Shown here piece by piece: positions 1-64,000 of a stretch of DNA of 64,000 nucleotides (within the stretch, counting starts at the first letter, position 1; every line of letters starts with the position of its first letter). Under the pieces are notes generated by a model. The model worked only from the letters and a program-made list of their open reading frames with translations, was not told the DNA's origin and searched no databases. This DNA is from Thermobifida cellulosilytica TB100 (GTDB lineage: Bacteria > Actinomycetota > Actinomycetes > Streptosporangiales > Streptosporangiaceae). A program made the position numbers and the translations under genes. Location: the NCBI RefSeq assembly GCF_001517975.1, contig NZ_KQ950180.1, positions 459,853-523,852 on the forward strand, read 5' to 3'.

Positions 1-499
1 GGTCGCCGACGACGGCGACGAGGTCGCCGGGCCTGGCCCCGTCGCGGCGGACCGGGGAGACGCCCTGTAGGTCGCCGAGCGCGGTGACGGCGATGGTGAG
101 GGTGTCGGAGGAGACGACGTCCCCGCCCACCACCGCGACGCCGGCGGCCGCGCACTCGGCGTGCAGCCCCTCGGTGAGCTCCTCCGCCCAGGCGGTGGGC
201 AGGTCGGCGGGGGCGGCGAAGCCGACGAGCAGCGCGGTGGGCCGGGCTCCCATGGCGGCGACGTCGGCGAGGTTCTGCGCGGCGGCCTTGTGCCCGACGT
301 CGCGCGCGCTGGACCAGTCCCGGCGGAAGTGCCGCCCCTCCACCAGCAGGTCGGTGGTGGCGACGACACGGCTGTCGGGCGCGGCGACGACGGCCGCGTC
401 GTCGCCGGGTCCGAGGAGCACGTCGTCGGTGAGGGGGCGGTTGGCGGTGACCCGGGCGATCAGTCCGAATTCGCCGAGGGTTCCAATGGTGCTCGACAC
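1..499 (-). CDS. thiL: Thiamine-monophosphate kinase, partial (C-terminus beyond left edge)
   Basis: ThiL phosphorylates thiamine monophosphate to thiamine diphosphate in the cytoplasm. The visible 166 residues are the N-terminal half: residues 30-36 read GPGDDAA, the ATP/Mg-binding acidic motif of the AIR synthase/ThiL superfamily, and residues 48-58 read TTDLLVEGRHF, typical of ThiL. The start is a GTG at 497-499 (VSSTIGTLGEFGLI); an upstream ATG in this frame is separated from it by a stop codon. The coding sequence is still open at base 1, so the gene is truncated by the window and not broken. It is divergent from the Lrp-like gene at 647. No TPP riboswitch is visible in the 147-bp gap. 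Confidence 0.9.
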   Translation of the reverse strand, partial: MSSTIGTLGEFGLIARVTANRPLTDDVLLGPGDDAAVVAAPDSRVVATTDLLVEGRHFRRDWSSARDVGHKAAAQNLADVAAMGARPTALLVGFAAPADLPTAWAEELTEGLHAECAAAGVAVVGGDVVSSDTLTIAVTALGDLQGVSPVRRDGARPGDLVAVVGD

Positions 500-646
500 A
501 GTTCTCAGGGTACGGTGGCGCTCCGGCACATTGGTCTAGACCCGCTCTCCGTCCGCCGGACGGGCGTCTCCCGCGGAACGGTCCGCGCGGGTCCCGCACG
601 CACGACAACCACACGCTCGAACGCAGAGTCGCGGAGGCTTCATCCC

Positions 647-886
647 ATGGTGCAGGCGTACATTCTGATCCAGACCGAGGTCGGCAGAGCCGCGCAGGTG
701 GCGGCGGACATCGCCGGAGTCGAAGGGGTCGTCCAGGTCGACGACGTCACCGGCCCCTACGATGTGATCGTGCGGGTGCAGGCCGAGGACGTGGACGCCC
801 TGGGACGTCTGGTCATCGCGCGGATCCAGCGGCTCGACGGCATCACCCGCACGCTGACCTGCCCGATCGTGAACCTGAAGTCCTGA
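647..886 (+). CDS. Stand-alone Lrp/AsnC ligand-binding (RAM) domain protein
   Basis: A 79-residue protein that is only the C-terminal Lrp/AsnC effector-binding domain (beta-alpha-beta-beta-alpha-beta, roughly residues 1-75), with no DNA-binding HTH. It starts MVQAYILIQTEVG and contains the characteristic VTGPYDVIVRVQAED and GITRTLTC segments. GGAGG at 634-638 precedes the ATG at good distance. Such proteins often form dimers or decamers that bind small molecules; the ligand here is unknown. It lies 12 bp upstream of the DUF3515 lipoprotein gene and is probably co-transcribed with it. The same Lrp-like/DUF3515/thiL neighbourhood is, from memory, conserved in other actinomycetes. Confidence 0.88.
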   Translation: MVQAYILIQTEVGRAAQVAADIAGVEGVVQVDDVTGPYDVIVRVQAEDVDALGRLVIARIQRLDGITRTLTCPIVNLKS

Positions 887-898
887 GCGTCTGGAGCC

Positions 899-1375
899 AT
901 GCCGATGCGACGTGCGGCCCGTGCGCTGTCCTGCGTCCCGGTGCTGGCGGTGGTGCTCGCGCTGGTGTCGGGGTGCGGCGCGGTCCGGATGGAGCCGCCG
1001 GAGCCCGACGCCCGGACCGCCGAGCTGTGCCGGGCGATGATGGCGCGGCTGCCCGAGACCCTCTACGAGCAGGAGCGCGTCGCCGTGGTGCCCGACTCCG
1101 AACTGGTGGCGGCCTGGGGCTCTCCGACGATCGCGGTGCGCTGCGGGGTGGAGCGGCCCGCGGGCCTGCGGCCCGACTCGCAACTGCTGTCGGTCAACGA
1201 CATCGCGTGGCTGCCGGAGCCCGCGGACTCGCCGACCCTGTTCACGGCGGTGGGCCGCGAGGCGTACGTGGAACTGACGCTGCCCGCCACCTACACGCCC
1301 TCCGGTGTGGCGCTGACCGTGCTCAGCGACCTGGTTGCGGAGGAGATCCCGGCACTGCCCCCCGGAAAGCTGTGA
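899..1375 (+). CDS. DUF3515 family lipoprotein
   Basis: A 158-residue secreted lipoprotein of unknown function. The first 26 residues form a signal peptide (MPMRRAARAL..., hydrophobic core, then a LVSGC-type lipobox with the Cys at about residue 26). The mature part carries conserved features of DUF3515: an early ELCRAMMARLP helix, an AVRCGVERP segment and a VNDIAWLPE segment near the middle. An alternative start two codons downstream (MRRAAR) is possible. It sits 12 bp after the Lrp-like gene and is convergent with the DUF3105 gene across a hairpin at 1383-1416. A role at the cell envelope is inferred from its lipobox and from its usual proximity to ddl. Confidence 0.85.
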   Translation: MPMRRAARALSCVPVLAVVLALVSGCGAVRMEPPEPDARTAELCRAMMARLPETLYEQERVAVVPDSELVAAWGSPTIAVRCGVERPAGLRPDSQLLSVNDIAWLPEPADSPTLFTAVGREAYVELTLPATYTPSGVALTVLSDLVAEEIPALPPGKL

Positions 1376-1382
1376 GGTGCGG

Positions 1383-1416
1383 CGGGCGCCGCGTCCCCGT
1401 CGGTCCGCGGCGCCCG
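1383..1416. terminator. Bidirectional hairpin terminator between convergent genes
   Basis: An 11-bp perfect stem (1383-1393 CGGGCGCCGCG, complement at 1406-1416) with a 12-nt loop, 7 bp past the DUF3515 stop and 36 bp past the stop of the converging DUF3105 gene. There is no U run, as is common in high-GC actinobacteria. Confidence 0.6.
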
Positions 1417-1451
1417 TCCTGGGTCCTCCCGCCCCGAGGGGCGGCCGGAGG

Positions 1452-2132
1452 CTACTCCTGCTCGCTCTGCTCCATGGTCTGCACGCCTCCCAGCAGGGTC
1501 TCCCACGCCTCGTCGGAGTCGGCGGTGGTGAGTCCGACCGCACCGGCGCAGGAGGCGCCCGGCTCGGGGGTCTGCGGGCCGCGCTCGTAGAGGCGCAGGA
1601 AGCGGCTCAGCCGGTCGTCGTCGGCGCTGTCCACGCCCAGTTGGACGCCCCAGGCCGAGGCGACGATGGGCGAGTCCATCTCGCCCTCGTAGGGGCTGAC
1701 CAGGATGTAGCTGCCCGGGGTGTAGAGCGCCGCCAGCTTCTCGACCTCCGCCTCGGGCAGGTCGGGCCGGTAGGTGATCCAGACCGCGCCGTGCTCCAGG
1801 GAGTGGACGGCGTGCACGTTCCGCAGGGGCGCGTCGTAGACTCCGCAGTTCTGCCATGCCGCGTGGTGGTCGCCGCCCACCGGGGGGCTCTGCTCGTAGG
1901 ACACGTCCTCGGTGACGTGCTGGCGTGTGAGCCCCGCGTACTCCTGGACGCCCTCGATGTTGCGGTTGCGGTAGTCGATGTAGAAGAGATAGCCGATGCC
2001 CCCCGCCACCAGGGCGATCACCGCGACGATGGTGGTGATTCTGATGATCTTGCGGTTGCGGGCCTCGCGTTCCCGCCGTGCACGCATCTCCAGCGCGACC
2101 TGGCGTCGCCGTTCCGCTGAACTCTTGCCCAC
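1452..2132 (-). CDS. DUF3105 family membrane-anchored protein
   Basis: A 226-residue protein of unknown function. The N-terminus is very basic (MGKSSAERRRQVALEMRARR...), followed by one transmembrane helix at about residues 31-50 and a long extracytoplasmic domain. Motifs typical of DUF3105 are PVGGDHHAAWQNCGVYDAPL and HSLEHGAVWITYRP; the His, Cys and Glu residues there could bind a metal, but that is inference. It is divergent from the DUF305 gene at 2232 across a 99-bp promoter region. DUF305 and DUF3105 genes are frequently neighbours in actinobacteria, which suggests a shared, possibly metal-related, function. Confidence 0.85.
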   Translation of the reverse strand: MGKSSAERRRQVALEMRARREREARNRKIIRITTIVAVIALVAGGIGYLFYIDYRNRNIEGVQEYAGLTRQHVTEDVSYEQSPPVGGDHHAAWQNCGVYDAPLRNVHAVHSLEHGAVWITYRPDLPEAEVEKLAALYTPGSYILVSPYEGEMDSPIVASAWGVQLGVDSADDDRLSRFLRLYERGPQTPEPGASCAGAVGLTTADSDEAWETLLGGVQTMEQSEQE

Positions 2133-2231
2133 CCGTGACTCCTAGTGGCTGACATCGGTTAAGACTGTAAGCATTGTCACTTATGCTCCCCAGGAGGAAC
2201 ATACGCACCAATCAACGCGATTCCCCTCAGG

Positions 2232-2897
2232 ATGGTTCCGTTGGATCACGAAGACGACGACAAGCCCGTAACGGCATCGCTACCGCGCGTGGTGCGACGC
2301 GTCCCGCTGGCGATCGTGGTGCTCCTGGTCGTGCTCGCCGCAACTGCCGGTTTCCTGGCCAGCCGCCCCCACCGGCCGCTGGACACCTCGGCCGACGCGG
2401 GTTTCCTGCGCGACATGGGCGCCCACCACGCCCAGGCGGTGGAGATGGCGCTGATCATCTACGACAAGTCCGAGGAGCCCCGGCTGAAGACGGTGGCCTA
2501 CGACATCGCCCTCACCCAGCAGGCGCAGATCGGGCGCATGGACGGCTGGCTGACCGCCTGGGACCTGCCCCTGCGCGGCTCCCAGCCGCCGATGGCCTGG
2601 ATGGCCGGGCACGACCACGGCGAGGGCGGCCGGGCGCCGGACCGGATGCCCGGGCTGGCCACGGACGAGCAGATGGCGCAGTTGCGCGAGTCCTCGGGTG
2701 TGGAGGCGGAGATCCTGTTCCTGCAACTGATGATCGAGCACCACAGGGGCGGGGTCGAGATGGCGGAGGCGGCGGTGCGGCTGGCCTCCGAGGAGGAGGT
2801 GGTCTCGCTGGCCCAGGGCATGATCGACGCCCAGCAGAGCGAGATCGACCTGATGAACGAGATGCTGGTGGCGCGCGGGGCCGAGCCGGTCGAGTAG
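2232..2897 (+). CDS. DUF305 family membrane-anchored protein
   Basis: A 221-residue protein with a short cytoplasmic N-terminus, one transmembrane or signal-anchor helix (about residues 25-45) and an all-helical extracytoplasmic ferritin-like fold. It has the twin DUF305 motifs FLRDMGAHHAQAVEMA and FLQLMIEHHRGGVEMA, whose paired His and Met residues are the likely metal ligands; an acidic/His-rich loop (GHDHGEGG) lies between them. The ATG at 2232 has only a weak CTCAGG just before it, while a strong AGGAGGA at 2192-2198 is about 34 nt upstream with no ATG, GTG or TTG suitably spaced in frame, so the exact start is uncertain. Confidence 0.85.
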   Translation: MVPLDHEDDDKPVTASLPRVVRRVPLAIVVLLVVLAATAGFLASRPHRPLDTSADAGFLRDMGAHHAQAVEMALIIYDKSEEPRLKTVAYDIALTQQAQIGRMDGWLTAWDLPLRGSQPPMAWMAGHDHGEGGRAPDRMPGLATDEQMAQLRESSGVEAEILFLQLMIEHHRGGVEMAEAAVRLASEEEVVSLAQGMIDAQQSEIDLMNEMLVARGAEPVE

Positions 2898-2979
2898 GGC
2901 TCCCCCGTCCGGCGGGCCGCGCCCCGCTGGACCACCCTCCCCCACGCTGTCGGACGTCCGCTGTGACAAGCGCCGCAAT

Positions 2980-3028
2980 CTACTACAAGCCGTAGAACTA
3001 CAAGTTGTAGTAGTACACTTTGTAGTAG
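2980..3028. promoter_or_regulatory. Cluster of BlaI/CopY-like TTGTAGTAG operator half-sites upstream of cydA
   Basis: Three exact copies of a 9-mer: CTACTACAA at 2980-2988 and TTGTAGTAG at 3005-3013 and 3020-3028. There is also a 15-bp palindrome ACTACAAGTTGTAGT at 2997-3011. The TACTACA/TGTAGTA half-site is the signature of BlaI/MecI/CopY winged-helix repressors. The cluster ends 38 bp before the cydA ATG and probably overlaps its promoter, so repression of the cytochrome bd operon by such a protein is a reasonable inference. No blaI-type gene lies in the window. Confidence 0.65.
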
Positions 3029-3066
3029 TTCCGGCCACGGGACCGTCCGGCTTTCGGGAGGGGCTT

Positions 3067-4521
3067 ATGGACGCACTCGATCTCGCACGGTGGCAGTTCG
3101 GAGTCACCACCGTCTACCACTTCCTGTTCGTCCCGTTGACGATCGGCCTGTCCGTCATCGTCGCCAGTTTGCAGACGGCCTGGTACCGCACCGGCAAGCA
3201 CGAGTACCTGCAGGCGACCAAGTTCTTCGGCAAGCTCTTCCTGATCAACTTCGCCATGGGCGTGGTCACCGGCATCGTGCAGGAGTTCCAGTTCGGCATG
3301 AACTGGAGCGAGTACTCGCGGTTCGTCGGCGACGTGTTCGGCGCCCCCCTGGCCATGGAGGCCCTGCTCGCCTTCTTCCTGGAGTCCACCTTCATCGGCC
3401 TGTGGATCTTCGGCTGGGACAAGCTGCCCCGCGGGGTCCACCTGGCCACCATCTGGGCCGCGGCCATCGGCACCAACCTGTCCGCCTACTTCATCCTCGC
3501 CGCCAACGCGTGGATGCGGCACCCGGTGGGCTTCGAGGTCGACCCCGAGACCGGCCGCGCCCAGCTCACCAGCATCTGGGCGGTGCTCTCCAACGACCAG
3601 GCGTGGTCGACCTACCTGCACACGGTCGCCGGGGCGTTCATCACGGCGGGCCTGTTCGTGGTCGCGGTCAGCGCCTTCAAGCTGATGCGCTCCCGCTTCC
3701 ACGGCGACACCGGCACCCCCGGCGAGACCCCCCACCCCGGCGAGGCCGGGCTGTTCCGCAAGACCCTGCGCGCCGGTCTGGCCGTCACCGCGATCGCCGG
3801 CGTGCTGGTCGCCCTCTCCGGCCACCACCAGGCCCAACTGATGGCCCAGTACGAGCCGATGAAGCTGGCCAGCGCCGAGGCGCTGTGGGAGGACGAGGAC
3901 GGCGCGGGCTTCTCGCTGTTCGCGGTCGGCGACGTGGTCGACGGACGCAACCACGTCAACGTCCAGATCCCCAACCTGCTCAGCTTCCTGGCCACCAACA
4001 GCCTCGACGGCAACGTCCAGGGCATCAACGACGTGCAGGAACGCTACGAGGACGCCTACGGCCCCGGCTCCTACGTGCCCAACGTCCCCGTCGTCTACTG
4101 GTCGTTCCGGCTGATGATGGGCCTGGGACTGGCCGGCGTCGCGGTGGCGGTCGCAGGGCTGTGGCTGACCCGCCGCGGCCGGCTTCCCGAGCAGCGCTGG
4201 CCGTACTGGGCGGCGATCCTCGCCCTGCCCGCCGCGCTGGCCGCCGACATCTGCGGCTGGATCCTCACCGAGATCGGACGCCAGCCCTGGACCGTCGTGG
4301 GCGAGCTGCTCACCGCGTCCAGCGTCTCGCCCGGCGTCTCCCTCACCGAGGTCGCCCTCTCGCTCAGCCTGTTCACCCTCGTCTACGGCGTGCTCGCGGT
4401 CGTCGAGGCCGGGCTGCTGTGGCGCTACGTCAAGGCGGGTCCCGCCCACGTCGTGCCGCCCAAGGACGACGACTCCGAGCAGGAGGACCGCGACACCCCC
4501 GTCCCCGCCTTCGTCTACTAG
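3067..4521 (+). CDS. cydA: Cytochrome bd ubiquinol/menaquinol oxidase subunit I
   Basis: A 484-residue integral membrane subunit that oxidises quinol and carries haems b558, b595 and d; with CydB it reduces O2 to water under low oxygen. About nine transmembrane helices are visible. His18 (in MDALDLARWQFGVTTVYHF) is the expected axial haem b595/d ligand at the extreme N-terminus, the block around GVVTGIVQEFQFGMNWSEYS is diagnostic, and the GRQPW motif lies in EIGRQPWTVVG. Length fits the short Q-loop type. AGGGGC precedes the ATG. It is first in the operon cydA-cydB-cydD-cydC, behind the TTGTAGTAG boxes at 2980-3028. Confidence 0.96.
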   Translation: MDALDLARWQFGVTTVYHFLFVPLTIGLSVIVASLQTAWYRTGKHEYLQATKFFGKLFLINFAMGVVTGIVQEFQFGMNWSEYSRFVGDVFGAPLAMEALLAFFLESTFIGLWIFGWDKLPRGVHLATIWAAAIGTNLSAYFILAANAWMRHPVGFEVDPETGRAQLTSIWAVLSNDQAWSTYLHTVAGAFITAGLFVVAVSAFKLMRSRFHGDTGTPGETPHPGEAGLFRKTLRAGLAVTAIAGVLVALSGHHQAQLMAQYEPMKLASAEALWEDEDGAGFSLFAVGDVVDGRNHVNVQIPNLLSFLATNSLDGNVQGINDVQERYEDAYGPGSYVPNVPVVYWSFRLMMGLGLAGVAVAVAGLWLTRRGRLPEQRWPYWAAILALPAALAADICGWILTEIGRQPWTVVGELLTASSVSPGVSLTEVALSLSLFTLVYGVLAVVEAGLLWRYVKAGPAHVVPPKDDDSEQEDRDTPVPAFVY

Positions 4522-4531
4522 GAGCCCGGCA

Positions 4532-5560
4532 ATGGATCTCGCAGTCATCTGGTTCACCGCCATCGCGGTGCTGTGGATCGGCTACTTCGTCCTGGAAGGG
4601 TTCGACTTCGGGGTGGGCGTCCTGCTGCCCTTCCTCGGCCGGACCAACACCGACCGCCGCGTCATGATCAACGCGATCGGACCGGTCTGGGACGGCAACG
4701 AGGTGTGGGTGCTCACCGCGGGAGGCGCGATGTTCGCCGCCTTCCCCGCCTGGTACGCCTCCCTGTTCAGCGGCTTCTACCTGCCGCTGCTGCTGGTCCT
4801 GCTCGCGCTGATCGTGCGCGGGGTGGCCTTCGAGTACCGCGGCAAGGTCGACGACGACCGCTGGCGCGCCCGCTGGGACCAGGCGATCTTCTGGGGCAGC
4901 GCCCTGCCCGCCCTGCTGTGGGGCGTCGCCTTCGCCAACATCGTGCGCGGCGTGCCCATGGACGCCGACCACATCGTCACCGCCTCCCTGCTCGACCTGC
5001 TCAACCCGTACGCGCTGCTCGGCGGGCTCACCACGCTGTCGCTGTTCACCCTGCACGGCGCGATGTTCCTCAGCCTCAAGACCGAGGGCGAGGTGCGGGA
5101 GCGGGCCCGCCGCGCGGTCCCGGCGGTCGCCCTGGTCGCGGTGCCCTCGGCCGCCGGGTTCCTGCTGTGGACCCAGGTCTCCTACGGCGCGGCGTGGACG
5201 CTGCCGCTGGTCGCGGTGGCCGCCGTCACGCTGGTCGCCGCCGTCACGCTGTCGCTGCGGGGCCGGGAGGGCTGGTCGTTCGCCGCGACCGCGACGACCA
5301 TCGCCGTGGCGACCGTGGTGCTGTTCGGCTCGCTGTTCCCGAACGTGCTGCCCTCCACCACCAACCCGCTGTACAGCCTGACCGTGGAGAACGCCTCCTC
5401 GGCCGACTACACGCTGACCGTGATGACGTGGGTGGCGGTGGTCTTCCTGCCTCTGGTGCTCGCCTACCAGAGCTGGACCTACTGGGTGTTCCGCAAGCGC
5501 GTCGCCCGGGAACACATCGAGCCGGCGCCCGCCTCCGCCGCGGGCGCACAGCACCCCTGA
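4532..5560 (+). CDS. cydB: Cytochrome bd oxidase subunit II
   Basis: A 342-residue integral membrane partner of CydA, 10 bp downstream of it, so translationally close-coupled. The N-terminus has the family signature WFTAIAVLWIGYFVLEGFDFGVG, followed by the conserved WDGNEVWVLTAGGAMFAAFP segment; about eight transmembrane helices follow. CydB stabilises the haem-bearing subunit and completes the quinol oxidase. The C-terminal stretch YQSWTYWVFRKRV is also typical. Start ATG 4532 is preceded by AGGAGCCCGGC. A 22-bp gap separates it from cydD. Confidence 0.96.
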   Translation: MDLAVIWFTAIAVLWIGYFVLEGFDFGVGVLLPFLGRTNTDRRVMINAIGPVWDGNEVWVLTAGGAMFAAFPAWYASLFSGFYLPLLLVLLALIVRGVAFEYRGKVDDDRWRARWDQAIFWGSALPALLWGVAFANIVRGVPMDADHIVTASLLDLLNPYALLGGLTTLSLFTLHGAMFLSLKTEGEVRERARRAVPAVALVAVPSAAGFLLWTQVSYGAAWTLPLVAVAAVTLVAAVTLSLRGREGWSFAATATTIAVATVVLFGSLFPNVLPSTTNPLYSLTVENASSADYTLTVMTWVAVVFLPLVLAYQSWTYWVFRKRVAREHIEPAPASAAGAQHP

Positions 5561-5582
5561 TCCGCAAAGGAAGAGGCACCGT

Positions 5583-7385
5583 ATGAAGCCCCTCGATCCC
5601 CGGCTGGTACGCACCGCCAGCGCGGTCCGCGTCCACCTCGCCGTGACCGTGCTGTGCGCGGCGGCCGTGACCGGACTGGTCCTGGCCCAGGCATGGCTCG
5701 TCGCACGGATCATCTCCGGCGCCGCCGCGGGCGAGGGGCTCGCCGAACTGTCCTGGGCGATCGCCGCCGTCGCCGCGGTCGCCCTGGGCCGGGCGGCGCT
5801 GTCCTACGGCACCGAGGCCGCCGCCCTGCACTCGGCGGCCCGCGCCAAGTCGCAGCTCCGCCGACGTCTGATCGCCCGCGTGACGGGCGTCGCGCTTCCC
5901 GGCTCCCCCGAACCGCCCCGGGGGGAGCCGGGCCGGGGACCGGTCTGGCTGGCAGCGCCGAGCGGCCCCGGAACAGGCGAGGGGGAGAGCACCCCGCGCG
6001 CCGGCGAACTGGCCACACTCGCCACCCGTGGCCTGGACGCGCTGGACGACTACTTCGCCCGGTACCTCCCGCAGTTGGTGCTCGCGGTGCTCGTCCCCCT
6101 CGCCGTACTGGCCGTCGTGGCCCGGGCCGACTGGATCTCGGCCCTCGTCGTCGCCCTGACCCTCCCCCTCATCCCGATCTTCATGGCGCTGGTCGGCTGG
6201 CACACCCAGGCCCGCACCCGGCGCCAGTGGCGGCTGCTGAACCGGCTGGGCGGCCACTTCCTGGACGTGGTGGAGGGCCTGCCCACCCTCGCGGTCTTCC
6301 GCCGCGCCAAGGCGCAGGCCGCCGTCATCCGCCGGATCACCGACGAGCACCGGCACGCCACCATGGGCACCCTGCGCATCGCGTTCCTGTCCGCGCTGGT
6401 GCTGGAGCTGCTGTCCACGATCGCGGTGGCGCTGGTCGCCGTCGAGATCGGCCTGCGCCTCATGTACGGCATGGTCGACTACCAGACCGCGCTGCTGGTG
6501 CTGATCCTCGCCCCCGAGGCGTACCTGCCGCTGCGCGAGGTGGGCGCCCGCTTCCACGCCAGCATGGAGGGGGTCGCCGCGGCCGAGCAGGTCTTCGCCG
6601 TCCTGGACGAGCGGCTCGACGCGGCCGCCGGACCGGACCCCGCACCGGAGCGGGAGACGTCCTCCCGCGCCCTGGTGCGCCCCTGCCGCGACGGCTGCGC
6701 CGCGCCCCGCCTCCGCCTGGACCGCGTCTCGCTGACCTACCCGGGACGCACCGTCCCCGCGCTGTCGGAGGTCTCCCTGGTGATCCGCCCCGGACAGCGC
6801 GTACTGCTCACCGGGCCCAGCGGATCGGGCAAGAGCTCCCTGCTGGCGCTGCTGCTCCGCTTCGTCAAACCCACCGGGGGCGAGATCCTCGTGGAACGGC
6901 CCAGCGGATCCGGGTCCGCGCCGCTGTCCCACATCCCCGCCGACCAGTGGCGCCGGCTCATCGCCTGGGTGCCCCAGCACCCCTACCTGTTCGACGACAC
7001 GGTCCTGGACAACATCCGGCTGGGCAAACCGGAGGCGAGCGTCGCCGAGGTGCGCCGCGCCGCCGAACTCGCCGAGGCGCACGACTTCGTCTCCACCCTG
7101 CCCCAGGGCTACGGCACCCGGCTCGGGGAGCGCGGCGCGCGGCTGTCCGCCGGACAGCGCCAGCGCATCGCCCTGGCCCGCGCCTTCCTGCGGGACGCGC
7201 CGATCGTGCTGCTGGACGAGCCCACCGCCCACCTCGACCCCGACAACGCCGCCGCCGTGCGCCGCGCCGTGGCCCGCCTGCTGGAGGGCCGCACCGGCGT
7301 CGTCGTCGCGCACGACAGCGGATGGTCGGAGCTGGTCGACGAGACCGTGCACATCACCGGCGGCCGGATCGGAGCCCCGCTATGA
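5583..7385 (+). CDS. cydD: Thiol reductant ABC exporter, CydD subunit
   Basis: A 600-residue half-size ABC exporter needed for assembly of cytochrome bd; the CydDC heterodimer exports glutathione/cysteine in E. coli and binds haem. Six transmembrane helices occupy roughly residues 20-330. The nucleotide-binding domain has Walker A GPSGSGKSS (about residues 413-421), signature LSAGQRQRI and Walker [21 protein letters not shown] precedes the ATG at 5583. The stop overlaps the cydC start (ATGA, 4 bp), so the two chains are translationally coupled. In several actinobacteria cydD and cydC are fused; here they are separate. Confidence 0.94.
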   Translation: MKPLDPRLVRTASAVRVHLAVTVLCAAAVTGLVLAQAWLVARIISGAAAGEGLAELSWAIAAVAAVALGRAALSYGTEAAALHSAARAKSQLRRRLIARVTGVALPGSPEPPRGEPGRGPVWLAAPSGPGTGEGESTPRAGELATLATRGLDALDDYFARYLPQLVLAVLVPLAVLAVVARADWISALVVALTLPLIPIFMALVGWHTQARTRRQWRLLNRLGGHFLDVVEGLPTLAVFRRAKAQAAVIRRITDEHRHATMGTLRIAFLSALVLELLSTIAVALVAVEIGLRLMYGMVDYQTALLVLILAPEAYLPLREVGARFHASMEGVAAAEQVFAVLDERLDAAAGPDPAPERETSSRALVRPCRDGCAAPRLRLDRVSLTYPGRTVPALSEVSLVIRPGQRVLLTGPSGSGKSSLLALLLRFVKPTGGEILVERPSGSGSAPLSHIPADQWRRLIAWVPQHPYLFDDTVLDNIRLGKPEASVAEVRRAAELAEAHDFVSTLPQGYGTRLGERGARLSAGQRQRIALARAFLRDAPIVLLDEPTAHLDPDNAAAVRRAVARLLEGRTGVVVAHDSGWSELVDETVHITGGRIGAPL

Positions 7386-9172
7386 CACGACCCGCCTCAC
7401 CGCACCGCGTCTCCCGGCCGCTGCTGCGGATGGTCGCGCTGGCCCGCCCGCGCGGCGTGCGGTTCGCGCTCGGCGTGCTGCTGGGCGCGCTGGCCACCGC
7501 CGCCGGGGTGGGCCTGCTCAGCGTCTCCGCGTGGCTGCTGGCCACCGCCGCCACCCACCCGCCGATCACCGCGCTCGGGGTCGCGGTCGTCGCCACCCGG
7601 GCCTTCGGCGTGACCCGGGGCGTGGCCCGCTACCTGGAGCGCCTGGTCACCCACGACGCGGCGTTCCGCACCCTCGCCGACGTGCGGGTGCGGGTGTACC
7701 AGCGGCTGGCCCGCAGCGAGCCGGTCCGCCGCTTCCGCTCCGGGGACCTGGTGTCGCGGCTGGTCAACGACACCGACGCGACCCAGGACCTGCTGGTGCG
7801 CGGCCTCACCCCGCCGCTGGTCGCCGTCGTGGTGGGCGGCGCGGTGGTGGCGCTGAGCACGGCGCTGTTCGTGCCGGGCGGCCTGCTGCTGGCCGCGGGC
7901 CTGGTCCTGGGCGGGCTGGCCGTCCCGCTGTTCGCGGCCGCGCTGGGCCGCCGGTCGGGCCGCCGCCAGGCCGCGGCGCGCGGCGAGCTGTCCACCGCTC
8001 TGGTCGACACCCTCTACGGCGCCCCCGACCTGGTCGCCTACGGGGCGATGGAGCAAGCCGTGCTCCGGGTGGAGCGCGCCGACGCCGAGCTGACCCGGCT
8101 GGCCCGGCGCGACGCCGCGGTCCTGGGCCTGGGCTCGGGGGCGAGCGCGCTGGTCGCCGGAGCGACCGTGTGGGCCACCCTGCTGCTGGGCGTGGCGGCG
8201 GTCGCGGGCGGCGCGCTCGACGCGGTCCCGTTCGCGGTGGTCGTGCTGACCGCGCTGGCGGCCTTCGAGATCGTCGCGCCGCTGCCCGCGGTGGCGGCCA
8301 AGCTGGCGGCGATCCGCGCCAGCGGGGCCCGCCTGTTCGACGTGCTGGACACCGAGCCCGCGGTGCGGGTGGCCGAGGCCCCCGCCGACCGGCCGGGGCT
8401 GCCCGAGGAGGGCGCGGCGACGCTGCGGGTGCGCGGCCTGCGCGTGCGCTACGGCCCCGACGAGCCGTGGGCGCTGGACGGGATCGACCTCGACCTGCCC
8501 CCCGGCAGGCGGATCGCCGTGCTCGGCCCGAGCGGCTCCGGCAAGAGCACGCTGGCGTCGGTGCTGTTCCGCTTCCGCGACCCCGACGCGGGGACGGTGA
8601 CGCTGGACGGCGCCGACATCACCGAGCACCCGGCCGACGAGGTGCGCCGCTTCATCAGCGGGGTGCCGCAGGACCCGCACATCTTCGCCAGCACCCTGCG
8701 CGAGAACCTGCGGCTGGCGCGGCCCGGGGCCGACGACGCCCAGGTGTGGGAGGCGCTGGAGCGGGCGCGGCTCGCCGAGGACGTGCGCGCGACCATGCCC
8801 GACGGGCTGGACACCCAGGTGGGCGCGCACGGGGCGCGGCTCAGCGGCGGCATGCGGCAGCGGCTGGCGCTGGCCCGGGCCCTGCTGGCCCAGCCCCGCA
8901 TCCTGGTGCTGGACGAGCCCACCACGCACCTGGACCCCGACACCCGCGACGCGGTGCTCGACGACCTGCTGGCGGCCTCCGAGGGGTACTCCACCCTGCT
9001 GATCACCCACGACCTGGCGCGGCTGGAGCACATGGACGAGATCTACGTGATCGTCGACGGCCGGGTGGTGCAGCGCGGCTCCCACGCCGACCTGCTGGCG
9101 GAGAAGGGCTGGTACCGCCGTGCCCACGGCCTGGGCGACCCTCCGCGGGGCGGCCTGCGGGTGGTGCGGTGA
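7382..9172 (+). CDS. cydC: Thiol reductant ABC exporter, CydC subunit
   Basis: A 596-residue partner of CydD. I chose the ATG at 7382 because it overlaps the cydD stop (ATGA) and gives the expected N-terminus MTRPASPHRVSRPLLRMVAL; the same frame is open far upstream, but only as a shadow of cydD. An ABC transmembrane domain fills about residues 15-310. The nucleotide-binding domain shows GPSGSGKST (Walker A), LSGGMRQRL (signature) and ILVLDEPTTHLD (Walker B), followed by the H-loop ITHDLARL. As the last gene of cydABDC it is followed by a hairpin at 9211-9234. Confidence 0.94.
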   Translation: MTRPASPHRVSRPLLRMVALARPRGVRFALGVLLGALATAAGVGLLSVSAWLLATAATHPPITALGVAVVATRAFGVTRGVARYLERLVTHDAAFRTLADVRVRVYQRLARSEPVRRFRSGDLVSRLVNDTDATQDLLVRGLTPPLVAVVVGGAVVALSTALFVPGGLLLAAGLVLGGLAVPLFAAALGRRSGRRQAAARGELSTALVDTLYGAPDLVAYGAMEQAVLRVERADAELTRLARRDAAVLGLGSGASALVAGATVWATLLLGVAAVAGGALDAVPFAVVVLTALAAFEIVAPLPAVAAKLAAIRASGARLFDVLDTEPAVRVAEAPADRPGLPEEGAATLRVRGLRVRYGPDEPWALDGIDLDLPPGRRIAVLGPSGSGKSTLASVLFRFRDPDAGTVTLDGADITEHPADEVRRFISGVPQDPHIFASTLRENLRLARPGADDAQVWEALERARLAEDVRATMPDGLDTQVGAHGARLSGGMRQRLALARALLAQPRILVLDEPTTHLDPDTRDAVLDDLLAASEGYSTLLITHDLARLEHMDEIYVIVDGRVVQRGSHADLLAEKGWYRRAHGLGDPPRGGLRVVR

Positions 9173-9210
9173 ACTGACTCAGTGCTTTCCGCCGTATCAG
9201 CCACTTTCCC

Positions 9211-9234
9211 TCCGGTACGCCCGGCCGTACCGGA
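9211..9234 (+). terminator. Hairpin after cydABDC
   Basis: A 9-bp perfect stem (TCCGGTACG at 9211-9219, complement at 9226-9234) with a 6-nt loop, 39 bp after the cydC stop and before the next gene. It probably ends the cyd operon. Confidence 0.5.
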
Positions 9235-9267
9235 ACCGGAGTGCCCGCACGGCGCTATTGTCGCCCC

Positions 9268-10095
9268 GTGACTCTTCTGCGCGAGATCTTCACCGGTGTC
9301 GGCGCGCTGCTCCGCGGATTCGGCATGATCCTGCGGCGGCCGAAGCTGTTCCTGCTGGGAGCGCTGCCTCCCCTGATCACCTCCATCCTGTTCCTGGTCG
9401 CCCTGATCGCGCTGGTGGCGCAGATCGACCCCCTCGTCTCCTGGATGACGCCGTTCGCCGACGACTGGAGCGACGGCTGGGCCACCACCGTCCGGGTGGC
9501 CCTCGGCATCGTCCTCGTCGCCGCGTCCGTGCTGCTCATGGTCATCGGCTTCACCACGATCACCCTGGCGCTCGGCTCCCCCCTCTACGACAAGATCGCC
9601 GAGGAGGTCGAGCAGGAGCTGGGCGACGCGCCCGAACCGCTGGACGAGCCGCTGCTGAGGTCGCTCATGCGGGCGCTGCGCATCTCGCTGACGCTGATCC
9701 TCATCTCCGTGGCCACGGCGATCCCGCTGTTCGTCGCCGGCTTCCTCCCGGTGGTGGGGCAGACGGTGGTGCCGGTGGTCTCGACGCTGGTCGGCGGCTG
9801 GCTGCTGGGCGCGGAACTGATCGGTTCGGCGTTCGAGCGGCGCGGCCTGCTGCGGCTGCGGGACCGGTTCGCGGGCCTGCGGCGCCGCAGGCTGCGCTCG
9901 CTGGGCTTCGCGGTGCCCGCGTTCCTGCTGCTGTCGATCCCGTTCGTGGCGGTCGTGGTGTTCCCCGCGGCCACGGCGGGCGGCACCATCCTGGCCCGCG
10001 GCCTGCTGCCGCCGACGCTGCCGCCCCGGCCGGGCCAGGCCCCGCTCCCCGGGCAGGCCGCCCCGCCCCGGCAGTCCCCCCAGGTCGGCCCCTGA
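9268..10095 (+). CDS. EI24/CysZ-like domain integral membrane protein
   Basis: A 275-residue membrane protein of the EI24 (CysZ/DUF540) family with about four to five hydrophobic segments. It begins MTLLREIFTGVGALLRGFGMILRRPKLFLLGALPPLI, and the LGSPLYDKIAEEVE segment is family-typical. A GTG at 9241 would add nine residues, but the GTG at 9268 gives the usual N-terminus. It is preceded by a -10-like TATTGT at about 9256-9261, placing a transcription start at or next to the GTG, so the message may be leaderless (inference). CysZ proteins transport sulphate; actinobacterial EI24 proteins are uncharacterised, so I do not assign a substrate. It is convergent with ddl. Confidence 0.82.
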   Translation: MTLLREIFTGVGALLRGFGMILRRPKLFLLGALPPLITSILFLVALIALVAQIDPLVSWMTPFADDWSDGWATTVRVALGIVLVAASVLLMVIGFTTITLALGSPLYDKIAEEVEQELGDAPEPLDEPLLRSLMRALRISLTLILISVATAIPLFVAGFLPVVGQTVVPVVSTLVGGWLLGAELIGSAFERRGLLRLRDRFAGLRRRRLRSLGFAVPAFLLLSIPFVAVVVFPAATAGGTILARGLLPPTLPPRPGQAPLPGQAAPPRQSPQVGP

Positions 10096-10115
10096 CCCCG
10101 TCCCGAAAGACGCGC

Positions 10116-10146
10116 GGAGCCCCGGGCGGGTGGCGCCCAGGGCTCC
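10116..10146. terminator. Hairpin between convergent EI24 gene and ddl
   Basis: A 13-bp stem with one C-A mismatch (GGAGCCCCGGGCG at 10116-10128, partner at 10134-10146) and a 5-nt loop, about 20 bp from each of the two converging stop codons. It probably serves both strands. Confidence 0.6.
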
Positions 10147-10168
10147 GGCGTGCGCGGGCGCGGCCCGC

Positions 10169-11284
10169 TCAGCGCAGTCCGGTGCGGCGGTTGAGGGCGG
10201 TGCGGATCAGGCGGTCCACCAGCGCCGGGTAGTCCAGGCCGCTGGCCGCCCACATCTGCGGGAACGCCGAGGAGGGGGTGAACCCCGGCAGGGTGTTGAG
10301 CTCGTTGACGTAGAGTTCGCCGTCGTCGCCGTAGAAGAAGTCCACCCGGGCCAGCCCTTCGCAGCCCAGCGCCTCGAAGGCGTCGGCGGCCAGGCGGCGC
10401 ACCCGCCGGGTCACCTCGTCGGGCAGGTCCGCGGGGATGCTGAGGCTGCTGCTGGACAGGTACTTGGCCTCGAAGTCGTAGAAGTCGTAGCCCTCGGCGA
10501 CGTGGATCTCGGCGGGCAGCGACACGTCGGGCTCGCCGCCGTCGAGGCTCTCCAGCACGCCGCACTCGATCTCGCGGCCCCGGATGCCCGCCTCGACGAT
10601 GACCTTGGGGTCGTGGGCGCGGGCCGCCTCGACCGCCTCGACGACCGCCTCGGTGTCGGTGGCGTCGGGCACCCGGCTGATGCCGATGCTGGACCCGGCG
10701 CGCGCGGGCTTGACGAAGACGACCCCGCCGAGCGTGGCGATGTTGTCCAGGACGCGCTTGCGGTCGCGGGTCCACGCCCGGTCGCTGACCGCCAGGTACG
10801 GGCCGGTCTTCAGGCCCTGCCCGGTGAGCAGCGCCTTCATGAACACCTTGTCCATGGAGGCGGCGCTGGCGAAGACGCCCGCCCCCGCGTAGCGCACCTC
10901 GGCCAGCTCCAGCAGGCCCTGGAGGGTGCCGTCCTCCCCGAAGGGGCCGTGCAGCAGCGGCAGCACCACGTCGACCTGCCCGAGCAGGCGGGGCACGGCC
11001 TCCGGTGCGACCTCCAGGAAGGCGCCGGGGGTGATGAGGGCCAGCGCCAGCCCCGGACCGGTGTCGGGGACGCTGGGCAGGCGGCCGTCGACGATCGCCA
11101 GCTCGCTGGGATCGACGTCGACCAGTCTCCAGTGGCCGTCCCGGGTGATCCCGACGGGCACGACCTCGTAGCGTTCGGTGTCGATGACGGACAGCACGCT
11201 TCCCGCGGTGACGCAGGAGATCTCGTGTTCGGAACTGCGCCCGCCGAAGACGACGGCGACCCGGATCTTTTGCGGCTCAGACAT
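10169..11284 (-). CDS. ddl: D-alanine--D-alanine ligase
   Basis: A 371-residue ATP-grasp ligase that makes D-Ala-D-Ala for peptidoglycan. The N-terminus IRVAVVFGGRSSEHEISC is diagnostic, PLLHGPFGEDGTLQGLLE is the conserved central block, and the ATP-grasp part shows VFVKPARAGSSIGISRV and the Mg-binding end NELNTLPGFTPSSAFPQ. The ATG at 11282-11284 has AAGG about 8 nt upstream; an upstream in-frame codon would add 13 residues not seen in the family. In Streptomyces ddl sits next to DUF3515 and thiL; here the cyd block lies between them. Confidence 0.94.
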   Translation of the reverse strand: MSEPQKIRVAVVFGGRSSEHEISCVTAGSVLSVIDTERYEVVPVGITRDGHWRLVDVDPSELAIVDGRLPSVPDTGPGLALALITPGAFLEVAPEAVPRLLGQVDVVLPLLHGPFGEDGTLQGLLELAEVRYAGAGVFASAASMDKVFMKALLTGQGLKTGPYLAVSDRAWTRDRKRVLDNIATLGGVVFVKPARAGSSIGISRVPDATDTEAVVEAVEAARAHDPKVIVEAGIRGREIECGVLESLDGGEPDVSLPAEIHVAEGYDFYDFEAKYLSSSSLSIPADLPDEVTRRVRRLAADAFEALGCEGLARVDFFYGDDGELYVNELNTLPGFTPSSAFPQMWAASGLDYPALVDRLIRTALNRRTGLR

Positions 11285-11352
11285 GATGCACGACCTTATC
11301 TCGCCGCCCCGCAAATCTGACAACAGTCACGACCGACGAAACACGGGATTTG

Positions 11353-12573
11353 TCACTCCTTGACGGGCAATTCATCCAGAGCGCGCAGGGCGTCGGCGAT
11401 CAGGTCGGCCGGGTCCTCCAGCCCGATGGAGAAGCGCACCGCGCCCGGCTCGATCCCGGCCGCGCGCAGCGTGGCGTCCGACATCTGCCGGTGCGTCGTG
11501 GAGGCGACGTGGCTGACCAGCGTGTGCGTGCCGCCCAGGGAGGGCGCGACGGTCGCCAGGCGCAGCCGGTCGGCGAACGCCGTCCCGGCGTCCCGGCCGC
11601 CGCGGGGGGTGACCGTGACGACCGCGCCGAAGCGGGTGCCCCCGGGGCCGCTGTCGAACAGCTTGCGCGCCAGTTCGTGGCCCGGGTGGTCGGGCAGGCT
11701 CGGGTGGTCCACGCGGGCCACGGCCGGGTGCCGCCGCACCGCGGCCGCGAACTCGGCGGCCGTGGCGCACTGGCGCTCCACGCGCAGCGGCAGCGTCTCC
11801 AGGCCGCGGTGGAGCAGGAACGCCTCGTCGGCGGCCAGGTGGGGGCCCAGGTCGACCCGGGCCTCGCGGATGCGGTCCATCAGCTCGGGGCGGGCCACCG
11901 CCACTCCCCCGGTGGCGTCGGAGTGCCCGCCGAGGTACTTGGTGGCCGAGTGCAGCACCACGTCGGCGCCGTGCTCCAGCGGGCGGCACACCACCGGGGA
12001 GGCGAACGTGGAGTCCACCACGAGCAGCGCCCCGGCCTCGTGGGCGGCGGCGGCGAGCGCGGGCAGGTCCGAGACGAGCATGGACGGGTTGGACAGGGTC
12101 TCGGTGTAGACGAGCGCGGTCTCGGCGCGCAGCGCGGCGCGGACCGCGGCGGGGTCGCCCGCGTCGACGAAGTCGACGTCCACGCCGAACCGCCGCAGCA
12201 GGGAGTCCAGCAGCTTGTAGGTGTTGCCGTACAGGGCGCGGGAGGCCACCACGTGCGCGCCCGCGCGGGTCAGGGCCAGCAGCGTGGTGCTGATGGCGGC
12301 CATGCCGGAGGCGAAGCCCTGGCCGTGCACCTCGCCCGGGACCCGCTCGCCCTCCAGGGCGGCCACCGCGGCGGCGAACGCGTCGCTGTTGGGGGAGTCG
12401 ATGCGCGCGTAGGAGTACTTCCCGCCGCCGTTCAGGCTCGCGGCGTACTCCTGGGAGGTCTCGAAGGCGTAGGTGGAGGCGCGGTACACCGGGATGCGCA
12501 TCGGGGTGCCCGCCCGGGGTGCGACTGCCGCCGCGCGGATCGCCCTGGTGTGTTCGCCGTAGTGCGATGCCAT
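11353..12573 (-). CDS. Cys/Met metabolism PLP enzyme (cystathionine gamma-lyase/synthase-like)
   Basis: A 406-residue fold-type I PLP enzyme of the trans-sulfuration family. The internal aldimine lysine is Lys212 in HSATKYLGGHSD, Asp187 (VVDSTFASP) contacts the PLP ring nitrogen, and YSYARIDSPNSDAF near residue 53 supplies the phosphate-binding Tyr/Arg. It could be a cystathionine gamma-lyase, cystathionine gamma-synthase or methionine gamma-lyase; motifs alone do not separate them. A strong GGAGG lies 7-8 nt before the ATG at 12573. It sits between ddl and gpsA, adjacent genes in some relatives, so it is an accessory insertion in an otherwise conserved neighbourhood. Confidence 0.87.
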   Translation of the reverse strand: MASHYGEHTRAIRAAAVAPRAGTPMRIPVYRASTYAFETSQEYAASLNGGGKYSYARIDSPNSDAFAAAVAALEGERVPGEVHGQGFASGMAAISTTLLALTRAGAHVVASRALYGNTYKLLDSLLRRFGVDVDFVDAGDPAAVRAALRAETALVYTETLSNPSMLVSDLPALAAAAHEAGALLVVDSTFASPVVCRPLEHGADVVLHSATKYLGGHSDATGGVAVARPELMDRIREARVDLGPHLAADEAFLLHRGLETLPLRVERQCATAAEFAAAVRRHPAVARVDHPSLPDHPGHELARKLFDSGPGGTRFGAVVTVTPRGGRDAGTAFADRLRLATVAPSLGGTHTLVSHVASTTHRQMSDATLRAAGIEPGAVRFSIGLEDPADLIADALRALDELPVKE

Positions 12574-12661
12574 TCCCGAACCTCCTCAGCGAGAACTCTG
12601 CTCCCCCATTGTGCCGCCCGTCCCGCCGACGGCGTCCGGGGCGGCGCTCCTCCGTGCCCCG

Positions 12662-13144
12662 TCACCGGGGCGCGGCGTCCGCCACGCGGGTGGCCCGTGC
12701 GAAGAAGAAGGTGGCGATCCCGTAGAGCACCCCGCCGGCCAGCCAGACGGGGGTCCACAGGAACAGGTGCCACAGCAGCACCGGGCGGAAGGCGGCGGAG
12801 ACGTCGACGACGCCGGCGACCATGAGCACCTGCTGGACCAGGCTGGCGCCCCCGTACAGGCACAGCAGCGCGGTCACTCCCCAGCCGGCCAGGAGCACGA
12901 GCCACCGGGGGAAGAGGGTCCCCCAGCGCTGTGCGAGCGCCAGGGCTCCCGGCACCCCGGCGAGCTTGAGGAGGGCCGAGAGCCACACCGCGGCCACGAC
13001 CGCGGGGTCGCCGGAGAGCGCGGGGCCGGTGACGGCCTCCCCGATCGTGTCCAGCAGCGCGGTGCCGCCCAGGGCCCAGTAGAAGCTGACCGCGGCGAAG
13101 AGCAGCGCCCACACCGCAGCGCCGTAGGCGGGCCACCGGGGCAC
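12662..13144 (-). CDS. DUF3995-type membrane protein
   Basis: A 160-residue hydrophobic protein with four predicted transmembrane helices. The segment FAAVSFYWALGGTALLDTIG near the N-terminus resembles the SxYWAxGG motif of DUF3995 proteins. The function is unknown. The start is a GTG at 13142-13144 with only a weak GGGG upstream, so the true start could differ slightly. It lies 88 bp upstream of the trans-sulfuration gene on the same strand and may be transcribed with it. No catalytic motif is visible. Confidence 0.68.
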   Translation of the reverse strand: MPRWPAYGAAVWALLFAAVSFYWALGGTALLDTIGEAVTGPALSGDPAVVAAVWLSALLKLAGVPGALALAQRWGTLFPRWLVLLAGWGVTALLCLYGGASLVQQVLMVAGVVDVSAAFRPVLLWHLFLWTPVWLAGGVLYGIATFFFARATRVADAAPR

Positions 13145-13296
13145 CCCGATGCCGTCCAGCAGGCGCGGCCGACCGCGCTGTCCGTCGTTTCCGAGAGTAC
13201 GTATGCCGTCCTCACCCCTTCACGGTCCGACGGGCCTGTCCGTGCGGTCCGGCCTCCCGGCCCGCCGCCGGGCCGGAGAGGACCACAACCGCGGCG

Positions 13297-14307
13297 TCAC
13301 ACCCCGTAGCGCTCGGGTTTGGCGCTGCGGGACATGAAGGCCAGCAGCGCATCCGCGGGCGGCAGCCCGTGGTACATCATCGCCACCACGGCCTCGGTGA
13401 TGGGCATGTCCACCCCGTGGGCGCGGGCCAGGGCCAGGATCGACTGGGAGGACTTGACGCCCTCGGCGGTCTGCCGCGTCTCGGCGACCACCTCCTCCAG
13501 GGTCATGCCGGAGCCCAGCTTCTCCCCGAAGGTGCGGTTGCGGGAGAGCGGCGAGCTGCACGTGGCCACCAGGTCGCCCAGTCCGGCGAGTCCGGCGAGG
13601 GTGTACTCGTCGGCGCCGAGCGCGACCGCCAGGCGCACGGTCTCGGCGAGGCCCCGGGTGATCAGGGCGGCCTTGGCGTTGTCGCCGAAGCCCATGCCCA
13701 CGGCCACGCCCACGGCCAGCGCGATGACGTTCTTGACCGCGCCGCCCAGTTCCACCCCGATGACGTCGGTGTTGGTGTAGGGGCGGAAGTAACCGGACTT
13801 GCAGATGTGTTGCAGGCGGGTGGCCGTCTCCTCGTCGGTGCAGGCGACCACGGCCGTGGCGGGCTGCCGTTCGGCGATCTCCCGGGCCAGGTTGGGTCCG
13901 GACAGCACCGCGACGCGGTGGGCGGGCAGCTTCAGCACCTCCGAGATGACCTCGCTCATCCGGCGGGAGGTGCCGACCTCGATGCCCTTCATCAGGCTCA
14001 CGACGACGGCGTCGGACGGCACGGCGTCCGCCCAGGCCGCCAGGTTGGCGCGGAGCGTCTGCGCGGGCACGGCGATGACCGCGAAGTCGGCGCCCTCCAG
14101 CGCCTCCCGCACGTCGCCGGTGGCGCGCAGGCGCGGGTTGAGCGTGATCCCCGGCAGGTAGTCGGGGTTCTCGTGGCGGGTGTTGACCGCCTCGACCACC
14201 TCCGCGCGCCTGCCCCACAGCACCGTCTCCGCGGCTCCCGCGTCGGCCACCACGTTCGCGAAGGCCGTCCCCCACGATCCGCTGCCGAGCACCGCCACCT
14301 TGGTCAC
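13297..14307 (-). CDS. gpsA: Glycerol-3-phosphate dehydrogenase [NAD(P)+]
   Basis: A 336-residue cytosolic enzyme that makes sn-glycerol 3-phosphate from dihydroxyacetone phosphate for phospholipid synthesis. The N-terminal Rossmann motif is [19 protein letters not shown]; other landmarks are the [16 protein letters not shown] and [12 protein letters not shown] blocks and [15 protein letters not shown] with the catalytic lysine. The start GTG at 14305-14307 overlaps the plsC stop by 4 bp (GTGA), showing translational coupling of two consecutive steps: GpsA makes the backbone, PlsC acylates it. The ending [11 protein letters not shown] is typical for actinobacteria. Confidence 0.94.
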
Positions 14308-15056
14308 TTCGCGCCCCCGCCGTCGCCCTGGCCCAGCTCCTGGCCGCGCGCCCTGCGGGGGTCGTAGGGCTCCAGCGGCGGCTGCTCGCCGCGGATGTCC
14401 GCCTGGAGCCGGGTGATGGCGCTCATGATGTCGGCGGTCGCCTCGCGCAGGGTGGTCGCGGTCAGCGGCTGGCCGCGGTAGGAGGACAGGTCCACCGGCG
14501 GTCCGGCGACGACCTCGACGGGGGTGCGGGGGAAGAGCCGGAGCTTCTTGGTGCCGTAGGGGAGGAGGCGCTGCTCGCCCCAGTGGGCCACCGGGACCAC
14601 CGGGACTCCGGTGCGCAGCGCGAGCCGCGCCACCCCGGTCTTGGCGGCCATGGGCCACAGGTCGGGGTCGCGGGTGCAGGTGCCCTCGGGGTAGAAGATC
14701 ACCGCGGCGCCGTGCTCGGTGAGCGCCTCCTCGGCCTCGTGCAGCGCCTTGACGGCGTCGGCGGTGCCCCGGTGGACGGGGATCTGGCCGAGTTTACGCA
14801 CCGCCGGTCCGATGACGGGGATGCGGAAGACGCCCTCCTTGGCGGTGAAGGTCGGCCAGCGGCGTCCGGCGACGTACAGGAAGTGGGCGACCGTCAGGGG
14901 GTCGGCCACCGACAGGTGGTTGGCCGCGATGATCACTCCCCCCTCGCGGGGGATGTGCTCTTGGCCACGCCAGGTGGGCCTGGTGACGGAAGCGATGAGC
15001 GGACGTACGACACAGACGGCGAGCGCCTTCAGCCAGCGCGACTCGCGGCGTTTCAT
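14304..15056 (-). CDS. plsC: 1-acyl-sn-glycerol-3-phosphate acyltransferase
   Basis: A 250-residue membrane-associated acyltransferase making phosphatidic acid. It has the PlsC motifs in order: NHLSVADP (HX4D-type catalytic block, residues about 46-53), the substrate-binding FPEGT-type sequence here [11 protein letters not shown], and [12 protein letters not shown]. Start ATG at 15054-15056 ([12 protein letters not shown]) has GGAGGAG 5 nt upstream. It overlaps gpsA by 4 bp. The C-terminal tail is charged and Gly-rich. The gene is divergent from cofC at 15220, so the 163-bp gap holds promoters for both. Confidence 0.92.
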
Positions 15057-15219
15057 GTGGACTCCTCCGATCGGTTGACGTTCCGGCGCCCGCCCCGTCG
15101 CGGGTGTCCGCGCAACCTTCCAGCACTCCATTGTCAGGGCTGCGGGAAGGTGCCGTTCCCGGTTCCTTCCGGCGGGGACATAGTCTCTTCTACCGGTTCC
15201 CAATCGACCGGTCGGGGGG

Positions 15220-15885
15220 ATGGTGGACGCGGAACTGACACGTCGGCGCTGGTCGGTCGTGGTGCCGGTGAAGAGGCTGGCTGCGGCCAAGTCCCGGCTC
15301 GCCGAGTTCGTCGGCGCCCGCCGGGCGGACCTGGCGCTGGCGCTCGCCTGCGACACGGTGCGTGCGGTCGCGGCGACGCCCGGGGTGGCTGCGGTGTTCG
15401 CGGTCACCGAGGATGCCACGGCCGCCGCGGCACTGGAACGGCTCGGGGCGCACGTGGTCACGGGGGAGCCCGGGACCGGGCTCAACGCGGCGCTGCGGCA
15501 CGGTGCGGCCCGCGCCCGCCAGCTCTGTCCGGACGCCGGGGTGTGCGCGCTGTCCGCGGATCTTCCGGCGCTGCGCCCGGCCGAGCTGGCGCGGGTGCTG
15601 GCCGCGGCGGCGGCCTACCCGTGCGCCTTCCTCGCCGACGCCCACGGGGTGGGGACCACGCTGTACAGCACCGCTCCCCGGGAGGTGTTCGCCCCCTCCT
15701 TCGAAGGGCGGTCGCGGCTGCGGCACCGGGAGGGCGGGGCCGTGGAACTGGACCTGGAGGGGGTCGCCACGGTCCGCTGCGACGTGGACACCCCCGACGA
15801 CCTGCGGACCGCCGCCCTGCTCGGGGTGGGGCCGCACACCGCCGCGCTGCTGGACGCCCTGGGCGTGGCGCCGGTCGGCGGCTGA
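15220..15885 (+). CDS. cofC: Phosphoenolpyruvate/2-phospho-L-lactate guanylyltransferase (F420 biosynthesis)
   Basis: A 221-residue nucleotidyltransferase (FbiD in actinobacterial usage) that activates PEP or phospholactate with GTP in coenzyme F420 biosynthesis. The N-terminus WSVVVPVKRLAAAKSRLAEF contains the glycosyltransferase-A-like nucleotide-binding loop with its lysines; ALSADLPALRPAEL carries the Asp that binds metal, and DVDTPDDLRTA is the conserved C-terminal metal site. ATG 15220 follows a GGGGGG ribosome-binding stretch. It is convergent with the HU gene across a 10-bp hairpin. Presence of cofC implies that the organism makes F420. Confidence 0.9.
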   Translation: MVDAELTRRRWSVVVPVKRLAAAKSRLAEFVGARRADLALALACDTVRAVAATPGVAAVFAVTEDATAAAALERLGAHVVTGEPGTGLNAALRHGAARARQLCPDAGVCALSADLPALRPAELARVLAAAAAYPCAFLADAHGVGTTLYSTAPREVFAPSFEGRSRLRHREGGAVELDLEGVATVRCDVDTPDDLRTAALLGVGPHTAALLDALGVAPVGG

Positions 15886-15900
15886 GGTCCCGGCATGCCG

Positions 15901-15932
15901 CTGCCCGGGGCCCCGTGCGGGACCCCGGGCAG
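15901..15932. terminator. Bidirectional terminator between cofC and HU gene
   Basis: A perfect 10-bp stem (CTGCCCGGGG at 15901-15910, complement at 15923-15932) with a 12-nt loop, 15 bp past the cofC stop and 22 bp past the stop of the converging HU gene. Confidence 0.7.
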
Positions 15933-15954
15933 CGGTGCGGCGGTCGAACGGCCG

Positions 15955-16233
15955 TTACTTCTCGCCGTTCACCAGGGCCTTGAAATCAGCGCCGGGACGG
16001 AACTTCGGAACGAAGCTCGCCGGGACGTTGATGGTGGCTCCGGTGGAGGGGTTGCGGGCGGTGCGGGCCGCTCGTTCGGCCTTCTCAAAGACCCCGAACC
16101 CCGTGATGGCCACCTTGTCGCCCTTGGCGACGGTCTGCTGGATCGTGTCCAGAACGGCGTTGACGGCTTCCGTGGCGGTCTTCTTGTCCCCCAGCCGCCC
16201 CGAAATCGCGTCGATCAGATCACGCTTGTTCAT
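15955..16233 (-). CDS. hup: HU family DNA-binding protein
   Basis: A 92-residue nucleoid protein. It starts [20 protein letters not shown] and has the HU/IHF signature [22 protein letters not shown]; the end [17 protein letters not shown] is typical of actinobacterial short HU without the Lys/Ala-rich histone-like tail. I chose the ATG at 16231-16233, with GGAGGAACC just upstream, over a frame extension to 16296 that would add 21 unrelated residues. It binds DNA non-specifically as a dimer. It lies downstream of the leuC-leuD group on the same strand. Confidence 0.94.
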
Positions 16234-16310
16234 GGTTCCTCCGGTTCCCCCTTGCTCGCTTGAAACTAGGGGAAACCAGGGGGCTGACACAAACACAAAC
16301 GCCTGTCAGA

Positions 16311-16580
16311 TCAGCGTGTCGGGGCTTCTTTGGCCGCTTCGGCCAGCTCAGCCAGCATGCGGTCGAGCCGTTCCGACGCCTGAACCGGGTCCCTTTTGAC
16401 CCGTTCTGTCACCATTAACAGCCTACGAATCACCTGAATCCGAACGGTTTCGGGAAGGGAATTCGCCTGGCGGTGGGCTTCTTTGAGCCGTTTTGCCAAA
16501 TCTCGGTAAAATTCCCGCTCCGCCGCAGATTCCGGGTCTTCTTCGGCTTCCGGCGGCTCTACTGGGTGACCGGCAGCCAT
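16311..16580 (-). CDS. Small hypothetical protein overlapping the leuD 3' end
   Basis: An 89-residue acidic-then-basic, helix-rich protein ([20 protein letters not shown]..., then [20 protein letters not shown] and a C-terminal helix rich in Glu, Leu and Ala). I do not recognise a family. The ATG at 16578-16580 lies inside the end of leuD, giving a 22-bp overlap with a leuD stop at 16559-16561, so it would depend on leuD translation. No membrane segment, Cys or catalytic motif is visible; amphipathic helices with heptad-like Leu suggest a coiled coil or a protein-protein adaptor. Codon use is slightly less GC-biased than in leuD. It is real if conserved in relatives; otherwise it may be spurious. 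Confidence 0.6.
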
Positions 16581-17146
16581 GGCTTCCGGCGCTTCTCGTA
16601 CTCGGCGATGGCGTCGGTGTGGCGCAGCGTCAGGTCGATGTCGTCGAGCCCCTCCATGAGGCGCCACCGGGTGTAGTCGTCCAGCTCGAACGGCTCCACC
16701 AGGTCGCCCGCGCGCACCTGGCGCTCCACCAGGTCGACCGTGACCTCGGTGGTGGGGTCGGCCTCGACCATGTCCCACAGCTTCTCGATGACCGGCTGCG
16801 GCAGCACGACGGTCAGCAGGCCGCCCTTGAGGGAGTTGCCGCGGAAGATGTCGGCGAAGCGGGAGGACAGCACGGCCTTGAAGCCGTAGTTCTGCAGGGC
16901 CCACACGGCGTGCTCCCGGGAGGAGCCGGTGCCGAAGTCGGGTCCGGCGATGAGCACCGTGCCCTCGGCGTACTCCGGCTTGTTCAGCACGAAGTCGGGG
17001 TCGGCCCGCCAGGCGGCGAACAGGCCGTCCTCGAAGCCGGTGCGGCTGACCCGCTTGAGGTAGACGGCGGGGATGATCTGGTCGGTGTCCACGTTGCTGC
17101 GGCGCAGCGGCACGGCGCGTCCGGTGTGGACGGTGAACTTCTCCAT
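16559..17146 (-). CDS. leuD: 3-isopropylmalate dehydratase small subunit
   Basis: A 195-residue swivelling subunit of isopropylmalate isomerase, partner of LeuC in leucine biosynthesis. It starts [33 protein letters not shown], whose NVDTDQIIP block is the family signature, followed by [20 protein letters not shown]. The ATG at 17146 lies 30 bp after the leuC stop in the same transcript. Product and order leuC-leuD are as in other actinomycetes. A small gene overlaps its 3' end. Confidence 0.95.
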
Positions 17147-17176
17147 GTCGGTGTGTCCTCGTGAGTCTCGGGCGGG

Positions 17177-18574
<1,398 letters not shown>

Positions 18575-18691
18575 GTACGACGCCTCCTCGCGTCTCGACG
18601 GTTGTCGTGGGGTTCTCGCCGCCACGCGCCGGTCGCCACGGGGACCGGCGCGGAAGTCCTGCCCGCGCTGTCCGCACGTACGGGCTGGCGA

Positions 18692-18706
18692 ATTTGCATT
18701 CCAAAT
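18692..18706. promoter_or_regulatory. Candidate NdgR/IclR operator in the leuC-ndgR intergenic region
   Basis: A 15-bp imperfect palindrome ATTTGCATTCCAAAT (five-base arms ATTTG/CAAAT, six of seven positions paired) in the only AT-rich stretch of the 154-bp divergent gap, 23 bp before the ndgR ATG. Length and symmetry fit IclR-family operators. NdgR orthologues are known to control leuCD, so autoregulation plus leuC control from this site is inferred. Confidence 0.45.
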
Positions 18707-18728
18707 AGCGAGACGGCAATATCAAGCC

Positions 18729-19451
18729 ATGGACAACTCTAGCCCATCCAGCGGTGTAGGTGTGTTGGACAAGACCATGTCGGTCCTTGACGCGCTGGAG
18801 TCCGGCCCCGCCACGTTGGCCCAACTGGTGCGGATCACCGGCCTGGCACGGCCCACGGCGCACCGGCTGGCGGTCGCGTTGGAACGGCACCGCATGGTCG
18901 CCCGGGACAGCCAGGGGCGCTTCGTCCTCGGCCCCCGGCTCAACGAGTTGTCCATCGCCACCGGCGAGGACCGCCTCCTGGCCGTCGCCAACCCGGTGCT
19001 CGTCCAACTGCGCGACCGCACCGGGGAGAGCGCCCAGCTCTACCGCCGCCAGGGGGACGTCCGGGTGTGCGTGGCCGCGGCCGAACGCACCAGCGGCCTG
19101 CGCGACACCGTCCCGGTCGGCAGCGAACTGCCCATGACCGCGGGGTCGGCCGCCCAGATCCTGCTGGCCTGGGAGGACTCCGAGCGTATCCGCCGCGCGC
19201 TGCGCGGCGCACACTTCACCGCCGCCACCCTGTCCCAGGTACGCCGCCGCCGGTGGGCGCAGAGCGTGGGCGAGCGCGAACCGGGGGTGGCCTCGGTCTC
19301 GGCACCCGTCACCGCCCCGGGCGGCCGCGTCATCGCCGCGGTCTCCGTCTCCGGCCCGCTGGAGCGCCTGACCCGCTCCCCCGGGCGGCTGTACGCCGCC
19401 GAGGTCCTGGCCGCCGCGGGGAAGATCAGCGAGGCGCTGCGCAGCGGCTGA
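18729..19451 (+). CDS. ndgR: IclR family transcriptional regulator of leucine biosynthesis (NdgR/LtbR-like)
   Basis: A 240-residue regulator. The N-terminal winged HTH (about residues 12-65) includes ESGPATLAQLVRITGLARPTAHRLAVAL, and the C-terminal IclR effector domain includes VPVGSELPMTAGSAAQILLAW and VASVSAPVTAPGGRVIAAVSVSGP. The ATG at 18729 (MDNSSPSSGVGVLD) matches the short N-terminus of NdgR proteins; the frame extends upstream without support. In Streptomyces and Corynebacterium the orthologue, divergently transcribed from leuC, regulates leuCD and other amino acid genes. The position here is identical, which is the main basis for the name. Confidence 0.88.
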   Translation: MDNSSPSSGVGVLDKTMSVLDALESGPATLAQLVRITGLARPTAHRLAVALERHRMVARDSQGRFVLGPRLNELSIATGEDRLLAVANPVLVQLRDRTGESAQLYRRQGDVRVCVAAAERTSGLRDTVPVGSELPMTAGSAAQILLAWEDSERIRRALRGAHFTAATLSQVRRRRWAQSVGEREPGVASVSAPVTAPGGRVIAAVSVSGPLERLTRSPGRLYAAEVLAAAGKISEALRSG

Positions 19452-19484
19452 CCCGGTCGGCCGCCGACGGGCGGGCCGCCGGAG

Positions 19485-20600
19485 TCATCCGCCCAGCGGG
19501 ACGCGCAGCAGCACGTCGTCGTCGGCGTCGGGGCTCCCCCGGCCGTCGCGGTTGCTGGTGGCCACCCACAGCGCCCGCCCGCCGGGCTCCACCTCGACCG
19601 CGCGCAGCCTGCCGTGGTCGCCGACGAGGAGGGCCTCGGGGGCGCCCACCGGGTCGGCGGCGTCGCCGGTCAGCGGGACCCGCCACAGGCGCTCCCCGCG
19701 CAGCGCCGCGACCCACAGCGCGCCGCCCGCGACCGCCGCCCCGCTGGGAGAGGCCTCGTCGGTGCTCCAGGTGGCCACCGGGTCGACGAACTCCGGGCCG
19801 CCGCCGGTCCCCTCCACCTCCGGCCAGCCGTAGTTGCCGCCCGCCTCGATCACGTTGACCTCGTCGAAGGTGTTCTGGCCGAACTCGGTGGCATACAGGG
19901 TGCCGTCCGCGTCCCAGGCCAGCCCCTGCACGTTGCGGTGCCCGTAGCTGTGCACGAGGTTGCCGAAGGGGGCGTCCGGGACCGGCTCCCCGTCGGGTGT
20001 CATCCGCAGGATCTTGCCCGCCGGCGAACCGGTGTCCTGGGCCAGCTCCTCCCGGCCCGCGTCCCCGGTCGCCACGTACAGCGTGCCGTCGGGGCCGAAC
20101 GCGATCCGGCCGCCGTTGTGGTTGGCCGCCCTGGGGATGCCGGCCACGACCGTCTCCGGCTCCCCGAGGCCGCGGCCGGGGTCGTAGGCCATGCGGACGA
20201 CGCGGTTGTCGGACCCGGTGGTGAGGTAGGCGTAGACCAGCGGCTCCTCGGCGAAGTCCGGGGGGACCGCGAGGCCCAGCAGGCCGCCCTCCCCGTCCGG
20301 GGCCACCCCGGGGACCGTACCCGCCTCCCCGACGGCGCCGTCGGGGGAGACCCGCAGGACGCGCCCGGAGTCGCGCTCCGACACCAGCGCCGCGCCGTCG
20401 GGCAGGAACGCGATCGCCCAGGGGACGCGCAGCCCGGTGGCGACGACCTCCGGCGCGCCGACCCGCAGGCCCTGCTCCGGCGCGCTCGTCTCCTGGGCGG
20501 AGGTGGTCGGCGGTACCGGAGCCTCCTGCTCGGAGCCGCCCCCGCAGCCCGCCGCCGCCAGCAGCAGTGCCGCCGCTGCGGCCCGCCCTCGTCCGCCCAT
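19485..20600 (-). CDS. PQQ-dependent sugar dehydrogenase-like lipoprotein
   Basis: A 371-residue secreted lipoprotein with a six-bladed beta-propeller of the glucose/sorbosone dehydrogenase family. A signal peptide with an AAAGC lipobox (Cys at about residue 19) is followed by a Pro/Thr-rich spacer. Propeller motifs include VPWAIAFLPDGAALVSERDSG, GGLLGLAVPPDF, AANHNGGRIAFGPDGTLYVATGD and YGHRNVQGLAWD with the putative catalytic His. Family members oxidise aldose sugars with PQQ; whether this one does is unknown, and no PQQ synthesis genes are in the window. The start GTG/ATG region at 20600 gives [14 protein letters not shown]. Confidence 0.85.
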   Translation of the reverse strand: MGGRGRAAAAALLLAAAGCGGGSEQEAPVPPTTSAQETSAPEQGLRVGAPEVVATGLRVPWAIAFLPDGAALVSERDSGRVLRVSPDGAVGEAGTVPGVAPDGEGGLLGLAVPPDFAEEPLVYAYLTTGSDNRVVRMAYDPGRGLGEPETVVAGIPRAANHNGGRIAFGPDGTLYVATGDAGREELAQDTGSPAGKILRMTPDGEPVPDAPFGNLVHSYGHRNVQGLAWDADGTLYATEFGQNTFDEVNVIEAGGNYGWPEVEGTGGGPEFVDPVATWSTDEASPSGAAVAGGALWVAALRGERLWRVPLTGDAADPVGAPEALLVGDHGRLRAVEVEPGGRALWVATSNRDGRGSPDADDDVLLRVPLGG

Positions 20601-20704
20601 GTCCGCCTCCGCGATCCTGGCCCTCTCCGGAGCACCGGCTACGGGGAGGTGTACCCCGCACGCCTCGGCGCGAGCGTGGCGGGCGCCGGAAGGGAGGCGA
20701 CAAC

Positions 20705-20739
20705 GGAAGAGCCCCGCCTCGGTGAGGCGGGGCTCTTCC
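20705..20739 (-). terminator. Strong intrinsic-type hairpin after tRNA-Glu
   Basis: A perfect 16-bp stem (20705-20720 and 20724-20739) closed by a 3-nt GGT loop, immediately 3' of the first tRNA-Glu on the minus strand. It probably ends the tRNA transcript and may also insulate the dehydrogenase gene. Confidence 0.75.
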
Positions 20740-20742
20740 GAC

Positions 20743-20818
20743 TGGTACCCCCGACCGGATTTGAACCGGCGTTACCGCCTTGAGAGGGCGGCGTCCTAGG
20801 CCGCTAGACGACGGGGGC
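20743..20818 (-). tRNA. tRNA-Glu (anticodon CTC), CCA encoded
   Basis: On the minus strand the 73-nt body (20746-20818) folds as a cloverleaf: acceptor GCCCCCG/CGGGGGT with a G-U first pair, anticodon stem CCGCC/GGCGG around loop CTCTCAA giving anticodon CTC (Glu, reads GAG), and T arm GCCGG TTCAAAT CCGGT. TGG at 20743-20745 encodes the 3' CCA. Identical in sequence to the copy at 20930-21002. Confidence 0.96.
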
Positions 20819-20929
20819 CTGGACCGGACGGCCGCGAGCCGGAATCCCGGAGACTGCGACGTCCCGAATTCGGAGACGAACAGCGTCCCCTCGCAGAACA
20901 ACTCCTGTGTGGCGGAGAGTCCCTGTGAG

Positions 20930-21002
20930 TACCCCCGACCGGATTTGAACCGGCGTTACCGCCTTGAGAGGGCGGCGTCCTAGGCCGCTAGACGACGGGG
21001 GC
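20930..21002 (-). tRNA. tRNA-Glu (anticodon CTC), second identical copy, no encoded CCA
   Basis: Exactly the same 73-nt body as 20746-20818, including anticodon CTC, but flanked by GAG instead of TGG, so CCA must be added by nucleotidyltransferase. The two copies are 111 bp apart with unrelated spacer, consistent with a tandem duplication under concerted evolution. Confidence 0.95.
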
Positions 21003-21063
21003 CGTGGACGACTGCGAAGTCGTGGTGGAGGTTCAGCACGGATGGCTTCCGGGAGGACCACCG

Positions 21064-21135
21064 CTGGGGTACCAGGACTCGAACCTAGACTAACTGAACC
21101 AGAATCAGTCGTGCTGCCAATTACACCATACCCCA
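21064..21135 (-). tRNA. tRNA-Gln (anticodon CTG)
   Basis: A 72-nt cloverleaf on the minus strand: acceptor TGGGGTA/TACCCCA, anticodon stem ACTGA/TCAGT around TTCTGGT giving anticodon CTG (Gln, reads CAG), T loop TTCGAGT. No CCA is encoded. It is first in a Gln-Glu-Glu tRNA cluster next to gltX, the synthetase that charges tRNA-Glu. In organisms with GatCAB, as here, GltX usually also mischarges tRNA-Gln. Confidence 0.95.
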
Positions 21136-21258
21136 GTGCTCATCGGAGACCGGCCCGCTCTGGGAGCCGCTCCCCTTGGCGCAGGCATAACTTTAGCGGA
21201 CATCTGGCGTGCTCGCGAACGGAAAGCGGGGCAGCTCGGTGCCGCCCCGCTCTCCGGG

Positions 21259-22692
21259 TCACTCGTCCGCGTCCCCGAGCCGGTCCAGAGCGGCGCGCAG
21301 CCGCTCCTGCACCCGGCTCCGACCCAGCAGCTCCAACGACTCGAACAGCGGCAGTCCGACCGTGCGGCCGGTGACCGCCACCCGCACCGGGGCCTGGGCC
21401 TTGCCGAGCTTGAGCCCCTGCGCCGCGGCGACCTCCTCCAGGGCCTCCTTGAGCGGCTCGGCCCGCCACTCCAGGGCCGGGTCGGCGAAGCGCTCCAGGG
21501 CCGCGCCGAGCATCTCCCTGCCCACGCCCGGCTTCATGGCCTTGGCCCAGCTCTTCTCGTCCTCCACCGGCCGGTCCAGGAAGAAGAAGTCGACGTAGGG
21601 GACGATCTCGCTGAGCACGGCGACCCGGCTCTGCGCCAGCGGCGCGACGGCCTCGAACACCTTGGCGTCGAAGTTCTCCGCCGGCCAGGGCGCGCTCTCC
21701 GATCCCAGCCACGGCGCGCAGCGCTCGATGAACTCGGTCACGTCGAGCGCGCGGATGTACTCGCCGTTGAAGGCGCGCAGCTTCTTCTCGTCGAAGAAGG
21801 CGCTGGAGCTGTTGACGTCCTCCAGCCGGAACAGCGGGACCATCTCCTCGAACGGCATGATCTCGCGGTCCCCGCCGGGGCCCCAGCCGAGCAGCATCAG
21901 GTAGTTGACCATCGCCTCGGGCAGGTACCCCTCGGCGAGGTAGTCCTCCAGCGCGACCTTGTCGCGGCGCTTGGACAGCTTCTGCCGCTTCTCGTTGACG
22001 ATCACCGGCAGGTGCGCCCAGACCGGCGGGGTGCGGTCCAGCGCCTCCCACAGCAACTGCTGCTTGGGGGTGTTGGACAGGTGCTCCTCGCCGCGCACGA
22101 CGTGCGTGATGTCCATCTCGATGTCGTCGACCACGTTGGCCAGCACGAACAGGGGGGAGCCGTCGGCGCGCGCGATCACGAAGTCCTCGATCGCGCTGTG
22201 GTCGAACTCGACCCGGCCCCGGATCTTGTCGTCGACCACGGTGGGACCGCCGTCGGGGACCCGGAAGCGCAGCGCCCGGCCCGGCCCCGGTCCCAGCCCG
22301 CGGTCCCGGCAGTACCCGTCGTAGCCGAGGTGGGGGTTGCCGCGGCGCTCCTGGACCTGCTCGCGGGTGCAGTCGCAGTAGTAGGCGCGGCCGTTCCGGT
22401 ACAGCGCCTCGGCGACCTCGCGGTGCTTGTCGGCGTAGGACGACTGGAAGTAGGGGCCCTCGAAGTGCGGATCCCGTTCGTCGATGCCGAGGGCGGACAG
22501 CGCGCGCAGGATGCCCTCGGTCCACTCGGGCCGGTTGCGCGCGGCGTCGGTGTCCTCGATGCGCAGGACGAGTCTGCCGTCCGGCTGCTGTAGGGCGAGC
22601 GCCCAGTTGAACAGCGCCGACCGTGCGCCGCCGACGTGGAACATCCCCGTCGGGGAGGGCGCGAAGCGGGTGCGAATAGCCTTGTCAGTCAC
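21259..22692 (-). CDS. gltX: Glutamyl-tRNA synthetase (non-discriminating expected)
   Basis: A 477-residue class I synthetase. The HIGH-type motif is in [22 protein letters not shown], the KMSKS-type loop in [17 protein letters not shown], and a Cys-rich zinc-like segment is at [10 protein letters not shown]. With no glnS in view and gatCAB present in the window, it probably makes Glu-tRNA-Gln for GatCAB (inference). The GTG start at 22690-22692 lies only 4 bp after the stop of the GntR-TetR regulator, so gltX may be co-transcribed with it. It is followed by the tRNA-Gln/Glu cluster. Confidence 0.95.
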
Positions 22693-22696
22693 GGCT

Positions 22697-23683
22697 TCAG
22701 CCTATCGAGGGGGAGTCGTCCCGGGCGCTGTCCGACGGGCCGCCCTCCTCCCCCGGTCCGAAGAAGCCCGCCAGCCCGTCGAGCAGGCGCCGCAGGCCGA
22801 AGTCGAAGACGGCGTCGATGTCGGGCGGCTCGGGGACGGCGAACAGGACCGGGTAGTCGCCGCTCTCCTCGAACGGGGCGAGGTGCTCCTCCTGGACCTC
22901 CCACCACTCGGCGGAGCTGAGGCCGGTCTCCTTCTCCTCCTCCGCGTCGAGGCCGAGCTGGCCTGCCATGCCGTAGACGTAGCCGGTGAGGGAGGCGACC
23001 GCGCGGAGGGCGGTCGACGGGTCGTGGCCGCGTGCGGTGAGCAGCCGCATCATCCACTCGGTCTGGGCGATGGCTCCCCTGGTCAGCAGCGGACGCGGCA
23101 GCGAGACCAGGCGGGCCATCCAGGGGTGGCGCCGGAACATCTCCCAGTGCCTGCGGGCGGCCAGCTCCAGCCCGGTGAGCCAGTCCCGCGGCGGGTCGGG
23201 CAGGGCGTGCTCGGTGAACACGGCGTCGGCCATCTGCCGGACCAGGTCGCTCTTGGCGGAGACGTACCGGTACAGGGCCATGGTGGTGACGCCGAGCTGC
23301 GCGGCCACCCGGCGCATGGACAGCCCGTCGATGCCCTCGGCGTCGGCGACGGCGATCGCGGCGCGCACGATCGCCGTGTGGCTGAGCCCTGTCTCGGTGC
23401 TCCGCGGCCGGGCGCGCCGGGGCTGGGGCCGCTCCGCCCCCCGCGGCTGGACCGTCCGGCGCACCACGCTGCCGACCCCGGGCCGGGGCAGGATCAGGCC
23501 CTCGTCGCGCAGCACCGCGAGGGCCCTGGTGGCGGTGGCCATGGCCACCCCCCAGCGGCGGGTGATCTCGCGCGTGGAGGGCACGCGCTCACCCGGGCGC
23601 AGTTCACCGGACTCGATGCGCGAGCGGATGTCGGCCGCGATCCGCACGTAGGGCGGCTCCCGGCGGGGGGCGGAGTCGTCCAC
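22697..23683 (-). CDS. GntR-TetR fusion transcriptional regulator
   Basis: A 328-residue regulator with two DNA-binding domains. Residues about 10-75 are a GntR winged HTH ([20 protein letters not shown]...[20 protein letters not shown]). A basic Pro/Arg linker leads to a TetR HTH at about residues 100-150 ([24 protein letters not shown]), then a TetR C-terminal ligand domain. Such tandem proteins are recurrent in actinomycetes. GTG 23681-23683 has GGAGGAAA 5 nt upstream. It is divergent from the DUF418 gene and probably controls it and itself; dyads lie at 23720-23731 and 23813-23827. gltX follows 4 bp downstream. Confidence 0.88.
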
Positions 23684-23719
23684 GCTTTCCTCCCATGACG
23701 CCTGACGTTCCCGAGTGTA

Positions 23720-23731
23720 CTAGTGCACTAG
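23720..23731. promoter_or_regulatory. Perfect 12-bp palindrome, candidate operator of the GntR-TetR regulator
   Basis: CTAGTGCACTAG, 37 bp upstream of the regulator's GTG. TGCACTAG recurs inside the second dyad at 23813-23827. Short GT/AC-centred palindromes are usual for GntR-type winged-HTH proteins. An autoregulatory role is inferred from position. Confidence 0.5.
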
Positions 23732-23812
23732 GCAGGTGCCCCACCTCGCGACACCCCTCTGGAACCCTCGTCTCCCCGTCCTTCTTCCCTGGCACACAGG
23801 CGCCGGACGACC

Positions 23813-23827
23813 GTTCTGCACTAGAAC
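23813..23827. promoter_or_regulatory. Second dyad in the regulator-DUF418 gap
   Basis: GTTCTGCACTAGAAC: five-base arms GTTCT/AGAAC around GCACT, about 100 bp before the DUF418 start, sharing TGCACTAG with the palindrome at 23720-23731. It is placed where it could control the divergent DUF418 promoter. Confidence 0.42.
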
Positions 23828-23929
23828 ACCAAAAGCGGAAAACCACGACTTTCAGGTGATTCTCACTCTGTTTATGCCATACACTCGGCAGGGGGAGTGG
23901 TCCTCTCCGTTCAGGAAAGAAGGTGAACC

Positions 23930-25249
23930 ATGGCCGGACACGACCGCCCCGGAGAACCGGCGGGGCACGACCCTGTTGACGTCGTACACCAATCCGCTCC
24001 GCCACCGCCCGGCGGCACGTCCGCACTGCGCGGGCCGGTGGGCTCCCGGGAACGGGCGCTCGCGCCCGACCTGGCACGCGGCTTCATGCTGCTGCTGATC
24101 GCGCTGGCCAACTCGGTCTGGTACCTGTGGGCCGCCGAGTCCTCCGGAGTGGTCGCCCACCCGGTGGACGGGTCCACGGCCGACCGGATCGTGCAGGGCG
24201 TCCTGATGACCGTGGTGGACGGCCGTACCTACCCCATGTTCGCCTTCCTGTTCGGCTACGGCATGGTGCAGTTGTGGCTCCGCCAGCGCGCCGCCGGGGC
24301 CGACGAGAAGGCCGTGCGCGCCCTGCTGCGCCGCCGCAACCTGTGGCTGCTGGCCTTCGGCCTGGTCCACGCCGCCCTGCTGTGGTACGGCGACATCCTC
24401 GGCGCCTACGGCTTCGTCGGCCTGCTCTTCGGCTGGCTCTTCCTGCGCCGCGCCGACCGCACCCTGCTGGTCTGGGCGGCCGTCCTCAGCGGGCTGCTCC
24501 TGGCCACGACGGCGCTGGCCGTGCTGGGCGCGCTCGCCACCCCGGAGAGCGCCGCCCCGGCCCCCGCCGGAGACGACCCCCTCAGCTCGCTGGTGCCCTC
24601 GCCCGCGCTCAACGCCGTGGAGGACTACCCCACCTCGGTGCTGCTGCGCATCGTCCCCTGGCTGTTCCTGGTGGTGGCGCAGGGGCTGCTCACCTTCACC
24701 ATCCCGGTCGCGATCCTGCTGGCCTTCTGGGCCGCCCGCCGCCGCGTCCTGGAGGAGCCCGGCAGGCACCTGCGGCTGCTGCGCACCACCGCCCTGGTCG
24801 GCATTCCCCTGGGCTGGCTCGGCGCCCTGCCGCACGCCCTGTACCACCTGGGCCTGCTGGAGCTGCCCCCACTGCTGGGCGAGACGATGATCTCCGTCGC
24901 CTCGGCCACCGGACTGGCCACCGGGCTCGGCTACGTGGCCCTGTTCGGACTGATCGCCCACCGCCTCAGCCGCCGCGCCGCCACCGGCACGGTGGTGACC
25001 GCCCTGGCTGCCGTCGGCAAGCGCTCCCTGTCCTGCTACCTCGCCCAGTCCGTGCTGTTCGCCCCCGTCCTGGCCGCCTGGGGCCTGGGGCTGGGCGCCC
25101 ACCTGCACAGCGCCACCATGGCCCTGTACGCCACCGGCGTCTGGCTCGCCACCGTGGTCCTGGCCTACCTGCTGGAACGCGCCGGCCAGCGCGGTCCCGC
25201 CGAGGTCCTGCTGCGTCGGCTCGCCTACCGCAGGCCCGTCCGCCGCTGA
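23930..25249 (+). CDS. DUF418 family polytopic membrane protein
   Basis: A 439-residue protein with a 45-residue Pro/Gly-rich N-terminus and about ten transmembrane helices. Family-typical segments are LAPDLARGFMLLLIALANSV near the start, GRTYPMFAFLFGYGMVQLW, and VGKRSLSCYLAQSVLF near the end, placing the DUF418 domain in the C-terminal third. These proteins are distant relatives of acyltransferase-like membrane enzymes, but no activity is established. GAAGGTGA sits 3-4 nt before the ATG. It is probably repressed by the divergent GntR-TetR regulator, which suggests a substrate- or drug-responsive membrane function. Confidence 0.85.
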   Translation: MAGHDRPGEPAGHDPVDVVHQSAPPPPGGTSALRGPVGSRERALAPDLARGFMLLLIALANSVWYLWAAESSGVVAHPVDGSTADRIVQGVLMTVVDGRTYPMFAFLFGYGMVQLWLRQRAAGADEKAVRALLRRRNLWLLAFGLVHAALLWYGDILGAYGFVGLLFGWLFLRRADRTLLVWAAVLSGLLLATTALAVLGALATPESAAPAPAGDDPLSSLVPSPALNAVEDYPTSVLLRIVPWLFLVVAQGLLTFTIPVAILLAFWAARRRVLEEPGRHLRLLRTTALVGIPLGWLGALPHALYHLGLLELPPLLGETMISVASATGLATGLGYVALFGLIAHRLSRRAATGTVVTALAAVGKRSLSCYLAQSVLFAPVLAAWGLGLGAHLHSATMALYATGVWLATVVLAYLLERAGQRGPAEVLLRRLAYRRPVRR

Positions 25250-25257
25250 GCCGCTCC

Positions 25258-25291
25258 GGCCCGTGCCGTCGCCCTGGAGGCGGCACGGGCC
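25258..25291. terminator. Hairpin between convergent DUF418 and FAH-family genes
   Basis: An 11-bp perfect stem (GGCCCGTGCCG at 25258-25268, complement at 25281-25291) with a 12-nt loop, 9 bp after one stop codon and 35 bp from the other. Confidence 0.6.
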
Positions 25292-25325
25292 CGCTGCTCG
25301 TGGCGCTCTGCGCCGACCGGTGAGG

Positions 25326-26123
25326 TCAGTCCCGGGCGACCACCCGGTTGGTCAGCTCGCCGACGCCCTCGATCTCGACCGTCATGTGCTGTCCCACCTC
25401 CACCGGGCCGACTCCGGCCGGGGTCCCGGTGAGGATCACGTCGCCGGGCAGCAGGGTCATGAAGGAGCTCACGTAGGCGATGATCTCGGGGATGCCGTGG
25501 ATCATCTGCGCGGTGTTGCCGTCTTGGCGGACCTCGCCGTCCACGGTGGTGGTGATGCGCAGCTTGCCCGCCTCCTCCAGGCTCAGCCCGGTCTCGATCC
25601 ACGGGCCGAGCGGGCAGAAGGAGTCGAACCCCTTGGCCCGGGTCCACTGCTGGTCGCTCTGTTGCAGGTCGCGGGCGGTGACGTCGTTGCCGACGGTGTA
25701 GCCGAAGATGACGTCCTTGGCCCGCTCGACCGGGACCTCTCGGCAGAGCCGGCCGATGACCACGGCCAGTTCGCCCTCGTAGTCCACCCGTGAGGAGAGC
25801 GCCGGGTAGAAGACCGGGTCGTTGGGGCCGACCACGGCGGTCGAGGGCTTGAGGAAGACGACCGGGTCCGCGCCCTTCTCTCCGGTGATGTGGCTCATCT
25901 CCGCGACGTGGTCGGCGTAGTTCTTGCCGATGCACACGACCTTGGTGGGCAGCACCGGGGAGAGCAGCCGCACGTCTTCGAGCTTCTTGCGTTCCCCGGT
26001 GAGCTGGATCTGGCCCAGCAGCGGATGCCCCTTCATCCGCGAGACGAACCGGTTGCCCTCGTCGTCGGTGTCGACCAGGCCGAAACCGACCTCATCACCG
26101 GCCGAGAATCTCGCGATGCGCAC
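25326..26123 (-). CDS. Fumarylacetoacetate hydrolase family protein
   Basis: A 265-residue FAH-superfamily enzyme (beta-diketone hydrolase/decarboxylase fold). Metal ligands and motifs are visible in CIGKNYADHVAEM, DYEGELAVVIGR (acidic ligands), AKGFDSFCPLGPW and ILTGTPAGVGPVEVG. I chose the GTG at 26121-26123 (VRIARFSAGDEVGFGLV) with AGGGGGAG upstream; an ATG five codons earlier would place the ribosome-binding site too close. Possible activities are 2-hydroxyhepta-2,4-diene-1,7-dioate isomerase or oxaloacetate/acylpyruvate hydrolase; the sequence does not decide. Homologues often lie next to gltX in actinomycetes, as here. Confidence 0.87.
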   Translation of the reverse strand: MRIARFSAGDEVGFGLVDTDDEGNRFVSRMKGHPLLGQIQLTGERKKLEDVRLLSPVLPTKVVCIGKNYADHVAEMSHITGEKGADPVVFLKPSTAVVGPNDPVFYPALSSRVDYEGELAVVIGRLCREVPVERAKDVIFGYTVGNDVTARDLQQSDQQWTRAKGFDSFCPLGPWIETGLSLEEAGKLRITTTVDGEVRQDGNTAQMIHGIPEIIAYVSSFMTLLPGDVILTGTPAGVGPVEVGQHMTVEIEGVGELTNRVVARD

Positions 26124-26338
26124 GGGACTCCCCCTCATCCTTCGAGTGCGGTTGATCACTCCCAGGCTACCGACCCCCCAATTTCGGACCGTTTTCCTTG
26201 GCACATCGAGGTGTCCTTATTTCCGCTTCCTCCCCTCACCGACCGTCCCGCACCGATCACCGGAGCACACCCCGCCCGGAAACGGTCCGCACACGACCCG
26301 TCCCCTCCGGTAATCACATAAGCCCACTTAACGGAGTA

Positions 26339-26367
26339 TTTACAACGGGTCATGGAGTGGCTACTCT
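26339..26367 (+). promoter_or_regulatory. Predicted cel6B promoter
   Basis: A -35 TTTACA (26339-26344) and a -10 TACTCT (26362-26367) separated by exactly 17 bp. The start would fall at about 26374, inside the first CelR box, leaving a leader of some 320 nt before cel6B. Prediction only. Confidence 0.5.
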
Positions 26368-26371
26368 CTTT

Positions 26372-26385
26372 TGGGAGCGCTCCCG
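26372..26385. promoter_or_regulatory. CelR operator 1 (13 of 14 bases)
   Basis: TGGGAGCGCTCCCG, one base from the 14-bp palindrome TGGGAGCGCTCCCA described for the LacI-type cellulase regulator CelR of T. fusca. It overlaps the predicted transcription start, where a repressor released by cellobiose would block initiation. Confidence 0.88.
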
Positions 26386-26470
26386 TGTCGCCCATCACAC
26401 GAAGGAGTGAAGGCGGTCACGGTAGGGCTCACATGTGACGCGCATTTTCGACCCCCTTTGGGTCCGCCAG

Positions 26471-26484
26471 TGGGAGCGCTCCCA
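26471..26484. promoter_or_regulatory. CelR operator 2 (perfect)
   Basis: The perfect palindrome TGGGAGCGCTCCCA, 99 bp downstream of the first box and 213 bp before the cel6B ATG, within the predicted untranslated leader. It could act as a roadblock or as the partner site for a repression loop with operator 1. Confidence 0.92.
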
Positions 26485-26696
26485 TTGACGGAAACCCACC
26501 TGGCCCAGACCGTCCGACTGAATCGCCCATCCCCCGCTCTCTGTCGGAGGCAACCGTGTTCCGCATCCCCCGCGCTCCCCCGGAGCACCCGACGGCCCGC
26601 GTTCTCACGCAGACCAGTCGGCCGAACGCCGTTGCGTCCGGTTCTCGACTGTCCCCCCGAATCGAGAACACTTCACTGATCAAGGAAGACACCAAG

Positions 26697-28529
26697 ATGA
26701 GTAAAGTTCGTGCCACGAACAAGCGTTCGTGGATGAGGCGCGGCCTGGCCGCCGCCTCCGCCGTGGCGCTCAGCGCCTCGACGGTGGCGCTGGCCGCTCC
26801 GGCCTACGCCGCCGGCTGCTCGGTGGACTACCAGGTCAACTCCTGGGGCACCGGCTTCACCGCCAACGTGACCATCACCAACCTGGGCAGCGCGATCAAC
26901 AGCTGGACCCTGGAGTGGGACTTCCCCGGCAACCAGCAGGTGACGAACCTGTGGAACGGGTCCTACACCCAGTCCGGCAAGCACGTGAGGGTGACCAACG
27001 CCCCCTACAACGGCTCCGTCGCCGCGAACGGGACCGTGAACTTCGGGTTCAACGGTTCCTACTCGGGCACCAACGACCTGCCCACCTCGTTCACCCTGAA
27101 CGGCGTGACCTGTAACGGATCCGACGACGGCGGGAACGACGGCGGGAACGACGGCGGCAACGACGGCGGCAACGACGGCGGGAACGACGGCGGCAACGAC
27201 GGCGGCAACGACGGCGGGAACGACGGCGGCAACGACGGCGGCAACAACGGCGGCAACAACGGCACCAAGGTCGACAACCCGTTCGCCGGCGCCAGGGGCT
27301 ACGTGAACCCGGTCTGGTCCGCCAAGGCCGCCGCCGAGCCGGGCGGTTCCGCGGTCGCCAACGTGTCCACCGCTCTCTGGCTGGACCGCATCGGCGCCAT
27401 CGAGGGCAACGACAGCCCGACCACCGGCTCCATGGGTCTGCGTGACCACCTGGAGGAGGCCGTCCGCCAGGCCAACGGCGAGCCGCTGGTCATCCAGGTC
27501 GTCATCTACAACCTGCCGGGTCGCGACTGTGCCGCGCTGGCCTCCAACGGTGAGCTCGGACCGGACGAGATCGACCGGTACAAGAACGAGTACATCGACC
27601 CGATCGCCGACATCATGTGGGACTTTGCGCAGTACGACAACCTGCGCATCGTCACGATCGTCGAGATCGACTCGCTGCCGAACCTCGTCACCAACACCAG
27701 CGACAACGCCGGTGGCACCGAGCTGTGCGACGAGATGAAGCGGAACGGCAACTACGTCAACGGCGTCGGCTACGCCCTGAACAAGCTGGGTGAGATCCCG
27801 AACGTCTACAACTACATCGACGCCGCCCACCACGGCTGGATCGGTTGGGACTCCAACTTCGGCCCGTCGGTGAACATCTTCTACGAGGCCGCCACCGCCT
27901 CCGGCGCCACCGTGGACGACGTGCACGGCTTCATCTCCAACACGGCCAACTACTCGCCCACCGTGGAGCCGTACCTGGACGTCCAGGGCACGGTCAACGG
28001 CCAGTTGATCCGCCAGTCCAAGTGGGTCGACTGGAACCAGTACGTCGATGAGCTGTCCTTCGTCCAGGACCTGCGCCAGGCCCTGATCGCCAAGGGCTTC
28101 CGCTCCGACATCGGCATGCTGATCGACACTTCTCGCAACGGCTGGGGCGGCCCGAACCGTCCGACCGGACCGAGCTCGTCGACCGACCTGAACACCTTCG
28201 TCGACCAGAGCCGCATCGACCGCCGTATCCACCCCGGCAACTGGTGCAACCAGGCCGGTGCGGGTATGGGTGAGCGTCCCACCGCCAACCCCGCGCCCGG
28301 CGTCGACGCCTACGTCTGGGTCAAGCCTCCGGGCGAGTCCGACGGTGCGAGCGAGTACATCCCGAACGACGAGGGCAAGGGCTTCGACGAGATGTGCAGC
28401 CCGACCTACCAGGGCAACGCTCGCAACGGCCACAGCCCCTCGGGTGCGCTGCCCAACGCCCCGATCTCCGGCCACTGGTTCTCCGCCCAGTTCCGTGAGC
28501 TGCTGGCCAACGCCTACCCGCCTCTGTAA
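26697..28529 (+). CDS. cel6B: Secreted GH6 exocellulase (cellobiohydrolase) with N-terminal CBM2
   Basis: A 610-residue processive exocellulase releasing cellobiose from non-reducing cellulose ends. Residues 1-39 are a signal peptide with twin Arg (WMRRGLAAA) ending APAYAA; residues about 40-141 are a family 2 cellulose-binding module (CSVDYQVNSWGTGFTANVTI); residues 144-187 are a linker of ten DGGN units plus one NGGN; residues about 193-610 are the GH6 domain. Asp277 (YNLPGRDCAA) and Asp325 (VEIDSLPNL) have the same 48-residue spacing as the catalytic Asp226/Asp274 of T. fusca Cel6B. ATG 26697 has AAGGAAG upstream. The catalytic domain looks nearly identical to T. fusca Cel6B as I remember it; the linker does not. 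Confidence 0.96.
   Translation: MSKVRATNKRSWMRRGLAAASAVALSASTVALAAPAYAAGCSVDYQVNSWGTGFTANVTITNLGSAINSWTLEWDFPGNQQVTNLWNGSYTQSGKHVRVTNAPYNGSVAANGTVNFGFNGSYSGTNDLPTSFTLNGVTCNGSDDGGNDGGNDGGNDGGNDGGNDGGNDGGNDGGNDGGNDGGNNGGNNGTKVDNPFAGARGYVNPVWSAKAAAEPGGSAVANVSTALWLDRIGAIEGNDSPTTGSMGLRDHLEEAVRQANGEPLVIQVVIYNLPGRDCAALASNGELGPDEIDRYKNEYIDPIADIMWDFAQYDNLRIVTIVEIDSLPNLVTNTSDNAGGTELCDEMKRNGNYVNGVGYALNKLGEIPNVYNYIDAAHHGWIGWDSNFGPSVNIFYEAATASGATVDDVHGFISNTANYSPTVEPYLDVQGTVNGQLIRQSKWVDWNQYVDELSFVQDLRQALIAKGFRSDIGMLIDTSRNGWGGPNRPTGPSSSTDLNTFVDQSRIDRRIHPGNWCNQAGAGMGERPTANPAPGVDAYVWVKPPGESDGASEYIPNDEGKGFDEMCSPTYQGNARNGHSPSGALPNAPISGHWFSAQFRELLANAYPPL
27126..27257 (+). repeat. Tandem 12-bp repeat coding for the (DGGN)n linker of Cel6B
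   Basis: Ten in-frame copies of GACGGCGG(G/C)AAC (27126-27245) followed by AACGGCGGCAAC (27246-27257). The only variation among the ten is the third base of the second Gly codon. Near-identity suggests recent expansion by slippage or unequal crossover, so copy number may vary between strains. Confidence 0.95.
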
Positions 28530-28592
28530 AGAGGAGCCAGGTGCTGGCTGACAGTCCCCTCGGGAACTGATCGGTACCGGACAACCGGAACA

Positions 28593-28625
28593 GGCGCCCG
28601 TCCACCGCAGCGGTGGGCGGGCGCC
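28593..28625 (+). terminator. Terminator of cel6B
   Basis: A 14-bp stem with one G-U pair (GGCGCCCGTCCACC at 28593-28606, partner 28612-28625) and a 5-nt loop, 64 bp after the cel6B stop. A second hairpin with 13-bp arms follows at 28638-28666. Confidence 0.6.
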
Positions 28626-28802
28626 GCCCTGTGCGCGGTCCGTGTCCCCGCCGGGGGGCACGGACCGCCGCGTTCCGGTGATGTCGGACACCTCCCCCGG
28701 CGCGGCGAACCGCCGAGGACTTCCACCCCGAAACGGCCCCTCCCAGGTGCTGCATTAGTTTGGCCGGTAGTTCGACCCACCATCGTCGATGAGAGGTGTC
28801 CC

Positions 28803-29147
28803 ATGGCCAGTGTGGTGAAGTTCAACGTCCTGACGGTGCCGCCCGGTGCCGGTGCCACCCTGGAGGAGCGCTTCGCGCGGCGGGCGGGTCTGGTGGAGAA
28901 CCAGCCCGGCTTCGAGGAGTTCCAGTTGCTGCGTCCGGTCGAGGGGACCGACAAGTACCTGGTCTACACGCGCTGGCGCTCCGAGGAGGACTTCCAGAAC
29001 TGGCTGAAGAGCCGGGCCTTCGAGCAGGGCCACGCCCAGGCGGCCGAGGAGTCCCGCCAGCCCGGCCACGGCCACGGGGGCCCGGCCGCGACCGCCAGCG
29101 AGCTCTGGAGCTTCGAGGTCGTGCAGCAGGTGACCGCCAAGGGCTAG
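28803..29147 (+). CDS. Antibiotic biosynthesis monooxygenase-fold protein, IsdG-like haem monooxygenase candidate
   Basis: A 114-residue dimeric alpha/beta ferredoxin-like (ABM) protein. The haem-degradation triad of IsdG/IsdI (Asn7, Trp67, His77) has counterparts here at Asn8 (VVKFNVLTV), Trp67 (FQNWLKS) and His77 (FEQGHAQ), within one residue of the reference numbering. This supports a haem-degrading enzyme over an antibiotic-tailoring one, although substrate is not proven. A His/Gly-rich loop (QPGHGHGGPA) follows the triad and is unusual. GAGAGGTG precedes the ATG. The gene is monocistronic between cel6B and the DUF3152 gene. Confidence 0.82.
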   Translation: MASVVKFNVLTVPPGAGATLEERFARRAGLVENQPGFEEFQLLRPVEGTDKYLVYTRWRSEEDFQNWLKSRAFEQGHAQAAEESRQPGHGHGGPAATASELWSFEVVQQVTAKG

Positions 29148-29280
29148 ACGTCTCCTCCCGGCCCCCGGTCCGACACCGGGGGCCGCCCCTCCCCCGCACC
29201 CCTTTTTCTCCTCTCCCGCACCCCTTCTGATCTGCAAAGATGAGATGATCTGCGATTCGCGAGAAAGGCCGCTCTTGTCC

Positions 29281-30045
29281 ATGACTGCGCAGAAGGCAGG
29301 ACGACCGCGCCATGTCGGTCGACACCGACGGCGCCGACTGCCGCTGGGGACGATCGCGGGGCTGGTGGTTGCACTGTCCGGCCTGGGGGTCGTGTCGGCC
29401 AACGTGTTCCCCCTGGAGCCGTCCGAACCGGCGTCGGCGGTCCCCGCCACCTCACAGGAGGAGTCCCGCTCCGCCGCCTCTCCGTCGCCCCTGCCGCCGC
29501 TGCTGCGCTCGGTGGAGCGGGAGGTGGCCAGCGCGAGCGGGAAGCTGCGCGTGGTCGAGGGGGAGAGCCAGGTGGCCGGCGACGGGCCGCTCCTGCGCTA
29601 CCTGGTGGAGGTGGAGGAGGGCCTTCCCGGCGACCCCGCGGACTTCGCCGCCGCGGTGGAGCAGGTGCTGGGCGACCCCCGGGGATGGACCCACGACGGC
29701 TCGCGCTCCCTACAGCGGGTGGACGAGGGCCCGGTGGACTTCCGGGTCGTCCTGGCCTCCCCGGAGACCGTGGACGAGCACTGCGCGCCGCTACAGACCG
29801 ACGGCTACGTCTCCTGCTTCGCGGACGGCCGCGCGATGATCAACCAGAACCGCTGGGTCTCGGGGGTGCCGCACTTCGAGGGGGACCTGGAGACCTACCG
29901 CACGTACGTGATCAACCACGAGGTGGGCCACGCCCTGGGCAACGGCCACGTGGACTGCCCCGCTCCGGGCGAGCCGGCGCCGGTCATGCAGCAGCAGACC
30001 TTCGGCCTCCAGGGCTGCACGAAGAACGGATGGGTCAAGCCCTGA
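29281..30045 (+). CDS. DUF3152 family membrane-anchored metzincin-like protein
   Basis: A 254-residue protein with a basic N-terminus (MTAQKAGRPRHVGRHRRRR), a signal-anchor helix, a Ser/Pro-rich spacer and a C-terminal domain bearing HEVGHALGNGH. This is the full HExxHxxGxxH zinc site of metzincin metalloproteases, with a downstream Met in APVMQQQTFG that could be the Met-turn. DUF3152 proteins are common in actinobacteria, and their proteolytic activity is untested as far as I know. The start is uncertain: ATG 29245 and TTG 29275 are in the same frame; GAAAGG at about 29263-29268 supports 29275 or 29281. Confidence 0.83.
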   Translation: MTAQKAGRPRHVGRHRRRRLPLGTIAGLVVALSGLGVVSANVFPLEPSEPASAVPATSQEESRSAASPSPLPPLLRSVEREVASASGKLRVVEGESQVAGDGPLLRYLVEVEEGLPGDPADFAAAVEQVLGDPRGWTHDGSRSLQRVDEGPVDFRVVLASPETVDEHCAPLQTDGYVSCFADGRAMINQNRWVSGVPHFEGDLETYRTYVINHEVGHALGNGHVDCPAPGEPAPVMQQQTFGLQGCTKNGWVKP

Positions 30046-30109
30046 CACCGGGCCCGTCTCCCCGCTCCTGACGAGGCTCCGTCTCCCCGTCGCCCGGACG
30101 GAACCGGGC

Positions 30110-30133
30110 CGCTCCGCCCGTCCGGGCGGAGCG
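30110..30133 (+). terminator. Hairpin after the DUF3152 gene
   Basis: A perfect 10-bp stem (CGCTCCGCCC at 30110-30119, complement 30124-30133) with a 4-nt loop, 64 bp after the DUF3152 stop. Confidence 0.5.
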
Positions 30134-30167
30134 CGGCGGCCGGGGTCTCACTCCCCCGGCCGCCGCG
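30132..30167 (-). terminator. Terminator of cimA
   Basis: A perfect 14-bp stem (30132-30145 and 30154-30167) with an 8-nt loop, 9 bp past the cimA stop on the minus strand. Confidence 0.65.
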
Positions 30168-30176
30168 GCGGTCCGG

Positions 30177-31760
30177 TCAGCCCTGGGTGTAGCCCCGGCG
30201 CAGCAGCCCGTAGGTGAGGGCCTGCTCCAGGGCGATCCACGAGGCGTCGATGACGTTCTCGCCGACGCCGACGGTGGTCCACTCGTCGCGGCCGTCGGTG
30301 GACTCGATGAGCACCCGAGTCACCGCGTCGGTGCCGGAGGTGCCCTCCAGGATGCGCACCTTGTAGTCGGTGAGCTCCATGGTGGCCAGGTCGGGGTAGA
30401 CGCTCTCCAGAGCCGAGCGCAGCGCCCGGTCCAGCGCGTTGACCGGCCCGTTGCCCTCTCCGGTGGCGATCACCCGCTCGCCCTTGACGTACAGCTTCAC
30501 CGTGGCCTCGCTGGCGTTGCTGCCGTCGGGGCGCCGCTCGGAGATCGCCCGCCACGACTCCACCTCGAAGTAGCGGACCGGCTGCCCGATCTCCTCGCGC
30601 AGCAGCAGCTCCAGGGAGGCGTCGGCCGCCTCGAAGCTGTACCCGGCCAGCTCCATGTCCTTGACCCGCGTCACGATCCGGCCCAGGGTCTCGCGGTCGC
30701 CGGACAGGTCCACGCCGAGTTCCTTGGCCTTGAGCTCCACCGAGGCGCGTCCGGCCATGTCGGAGACCAGCATGCGCATGTCGTTGCCGACCTGGGCCGG
30801 GTCGATGTGCTGGTACAGGTCGGGGTCGACCTTGATGGCGGAGGCGTGCAGCCCGGCCTTGTGCGCGAAGGCGGAGATGCCGACGTAGGGCTGGTGGGTG
30901 GCCGGGGCGATGTTGGCGATCTCGGCGATGGCCTGGGAGACGCGGGTCATCTCGCGCAGGCAGCCCTCGGGCAGCACGTCGCGACCGCGCTTGAGCACCA
31001 GGGCGGGGACGACGGAGAACAGGTTGGCGTTGCCGACCCGCTCGCCATAGCCGTTGGCGGTGCACTGCACGTGGGTGGCGCCCGCCTCGACGGCGGCCAG
31101 CGTGTTGGCCACCGCGCAGCCGGTGTCGTCCTGGGCGTGGATGCCCAGCCTTGCCCCGGTGGCCTGGCGGACCTCGGTGACGATCTGGAAGACGTCGGAG
31201 GGAAGCATGCCGCCGTTGGTGTCGCACAGCACGACCACGGAGGCCCCCGCCTCGGCCGCGGTGCGCACCACGTCGAGCGCGTATCCGGGATTGTGCCGGT
31301 AGCCGTCGAAGAAGTGCTCGCAGTCCACGAACACCCGCTGCCCCTGCTCCCGCAGGAAGGTGACGGTGTCGGCGATCATCGCGAGGTTCTCGTCGAGGGT
31401 GGTGCGCAGCGCCAGTTCGACGTGGCGGTCGTCGCTCTTGGCGACCAGGGTGACCACGGGGGCGCCGGAGTCGCGCAGCGCCAGCACCTGGGGGTCCTCG
31501 GCGGCCCGCGTCCCGGCCCGCCGGGTCGAGCCGAACGCGGTGAGTTGGGCATGTTTCAGTGGCAGCTCTGTTCGGGCTCGCTGGAAGAACTCCGTGTCCT
31601 TCGGGTTCGCGCCGGGCCAGCCGCCCTCGATGAATCCCACTCCGAACTCGTCGAGCAGCTTCGCGATCGCGAGCTTGTCGGAGACGGTGAGGTTGATGCC
31701 CTCGCGCTGTGCGCCGTCCCGCAGTGTGGTGTCGAATACGTGGAAACTGTCGTCCAGCAT
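30177..31760 (-). CDS. cimA: Citramalate synthase
   Basis: A 527-residue enzyme of the 2-isopropylmalate/homocitrate synthase family condensing pyruvate and acetyl-CoA to (R)-citramalate, giving 2-oxobutyrate for isoleucine without threonine deaminase. The TIM barrel starts FDTTLRDGAQREGINLTV (residues 9-26); GIHAQDDTGCAVANTLAAVE and THVQCTANGYGERVGNANL are catalytic-domain motifs; a LeuA-type dimer/allosteric domain fills about residues 400-527. Assignment as CimA over LeuA rests on DTTLRDGAQREG and overall length. ATG 31758-31760 has GGGAG about 9 nt upstream. A leader-peptide attenuator with Ile codons precedes it, which fits an isoleucine pathway gene. Confidence 0.9.
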   Translation of the reverse strand: MLDDSFHVFDTTLRDGAQREGINLTVSDKLAIAKLLDEFGVGFIEGGWPGANPKDTEFFQRARTELPLKHAQLTAFGSTRRAGTRAAEDPQVLALRDSGAPVVTLVAKSDDRHVELALRTTLDENLAMIADTVTFLREQGQRVFVDCEHFFDGYRHNPGYALDVVRTAAEAGASVVVLCDTNGGMLPSDVFQIVTEVRQATGARLGIHAQDDTGCAVANTLAAVEAGATHVQCTANGYGERVGNANLFSVVPALVLKRGRDVLPEGCLREMTRVSQAIAEIANIAPATHQPYVGISAFAHKAGLHASAIKVDPDLYQHIDPAQVGNDMRMLVSDMAGRASVELKAKELGVDLSGDRETLGRIVTRVKDMELAGYSFEAADASLELLLREEIGQPVRYFEVESWRAISERRPDGSNASEATVKLYVKGERVIATGEGNGPVNALDRALRSALESVYPDLATMELTDYKVRILEGTSGTDAVTRVLIESTDGRDEWTTVGVGENVIDASWIALEQALTYGLLRRGYTQG

Positions 31761-31815
31761 GTCGGAAACTCCCGAGTCCGGTCTGTGTGCCTGTGACCGT
31801 GCCGCCCGCACCAAC

Positions 31816-31909
31816 AAAAAAAGACCCCTCGTGGACACGAGAGGTCAGCGCGCTGGCGTGGTCCGTTTCAGCCAGCGCGCCCGACGATAATGATCGCCTG
31901 AGGCAGCAT
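31816..31909 (-). promoter_or_regulatory. Isoleucine-responsive transcription attenuator upstream of cimA
   Basis: Reading the minus strand: leader peptide gene (31909 to 31868), a 10-bp hairpin whose first arm GCGCGCTGGC (31880-31871) overlaps the leader end and stop and whose second arm is at 31857-31848, then a terminator with 11-bp stem at 31846-31823 (one G-U) followed by seven T (31822-31816). In the hairpin loop, GGACCACG can pair with CGTGTCC in the terminator's left arm and loop, an antiterminator possible only when the first hairpin is blocked by a ribosome stalled at Ile codons. This is the classical trp/ilv attenuation layout; function is inferred from structure. Confidence 0.82.
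31868..31909 (-). CDS. cimA attenuator leader peptide
   Basis: Thirteen codons from ATG 31907-31909 to TGA 31868-31870, reading MLPQAIIIVGRAG. The three consecutive Ile codons and one Val are just upstream of the first hairpin arm. No strong ribosome-binding site is seen. The 11 bases TTGATGACATG at the start are matched by TTGATGACGTG at the ilvB leader start, which supports both as real. Confidence 0.75.
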   Translation of the reverse strand: MLPQAIIIVGRAG

Positions 31910-32013
31910 GTCATCAAGTGTGCCACACCCGCCCCACCTGATGCGCCCCGGGTTCCCCGGTGCGGTCCGTCCGGTGCGGCGGCGGGAGCACTCCCCGGGG
32001 CGGGCGGCGGGCC

Positions 32014-32047
32014 CCTCCCCGGTCCCGTGGGTGTCGGACCGGGGAGG
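32014..32047 (-). terminator. Terminator of ilvE
   Basis: A perfect 12-bp stem (CCTCCCCGGTCC at 32014-32025, complement 32036-32047) with a 10-nt loop, 24 bp past the ilvE stop on the minus strand. Confidence 0.6.
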
Positions 32048-32070
32048 ACGCTGTCGGGCGGACCGGTCCG

Positions 32071-33192
32071 CTAGCGGTCGAACCTGCGGACCCACCCGTG
32101 GCTGTCGGGGCGGGTGCCGTACTGGAGGCCGACGAGTTCCTCACGCAGCCGCAGGGTGACCGGGCCGGGCTTGCCGTCGGCGATCTGGAACTCGCCCTTG
32201 CTGCTCTTGACGTGCGAGACGGGGGTGATGACCGCGGCGGTGCCGCAGGCGAACACCTCGGTGAGTTCCCCGCTGGTCGCGGCCTCACGCCACTGGTCGG
32301 TGGAGATGCGCCCCTCCTCGACGGGGAGGCCGAGCTCGGGGGCCAGCTTCAGCAGCGAGTCCCGGGTGATGCCGGGCAGCAGGGTGCCGGTCAGCTCCGG
32401 GGTGAGCAGGCGGGCCTCCGGGCCGGAGCCGAAGACGAAGAAGAGGTTCATGCCGCCCATCTCCTCGACCCAGCGGTGCTCCACGGCGTCGAGCCAGACG
32501 ACCTGGTCGCAGCCCTGCTCGACGGCCTGGGCCTGGGCCAGGAAGCTGGCCGCGTAGTTGCCGCCGAACTTGGCCGCGCCGGTGCCGCCGGGCGCGGCAC
32601 GGGTGTAGTCCTCGCACAGCCAGACCGTGACCGGCTTGACCCCGCCCGAGAAGTACGCCCCCGACGGCGAGGCGATGAGGACGAAGAGGTAGCTGCTGGA
32701 CGGGCTGTTGACGCCGAGGCCGACGTCGGTGGAGATCATGAAGGGGCGCAGGTAGAGGCTGGTGTCGGCCTGGGAGGGGACCCAGTCGCCGTCGTGGGCG
32801 AGCAGGGTCTCGATCGCGCCGACGAACAGCTCCTCGGGGAGTTCGGGCATGGCCATGCGCGCGGCGCTGCGGTTGAAGCGCGCGGCGTTGGCCTCGGGCC
32901 GGAAGCAGGCGATGGTGCCGTCGGGGTGCCGGTAGGCCTTGAGGCCCTCGAAGACCTCCTGCGCGTAGTGCAGGACCGAGGTGGCCGGGTCCAGCGACAG
33001 CGGCCCGTAGGGTTCGAGCTTCGCGTCGTGCCAGCCCTTCTCGGCGGTGTAGCGGATGGTGACCATGTGGTCGGTGAAGACTTTGCCGAACCCGGGGTTC
33101 TCCAGGATCGCCTCTCGCTCCTGCGGGGTTCTCCGCCGGGTGGAGAGTTGGATGTCGAACGCCAACCCGCTTGTGGTGGTGTCGTTGCTCAT
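32071..33192 (-). CDS. ilvE: Branched-chain amino acid aminotransferase
   Basis: A 373-residue class IV PLP transaminase doing the last step of Leu, Ile and Val synthesis and the first of their breakdown. The PLP lysine is in [15 protein letters not shown]; other landmarks are [45 protein letters not shown] and [15 protein letters not shown] chose the ATG at 33190-33192 ([13 protein letters not shown]); a longer reading to 33339 is unsupported. GAGAGG lies about 11 nt upstream. It is 208 bp downstream of leuB with a terminator hairpin between them, so it probably has its own promoter. Confidence 0.95.
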
Positions 33193-33303
33193 GTGCTGTC
33201 GATCCTCTCGGATACATCGGAACGGCGACACTGCCGTCCCAGGAACTAGTGTGATGGAAACGACGCACCCGGAGCCAGAAGCAGTCCCGCAGGTGTGGAC
33301 ACG

Positions 33304-33334
33304 GCGACGGGCGCGCCATGGGCGCGCCCGTCGC
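33304..33334 (-). terminator. Terminator between leuB and ilvE
   Basis: A perfect 14-bp stem (GCGACGGGCGCGCC at 33304-33317, complement 33321-33334) with a 3-nt loop, 66 bp past the leuB stop on the minus strand. Confidence 0.6.
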
Positions 33335-33400
33335 ATCAAGGGGTACTGTGCTCAGCCGCGCCGCGCGGAAACAGCAGGGCGTGAGCGGTGGTGTGCCCGC

Positions 33401-34465
33401 CTAGCCCTGCTCCGCTACTCGCTGAGCGATGTCGTCGCCGATCTGGGCGGTGGAGCGGGTGGTGCCGTCCTTGGCCCGGGCCTGGAGGTCTTCGGCCACG
33501 GCCTGCTCGATCTGCGCGGCCGCGTCGGTGTAGCCCAGGTGGTCCAGCATGAGCGCCGCGGACAGGATGGTCGCGGTCGGATCGGCCTTGCCCTGGCCCG
33601 CGATGTCGGGGGCGGAGCCGTGCACCGGCTCGAACATGCTGGGGAACTCGCCCTCGGGGTTGATGTTGCCGCTGGCGGCCAGGCCGATGCCGCCGGCGAC
33701 GGCGGCGCCGAGGTCGGTGATGATGTCGCCGAAGAGGTTGTCGGTGACGACCACGTCGAAGCGCCGCGGCTGGGTCACGAAGAACATGGTGGCCGCGTCG
33801 ACGTGGAGGTAGTCGACCTCGACCTGGGGGTACTCGGCGCCGACCTCGCGGACCACGCGCTGCCACAGCTCACCGGCGTAGGTGAGCACGTTGTCCTTGT
33901 GGACCAGGGTGAGCTTGCGGCGCGGGCGCTCGGCGGCCTTGGCGAAGGCGTAGCGGACGACGCGCTCGACCCCGAAGCGGGTGTTGACGCTGTCCTGGGT
34001 GGCGATCTCGCCGGGGGTGCCCTTGCGGAGCACGCCGCCCATCCCGGCGTAGGGGCCCTCGGTGCCCTCGCGCACGACCAGCATGTCGATGTCCTCGGGC
34101 TCGACACCGGCCAGCGGGGTGGACACGCCCGGGTAGAGCCGGACCGGGCGCAGGTTCACGTAGTGGGAGAAGTTGAAGCGCAGCCGCAGCAGCAGGCCGC
34201 GCTCCAGGACACCGCTGGGCACCGTGGGGTCGCCGACCGCACCGAGGAAGATGGCGTCGTGCTGGCGCAGCTCCTCCTCGACCGAGTCGGGCAGGGTCTC
34301 GCCGGTGGCGTGCCACCGCTTGGCGCCCAGCTCGTACTCGGTGGTGTCGAGGGTGAGCCCGTGCCTGGGGGCGACGGCGGAGAGGACCTTGAGCCCTTCT
34401 GCGACGACCTCGGTCCCGATGCCGTCACCGGGGATCACGGCCAACTTCACGGTACGAGCGGACAT
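33401..34465 (-). CDS. leuB: 3-isopropylmalate dehydrogenase
   Basis: A 354-residue NAD-dependent enzyme oxidising and decarboxylating 3-isopropylmalate in leucine synthesis. The N-terminus [20 protein letters not shown] is diagnostic; [22 protein letters not shown] has the substrate-binding arginines; [16 protein letters not shown] supplies the catalytic Lys; [22 protein letters not shown] and [21 protein letters not shown] are the metal- and NAD-binding motifs. Start ATG 34465. TGAGACA boxes at 34552-34591 lie 87-126 bp upstream and may be an operator. LeuC and LeuD for the preceding step are at 16559-18574. Confidence 0.95.
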
Positions 34466-34551
34466 AGAGAGCCTTGCCTTCGGATGTGGACGGTGTCTCG
34501 GCGGCGCGTCCGACGCCCCGGAGCACTCCGGACGGCGGGCGCACGCCCCCG

Positions 34552-34591
34552 TGTCTCACGTGTTGAGACAAGCGACAACAGGGGTGAGACA
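34552..34591. promoter_or_regulatory. TGAGACA box cluster upstream of leuB
   Basis: A perfect inverted repeat TGTCTCA-N5-TGAGACA (34552-34570) plus a third TGAGACA at 34585-34591, exactly 21 bp (two helical turns) from the second. The cluster lies in the promoter region of leuB on the minus strand, so it is a candidate repressor or activator site, possibly for NdgR; the sequence differs from the dyad at leuC. Confidence 0.5.
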
Positions 34592-34698
34592 AGGGTACCG
34601 AAACGGGACAGCACTCGTGGTGGTCAGCACGCCTTCGGTCCGGCGACAGGGCTGCCGCGCCCCGGGCAGAGCCGCCGGTCGGACGGGGCGGCGGGGCC

Positions 34699-34797
34699 TC
34701 AGCGGCCCGCGGACCCCCCGTTGTCGCGGCGGTCGAGCGCGGTCTGTAGGGCCTGGCGGGCCTCGTCGGCCTCGGCGGTGGTGGTGGTCTCGTACAT
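34699..34797 (-). CDS. Possible 32-residue peptide
   Basis: MYETTTTAEADEARQALQTALDRRDNGGSAGR in effect: a Thr-rich start, an amphipathic Ala/Glu/Leu helix and a Gly/Ser/Arg tail, starting at ATG 34795-34797 with GAGGA about 7 nt upstream. It has no Cys and no recognisable precursor-peptide features. It lies alone in the 726-bp gap between leuB and serA and is listed because it has a plausible ribosome-binding site; coding status is unproven. The rest of the gap (34800-35140) shows no gene. Confidence 0.3.
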   Translation of the reverse strand: MYETTTTAEADEARQALQTALDRRDNGGSAGR

Positions 34798-35140
34798 GGT
34801 CGGTCCTCGATTCGCGATCCGGGCCGCCCCGGCGAGGGCGCGCACACGGTGACAACACGGCGTTCCAGCCGGACGTCCGGGTCTTCGGGCGCGGTCGGGG
34901 CCGGCGGGCGGGCGCCGCCTTCCGGTGGGATCACCTGACCGGTACGGGGTGCCGCGGGCCTGGTCGAGGCGGCGGCACCGCGCTCCGCGGCTCCGCCGAC
35001 CACAGTGACCGGTCTCAGGAGCACCACGGAACGCTATTGCTAGGAAGACAGAATATCGGAAGACCAACTAAAAGTCCGCACCGGGGGGGACGGAAATCCG
35101 GGACGGCCCCGCGGTGCGGCGGCCCCCGCGGGAAAAGGCG

Positions 35141-35166
35141 AGGGCCGCCGGGAGTCCGGCGGCCCT
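35141..35166 (-). terminator. Terminator of serA
   Basis: A perfect 11-bp stem (AGGGCCGCCGG at 35141-35151, complement 35156-35166) with a GAGT loop, 25 bp past the serA stop on the minus strand, followed in that direction by CGCCTTTTCCC. Confidence 0.68.
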
Positions 35167-35191
35167 GCCACGGCTGCGGGGGGCGGAGGGG

Positions 35192-36778
35192 TCAGTCGAC
35201 CAGGTCCACCCGGGTGATCTCGGCGCCGATCTCGGTGGAGATGGCGGTGAGGGTCTCGTCGGGGATGGCCGAGTCCACAGTCAGCGCGATGAGCGCCGCG
35301 CCGCCCTCCTTGTCCCGGCTGACCTGCATGCCCGCGATGTTCACCTGGGCCCGGCCGAGCAGTTGGCCGACCACGCCGACCACGCCGGGGCGGTCGTCGT
35401 AGGAGAAGAACGCCATGTGCTCGCTGGGCGAGATCTCCATGGTGTAGCCGTTGACCTCGACGATCTTCTCCAGTTGGCGCGGGCCGGTCAGGGTTCCCGA
35501 CACCGAGACGCTCCGGCCGTCGGCGAGGATGGCGCGCACCGTGATGAGGTTGCGCCAGTCCGGGCTCTCCTCCTCGGTGGTGAGGCTCACCTCGACGCCG
35601 CGCTCCTTGGCCACCAGCGGCGCGTTCACGTAGGTCACGGCCTCCTCGACGATGTCGCTGAAGAGGCCCTTGAGGGCGGCCAGCTCGATGACCTTGACGT
35701 CGTGGGCGACGATCTCGCCGCGCACCTCCACCTCGACGCGGGTGATCGCGCCTCCGGCGAGCGCGGCGAGGATGCGGCCCAGCTTCTCGGTCAGCGGCAG
35801 GCCCGGCTTGATGTCCTCGGCCACGCCCGTGCCCTGGATGTTGACGGCGTCCGGCACGAACTCGCCGGCCAGTGCGAGCTTGACGGAGCGGGCCACCTGG
35901 GTGCCGGCCTTCTCCTGCGCCTCGTGCGTGCTGGCGCCCAGGTGCGGGGCGACCACGACGTTCTCCAGCTCGAACAGCGGGCTGTCGGTGCACGGCTCCT
36001 TGGCGAACACGTCGAGCCCGGCCCCGGCGACCCGGCCCTCCTTGAGGGCGTTGTAGAGGGCGGTCTCGTCCACGATCCCGCCGCGCGCGGCGTTGATGAT
36101 GCGCACGGTCGGCTTGACCTTGCGCAGCGCCTCCTCGCCGATGAGGCCGATCGTGTCCTTGGTCTTGGGCAGGTGCACCGTGATGAAGTCGCTGCGCTCC
36201 AGCAGCTCGTCCAGCTCGACGAGCTCGACGCCCAACTGCGCGGCGCGGGCCGGCTGCACGAAGGGGTCGTAGGCGATCAGCTTGGTGCCGAACGCGGCCA
36301 GCCGCTGCGCGACAAGCACGCCGATGCGGCCCAGGCCGACCACGCCGACGGTCTTGTCGTACAGCTCGACACCGGTGTACTTGGAGCGCTTCCACTCGCC
36401 GCGCACCAGGGCGGCGTGGGCGGGCGCGGTGTTGCGGGCCGAGGCCAGCAGCAGGTTGATGGCCTGCTCGGCGGCGCTGATGATGTTGGAGGTGGGGGCG
36501 TTCACGACGAGCACGCCGGCCTTGGTGGCGGCCTCGACGTCGACGTTGTCCAGCCCCACGCCGGCGCGCGCCACGACCTTGAGGGAGGTTCCCGCGGCCA
36601 GCACCTCGGCGTCCACCTTGGTGGCGCTGCGGACGATCAGCGCGTCGACTCCGGCGAGCGCGGGGAGGAGCTGGGAGCGGTCGGCGCCGTCGACGGAACG
36701 GACCTCGAAGTCCTCTTCCAACAGGGCGATTCCGGCGGGCGAGAGTTCTTCCGCGACCAGGACGACTGGCTTGGACAC
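35192..36778 (-). CDS. serA: D-3-phosphoglycerate dehydrogenase
   Basis: A 528-residue first enzyme of serine synthesis (3-phosphoglycerate to 3-phosphohydroxypyruvate). It is the long actinobacterial form: substrate/NAD domains (residues about 1-310) with VGVVGLGRIGVLVAQRL, INAARGGIVDETAL and catalytic His in APHLGASTHEAQ, then an intervening ASB domain (about 320-450) and a C-terminal ACT domain (DRPGVVGVVGQLLGRAQVNIA) for serine feedback. The GTG at 36776-36778 has AAGGA 6-7 nt upstream. The neighbours leuB and ilvC make this an amino acid synthesis cluster, but gaps suggest separate promoters. Confidence 0.95.
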   Translation of the reverse strand: MSKPVVLVAEELSPAGIALLEEDFEVRSVDGADRSQLLPALAGVDALIVRSATKVDAEVLAAGTSLKVVARAGVGLDNVDVEAATKAGVLVVNAPTSNIISAAEQAINLLLASARNTAPAHAALVRGEWKRSKYTGVELYDKTVGVVGLGRIGVLVAQRLAAFGTKLIAYDPFVQPARAAQLGVELVELDELLERSDFITVHLPKTKDTIGLIGEEALRKVKPTVRIINAARGGIVDETALYNALKEGRVAGAGLDVFAKEPCTDSPLFELENVVVAPHLGASTHEAQEKAGTQVARSVKLALAGEFVPDAVNIQGTGVAEDIKPGLPLTEKLGRILAALAGGAITRVEVEVRGEIVAHDVKVIELAALKGLFSDIVEEAVTYVNAPLVAKERGVEVSLTTEEESPDWRNLITVRAILADGRSVSVSGTLTGPRQLEKIVEVNGYTMEISPSEHMAFFSYDDRPGVVGVVGQLLGRAQVNIAGMQVSRDKEGGAALIALTVDSAIPDETLTAISTEIGAEITRVDLVD

Positions 36779-36963
36779 AGCGAATTCCTTATAGGGAGTG
36801 CGTGTGGTTCGACTACGGCGGCACCGCAGTCACGGCTATGACGGCGTCGGCTCCGACCAGGCGCCAGACCAAGGAAAAGTCTAGCGCCGGGTTTCCGCTC
36901 TGTTACGGGAGCTCCAGCTTAGCCGAGCCGCCGACTCGACCCATTGGTCTGGACCAGAGTACG

Positions 36964-37003
36964 GCAGAGGGCCCCGGGAGCCGTCGCTCCCGGGGCCCTC
37001 TGC
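36964..37003 (-). terminator. Terminator of the ilvBNC operon
   Basis: A perfect 18-bp stem (36964-36981 and 36986-37003) with a CGTC loop, 16 bp past the ilvC stop on the minus strand: one of the strongest hairpins in the window. Confidence 0.8.
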
Positions 37004-37018
37004 GCAGCGTCCGGTCCG

Positions 37019-38014
37019 TCAGCCCTTCAGCCAGCTCATCAGCGGGCGCAGGGTGCTGCCGACCATCTCGATCTGCTCGTTCTGCTCGGCCTCGCGCCGC
37101 TTGAGGAAGTTCGGCCGGCCGTTGTCGAACTCCTCGACCAGCTCGCGGGCGTAGGTGCCGTCCTGGATCTCGCCCAGGATCTTGCGCATCTCCTCGCGGG
37201 TGGCCTCGGTCACGACGCGCGGACCGCGGGTGTAGCCGCCGTACTCGGCGTTGTCCGACACCGACCAGTACATCTTGGAGATGCCGCCCTCGTACATGAG
37301 GTCGACGATGAGCTTCATCTCGTGCAGGCACTCGAAGTAGGCCACCTCGGGCTGGTAGCCCGCCTCGACCAGGGTGGCGAAACCGGCCTTGATCAGCTCG
37401 GACACGCCGCCGCACAGCACGGCCTGCTCACCGAACAGGTCGGTCTCGGTCTCCTCGGTGAAGGTGGTCTTCAGCGCGCCGGCGCGGGTGCCGCCGATGG
37501 CCTTGGCGTAGGACAGGGCCAGGTCCCAAGCGCTGCCGGAGGCGTCCTTCTCCACCGCGACCAGCACCGGGACGCCGCGTCCCGCCTCGAACTGGCGGCG
37601 GACCAGGTGGCCGGGGCCCTTGGGGGCGACCATGGCCACGTCCACGCCCTCCGGCGGCTGGATCAGGCCGTAGCGGATGCTGAAGCCGTGCCCGAAGAAC
37701 AGCGCGTCGCCCTCGTTGAGGTGGGGGGCGATCTCGTTGGCGTACAGGTCCCGGTGGATGTGGTCGGGCACCAGGATCATGATGAGGTCGGCCTCCTGGG
37801 CCGCCTCCGCCGGGGTGACGACCCGCAGGCCGTCCTCGGTGGCCTTGGCCCGGCTCTTGGAGCCCTCGGGCAGACCGACCCGCACGTCGACACCGGAATC
37901 CCGCAGCGACAGCGCGTGCGCGTGCCCCTGGCTGCCGTAACCGATGACGGCGACGGTACGCCCCTGGATGAGGTTCAGGTCGGCGTCGTCGTCGTAGTAC
38001 ATCTGTGCTGCCAC
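37019..38014 (-). CDS. ilvC: Ketol-acid reductoisomerase (class I)
   Basis: A 331-residue Mg-dependent NADPH enzyme of Ile/Val synthesis. The Rossmann motif is [21 protein letters not shown]; the specificity loop [15 protein letters not shown] carries Arg/Ser/Ser typical of NADPH use; metal-binding acidic residues are in [13 protein letters not shown] and [17 protein letters not shown]. Length fits the short class I form. The GTG at 38012-38014 ([13 protein letters not shown]) follows GGAG by about 11 nt. It is last in ilvB-ilvN-ilvC, 118 bp after ilvN. Confidence 0.96.
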
Positions 38015-38132
38015 TTCGGCTTAACTCCTTGCTGAGTGATCTGTCGTCCGTGCGGCGCGGCGGGCGGAACCGGGCCGGACGCCGCCGCGCCGGGACGTTC
38101 GGGGTCCCGGCGGGAATCCCCGGGATACAGGG

Positions 38133-38657
38133 TCAGGCGCTGCGCTCCACGGCGCGCAGCGACCGGTCGGTGATGGACCTGGGACCGCGGCCGAGGGCGA
38201 CCACCCCCGACTTCACCAGCTCCTTGATCCCGAACGGCTCCAGGTTGCGGATGAGGGCCTCGAGCTTCTCGGGCTGGCCGGTGGCCTCGATGACGACCAC
38301 GTCCGGGTTGACGTCGACGACGTTGGCGCGGAAGAGCTGGGCCGTCTCCAGCACGTGGGAGCGGTTGCTCTGGTCGGCCTTGACCTTGACCAGGAGCAGC
38401 TCCCGGCGCACCGACGCCTCGGGGTCCATCTCGACGATCTTGATGACGTTGACCAGCTTGTTGAGCTGCTTGGTCACCTGCTCCAGGGGGTGGCGGTCGC
38501 AGTTGACCACGATCGTCATGCGGGACAGTCCCTCGTACTCGGTGGGTCCCACCGTGAGGGAGTTGATGTTGAAGCCGCGACGGGAGAACAGGGAGGCCGC
38601 GCGAGCAAGCACTCCGGGCGTGTCCTCCACCAGGACGGACAGCGTGTGCAGACTCAT
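38133..38657 (-). CDS. ilvN: Acetolactate synthase small (regulatory) subunit
   Basis: A 174-residue regulatory subunit that activates IlvB and confers valine feedback inhibition. The N-terminal ACT domain starts MSLHTLSVLVEDTPGVLARAA and includes RGFNINSLTVGPTE; the C-terminal ALS domain has RELLLVKVKADQSNRSHVLE and ATGQPEKLEALIRNLEPFGI. I chose ATG 38655-38657, with GGAG 11 nt upstream. It lies 14 bp downstream of ilvB, so they are co-transcribed. Confidence 0.95.
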   Translation of the reverse strand: MSLHTLSVLVEDTPGVLARAASLFSRRGFNINSLTVGPTEYEGLSRMTIVVNCDRHPLEQVTKQLNKLVNVIKIVEMDPEASVRRELLLVKVKADQSNRSHVLETAQLFRANVVDVNPDVVVIEATGQPEKLEALIRNLEPFGIKELVKSGVVALGRGPRSITDRSLRAVERSA

Positions 38658-38671
38658 CTTCGGGGCCGCTC

Positions 38672-40441
38672 CTATTCCTCGTCGTCGTCCCAGTCGGGCG
38701 CCATGTCGCGCGCGTACTGGATGTTGTCGTTGCTGACTCCGGCCGCGACCATCGGCCAGACCATCGAGTCGTGGTTGACGGTGAAGTCGATCACCACGGG
38801 CACGTCGTCGACGGCCATGGCCTTCTCGATGGTGGCGTCCACGTCCTCCGCGCGCTCGCAGCGCAGTCCGACACAACCGTACGCCTCCGCCAGGCGCGCG
38901 AAGTCCGGAATCCGCACCTTCTTGGTCTCCGGCGGCGGTGCGGTCTGCAGGTTGGTGTTGGAGTAGCGGCCGTCGTAGAAGAGGGTCTGCCACTGCCGCA
39001 CCATGCCGAGGTTGCCGTTGTTGATCACGGCGACCTTGATCGGGATGCCCTCCACCGCGCAGGTGGCCAGCTCCTGGTTGGTCATCTGGAAGCAGCCGTC
39101 GCCGTCGATCGCCCAGATCGCCCGGTCGGGGTCGCCGACCTTGGCGCCGAGGGCGGCCGGGACCGCGAAGCCCATCGTCCCGGCGCCGCCGGAGTTGACG
39201 AAGGAGCCGGGGCGCTGGTGGTCGATGAACTGGGCGGCCCACATCTGGTGCTGGCCGACGCCGGCGACGTAGGTCGCCTCGGGGCCGACGATCTGGCCGA
39301 TGCGCTGGATCACGTACTGCGGGGCCAGGGAGCCGTCCCCGGGTTCGTCGTAGCCCAGCGGGTAGGTCTCGCGCATCCGGTTGAGCTGGTCCCACCAGGC
39401 GGCGTAGTCGCCCTGGCGCCCGGCGGCCTGGTCGGCGCGGACCGCCACCACCAGGTCCGCGATGACCTCGCGACAGTCGCCCACGATGGGCACGTCGGCG
39501 TGCCGGTTCTTGGAGATCTCCGCCGGGTCGATGTCGGCGTGCACGATCTTGGCGTGGGGGGCGAAGGAGTCGAGCTTGCCGGTGACCCGGTCGTCGAAGC
39601 GGGCGCCCAGCGCCACGATGAGGTCGGCGCGTTGCAGGGCGCCCACCGCGGCGACGGTGCCGTGCATGCCCGGCATGCCGAGGTTCTGGGGGTGGCTGCT
39701 GGGGAAGGTGCCCAGCGCCATCAGGGTGGTGACGACCGGGATGCCGGTCAGTTCGGCCAGCACGCGCAGTTCCTGGGAGGCACCCGCCTTGAACACGCCG
39801 CCGCCGACGTACAGGACCGGGCGCTTGGCCTCGGCGATCATCCGCGCGGCCTCGCGGACCTGCTTGCCGTGCGGTTTGGTGACCGGGCGGTAGCCGGGCA
39901 GGTCGAGCCGCTGCGGCCAGGAGAAGCGGGTCTGGGCTTGCAGCGCGTCCTTGGCGATGTCGACCAGGACGGGGCCGGGGCGGCCGGTGGAGGCGATGTG
40001 GAACGCCTCGGCGATGGTGCTGGCGATCTTGTCGGGGTCGCGGACCAGGAAGTTGTGCTTGGTGATCGGCATGGTGATGCCGCAGATGTCGGCTTCCTGG
40101 AAGGCGTCGGTGCCGATCGCCGGGCTGGCCACCTGCCCGGTGATCGCGACCAGAGGAACCGAGTCCATGTAGGCGTCGGCGAGCGGGGTCACCAGGTTGG
40201 TCGCCCCGGGGCCGCTGGTGGCCATGCACACACCTGGTCGCCCGGTGGCGTAGGCGTACCCCTCGGCGGCGTGCCCGGCCCCCTGCTCGTGCCGCATCAG
40301 GATGTGGCGCACCTTGACGGAGTCGTACAGCGGGTCGTAGGCGGGGAGGATCGCCCCGCCGGGGATTCCGAACACGACATCGACGCCGACGTGCTCCAGC
40401 GACCTGATGAGCGATTGGGCTCCGGTCATCTGCTCGGTCAT
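38672..40441 (-). CDS. ilvB: Acetolactate synthase large (catalytic) subunit
   Basis: A 589-residue ThDP/FAD enzyme condensing pyruvate, or pyruvate with 2-oxobutyrate, in Val/Leu/Ile synthesis. The catalytic Glu is in [19 protein letters not shown]...[14 protein letters not shown]; the ThDP-binding motif spans [56 protein letters not shown] is family-typical. The start ATG 40439-40441 ([15 protein letters not shown]) is preceded in frame by GTG, so 40444 is possible. The gene lies behind a Leu/Ile/Val-rich leader attenuator. Confidence 0.95.
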
Positions 40442-40484
40442 CACTAGATCCTTCAGAGAGGGCGGGTAACGCGTGACTGGCAAC

Positions 40485-40587
40485 AAAAAACCCCCCACCG
40501 CCGGGCGGTTGAGGGGAGCGCGCAGCATCGACTCGGTCAGCGGGCTGCGCGCTGACCAAGTACGAGGATCAGGAAGTTGCTCTGCAC
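40485..40587 (-). promoter_or_regulatory. Branched-chain amino acid attenuator upstream of ilvB
   Basis: Minus-strand order: leader peptide (40587 to 40537); a 10-bp perfect hairpin with arms AGCGCGCAGC (40553-40544, inside the leader) and GCTGCGCGCT (40526-40517); then a G-rich terminator stem (about 40516-40491) with six T (40490-40485). An extra 10-bp complement exists between GACTCGGTCA upstream of the leader (40608-40599) and TGACCGAGTC after its stop (40539-40530), a possible alternative fold. The layout matches the cimA leader. Confidence 0.82.
40537..40587 (-). CDS. ilvB attenuator leader peptide
   Basis: Sixteen codons from GTG 40585-40587 to TGA 40537-40539, reading [16 protein letters not shown]. 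The run Leu-Ile-Leu-Val-Leu contains all three products of the pathway. The start context TTGATGACGTG matches the cimA leader start (TTGATGACATG). Confidence 0.78.
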
Positions 40588-40772
40588 GTCATCAACAATG
40601 ACCGAGTCAAGGCTCCCGCGTCAAACAGAACACCGCTTCGTCTCACGATGCGAGATATTTGGACCGCCATTTGAACTGCTTCGGGCAGTCCGCAACAGCC
40701 TGCCCGGGCGCGTCTCCATCATGCCATCCCCGGGTGCCGGATCCGCCCGCCCGCTCCCCTGTGGCCGGCGTC

Positions 40773-43487
40773 TCACCGCACGGTGGCGTTCGCCTCGCCG
40801 CCGACCAGGGCCTCCACCCCGGCGGCGTCCATGGGCCGTCCCACCAGGAACCCCTGCCCGTAGGCGCAGCCCATCTCCTTGAGCCGCCGTAGCTGCCAGG
40901 GGTGCTCGATGCCCTCGGCGACCACCTGCACCCCCAGGTCCTGCCCCAGCCGGATGATGGTCCGCGTCAGCAGGGTGACGGTGTCGTCGGAGTCCAGCTC
41001 CCGGACGAACGACGGGTCGATCTTGATCGCGTCCACCCGCAGCCGCCGCAGGTGGGACAGCGAGGCGTGCCCCATCCCGAAGTCGTCGACGGCCAGCCGG
41101 ACGCCCAGCCCGCGCAGCCTGGTGAGGCGCTCTGCCGCGACGACCGGGTTCTCCAGCAGGATCTCCTCGTCCACCTCCACGGTGAGCGCCTCGGCGGCCA
41201 GCCCGCTCTCGGCGAGCACCTCCTCCACGCTCTGCACGAACCCCTGCGACAGGACCTGCCGGGCCGACACGTTCACCGACAGGCCGATGTCCAGCCCGGT
41301 GGTGGCCCGCCACACCGCGACCTTCTGGCACGCCTCCCGCAGGATCCACTGCCCCAGGGGGACGATCAGCCCGGAGTCCTCCGCCGGGCCGATGAACTCC
41401 TCCGGGGGCACCAGCACGCCGTCCCCGCGCCGCCACCGCACCAGCGCCTCGACCGCGGTCACCTGGGAGGTCTCCAGGCTGACCACCGGCTGGTACTCCA
41501 GGACGAACGCGCGGTCGGCGAGCGCCTGGCGCAGCTCGGTCTGCAACTCCAGCCGCTCCACCACCTGGGCGTGCATGTGCGCCGCGTAGACCTCGACGTG
41601 GCCGCCGCCCTGCTCCTTGGCCAGCGCCATGGCCATGTCGGCGTTGCGCAGCAGCTCCGCGCCGTCCACGCCGGGGTCGGCGAAGGCCACGCCCACGCTG
41701 GCCGTCACCACCACGTCGCGCTCGGCCACCTGGAACGGCTCGCCCTCGATCACCCGGATCATCCGCTCGGCGAGGTCGACGACGCTGTCCGCGCGGGGGC
41801 GCTCCTCGACCAGGGCCACGAACTCGTCGCTGCCCCACCGGGCCAGCGTGTCCCCCGTGCCCAGGACCGCGCGCAGCCGGTGGCCGACCTGGGCGAGCAG
41901 GTAGTCGCCGAAGGCGTGTCCGGCCGAGTCGTTGACCGCGGTGAAGCCGTCCAGGTCCAGGAAGACGACGGCGGTCTCCAGCGGCTGCTGGCCCTCCTCC
42001 GCGGCCTCGGCCCGCCTGCCCAGCACCTCGCGGACGCGCTCCTCCAGGTAGGCGCGATTGGGCAGCCCGGTCACCCCGTCGTGGAAGGTGAGGTGGTCGA
42101 CCTGCTTCTGCAACTCCACCTGGGCGCTGATGTCGCGGGTGGTGAGCAGGTAGCGGTTGGGCTCGCTGGGGCGCTCGTACTGCGACACGGTGGACGTGGT
42201 GTGCCGCCACGTGCCGTCGGCCGCGCGCACCCGGGCCCGCACCCGCACGCTCTCCGCGCCCCGCCGGAACCCGGCGACGGCGGCGACCAGGCCCGGCAGG
42301 TCCTCGGGGTGGACCAGGGACGTCACCGGCCTGTCGAGCACCGGGTCGCCGCTGCGGTACCCGAACATCTCGACGGCCCCCGGGCTCATGTAGAAGATCC
42401 GGCCGTCCTCCTCCAGGATCACGATGATGTCGCCGCTGTGCTCGGCCAGCTCGTGCAGGTGCCGTTCCCGGGTCTGCGCGATGCGCGCCAGGACGGCGCT
42501 CTCCTCCATCATGCCGACCATCCGCACCACCAGCACGAGCACGGCCGACCCCGCGACCAGCGGCAGCACCGGAGCGATCCCGTCCGCGCGCAGCCCGGCG
42601 ACGGTCATGACGAGCGCGGCGAGGCTCAGCGCCGTCACCGCGGCGATCTCCGGGGCCACCCGGTACAGGCCGCGCCCGGTGATCCGCCGCGGGCGCGCCC
42701 CCGCGTTCCTGCGGACCAGCCAGGGGAGCGTCCCCAGGAGCAGGAAGCCGAGCAGCCGCACCGGGTACTCGATGCCCCCCGCCACGGCGTCTCCGGAGAG
42801 CCGGCCGACCGCCCCGATCACGTCCGCGACGCAGATGACGACGAACGTCCCCGTCGCGAGCAGCACCGCGCGCCGGGTGCTGTGCGGCGAGGTGAGCACC
42901 AGCGGCCCCAGCAGGCACAGCACGGCGATGTCGGCGACCGGGTAGACCAGCGCGAACGCCACCACCCCGGCGCCGTCGCCCAGGTCCTGGTAGAGCGGTT
43001 GGAAGAGGAGCAGCCACACGACGCTGAACACCGCGGCCGCGCACACGTAGCTGTCGGTCACGTACCGGACGAGGGCGCGCGTCCGGTGGGGCAGCGGCGC
43101 GAACCTGAGGAAGCCCAGCGTGAACAGCGGCAGGGCCACCAGGGAGAACAGGTCCCCGAAGGTCAGCGAGAAGGCCCCGGCGTTGAGCAGGCCGGTGACC
43201 CCGTAGGTGATCGAGCCCGCGCACCAGGCCAGCGCGGCGAGGCCGAACAGGCGCAGCGCGGAGGCGCTGTCGGGGCCGTCGCCGCCGTCCTCGCCCTCGT
43301 CGGCGCGCGCCCGCGACCGGGAGGCGTGCAGCAGCACGGCCGCCGCACCCGCGGCGGCGGCGGCCGTCGGCCAGGTCCCCGCCCAGACGGTCAGGGGCAC
43401 CTCGCCGACCTGGAGCAGCGTGCCCAGCGCGTAGACCAGGAAGAGCCCCAGGATCACCCCGAGCCGTACCCGCGCGCCTCCCCTCAC
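40773..43487 (-). CDS. Membrane-bound PAS-GGDEF-EAL c-di-GMP signalling protein
   Basis: A 904-residue protein: about ten transmembrane helices (residues about 5-335), a PAS domain (about 345-460; SGDIIVILEEDGRIFYMSPGAVEMFGY), a GGDEF domain (about 470-640) and an EAL domain (about 650-895). The GGDEF signature is altered to GSDEF (ARWGSDEFVAL), so cyclase activity is doubtful. The EAL domain keeps EALVRW, SVNVSARQ, VAVDDFGMGHASL, IKIDPSFV, AEGIE and the Gln in YGQGFL, so phosphodiesterase activity is expected. The GTG at 43485-43487 has GGAGG upstream. It lies between ilvB and gatB on the same strand, after a 421-bp gap. Confidence 0.88.
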   Translation of the reverse strand: MRGGARVRLGVILGLFLVYALGTLLQVGEVPLTVWAGTWPTAAAAAGAAAVLLHASRSRARADEGEDGGDGPDSASALRLFGLAALAWCAGSITYGVTGLLNAGAFSLTFGDLFSLVALPLFTLGFLRFAPLPHRTRALVRYVTDSYVCAAAVFSVVWLLLFQPLYQDLGDGAGVVAFALVYPVADIAVLCLLGPLVLTSPHSTRRAVLLATGTFVVICVADVIGAVGRLSGDAVAGGIEYPVRLLGFLLLGTLPWLVRRNAGARPRRITGRGLYRVAPEIAAVTALSLAALVMTVAGLRADGIAPVLPLVAGSAVLVLVVRMVGMMEESAVLARIAQTRERHLHELAEHSGDIIVILEEDGRIFYMSPGAVEMFGYRSGDPVLDRPVTSLVHPEDLPGLVAAVAGFRRGAESVRVRARVRAADGTWRHTTSTVSQYERPSEPNRYLLTTRDISAQVELQKQVDHLTFHDGVTGLPNRAYLEERVREVLGRRAEAAEEGQQPLETAVVFLDLDGFTAVNDSAGHAFGDYLLAQVGHRLRAVLGTGDTLARWGSDEFVALVEERPRADSVVDLAERMIRVIEGEPFQVAERDVVVTASVGVAFADPGVDGAELLRNADMAMALAKEQGGGHVEVYAAHMHAQVVERLELQTELRQALADRAFVLEYQPVVSLETSQVTAVEALVRWRRGDGVLVPPEEFIGPAEDSGLIVPLGQWILREACQKVAVWRATTGLDIGLSVNVSARQVLSQGFVQSVEEVLAESGLAAEALTVEVDEEILLENPVVAAERLTRLRGLGVRLAVDDFGMGHASLSHLRRLRVDAIKIDPSFVRELDSDDTVTLLTRTIIRLGQDLGVQVVAEGIEHPWQLRRLKEMGCAYGQGFLVGRPMDAAGVEALVGGEANATVR

Positions 43488-43772
43488 GGCGCCCTCCTCG
43501 ACAGGAGGACTCCCCGTAGCAGCGCGCACGCGCCCGTGTCGAGGTGTTCTCTGGTGGTGTCGACCGCGGCCATGGGCACCCCTCCCGTCAACGGCACTGG
43601 AGTCCTGCGGGCTCACGCCCCGGGGCGCGCACCGGCGCACCGGCGGGGACCAACTCCGGGTGGTCGGCCGGGCACGCGGACGCGCTCCCGGCCCTCGTGC
43701 CCGAAGGTCGCGGGACCGGGCTGACCGGGCGCCCGGCGACCGGGGGTACGAGGTTCTCTCACGGCCTCCTCA

Positions 43773-43819
43773 GTGCTCTCAACGCTATTCCACCAAGGTC
43801 ACGGGGAGGTTGAGAGCAC
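43773..43819. repeat. 11-bp inverted repeat in the gap upstream of the PAS-GGDEF-EAL gene
   Basis: GTGCTCTCAAC (43773-43783) and its exact complement GTTGAGAGCAC (43809-43819), separated by 25 bp and about 36 bp centre to centre. It sits in the 421-bp gap between gatB and the c-di-GMP gene and could be a split operator or a hairpin. Apart from this I see nothing in the gap. Confidence 0.5.
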
Positions 43820-43908
43820 AACGAGACTCGGTGACGCCTTGATCACGGTACGTAGCCACCCCTTGGGTGTGCCCGGCCTCCCCGGACGCCTCCGCAGGCG
43901 GCGGGCGC

Positions 43909-45462
43909 TCAGCCCTGGACGCCCAGCCTCTCCAGGATGAGCTGCCGGGCCCGTCCCGCGTCGGCCTGGCCCCTCGTGGCCTTCATCACAGCGCCGACCA
44001 GCGCGCCCACCGCGGCGATCTTGCCGTTGCGGACCTTCTCCGCGACGTCGGCGTTGGCGGCGATCGCCTGGTCGACGGCCTCGCCCAGGGCGGAGTCGTC
44101 GTTGACGACCCGCAGGCCGCGCGCTTCGACGACCTCGTCCGGCTCGCCCTCACCGGCGAGCACGCCGTCGACGACCTGCCGGGCCAGCTTGTTGGTGAGC
44201 GCCCCCTCGGCGACCAGCGCCACGACGCGGGCGACCTGGGCGGGGGTGATGGGCAGCTCGGCCAGCTCGGTCCCCTTCTCGGTGGCGCGCCGCGACAGCT
44301 CGTTCAGCCACCACTTGCGCGCCTCGGCCGGGGGGGCGCCCGCCGCGACGGTCTGCTCGACCAGGTCGATGGCGTCGGCGTTGACGAGGTCGCGCAGCTC
44401 CTTGTCGGTCAGGTTCCACTCGGCCTTGACCCGGCGCCGCTTGGCCGCGGGCAGCTCCGGCAGCCCGGCGCGGAGCTGCTCCACCCACGCGCGGTCGGGC
44501 GCGACCGGGACCAGGTCGGGGTCGGGGAAGTAGCGGTAGTCCTGCGCCTCCTCCTTGCTGCGCCCCGCGACGGTGGTGCCGGTGTTCTCCTGGAAGTGCC
44601 GGGTCTCCTGCACCACGCGCCCGCCCGCGGCCAGCACGCCGCCCTGGCGCTCGATCTCGTGGCGCACCGCGCGCTCGACGGAGCGCAGCGAGTTGACGTT
44701 CTTGGTCTCGGTCCGGGTCCCCCACTCCGTGGAGCCGCGCGGCATCAGCGAGACGTTGACGTCGCAGCGCAGCGAGCCCTCCTCCATCCGCACGTCGGAG
44801 ATGCCCAGCGCGCGGACCAGGTCGCGCAGCTCGGTGACGTAGGCACGGGCCACCAGGGGGGCCAGCTCGCCGGTGTGCTCGATGGGCTTGGTGACGATCT
44901 CCAGCAGCGGGATGCCGGCGCGGTTGTAGTCGACGATGGAGTAGTCGGCGCCGTGGATGCGGCCGGTGGCCCCGCCGACGTGGGAGGTCTTGCCGGTGTC
45001 CTCCTCCATGTGGACGCGCTCGATGCCGATGCGGAACTCGCGCGGCCCGTCGGGGGTGTCCACCGTGACGTCGAGGTGGCCGTCGTAGCAGAGCGGCTCG
45101 TCGTACTGCGAGATCTGGTAGTTCTTCGGCATGTCCGGATAGAAGTAGTTCTTCCGGGCGAACCGGCACCACTCCGCGATGGAGCAGTTCAGCGCGAGCC
45201 CCAGGCGGATCGCGCTCTCCACGGCCTTGCCGTTGACGACCGGCAGCGCGCCCGGCAGCGCCAGGCACACCGGGCACACCTGGGTGTTGGGCTCGGCTCC
45301 GAAGGTGGTGGCGCAGGAGCAGAACATCTTCGAACGGGTGCCCAGTTCGACGTGGGTCTCCAGCCCAAGCACCGGCTCGTACCCGCGCAGCACCTCGTCG
45401 TAGGGCACAAGCGCCGGAGCGCCGCCCGTGGCGGAGTGGTTACTCGTCACCGCGCTACCCAT
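43909..45462 (-). CDS. gatB: Aspartyl/glutamyl-tRNA amidotransferase subunit B
   Basis: A 517-residue tRNA-binding and kinase subunit of GatCAB, which converts Glu-tRNA-Gln to Gln-tRNA-Gln. The N-terminal cradle has [23 protein letters not shown], and the zinc Cys motif continues in [42 protein letters not shown] and [17 protein letters not shown] are family signatures; the C-terminal YqeY-like tail domain is at about 400-517. Start ATG 45462 and GTG 45450 are both possible, and neither has a strong ribosome-binding site. gatB is separated from gatC-gatA by two surface-protein genes on the opposite strand. Confidence 0.94.
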
Positions 45463-45824
45463 CGCCGCACAACCCGCTTCCGTTGTCTTCCGAACCGCTC
45501 CCGCCCGGCGCTGCCCCACCGGACAGGACACACGTCGTCCAGCACACGCGACCCGCCGTCCCGGGCAGCGCGCCGGCGGGTACCTCTCCGAGCCTACCGA
45601 TGCCCGGACGTGCGGACGACCTTCCGGGCCGCCGCTGTCCGGAATCCGGGGATGTCACGGGAAGCACACGATTGTTCTGCGGTTTTGCGTGGTGCGCGGC
45701 CCGTTCCCGCGACTCGGGTTAGGCTTTTACCGGGCCTCCTGTCATTCGCGTCGGCCTTCTCCGCCCCTGTACCAGGGCGCCTCGATCCTCTGTCACCACC
45801 GCTCTCTCGTTCCGGGAAGACATC

Positions 45825-46994
45825 GTGCCAAGCCTGCTGTTCCGCGCGCGGCGCGGACTGGCCGTCGTGGCCGCGGCCGTCCTCGTCTGCTGGGGGCTGT
45901 CCCAGCCCGCGGCGGCGGAGTCCACCACCATCGCCCGCGTGGACCGCAGGGGGACCCCCGGAGAGGACGTGCACTTCACCACCGGCGAGTCGGCCACCAC
46001 CACGCTGTTCGAGCTGCGGGTCGACGACGACACGACGGTGGCCGCCTACTGCGTGGACCTCAGCCGCAACGTCGACCACCGGGCCGCCTACGCCGCGGCC
46101 GGCTGGCCCGAGCTTCCCGGGGCGGCCCGTGCCGGGGAGATCGTCTGGATCGTCCGCAACTCCTATCCCGCGCTGCCCCTGGAGCGCCTGGCCGAGCAGA
46201 GCGGGATCCCCAGCCTCAGCGTCGCACAGGCGATCGCGGGCACCCAGGCGGCGATCTGGCACCTCACCAACGGCACGCAGTTGCGGGCGGAGGGCGCCAA
46301 CTCGGCCCAGGTGCGCGACCTCTACCGCTACCTGCTGGACCACGCCGCCCAGGCCCCCGAGCCGGAGGCCGCGCTGGACCTCACCCCCGCCGAGGTCGTG
46401 GGCGAGGCGGGCTCGTCGCTGGGGCCGCTGACCGTGCACACCACGAGTGAGGCGCCGGTGCGCCTGACCGTCAACGGGGCCGGGGAGGCCGTGCTGGTCG
46501 ACGCGGACGGCTCCCCGGTCAGCGAGGCCCGCGACGGCGACGAGGTCCTGCTCGCCCTGCCGGCGACCGCCGAGGAGGGCGCGGCCACCGTCTACGCGCA
46601 CGCCGCGGAGGCCCAGGTCCGCCCCGGCGTGGTCTACTCCGGCAAGGACGGCGTGGAGACCCAGCCCCTGGTGGTGGCCGAGGCGGCGATCGCCTCGCTC
46701 ACGGTCTCGGCGAAGGTGAGCTGGAACCCGGCCTCCGCCGAGGCGGAGGCCGACGGCTCCGGACCGTCCGAGTCCGCCTCCCCGTCCCCGGCTCCGTCGC
46801 CCTCCGCCTCGGTGGCGGACCGGGCGGCGAGCCCGGTCCCGTCCGCCGCGGCGCCGGTCGTCGCCGAGGACAAGCGCGCCGACGCCGACCTGCCGATCAC
46901 CGGCACCTGGCTGGGCGCGGTGGTGGCCGCGGCACTGGTGCTGCTGGGCGCGGGCGCGGTGGTGATCCTGGTGACACGGAACCGGCAGCGCTGA
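45825..46994 (+). CDS. LPXTG-anchored thioester-domain surface protein 1
   Basis: A 389-residue exported protein: signal peptide to about residue 30 (AAAES), a thioester domain (about 40-175) in which Cys76 (AAYCVDLS) and Gln141 (GTQAAIWHLTNG, the TQxA motif) would form an internal Cys-Gln thioester, a beta-rich domain (about 185-300), a Ser/Pro/Glu spacer and a sorting signal LPITG (from residue 356), hydrophobic helix and RNRQR tail. Thioester domains of Gram-positive pili and adhesins bind partners covalently. The GTG at 45825 has GGGAAGA upstream. It is divergent from gatB and followed by a paralogue at 47578. Confidence 0.88.
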   Translation: MPSLLFRARRGLAVVAAAVLVCWGLSQPAAAESTTIARVDRRGTPGEDVHFTTGESATTTLFELRVDDDTTVAAYCVDLSRNVDHRAAYAAAGWPELPGAARAGEIVWIVRNSYPALPLERLAEQSGIPSLSVAQAIAGTQAAIWHLTNGTQLRAEGANSAQVRDLYRYLLDHAAQAPEPEAALDLTPAEVVGEAGSSLGPLTVHTTSEAPVRLTVNGAGEAVLVDADGSPVSEARDGDEVLLALPATAEEGAATVYAHAAEAQVRPGVVYSGKDGVETQPLVVAEAAIASLTVSAKVSWNPASAEAEADGSGPSESASPSPAPSPSASVADRAASPVPSAAAPVVAEDKRADADLPITGTWLGAVVAAALVLLGAGAVVILVTRNRQR

Positions 46995-47006
46995 CCCGTC
47001 CCCGGA

Positions 47007-47056
47007 GCGGGAGCGTGGGAGGGCGGCCGGATCCGGCCGCCCTCCCACGCTCCCGC
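47007..47056. terminator. Very long perfect hairpin after thioester protein 1
   Basis: A 24-bp perfect stem (47007-47030 and 47033-47056) with a 2-nt loop, 13 bp past the stop of the first thioester gene, probably its terminator. A run of A, not T, follows on the plus strand. Confidence 0.65.
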
Positions 47057-47309
47057 CGGAAAAAATCGTCGATCGCCAGTAATCCACCCGCCGCTTTTGC
47101 GCGTCCTCTTCTTCCGGGACCGGAACGCCGTCATAAAAATTGATGACTCCCCGCGAATAGTACGCGGTTCAACCTCCCGCGGGATTTCAGCGTCCGCTCA
47201 GCTCAGAGCGGTTTTGCCCGGGCAGCCGGGAACGCCGGGCGGCCAATAGCACCTCACTCCGGCCAGCACAAGGACCAAAAGCTCATAAGCGGACTTTCTA
47301 CTCACTGTC

Positions 47310-47339
47310 TTGGAAACATCGGATAAAGAGGGTTATTAT
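47310..47339 (+). promoter_or_regulatory. Predicted promoter of thioester protein 2
   Basis: TTGGAA (47310-47315) and TATTAT (47334-47339) with an 18-bp spacer in an unusually AT-rich stretch of the 521-bp gap (47057-47577). The start at about 47346 would leave a leader of around 230 nt. Nothing else is clear in the gap, including 47060-47300. Confidence 0.48.
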
Positions 47340-47577
47340 CTGGCGGTGCGGTGATCAACCGCCTGGCGACTCCGGTGTCGATGTGCTGGCGAGCGACGAC
47401 TGACGTCACACGTACCGACATCCGCGGTCCTTCTGATTCGACCGGACGCACACACCGAGACATCGTCCACCGAGCCGCCCCCCTCCGGCGCGATCCCCGC
47501 GCGAAACAGTCGCCGCACGCAGCGTCCCGCGCGGCGGGATCGCTTGTCCACACCCCTCGACAACCCTGGGATACGAC

Positions 47578-48783
47578 TTGTTGACCACAGAATTCTCCCC
47601 TCGTACCCGTCGCGGTGTACGGCGCGCTCTGGTCTCCGTCGCCACCACCGCGACGGCCGCCTTCCTCGCGTTCGGCCTGGCGGCCGCCCCCGCCTCGGCC
47701 GACACCGGCGTGGACGCCCGGTACACGGGCAACATCGCCTCCGGCCACCAGTTGAAGTTCGAGGACGGCACGGTCGTCGGCACCACCCTGTTCAAGCTGA
47801 CCTTCAGCGACGGCTCCACGATCCCCGCGTACTGCATCGACCTCGAGACCGCGATCAGGACCAACGCCGACTACGTCGAGGACGACTGGAGCAACTACCC
47901 CGGTGAGGGCGAGTTCGCCTCGTCCCAGCCCGGCAAGGTGCTGTGGATCCTCCAGAACTCCTACCCCACGGTCTCCGCCGAGGAGCTGGCCGAGAAGGCC
48001 GGCATTCCGGACCTGACCGAGAAGGACGCCCTCTCCGCGACCCAGGCCGCCATCTGGCACTACAGCAACGGCGCCGACCTGAAGCAGGACGGCAACCCCG
48101 AGGCGGTCTGGAAGCTCTACAAGTACCTGGTCGACAACGCCACCGAGATCCAGCAGGCCCCCGCCTCGCTGACCATCACCCCGAACGAGGCGTCCGGCGA
48201 GTCCGGCGGCTCCATCGGCGAGTTCACCGTCTCCACCACCGCCGACTCGGTTCCGCTGACCCTGGACGGCCCCGACGGCGTCAAGACCGTCGACCTCGAC
48301 GGCAACCCGGTCTCCGAGGTGGGCAACGGCGACAAGTTCGCCGTACTGGTGCCGGAGGGCACCCCGGACGGCGAGGCCACCGTCAGCGCCTCCGTGACGG
48401 CGACGGTCGAGATCGGCCGCCTGTTCCGGGGCCTGGAGGGCACCCCGAAGACCCAGACCCTGATCTCCGCGGGCAAGACCTCGACCGAGGCCAGCGCCGA
48501 GGTGAAGGTCACCTGGACCGCGCCCAAGCCTTCCGAGACGCCCAGCCCGTCCCCCAGCGTCCCGGAGGAGTCGCCCACCCCGACTCCCAGCCCGTCGGAC
48601 TCTCCTTCCCCGACTCCGCCCGCTGAGTCGCCGAAGCCGACTCCCCCGGCCAACCGGCCCGGCCTGCCCGTGACCGGTGCCGCGCTGGGCGGCCTGATCG
48701 CCGCCGCGGTCGTCGCGGTCGGCGGTGGCGGTGCCGCGATGTACCTGGCCCGCAAGCGCCGCAGCGGCGCGGACGACGCCTGA
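47578..48783 (+). CDS. LPXTG-anchored thioester-domain surface protein 2
   Basis: A 401-residue paralogue of the previous protein: signal peptide ending APASA at about residue 41, thioester domain with Cys86 (AYCIDLE) and Gln156 (ATQAAIWHYSNG), a beta-rich domain (about 200-310), a spacer of about 45 residues rich in Pro, Ser and Thr (SPSVPEESPTPTPSPS), and LPVTG (from residue 363) with hydrophobic helix and RKRR tail. TTG starts at 47578 or 47581 are both possible. The gene lies between thioester protein 1 and gatA (opposite strand). A sortase must be encoded elsewhere. Confidence 0.88.
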   Translation: MLTTEFSPRTRRGVRRALVSVATTATAAFLAFGLAAAPASADTGVDARYTGNIASGHQLKFEDGTVVGTTLFKLTFSDGSTIPAYCIDLETAIRTNADYVEDDWSNYPGEGEFASSQPGKVLWILQNSYPTVSAEELAEKAGIPDLTEKDALSATQAAIWHYSNGADLKQDGNPEAVWKLYKYLVDNATEIQQAPASLTITPNEASGESGGSIGEFTVSTTADSVPLTLDGPDGVKTVDLDGNPVSEVGNGDKFAVLVPEGTPDGEATVSASVTATVEIGRLFRGLEGTPKTQTLISAGKTSTEASAEVKVTWTAPKPSETPSPSPSVPEESPTPTPSPSDSPSPTPPAESPKPTPPANRPGLPVTGAALGGLIAAAVVAVGGGGAAMYLARKRRSGADDA

Positions 48784-48790
48784 TCTCCGC

Positions 48791-48862
48791 GTCACCGGCC
48801 CGCCGGTGACCCCGGCGGCCGCTGAGAGAGGCCCTGTCGCACCCGGTGCGGCGGGGCCTCTC
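48791..48862 (+). terminator. Tandem hairpins after thioester protein 2
   Basis: GTCACCGG/CCGGTGAC at 48791-48810 lies 7 bp after the stop; a second structure with 9-bp outer stem GAGAGGCCC/GGGCCTCTC (48826-48834, 48854-48862) and inner CGCAC/GTGCG follows. Confidence 0.6.
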
Positions 48863-48899
48863 CCGTGTCCGGGACCGGCCCGCGCACAGGACGGCAGAA

Positions 48900-48940
48900 C
48901 GGCGGCGCCCCCGGGAGAGGGACTCCCGGGGGCGCCGCCG
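48900..48940 (-). terminator. Terminator of gatC-gatA
   Basis: A perfect 18-bp stem (48900-48917 and 48923-48940) with a 5-nt loop, 16 bp past the gatA stop on the minus strand. Confidence 0.72.
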
Positions 48941-48956
48941 CGTCGTCGGTGCGCGC

Positions 48957-50453
48957 TCAGACCGCGTAGGAGCACCTGGACAGCAGGTCGCCGCCCCACC
49001 GGTCGCGCAGCGCCGCCTCCACGGCCGCACCCACCTGGTAGGCGCGGTCGTCGGCCAGCGCGGGCGCCATGACCTGGAGGCCCACCGGAAGATCGTCCTC
49101 GGGGGCCAGCCCGCACGGCACCGACAGCGCGGCGTTGCCCGCCAGGTTGGTCGGGATCGTGCACAGGTCGGCCAGGTACATCGCCATCGGGTCGTCGGTG
49201 CGCTCGCCCAGCGGGAACGCCGTGGTCGGCGTGGTGGGCGAGATCAGCACGTCGACGTGCTCGAAGGCAGCGTCGAAGTCGCGCTTGATGAGGGTGCGCA
49301 CCTGCTGGGCCGAGCCGTAGTAGGCGTCGTAGTAGCCGCTGGACAGCGCGTAGGTGCCCAGGATGATGCGGCGCTTGACCTCCGGCCCGAAGCCCTGGGC
49401 GCGGGTCAGCGACATGACCTCCTCGGCGCTGCGGGTGCCGTCGTCGCCGACCCGCAGCCCGTAGCGCATCGCGTCGAAGCGGGCCAGGTTGGACGAGCAC
49501 TCGCTGGGCGCGATGAGGTAGTAGGCCGCGAGCGCGGTGGTGAAGCTCGGACAGGACACCTCGACGACCTTGGCGCCCAGGGACTCCAGCAGCTCCACCG
49601 CCTCGGTGAAGCGTTGCAGGACGCCCGGCTGGTAGCCCTCTCCGGACAGCTCCTTGACCATGCCGATGCGCATGCCGGAGACGTCGGCGCGCCGGGCCGC
49701 CTCGACCACCGGGGGGACCGGCGCGTCCACCGAGGTGGAGTCGCGCGGGTCGTGCCCGGAGAACGCCTCGTGCAGCAGGGCCGCGTCCAGCACGTTGCGG
49801 GCGAACGGCCCCGGCGTGTCCAGCGAGGAGGCGAACGCGATCAGCCCGTAGCGCGAGGAGCTGCCGTAGGTGGGCTTGACGCCGACGAGGCCGCACACCG
49901 CTGCCGGCTGCCGGATGGAGCCGCCGGTGTCGGTGCCGGTCGCCAGCGGCGCCTCGAACGCGGCCACGGCGGCCGAGGAGCCGCCCGAGGAGCCGCCGGG
50001 GATGCGCTCGGTGTTCCACGGGTTGCGGGTGGGGCCGTAGGCGGAGTTCTCGGTGGAGGAGCCCATGGCGAACTCGTCCATGTTGGTCTTGCCGAGGATG
50101 ACCAGCCCGGCGTCCCGCAGGCGCTCGGTGACGGTGGCGTCGTAGGGCGGCTGCCAGCCCTCCAGGATCTTGGAGGCGGCGGTGGTGGGCATGTCCTTGG
50201 TGGTGAAGACGTCCTTGTGCGCGACGGGCACCCCGGCCAGCGGGCCGAGCTCCTCGCCCGCGGCGCGCCGGGCGTCCACCGCGCGGGCCTGTTCCAGCGC
50301 CTTCTCCGCGGCGACGTGGAGGAAGGCGTGGATCTCGCCGTCGACCGCTTCGATCCGGTCCAGGTACGCCTGGGTGGCCTCGACCGCGGAGGTCTCGCCC
50401 GAGGCGATGGCCGCGCCGAGCTCGGCCGCGCTCAACCTGATCAGCTCGGTCAC
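48957..50453 (-). CDS. gatA: Aspartyl/glutamyl-tRNA amidotransferase subunit A
   Basis: A 498-residue amidase-signature glutaminase subunit that supplies ammonia to GatB. The catalytic triad is visible: Lys in [14 protein letters not shown], cis-Ser in the Gly/Ser-rich stretch [13 protein letters not shown], and the nucleophilic Ser in [16 protein letters not shown]. Start ATG 50451-50453 overlaps the gatC stop (ATGA, 4 bp). It is transcribed from gatC and followed by a strong hairpin at 48900-48940; gatB is not contiguous. Confidence 0.96.
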
Positions 50454-50749
50454 TCTTCCTCCCCCAGGATCTGCGGCACCCGGAACCGGCCGTCCTCCAC
50501 CGCTGGGGCCTCCGCCAGCGCCTGGTCGGGGGTGAGGCCGGGCCTGACCTCGTCAGGACGGTAGACGTTGGTCAACGGCAGGGCGTGCGAGGTCGGCGGG
50601 ATGTCGCCCTTGGCGACCTCCTGCACCTTGGCCACAGCGGAGATGATCACATCGAGCTGGGCGGCGAGCTGGTCGAGCTCGTCCTCGGGCAGCGCCAGCC
50701 GCGCCAACCGGGCGAGGTGCGCGACCTCATCACGGGTGATGGCGGACAT
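50450..50749 (-). CDS. gatC: Aspartyl/glutamyl-tRNA amidotransferase subunit C
   Basis: A 99-residue linker subunit that wraps between GatA and GatB. It starts [26 protein letters not shown] and continues [14 protein letters not shown], both family motifs, with the extended strand [22 protein letters not shown] chose ATG 50747-50749, with GAAGGAA about 11 nt upstream; the frame's upstream continuation is a shadow. It overlaps gatA by 4 bp. Confidence 0.94.
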
Positions 50750-50790
50750 GGATTGCAACCGTTCCTTCGGCAGATTCGGACAGGTCAATC

Positions 50791-52890
50791 CTATGGCTGC
50801 CGCGGGGTGGTCGGTGGCCGCACAGCGCCGCGCCAGGCCGCCCCGGCGCGTCCCCCCGGGGGGACGATCTCCAGGCCGCCGTGTTCGAGCAGCCACCCGG
50901 TGACGGCCCCGGCGTCCAACGGCGGGGCGAAGTAGCGGCCCTGCGCCGCGTAGCAGCCGAGGCCGCGCATCGCCGCGGCCTGCTCGGCGGTCTCGACCCC
51001 CTCGGCGATGGCGCGCAGCCCCAGGGAGCCCATCAGGTCCACGGCGGCGGCCACGATCACCCGGCCGTCGGAGCCGTCGGCCATGTGGCGCACGAACGAC
51101 CCGTCGACCTTGACCTCGGTGACGGGGAGCCCGTTGAGGCGGGCCAGGGTGAAGTAGCCGGTGCCGAAGTCGTCCAGGGTCACCGTGACGCCCAGCTCCG
51201 CCAGGGCCATGATGGTGGGGACGACCGCCTCGGCGTCGGCGACCAGGGCGCGTTCGCTGATCTCCAGGCGCAGCGCCCTCGGCTCCAGCCGGTGCCGCCG
51301 CAGTCCGGCCTCGATGTTCTCCGGCAGGGTGGGGTCGCGCAGCTCCGGGGCGGACAGGTTGATCGCCACCGGCAGCGTGATGCCCTCGCTCCACCAGCGG
51401 GCGGTCTGCGCGCAGGTCATCTCGACGACCTCGTGCGTGAAGCTGCGCATGAGGTAGGACTGCTCGACCATCGGCACGAACTCCTCCGGCGGGAGGATGC
51501 CGCGGTTGCCGTGCCGCCAGCGCACCAGCGCCTCCAGCGCGACCACGCGGTCGTCGGCCAGGGAGACGATCGGCTGGTAGAACATCTCCAGTTCGTTCTC
51601 GATGAGCGCGCGGCGCAGTTCGCCGAACAGGCTCAGCCGGGCCGCGGAGTTGCGGTCCTTGTGCGGGGCGTACAGCTCGACGCCGGTGCGCTGCTCCTTG
51701 GCGACGTACATCGCCACGTCGGCGCGCTGCATCAGCAGCTCGAAGTCCGGGGCGTGGTTGGGGTACAGCGCGATGCCGATGCTGGCCTCCAGGTCGAAGT
51801 CCATGCCGTCCAGGCGCATCGGCTCGGCCAGGGCGACCCGCAGCCGCGCGGCGACCTCGCGGGCCGAGGCGGCGTCGCGGACCTGGGGCAGCAGGACCGC
51901 GAACTCGTCCCCGCCCAGCCGCGCCACCAGGTCGCCGGGGCGCACGCTGCGGGTGAGGCGGTGCGCGACCGTCTGGAGCAGCCGGTCGCCGGTGGGGTGC
52001 CCCAGGGTGTCGTTGACCTCCTTAAAGCGGTCCAGGTCGAGCAGGAGCAGGCCGACGCGCTGGCGGCGCTCCTGCGCCTCGCTGAGCGCCTCCTGGGTGC
52101 GCAGGATCAGCAGCTTGCGGTTGGCCAGCCCGGTGAGCTCGTCGTGGTTGGCCTGGTACTCGCGCTTCACCGACAGCGAGGCGCTGCTGTACAGCGCGGC
52201 CAGCGGGAAGAAGAACAGCGGGACCAGCCAGACCGAGTGCGCCATGGTGACGACCACCAGCGGCGCCAGGCTGAGCAGGACTCCGGCGACGAAGAGGCGG
52301 TAGCCGAGGTCCTTCACCAGCACCCGGTACAGCGGGGTGCGCTCGTGCATGGCGACCGCGCACTCGACCAGGAGCAGGTTGGTGACGAAGTAGGCGACCG
52401 CGGCCAGGACGACCACCATCAACTGGGTCCCCTCGGGCACCCACGACGACATCGGCAGGCGGGGGTAGACCAGTTGGATGACGGCGTCGGCGACGCCGAA
52501 GCTCAGCGTGTACTGGGCGATGTTGAAGACGATGCGGTGCGGCGCGTGGCCGCGGGCCAGGCCCGCCAGCAGTGATCCGACCGCCTGGACCAGGCCGGCG
52601 ATCGGCAGCCCGTAGTAGATGACGAGGGCGAAGGAGAAGGGCAGCGAGGTGGGGGCGCTGCCGCCCGCGGGCCGCTGTGCGGCGATGGGACGCAGTTCGC
52701 CGATGATCACCATGCACAGCAGAACCCACACGAGCGGCTCGGTGGCGAACGCCTGGAGTCGGTCTCCCCCCAGCCAGACCAGGGACACGACGAGGAGAAC
52801 GCAGCCTGCCACCGTGGTGCTGGCAAGGTACAGCCACAGCGGCGTCCCGACCCGGGGGCCGACATCCCGGGTGTTGTTGGGATCTTTCAT
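50791..52890 (-). CDS. Membrane-bound GGDEF-EAL c-di-GMP cyclase/phosphodiesterase
   Basis: A 699-residue protein with about seven transmembrane helices (residues about 15-235), a GGDEF domain (about 255-420) with canonical [11 protein letters not shown], and an EAL domain (about 430-680) with [47 protein letters not shown] and the Gln in YAAQGRYF. Both domains look intact, so cyclase and phosphodiesterase activities are both possible. There is no PAS or GAF sensor, so the membrane part is the likely input. Start ATG 52890 with GAGGA upstream. It lies 41 bp downstream of gatC on the same strand; it has its own 328-bp upstream gap, where I see no clear element. Confidence 0.9.
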
Positions 52891-53218
52891 GACGTCCTCG
52901 GGATGGTTCGTGGAACGCGTGGCGGCCGAAGTTCCCCCTCCGCCTCCTCGCGCCCCGCACGGGCTCTGACGCGACCGTTCCGGCCACCCTCCCCATGGCC
53001 GACAACCAGTCGTAGACGGCTTGGACCGCTGCTGACCAGCTTACGCCGTTTCGTCACCAGGTGTCGCTGGTCGCAGACTTTAGGTAAACCGAAGACCGCA
53101 GCGGGCCCACCCTCCCTCCACGGCGGCCCCTGCCGGGTGATTTCCTGAGCGCGTATCGTATTACTTCACTGGCCTGGTAAGACAGGGCCTCCCAGGGCGG
53201 TTTCTGCTGACGCGGCGC

Positions 53219-56459
<3,241 letters not shown>

Positions 56460-56601
56460 GAGGGATCAGAGTAGAGCACTGTGCCCCGTGCCCCGGGACG
56501 CCGACCGGCCAACGCCCAGAGCACGGCCCGCGCGAGGCGGATCGCCGTCCCGCTGGCCCGAACGGCGGCCTCGGCGCCCACCTCGGCTGACCCCGCAACA
56601 A

Positions 56602-56658
56602 CGACCATGTCCCCAGCGCCATGGGGCAACGCCGAACATGGCACTGGGGACATGGTCG
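56602..56658. repeat. 22-bp near-perfect inverted repeat (palindromic element)
   Basis: Arms 56602-56623 and 56637-56658 are complementary at 21 of 22 positions, around a 13-nt loop, and flanked by a further CCCCGC/GCGGGG pairing. It lies in the 215-bp gap between the MetE-like gene and the DedA gene, 16 bp past the DedA stop. It may be a terminator, but length and GGGGACATG-type sequence also resemble a dispersed palindromic element; no second copy was noticed in the window. Confidence 0.65.
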
Positions 56659-56674
56659 CGGGGCGGGGCCGGTG

Positions 56675-57193
56675 CTACTTCACCGTGGTGGCGGCCGGTT
56701 CCGGCTGTGCCCCGCCCTCGGCCGGTGCGGTCGCCCTGCGGCGGCGCCACGCGACGACGGCGGCGGCCGCGGCGAGGACCGCGGCCGTGACGGCCACGGC
56801 CAGCCACGGCGAGTGCAGGAACAGCCCCCACCAGGCGGCGAGGACCGCCATGCCGCCGAGGCTGTAGACCGCGGCCCAGGCCAGGCAGCCCAGGAACATG
56901 GCGACGAGGTAGCGGCCGAAGCGCATGCGCATGGCGCCGGAGGTGAGGTTGACCGCGGTCTGGATGCCGACGGTCAGGAAGCAGAGCGTGACGGCGGGCG
57001 GGCCGAACCGGTTGATGAGGTTCTCGGCCCGGACCAGGCGGGGGCCGATGTGCTGGCCGATCCGCGAGCGGTGGACTCCGGCGCCGAGGCCGCGCCCGAG
57101 CCAGTAGGTGGCCTGCGCCCTGGCGAAGACGATGCCGAGCAGGGAGCAGTAGACCACCCAGAACGGACGCCCTTCCAGGAACTCGTACGGCAT
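56675..57193 (-). CDS. DedA family (VTT domain) membrane protein
   Basis: A 172-residue membrane protein, short for DedA (usually about 200). Segments RPFWVVYCSLLGIVFARAQATYWLGRGLG and TSGAMRMRFGRYLVAMFLGCLAW match the VTT domain, with GPPAVTLCFLTVGIQTAVNL in place of the usual reentrant loop F.R..P. DedA proteins act in lipid flipping and envelope homeostasis. GGGGAGGG lies 5 nt before the ATG at 57193. A candidate iron box overlaps the promoter at 57222-57240, suggesting iron-dependent expression. Confidence 0.84.
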   Translation of the reverse strand: MPYEFLEGRPFWVVYCSLLGIVFARAQATYWLGRGLGAGVHRSRIGQHIGPRLVRAENLINRFGPPAVTLCFLTVGIQTAVNLTSGAMRMRFGRYLVAMFLGCLAWAAVYSLGGMAVLAAWWGLFLHSPWLAVAVTAAVLAAAAAVVAWRRRRATAPAEGGAQPEPAATTVK

Positions 57194-57221
57194 ACAGCCC
57201 TCCCCAACACTCCGGGAGAAC

Positions 57222-57240
57222 TATGTTATGCCTAACCTAA
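57222..57240. promoter_or_regulatory. Candidate IdeR/DmdR iron box upstream of the DedA gene
   Basis: On the minus strand TTAGGTTAGGCATAACATA matches the 19-bp consensus TTAGGTTAGGCTAACCTAA at the first 11 positions and at 14 of 19 overall. The site lies 29-47 bp upstream of the DedA start, overlapping a -10-like TAACAT. Confidence 0.55.
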
Positions 57241-57291
57241 CTTCTGGGAACAGAGCCGGACGAAAAGAACATCAAGGACTTTTGCCACAAA

Positions 57292-58386
57292 TCACTGGGT
57301 GTTCTGACTCGCTACGGTCCGCTGCGCCCGGGAGGTGGCGTCGATCGTCGCCGACCCCATCACCACGTCGCCGTCGTAGAGCACCGCGGCCTGGCCCCGG
57401 GCCACCCCGGTGGCGGGCTCGTCGAGCAGGATCTCCAGCCGCCCCTCGTGCTGCCGGGCCCGACAGGGGTACACCTCGCCGTGGGCGCGCAACTGCACGG
57501 TGAACGGCGTCCACTCCTGCGGCGGCTCGCACCCGGACCACACCGGGCGCTCCCCGACGATGCGGTCCACCGCCAGCGCCTCGCGCGGTCCCACGGTCAC
57601 CGTGTTGCTCACCGGCTCGATCGACAGCACGTACCGGCGGTTAGGCGCGCCGCTGAGGTTGAGCCCCCGCCGCTGGCCGACGGTGAACGTGTGCGCGCCG
57701 TTGTGCTGCCCCACCACCGCGCCGGTCTCGTCCACGATGGGACCGGGCGCGGTGCCGAGCCGCCGCCCCAGGAAGCCGCTGGTGTCGCCGTCGGCGATGA
57801 AGCAGATGTCGTGGCTGTCGGGCTTGTCGGCCACCGCCAGGCCGCGGCGCGCCGCCTCGGCGCGGACCTCGGCCTTGGTGCAGTCGCCCAGCGGGAACAT
57901 GGCGTGCGCGATCTGCTCGCGGGTGAGCACCGCCAGCACGTAGGACTGGTCCTTGGCCCGGTCCACGCTGCGCCGCAGCCTGCCGTTGTCGAGCCGCACG
58001 TGGTGCCCGGTGCACACCGCGTCGAAGCCGAGCGCCAGCGCCCGCTCCAGCACCGCCTGGAACTTGATCTTCTCGTTGCAGCGCAGGCACGGGTTGGGGG
58101 TGCGTCCGGCCGCGTACTCGGCGACGAAGTCCTGCACGACGTCGCGGTCGAACTCCTCGGCCATGTCCCACACGTAGAACGGGATGCCGATCACGTCGGC
58201 GGCCCGGCGGGCGTCCCGGGAGTCCTCGACGGTGCAGCAGCCGCGCGCCCCCGTCCGGTAGGACTGGGGGTTGGCCGACAGGGCCAGGTGCACGCCGGTG
58301 ACGTCGTGCCCGGCCTCGACGGCGCGCGCGGCGGCCACGGCGGAATCCACGCCGCCCGACATGGCGGCCAGTACTCGCAGAGTCAT
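57292..58386 (-). CDS. mnmA: tRNA-specific 2-thiouridylase
   Basis: A 364-residue PP-loop enzyme that thiolates U34 of tRNA-Glu, tRNA-Gln and tRNA-Lys. The adenylation loop is [19 protein letters not shown]; the catalytic cysteines are in [16 protein letters not shown] and [20 protein letters not shown] is the third conserved block. Sulphur comes from an IscS-type desulfurase such as the neighbour at 59714-60886. ATG 58386 ([12 protein letters not shown]). It is divergent from the DUF695-like gene. Confidence 0.95.
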
Positions 58387-58499
58387 AGCCCTTCCAGCCT
58401 AAGCGCTCCGCGCGACCGCCCCCACCGGTTTGTCGGGCGGATCGCGACGCCACCGGATCCACGGCCGGATACACCCCCGGACTCTGCGAAAATCGGGGT

Positions 58500-59657
58500 A
58501 TGGCTCTGTTCCGTCGCCGCCGCTCAGCAGACTCCGAGTCCGCCGTCGCCATCGACGACTTCTGGTCCTCCTGGGGTGACCTGCGCGCCGCCCTGGCCGA
58601 GTCCGTCGACTCGGAGACCCCCGTCCCCGCCGAGGTCGCCCAGCAACTGGACGAGCGGGTGCGGCGGATCCACCCCTCCCTCGGCTGGGAGGTGTCCCGC
58701 GCGCCCGAGCCGGGCCCCGCCGAGCCGGGCTCGCCCTTCGAGTCCCTGGACAGCCCCGAGGCGCTGCTGGCGAGCCTGGAGGACGAGCCCGCCTCGGCGC
58801 GCGCGCCCTACGCGCTGACCCTGCGCGCCGGAGCCGACGACGAGGCCCGGGTGCTGGCCGAGCGCTGGTACCGCGCCGCCCCCGAGGACGCCGACTGGGC
58901 GTTCTTCCCCGCGCGGCCCGCCGACCACGCCCGGCTCAGCCGGACGGTGTCCTGGAACGACCACGAACTCGACCTGGCGCACACGTCGGTGTCGCTGCGG
59001 GTGGACCACGCCAGCGGCCGCATCGAGGCCGGTGTCTACCACCCCGACTTCATGTTCCTGCCGGAGGAGACCCAGCAGGAGGTCGCCGAGCACGTGGTGC
59101 TGCTGGCGGTGGGCGAGGACGACCGGGTGCGCTGGGTCTCCTCGGTGAAGCCGCTGGTGGAAAAGCCCCTCGACCCGCTGCCGCCGACCACGATCCCGTC
59201 GGTGGTGCGGCAGTTGTCCGGGATGGGCGGTGGCGGCGGCTGGGTGACCCTACAGGGCCGCATCCCGCTGCGGGGGGCGCTGCAACTGTCGGCGCGCTAT
59301 CCGCTGCACCGCCGCGACTACCCCGCGCTCACCCTGTACACGCAGGTCATGGTCTCCTACACGGAGGCCGACGAGGACCGCCTGCCCACCGGCAGCTCGG
59401 CGTCGGCGCTGGAGGCCTACGTCCTGGGACTGCGCGAGATGCTCGGCGCCAACGGCGCGCTGTTCGCCGTCCAGACCGTCGGCGGGCAGCGGGTCTTCCA
59501 CTTCTACCTGGACCCGGAGTCGGGCATCCTGCCCGAGTTCGAGAAGGCCGCCCGGGGCTGGTCGGAGGGCCGGGTGTTCGTCACCAGCACCCTGGACCCC
59601 GAGTGGCGCACCATCGACCAGATCCTCAAGCCGATCAGGAAGCAGCTGGGGCGCTGA
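58500..59657 (+). CDS. DUF695-like hypothetical protein
   Basis: A 385-residue cytoplasmic protein with no signal peptide or membrane segment. The C-terminal region (about residues 270-380, with ALFAVQTVGGQRVFHFYLDPES and EFEKAARGWSEGRVFVTSTLDPEW) resembles DUF695 domains, while residues about 100-245 form another mixed domain (VSWNDHELDLAHTSVSLRVDH and ETQQEVAEHVVLLAVGEDDRVRW). I do not recognise a specific function. ATG 58500 is close to an AT-rich upstream stretch (TGCGAAAATCGGGG), so leaderless translation is possible. It sits between mnmA and the cysteine desulfurase, converging on the latter. Confidence 0.75.
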   Translation: MALFRRRRSADSESAVAIDDFWSSWGDLRAALAESVDSETPVPAEVAQQLDERVRRIHPSLGWEVSRAPEPGPAEPGSPFESLDSPEALLASLEDEPASARAPYALTLRAGADDEARVLAERWYRAAPEDADWAFFPARPADHARLSRTVSWNDHELDLAHTSVSLRVDHASGRIEAGVYHPDFMFLPEETQQEVAEHVVLLAVGEDDRVRWVSSVKPLVEKPLDPLPPTTIPSVVRQLSGMGGGGGWVTLQGRIPLRGALQLSARYPLHRRDYPALTLYTQVMVSYTEADEDRLPTGSSASALEAYVLGLREMLGANGALFAVQTVGGQRVFHFYLDPESGILPEFEKAARGWSEGRVFVTSTLDPEWRTIDQILKPIRKQLGR

Positions 59658-59713
59658 GCCGTCCGCCGCGGCGGCCTCCGCTTCCCCGCCGGAGGTCCCG
59701 GTGCCCGGCGCGG

Positions 59714-60886
59714 TCAGCTCCTCCGTCGGGCGCGGGCCTCCCGGGCCCGCTCCACGGCCGGGCCGATGGCCTCGGCCAGCGCCTTGACGTCGTCGGCGGT
59801 GGAGTCGCGGCCCAGGGAGAAGCGCAGCGCCTCCCGCGCGGTGTCGGGGTCGGCGCCCATCGCCAGCAGCACGTGGCTGGCCTGGGCGACCCCCGCCGTG
59901 CAGGCCGAGCCGGCGGAGCAGCAGATGCCCCGGGCGTCCAGCAGCATGAGCAGGGCGTCGCCCTCGCAGCCGGGGAAGCCGAGGTTGGCGATGCCCGCCA
60001 GGCGCTCGGTGGGGTGGCCGTTGACCCGGACGTCGGGGACCGCCGCGCGCACCGCGGCGACCAGCTCGTCGCGGAGCGCCGCCACGTGGGCCGTGTGCTC
60101 GGCCCGCTCGGCGACGGCGAGGCGCACCGCGGTGGCGAAGCCGCGCAGCAGCGGCGTGGTCAGCGTCCCGGAGCGGATGTCGCGTTCCTGGCCGCCGCCG
60201 TGCAGCATCGGCACCGGGTCGACGCCGCGGGCCAGCAGCAGCGCTCCGACGCCGACCGGTCCGCCCAGCTTGTGCCCGGTGAGGCTGAGCGCCGACACGC
60301 CGCTGGCGGCGAAGTCGACCTCCTCGGCCCCCACCGCCTGCACCGCGTCGGTGTGGAACCAGATGCCGTACTCGGCGGCGACCGCGGCGAGCTCCGCGAC
60401 CGGCTGGACGGTCCCGACCTCGTTGTTGGCCCACATCACCGAGACCAGCGCCACGTCGGCCGGGTCGCGTTCGATCGCCGCGCGCAGCGTCTCGGGGGAG
60501 AGCCGCCCGCAGGCGTCCACGGGCAGCTCCTCGACGACCGCGCCCTGGTGGTCGGCCATCCAGCGGGCCGGGTCGAGGACGGCGTGGTGCTCGACCGCGC
60601 TGACGAGGATGCGCCGCCGAGCCGGGTCCTGCGCGTTGCGCGCCCAGTACAGGCCCTTGACCGCGAGGTTGTCGGCTTCGGTGCCGCCGCTGGTGAACAC
60701 CACCTCGTGCGGGGTGCAGCCCAGCGCGTCGGCGACGGTCTCGCGGGCCTCCTCCACCACGCGGCGGGCCTGCCGTCCGGCCGCGTGCAGGGAGGACGCG
60801 TTTCCGAGGACGCCGAACCCGTCCGTCAGGTCCGCGAGCACCTCGGGGCGGACCGGAGTCGTGGCGGCGTGGTCGAGATAAACCAT
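59714..60886 (-). CDS. Cysteine desulfurase (IscS/NifS type)
   Basis: A 390-residue PLP enzyme converting cysteine to alanine and a persulfide for Fe-S clusters and tRNA thiolation. It starts MVYLDHAATTPVRPEVL; the PLP lysine is in LTGHKLGGPVGVGAL; the persulfide Cys lies in the loop ICCSAGSACTAG; TSGGTEADNLAV and NNEVGTVQPVAEL are class I signatures. I chose ATG 60884-60886; the longer open frame is a shadow. Pairing with mnmA 1.3 kb away suggests it feeds tRNA 2-thiolation. Two adjacent Cys in the active loop are a small oddity. Confidence 0.93.
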   Translation of the reverse strand: MVYLDHAATTPVRPEVLADLTDGFGVLGNASSLHAAGRQARRVVEEARETVADALGCTPHEVVFTSGGTEADNLAVKGLYWARNAQDPARRRILVSAVEHHAVLDPARWMADHQGAVVEELPVDACGRLSPETLRAAIERDPADVALVSVMWANNEVGTVQPVAELAAVAAEYGIWFHTDAVQAVGAEEVDFAASGVSALSLTGHKLGGPVGVGALLLARGVDPVPMLHGGGQERDIRSGTLTTPLLRGFATAVRLAVAERAEHTAHVAALRDELVAAVRAAVPDVRVNGHPTERLAGIANLGFPGCEGDALLMLLDARGICCSAGSACTAGVAQASHVLLAMGADPDTAREALRFSLGRDSTADDVKALAEAIGPAVERAREARARRRS

Positions 60887-60947
60887 GGCGTCTTCAGGAT
60901 ACGGCCGCGTTCCGGGCGGCACGCCGCGCGCCGGTCCCGGTACGCGG

Positions 60948-60997
60948 ACACGGCGGCGGCCCCGGGCCGGGGTCTCCGGCCGGGGCCGCCGCCGTGT
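60948..60997 (-). terminator. Terminator of etfB-etfA
   Basis: A perfect 18-bp stem (60948-60965 and 60980-60997) with a 14-nt loop that can itself pair, 11 bp past the etfA stop on the minus strand. Confidence 0.75.
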
Positions 60998-61008
60998 GTG
61001 CGGGGCGC

Positions 61009-61953
61009 CTACTTGCGCTTGTTGATCTCCTCGGTCAACTGCGGAGCGACCTTGTGGAGGTCGCCGATGACCGCGAAGTCGGAGATCTCCAGGATCGGCG
61101 CCTCGGGGTCCTTGTTGACGGCGACGATCGTCTTGGAGGTCTGCATGCCCGCCCGGTGCTGGATCGCACCGGAGATGCCCAGGGCGATGTACAGGTTGGG
61201 CGAGACGGTCTTGCCGGTCTGGCCGACCTGGAAGGCGTGCGGGTACCAACCAGCGTCGACAGCGGCACGGGAGGCGCCCACGGCGGCGCCCAGCGCGTCG
61301 GCGAGGTTCTCCACGACGGAGAAGTCCTCGCTGCCCACGCCGCGGCCGCCGGAGACCACGATCGCGGCCTCGGTGAGCTCCGGACGGGCGCCCTTCTCCT
61401 GCTTGACCCGGTCGGTGATCCGAGCGGCCTTGGCGGCCTCGGAGATCTCGATCTCGACGGCCTCCACGGCGGCGGCGCCGGAGGCGGGCTCGGCCGGGAC
61501 GGCGTTCGGGCGCACGGCCACCACGGGAACGCCCTTGGTGACCTTGGCGTGGGTGATGACGGCGCCACCGAAGATGGAGTGCTCGGCGACCAGCTCGGGG
61601 GTGATGTCCACCACGTCGGTGAGGACACCGGATCCCAGCTTGACCGCGGTGCGTCCGGCGATCTCCTTGTTCTCGGCGGTGGCCGAGACCAGGACCGCGG
61701 CGGCGGACTTGTCGGTGGCGAGCTTGGCCAGCAGCTCGGCCTTGGGTGCCACGACGTAGTCGTCGAGCTCGGCGGGAGCGGTGTAGACCTTCTCCGCGCC
61801 GTACTCGCCGAGCTTGGCCACCAGCTCGTCGGTGGCCTCTCCCACGACCACCGCCGAGGGCTCGCCGACGCGGCGGGCGGCGGTGAGCAGCTCCAGCGTG
61901 ACCTTCTTGACCTGTCCGTCGACGTGGTCGACGAGGACGAGGACCTCAGCCAT
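61009..61953 (-). CDS. etfA: Electron transfer flavoprotein alpha subunit
   Basis: A 314-residue FAD-binding subunit that passes electrons from acyl-CoA dehydrogenases to the membrane quinone pool. It starts MAEVLVLVDHVDGQVKKVTLE; the C-terminal FAD domain has VVSGGRGVGSEDFSVVENLADALGA, AGWYPHAFQVGQTGKTVSP and YIALGISGAIQHRAGM. ATG 61953 lies 27 bp after the etfB stop, so they form an operon. Confidence 0.95.
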   Translation of the reverse strand: MAEVLVLVDHVDGQVKKVTLELLTAARRVGEPSAVVVGEATDELVAKLGEYGAEKVYTAPAELDDYVVAPKAELLAKLATDKSAAAVLVSATAENKEIAGRTAVKLGSGVLTDVVDITPELVAEHSIFGGAVITHAKVTKGVPVVAVRPNAVPAEPASGAAAVEAVEIEISEAAKAARITDRVKQEKGARPELTEAAIVVSGGRGVGSEDFSVVENLADALGAAVGASRAAVDAGWYPHAFQVGQTGKTVSPNLYIALGISGAIQHRAGMQTSKTIVAVNKDPEAPILEISDFAVIGDLHKVAPQLTEEINKRK

Positions 61954-61980
61954 GTTCTCTTCCCCTCTCTCGTCTCGTCG

Positions 61981-62760
61981 CTACACGAACTTCTTGGCGG
62001 CCAGGAAGTCGGCGATCTGGATGCCGCCGCTGCCCTCGTCCTTGACGACGGTGCCCGCGGCGCGCGGCGGGGCCGCGGCGAAGTCGACGACCGCAGTGGT
62101 GGCGTTGGCCAGGCCGACCTTGGCGGGGTCAATGTTGGCCTCGGCGATGCCGAGCTTGGTGACCGGCTTCTTCTTGGCGGCCATGATGAGCTTGAACGAC
62201 GGGTAGCGCGGTTCGTTGATCTTCTCGACCACCGAGACGACGGCCGGCAGGGTGGCCTCGACCACCTGGTAGCCGTCGTCGGTCTGGCGCTGGATCTTCA
62301 CCGCCGAGCCGTCGATGTCGACCTTGCCCGCCAGGGTGAGCTGCGGCAGGCCCAGGTACTCGGCCAGGGCCGCGCCGACCACGCCGGTGCGCGCGTCGGT
62401 GGACTCCGAGCCCAGGATGACCAGGTCGTACTCGAGGGTGCCCAGCGCCTGCGCGATGGCGTAGGCGGTCTGCAACGCGTCGGAGCCCGCCAGGGCCTCG
62501 TCGCTGACGTGCACGGCCTTGTCGGCGCCCATGGAGAGGGCCTTGCGGATGGAGTCCGTGGCCTGCTCGGGGCCGAGGGTGAGGATGGTCACCTCTCCGC
62601 CGTGCTTCTCCTTGAGGAGCAGCGCCTCTTCGATGGCGTACTCGTCGAGTTCGTTGATCACGCCGTCGGATGCGGCACGGTCCACCGTGCTGTCCGCCGG
62701 GTTGAGTTTGCGTTCGGTCTCGGTGTCCGGGACCTGCTTGACCAAGACGACAATGTTCAT
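61981..62760 (-). CDS. etfB: Electron transfer flavoprotein beta subunit
   Basis: A 259-residue AMP-binding partner of EtfA. It starts MNIVVLVKQVPDTETERKLNP; NELDEYAIEEALLLKEKHGGEVTILTLG and LVILGSESTDARTGVVGAALAEYLGLP are family motifs. I chose ATG 62758-62760, since the longer reading to 62856 adds a low-complexity Arg/Pro-rich stretch. GGGAGG is about 12 nt upstream, slightly distant. A 28-bp dyad at 62930-62957 lies 170 bp upstream. Confidence 0.95.
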   Translation of the reverse strand: MNIVVLVKQVPDTETERKLNPADSTVDRAASDGVINELDEYAIEEALLLKEKHGGEVTILTLGPEQATDSIRKALSMGADKAVHVSDEALAGSDALQTAYAIAQALGTLEYDLVILGSESTDARTGVVGAALAEYLGLPQLTLAGKVDIDGSAVKIQRQTDDGYQVVEATLPAVVSVVEKINEPRYPSFKLIMAAKKKPVTKLGIAEANIDPAKVGLANATTAVVDFAAAPPRAAGTVVKDEGSGGIQIADFLAAKKFV

Positions 62761-62929
62761 GCCGGTGGTCGACCTCCCTGCCCTTGTCTGCGCCGCCCTC
62801 GTGGGCGGCCGGGGACGCGGGCGCGTCCGTGGTTTCTCCCCAAGAGTGCCAAACACCCGAGCAGAATTCTGAAGCGGGTCGGTGTTAGCACCCCTGTCCC
62901 GCCGGGGCGGTCTGCGCTCCTGCCCCCCA

Positions 62930-62957
62930 CCATATGTTACTGGCTAGTAGCATATGG
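62930..62957. promoter_or_regulatory. 28-bp near-perfect dyad upstream of etfBA
   Basis: Arms CCATATGTTACT (62930-62941) and AGTAGCATATGG (62946-62957) are complementary at 11 of 12 positions with a 4-bp GGCT centre. The size suits a TetR-family operator (two dimers). Its location in the etfB upstream gap suggests control of the electron-transfer flavoprotein by a fatty-acid- or acyl-CoA-responsive regulator (inference). Confidence 0.58.
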
Positions 62958-63001
62958 CGCGACCCCGGGCAGCGTCCCACTTCTTGCAGGGTATGCGCAG
63001 G

Positions 63002-64000
63002 TCAGGAGCCGAACCACTCCGAGGGGCCGGGAATCGGGTCCCAGGCCGGGACCAACTGCACCCCGAACACCACCAGGAACAGCGCGAGCAGGCTCACCGC
63101 GACGATGACACCCCAGTAGAGGTAGACGTTGCGGATGGTGATCTTGCCGACCAGCCACCGCGACTGGCGCTGCGCCCCCCGCGCGTGCGGGCCGAACAGG
63201 AAGTTCATCAGCACCACGAGGCCCACCGCCCAGGCCCCCACCGCGTTCGCCGAGTTGTTCCCGCTGACCATGCCGATGGCGATGCCCACCACGATCCCGG
63301 CGAGCAGGTACCCCAGGCCGTAGAGCGAGGCGTGCCCCAGGGTGCGCAGCAGCGCCCACGGCATGCTCAGCGCCACGACCACGTTGTCGGAGCTGCGCGG
63401 ACCGCGCTCGTGCAGGCGGCGGGCGTGCTCCCGCCTGGCCAGGTCCAGCCCGCCCAGGACGGTGACCACGAGGGTGCCCAGGACCAGGCCGATGGTCGGC
63501 AGCATGAGGCTGAGGCCCACGATGCCCAGTGCCACCGGGACCACCATGATCCACGGCAGGCGTCTGGCCTCCGCCTCCTCGTACTCGTCGTAGTCGTCGT
63601 CGCCGAAGTAGTCGCTGATCCGGTCCTCGCCCCTGCGGTGGGCGCGGAACCGCTCCAGCAGGCTCGGCGGCTCGTCGTCGTAGTCGTCGGAGGAGCGGTT
63701 CCTGCCCTCGTAGTCGACGGGGGTCAGGATGTCGCGGAACTCCTCCGGGCGCAGCGTGGCGTCGTAGTAGTAGGCGTCGGAACGGCGTCCCGCGTCGTCC
63801 TCGTCGTCCTCCTCGCCGAAGCCCTCCGCGGCGACCATGGTCTGGTCCGGGGCCGCCATGGTCTGGTCGGGGGCGACCATCGTCTGGTCCGGGGCGACCG
63901 CGGTGCGCTCCGGGACTCCGGCGCTCTCGGCCACCGCGGTGCGGGCCTCCTCCTCCGGAGCGGGCGCCGGCGTCGGCGCGGACTCCGGCAGGTCCGCGGC
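63002..64000 (-). CDS. Multi-pass membrane protein, C-terminal part (5' end beyond right edge)
   Basis: The frame is open to the right edge, so the visible 332 codons are only the C-terminal part. From the edge: a Pro/Ala/Glu-rich stretch, three or four repeats of (V/A)APDQTM, a very acidic/Tyr-rich region (FGEEDDEDD, DDYDDEPP, YFGDDDYDEYEE) and then four to five transmembrane helices (LPWIMVVPVALGIVGLSLMLP onwards) ending PSEWFGS. Repeated Thr in DQTM suggests phosphorylation or FHA-type recognition; a Ser/Thr kinase with a C-terminal membrane domain is one possibility, not shown. A GTG at 63934 could be mistaken for the start. Confidence 0.7.
   Translation of the reverse strand, partial: AADLPESAPTPAPAPEEEARTAVAESAGVPERTAVAPDQTMVAPDQTMAAPDQTMVAAEGFGEEDDEDDAGRRSDAYYYDATLRPEEFRDILTPVDYEGRNRSSDDYDDEPPSLLERFRAHRRGEDRISDYFGDDDYDEYEEAEARRLPWIMVVPVALGIVGLSLMLPTIGLVLGTLVVTVLGGLDLARREHARRLHERGPRSSDNVVVALSMPWALLRTLGHASLYGLGYLLAGIVVGIAIGMVSGNNSANAVGAWAVGLVVLMNFLFGPHARGAQRQSRWLVGKITIRNVYLYWGVIVAVSLLALFLVVFGVQLVPAWDPIPGPSEWFGS

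Follow-up and report, generated by a model that had tools for sequence, protein, structure and literature searches.

The classical trp, ilv and thr attenuators of enterobacteria combine regulatory codons, competing hairpins and a terminator. In Actinobacteria, leader-peptide attenuators have been described before ilvB, leuA, leuS, trp and cys genes. Citramalate synthase, the product of cimA, opens a threonine-independent route to isoleucine.

The ilvL leader of Streptomyces lividans, MRTRILVLGKRVG, was reported to be transcribed leaderless, and other leaders of this species were mapped as leaderless as well (PMC8079986). The ilvB-II motif of Corynebacterium consists of a P1 hairpin and a terminator P2, and the proposed antiterminator is formed by the P1 loop with the right shoulder of P2 (PMC10272879). 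Mutational work supports a three-hairpin attenuator for C. glutamicum ilvBNC (PMC11857589), and disruption of the terminator of M. tuberculosis ilvB1 altered the phenotype studied (PMC13236596). According to one survey, changing the regulatory codons in the ilvB leader of S. coelicolor left regulation unaffected (PMC1262725), and therefore codon-driven attenuation is not to be taken for granted in this phylum.

A leader peptide and two hairpins upstream of cimA

The window analyzed here is a stretch of 64,000 nucleotides from Thermobifida cellulosilytica TB100. The cimA gene, which is the regulated gene in our proposal, is located on its minus strand (30177-31760, with the ATG at 31760), and its product scores 661.5 bits in the citramalate synthase model TIGR00977, whose cut-off is 450 (E = 6.7e-199). 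On the same strand, ilvE (ending at 32071), leuB, serA and then ilvC and ilvB are found 5' of cimA, the last two identified by reading the sequence. A strong hairpin with no T tract was observed at 32014-32050, just 3' of ilvE and ahead of the cimA leader. The gene convergent with cimA (29245-30045, plus strand) encodes a DUF3152 protein (Pfam PF11350) of unknown function, and DUF3152-like sequence adjoins cimA in several relatives too (e.g., L013, L014 and L018).

A 13-codon leader, a 10-bp hairpin and an intrinsic terminator occupy positions 31909-31816 of the minus strand, 55 nt 5' of cimA. The leader, MLPQAIIIVGRAG (31909-31868), runs from ATG CTG CCT CAG GCG through three consecutive Ile codons, ATC ATT ATC (31894-31886), which we propose as the sensor, to GTC GGG CGC GCT GGC and the stop codon TGA. 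Hairpin 1 (31880-31848) is formed by the arms GCGCGCTGGC (31880-31871) and GCCAGCGCGC (31857-31848), which give 10 bp. Its 5' arm overlaps leader codons 10-13, the stop codon follows directly after this arm, and its loop contains GGACC (31864-31860), a candidate antiterminator strand whose possible partners are GUCC in the terminator loop or GGUC in the terminator 3' arm. One base separates hairpin 1 from the terminator hairpin (31846-31823), whose arms GACCTCTCGT (31846-31837) and ACGAGGGGTC (31832-31823) form 10 bp and possibly an 11th G-C pair, followed by a T7 tract (31822-31816). The 13-codon frame with its three Ile codons, the 10-bp hairpin at the leader end and the second hairpin followed by seven T before cimA had all been named in the original prediction, and all of them were found at the locus.

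The region 31800-31910 folded at -59.1 kcal/mol (z = -5.1), and none of 200 shuffles was equally stable. At the gathering score, the Rfam covariance models detected only tRNAs within the window and assigned the element to neither the T-box nor any other family; the Rfam scan of the relatives gave only unrelated, sub-threshold matches.

A putative extended -10 element, TGTGGCACACT, is located at 31927-31917 on the minus strand, and a TGTGGCAnACT-like element is present in relatives. The start codon followed this -10 box by 6-10 nt in all 92 leaders in which both were parsed by rule. Since such a spacing leaves no room for a ribosome-binding site, the cimA leader is probably translated leaderless, and the predicted transcription start coincides with the leader start codon or lies no more than about 2 nt from it.

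Conservation among near relatives

Relatives were gathered by their cimA protein, and the DNA upstream of each cimA was then read. A leader, a hairpin and a terminator were found 5' of cimA in nearly all tested relatives, including Thermobifida, Nocardiopsis, Streptomonospora, Streptosporangiaceae and Streptomyces. Leaders of the MPSQVIIIVRRAG type are found in Thermobifida, Nocardiopsis and Streptomonospora, MFYGLLIIGRRAG-like leaders in other Streptosporangiaceae, MTSGRIIIGRRVG in a small divergent group and MLSFATIIGSRRAGPQ in Streptomyces. Across 64 aligned elements, hairpin 1 was 99.5% paired with compensatory change at 6 pairs, and the terminator was 100% paired with compensatory change at 2 pairs; the terminator apex is GT/AC in Nocardiopsis and Thermobifida and AC/GT in most other Streptosporangiaceae. 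Hairpin 1 contains an invariant GCGC/GCGC, and near-invariant letters are found in the terminator arm. Aligning the cimA upstream regions of Thermobifida, Nocardiopsis and Streptomyces had been put forward as a check on the original prediction, and in this comparison the Ile codons were kept and covariation was seen in both hairpins. This conservation is the strongest evidence against the element having arisen by chance.

About 68 nt 5' of the leader start, an inverted repeat GTCTC-N7-GAGAC was present in 42 of 91 Streptosporangiaceae/Nocardiopsis elements, and none was seen in the window. The repeat sits upstream of the promoter (e.g., L009, L011, L012, L015, L021 and L026), and a half-site of it, CATCCTGAGAC, occurs in Streptomyces. 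It looks like an operator. A site for the IclR-type regulator NdgR was considered as its identity and rejected, as the published 15-bp NdgR motif does not match.

Distribution across Actinomycetes

A covariance model was built from the 64 near-home elements and run on 394 Actinomycetes genomes from 122 genera. In the genome to which the window belongs, one strong site was found, and it is the cimA element. The element was detected in 199 of the 394 genomes and in 71 of the 122 genera, a spread of about 30 families and about 70 genera of the class. Among the genomes with a cimA match 194 of 312 carried it, compared with 5 of 82 without such a match (two lists drawn on the same 394 genomes). At 40 distant sites the downstream gene was read, and nearly all were cimA, judged by the sequence that follows; the exceptions were one leuS and two short proteins of unknown family. 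A further 20 cimA genes, the majority of which the model had not detected, were inspected by eye; about half had diverged but clearly related leaders such as MTPAVVIIG, MTAVIIII and MSTSTIIIA, and no leader was seen at the remaining half, which include a family of very small genomes. Several cimA-bearing groups do not have the element, and the whole unit is absent where cimA directly follows ilvE (L278, L293 and L295).

The pairing figures of the wide set (n = 85) are flattered because its alignment was fitted to the model: 96.9% paired overall, double changes at 13 of 20 pairs, 7 compensatory pairs in hairpin 1, and a terminator 99.3% paired with 6, while none of 500 shuffles did as well. An open scan for covariation gave column pairs of the two hairpins in all of its first eight ranks. 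Two genomes of one family (L218 and L219, family f17) have leaders MFALVIIM and MFTPRIII, and here the gene after the element encodes a protein of 103-107 aa, for which no Pfam match was found.

Sister elements before other branched-chain genes

Related leaders were found before other genes. Those before ilvB contain Leu, Val and Ile codons, in which GTA and CTT recur, and those before leuA and leuS contain Leu codons. With a wider covariance model, ilvB elements were also detected both in Streptomyces and beyond the class, where a cimA-like gene, called by reading its sequence, has the leader MSSQPAKPITTTAIIIC (L307). The cimA-trained model did not find the ilvB leader in the genome of the window even at E values up to 10.

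The ilvB leader of the window (40587-40537, minus strand) has mixed Ile, Leu and Val codons, and just 3' of it lie a G+C-rich, terminator-like hairpin (about 40515-40480) and T6. The sequence GTA CTT, often CTC GTA CTT, is shared by ilvB leaders across classes (L299, L301, L306, L315 and the window's own at 40587-40537), and GTA and CTT appear to be rarely used in these genomes, which are rich in G+C. The models trained here also retrieved leucine leader attenuators from two families, MRTGLLLTGPR (L208) and MRTGLLLTEPR (L305); the former precedes leuS, identified by Pfam, and the latter appears to as well, by sequence.

Isoleucine codons of the leader

Each of the 83 leaders parsed in the wide set contained Ile codons, and AUU occurred at least once in 82 of them. 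The rest of the leader peptide varies freely, Ile making up 23% of the residues and Leu 6%. AUU accounted for 108 of 191 Ile codons in the leaders before hairpin 1, compared with 3 of 1766 in the cimA genes of relatives and 1 of 124 in neighbouring genes of the window. Since 89% of the non-Ile leader codons have G or C at the third base, the enrichment of AUU does not simply reflect A+T richness. The last Ile codon begins 6-14 nt, mostly 8-11 nt, 5' of hairpin 1, and the usual footprint of a ribosome at the Ile codons would in most cases reach the first few bases of this hairpin.

One family (L204, L206 and L207) has cimA leaders with a single Ile codon followed by Thr codons (CITT and LITH), hinting at joint sensing of threonine.

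Proposed mechanism and the switching problem

The observed leader, Ile codons, two hairpins, terminator and gene, with their geometry and conservation, lead us to propose a ribosome-mediated transcription attenuator, by which cimA would be controlled by the supply of charged isoleucine tRNA. The conservation, the AUU enrichment, the probably leaderless start and the gene-matched sister elements together make isoleucine attenuation of cimA very likely. An isoleucine leader-peptide attenuator of cimA was the core of the original prediction, and it is strongly supported by the Ile codons, the hairpins and their position across about 70 genera.

In the proposed mechanism, transcription would begin on the leader start codon or beside it, and the first ribosome would thus load at the 5' end of the RNA. 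With ample isoleucine, the ribosome would pass the Ile codons and reach the stop codon, the terminator would form, and RNA polymerase would halt ahead of cimA. Under isoleucine shortage, the ribosome would wait at the Ile codons, usually including at least one rare AUU, and would cover the start of the hairpin 1 5' arm. The loop and 3' arm of hairpin 1, thereby freed, would disturb the terminator, and cimA would be transcribed.

Hairpin 1 and the terminator can coexist, and therefore a third pairing is needed for switching. For this step we prefer a pairing in which the C-rich loop and the freed 3' arm of hairpin 1 would capture the G-rich 3' arm of the terminator; the pairing proposed for the ilvB-II motif of Corynebacterium is a better precedent for it than for the antiterminator of the original prediction (PMC10272879). 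The hairpin 1 loops of the wide set are C-rich (44% C and 19% G), with more C than G in 57 of its shorter loops and less in 6. The mean pairing energy of the loop and hairpin 1 3' arm with the terminator 3' arm is -12.2 kcal/mol, compared with -6.2 kcal/mol for the 5' arm, and in many Nocardiopsis relatives GGACCCC pairs with GGGGTCT. The loop:3'-arm pairing did not surpass that of loops shuffled at constant composition (mean Z -0.13 to -0.30). The window's own version of it is weak, at -7.6 kcal/mol versus -15.3 kcal/mol for the terminator.

The antiterminator of the original prediction was a different one, in which CGTGTCC, at the apex of the terminator 5' arm, is bound by GGACCACG from the hairpin 1 loop. 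Apart from one bulge, these stretches are complementary in the window, the duplex of the hairpin 1 loop and 3' arm with the terminator 5' arm reaches -8.4 kcal/mol, and GGAC:GUCC, the core, shows 87.5% pairing across the 64 aligned elements. However, none of its four pairs showed compensatory change in that set, the covariation scan found no GGAC:GUCC pair, and the core is clade-limited: in other lineages the loop (GCCC, ATGCC, ATCC or ACCC) or the partner differs, or GGAC is missing. Moreover, when the hairpin 1 5' arm was masked, the structures that could form before emergence of the terminator 3' arm were no stabler than shuffles (mean Z +0.87 to +0.94). We regard this antiterminator as unlikely, and capture of the terminator 3' arm by the C-rich loop as a candidate at least as plausible. 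The claim that the GGACCACG pairing strictly requires hairpin 1 to be blocked was overstated, as 7 of the 8 letters of GGACCACG are located in the hairpin 1 loop. Neither candidate has covariation support or stability beyond that of shuffles.

Three other pairings were found. A hairpin of the Ile codons within the leader appeared in many single folds, but its register shifted and the consensus did not contain it; it was rejected as a conserved element. A perfect 7-bp match between GGUCUGC of the leader and GCAGACC at the start of the terminator, seen in many Streptosporangiaceae, was rejected as an antiterminator because a stalled ribosome would cover it and because it is lost in several relatives. 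A recurrent local hairpin of the hairpin 1 GCGC with the terminator apex is weak.

The probable signal

A leader that answers to branched-chain amino acids in general, instead of isoleucine alone, might be suggested by the Leu or Val codons which adjoin Ile in many leaders (LLII, VIII). Only Ile, however, occurs in every parsed leader and sits beside hairpin 1, Leu being far rarer among the residues, and the mixed ilvB leader of the window (FLILVLG) is unlike its cimA leader. The leader residues track the gene that follows, with Ile before cimA, Leu/Val/Ile before ilvB and Leu before leuA and leuS. This match is the strongest argument that isoleucine, and not branched-chain amino acids generally, is sensed, and we consider the general response improbable to a marked degree.

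Alternatively, termination might depend on an RNA-bound protein or small molecule and not on translation of the leader. The invariant GCGC/GCGC of hairpin 1 and the near-invariant letters of the terminator arm exceed the needs of pairing, and the ineffective codon changes reported for an ilvB leader (PMC1262725) point in the same direction. Such control would nevertheless not account for Ile codons that are kept as the rest of the peptide changes, for leader residues that fit the controlled gene or for a rare-codon choice confined to Ile, and no Rfam family was matched; we find it very unlikely. That the hairpin and T tract merely terminate the upstream ilvE, with an incidental small ORF, can hardly be right: ilvE does end upstream on the same strand, at 32071, but it has its own strong hairpin there, albeit with no T tract, the leader ORF, Ile codons, -10 box and hairpin 1 are kept with the terminator while remoter flanks differ, the unit disappears as a whole where cimA follows ilvE directly, and the AUU enrichment of the leaders counts against it.

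Isoleucine attenuation of cimA is thus retained as our reading. More tentatively, and with some doubt, the elements may be seen as a hitherto undescribed family of leaderless, rare-codon isoleucine attenuators that act on the committed step of isoleucine synthesis and switch by loop capture instead of a classical 2:3 hairpin, with ilvB, leuA, leuS and other sisters, in Actinomycetes and beyond.

Significance

From the conservation of a gene-specific sensor over about 70 genera, isoleucine control is to be expected in bacteria that are used in industry or make antibiotics, and the cimA attenuator would be a ready target of deregulation for isoleucine production. Together with its ilvB and leuS sisters, it offers a test set for leaderless attenuators with no visible strong antiterminator. 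Since AUU is so strongly enriched, the old idea that rare codons tune attenuators becomes directly testable.

Comparison with known systems

The literature searched, which left out most subscription papers, contained no description of the control of cimA expression in actinomycetes and no report of cimA attenuation, whether by T-box or leader. The accessible sections of a survey which had Thermobifida fusca among its genomes do not mention cimA (PMC1262725), and a list of eight S. lividans leaders includes no cimA attenuator (PMC8079986). Term searches found none in the main text of a 50-genome RNA search (PMC11109978) or in a survey of premature terminators (PMC2965389).

Among the most similar known systems are the actinobacterial ilvB attenuators, which likewise have a short branched-chain-rich leader overlapping a hairpin and then a terminator (PMC1262725). 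The element described here differs from them in preceding cimA and in a leader with Ile and no obligatory Val or Leu. The ilvB-II motif shares the plan of hairpin and terminator and the proposed pairing of loop and shoulder, the antiterminator here being a candidate, but that motif is limited to Corynebacterium ilvB, whereas ours precedes cimA. The LEU element and the leuS attenuators of Actinobacteria also place branched-chain metabolism under leader-peptide control; they differ in their leucine codons and their genes, and the LEU element is a pseudoknot with no terminator (PMC1262725). In contrast to the trp, ilv and thr attenuators of enterobacteria, no strong 2:3 antiterminator was found here, the start is probably leaderless, and the leader has no Shine-Dalgarno site. 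We file the cimA attenuator as a new, widespread case of leader-peptide attenuation, a known type of mechanism.
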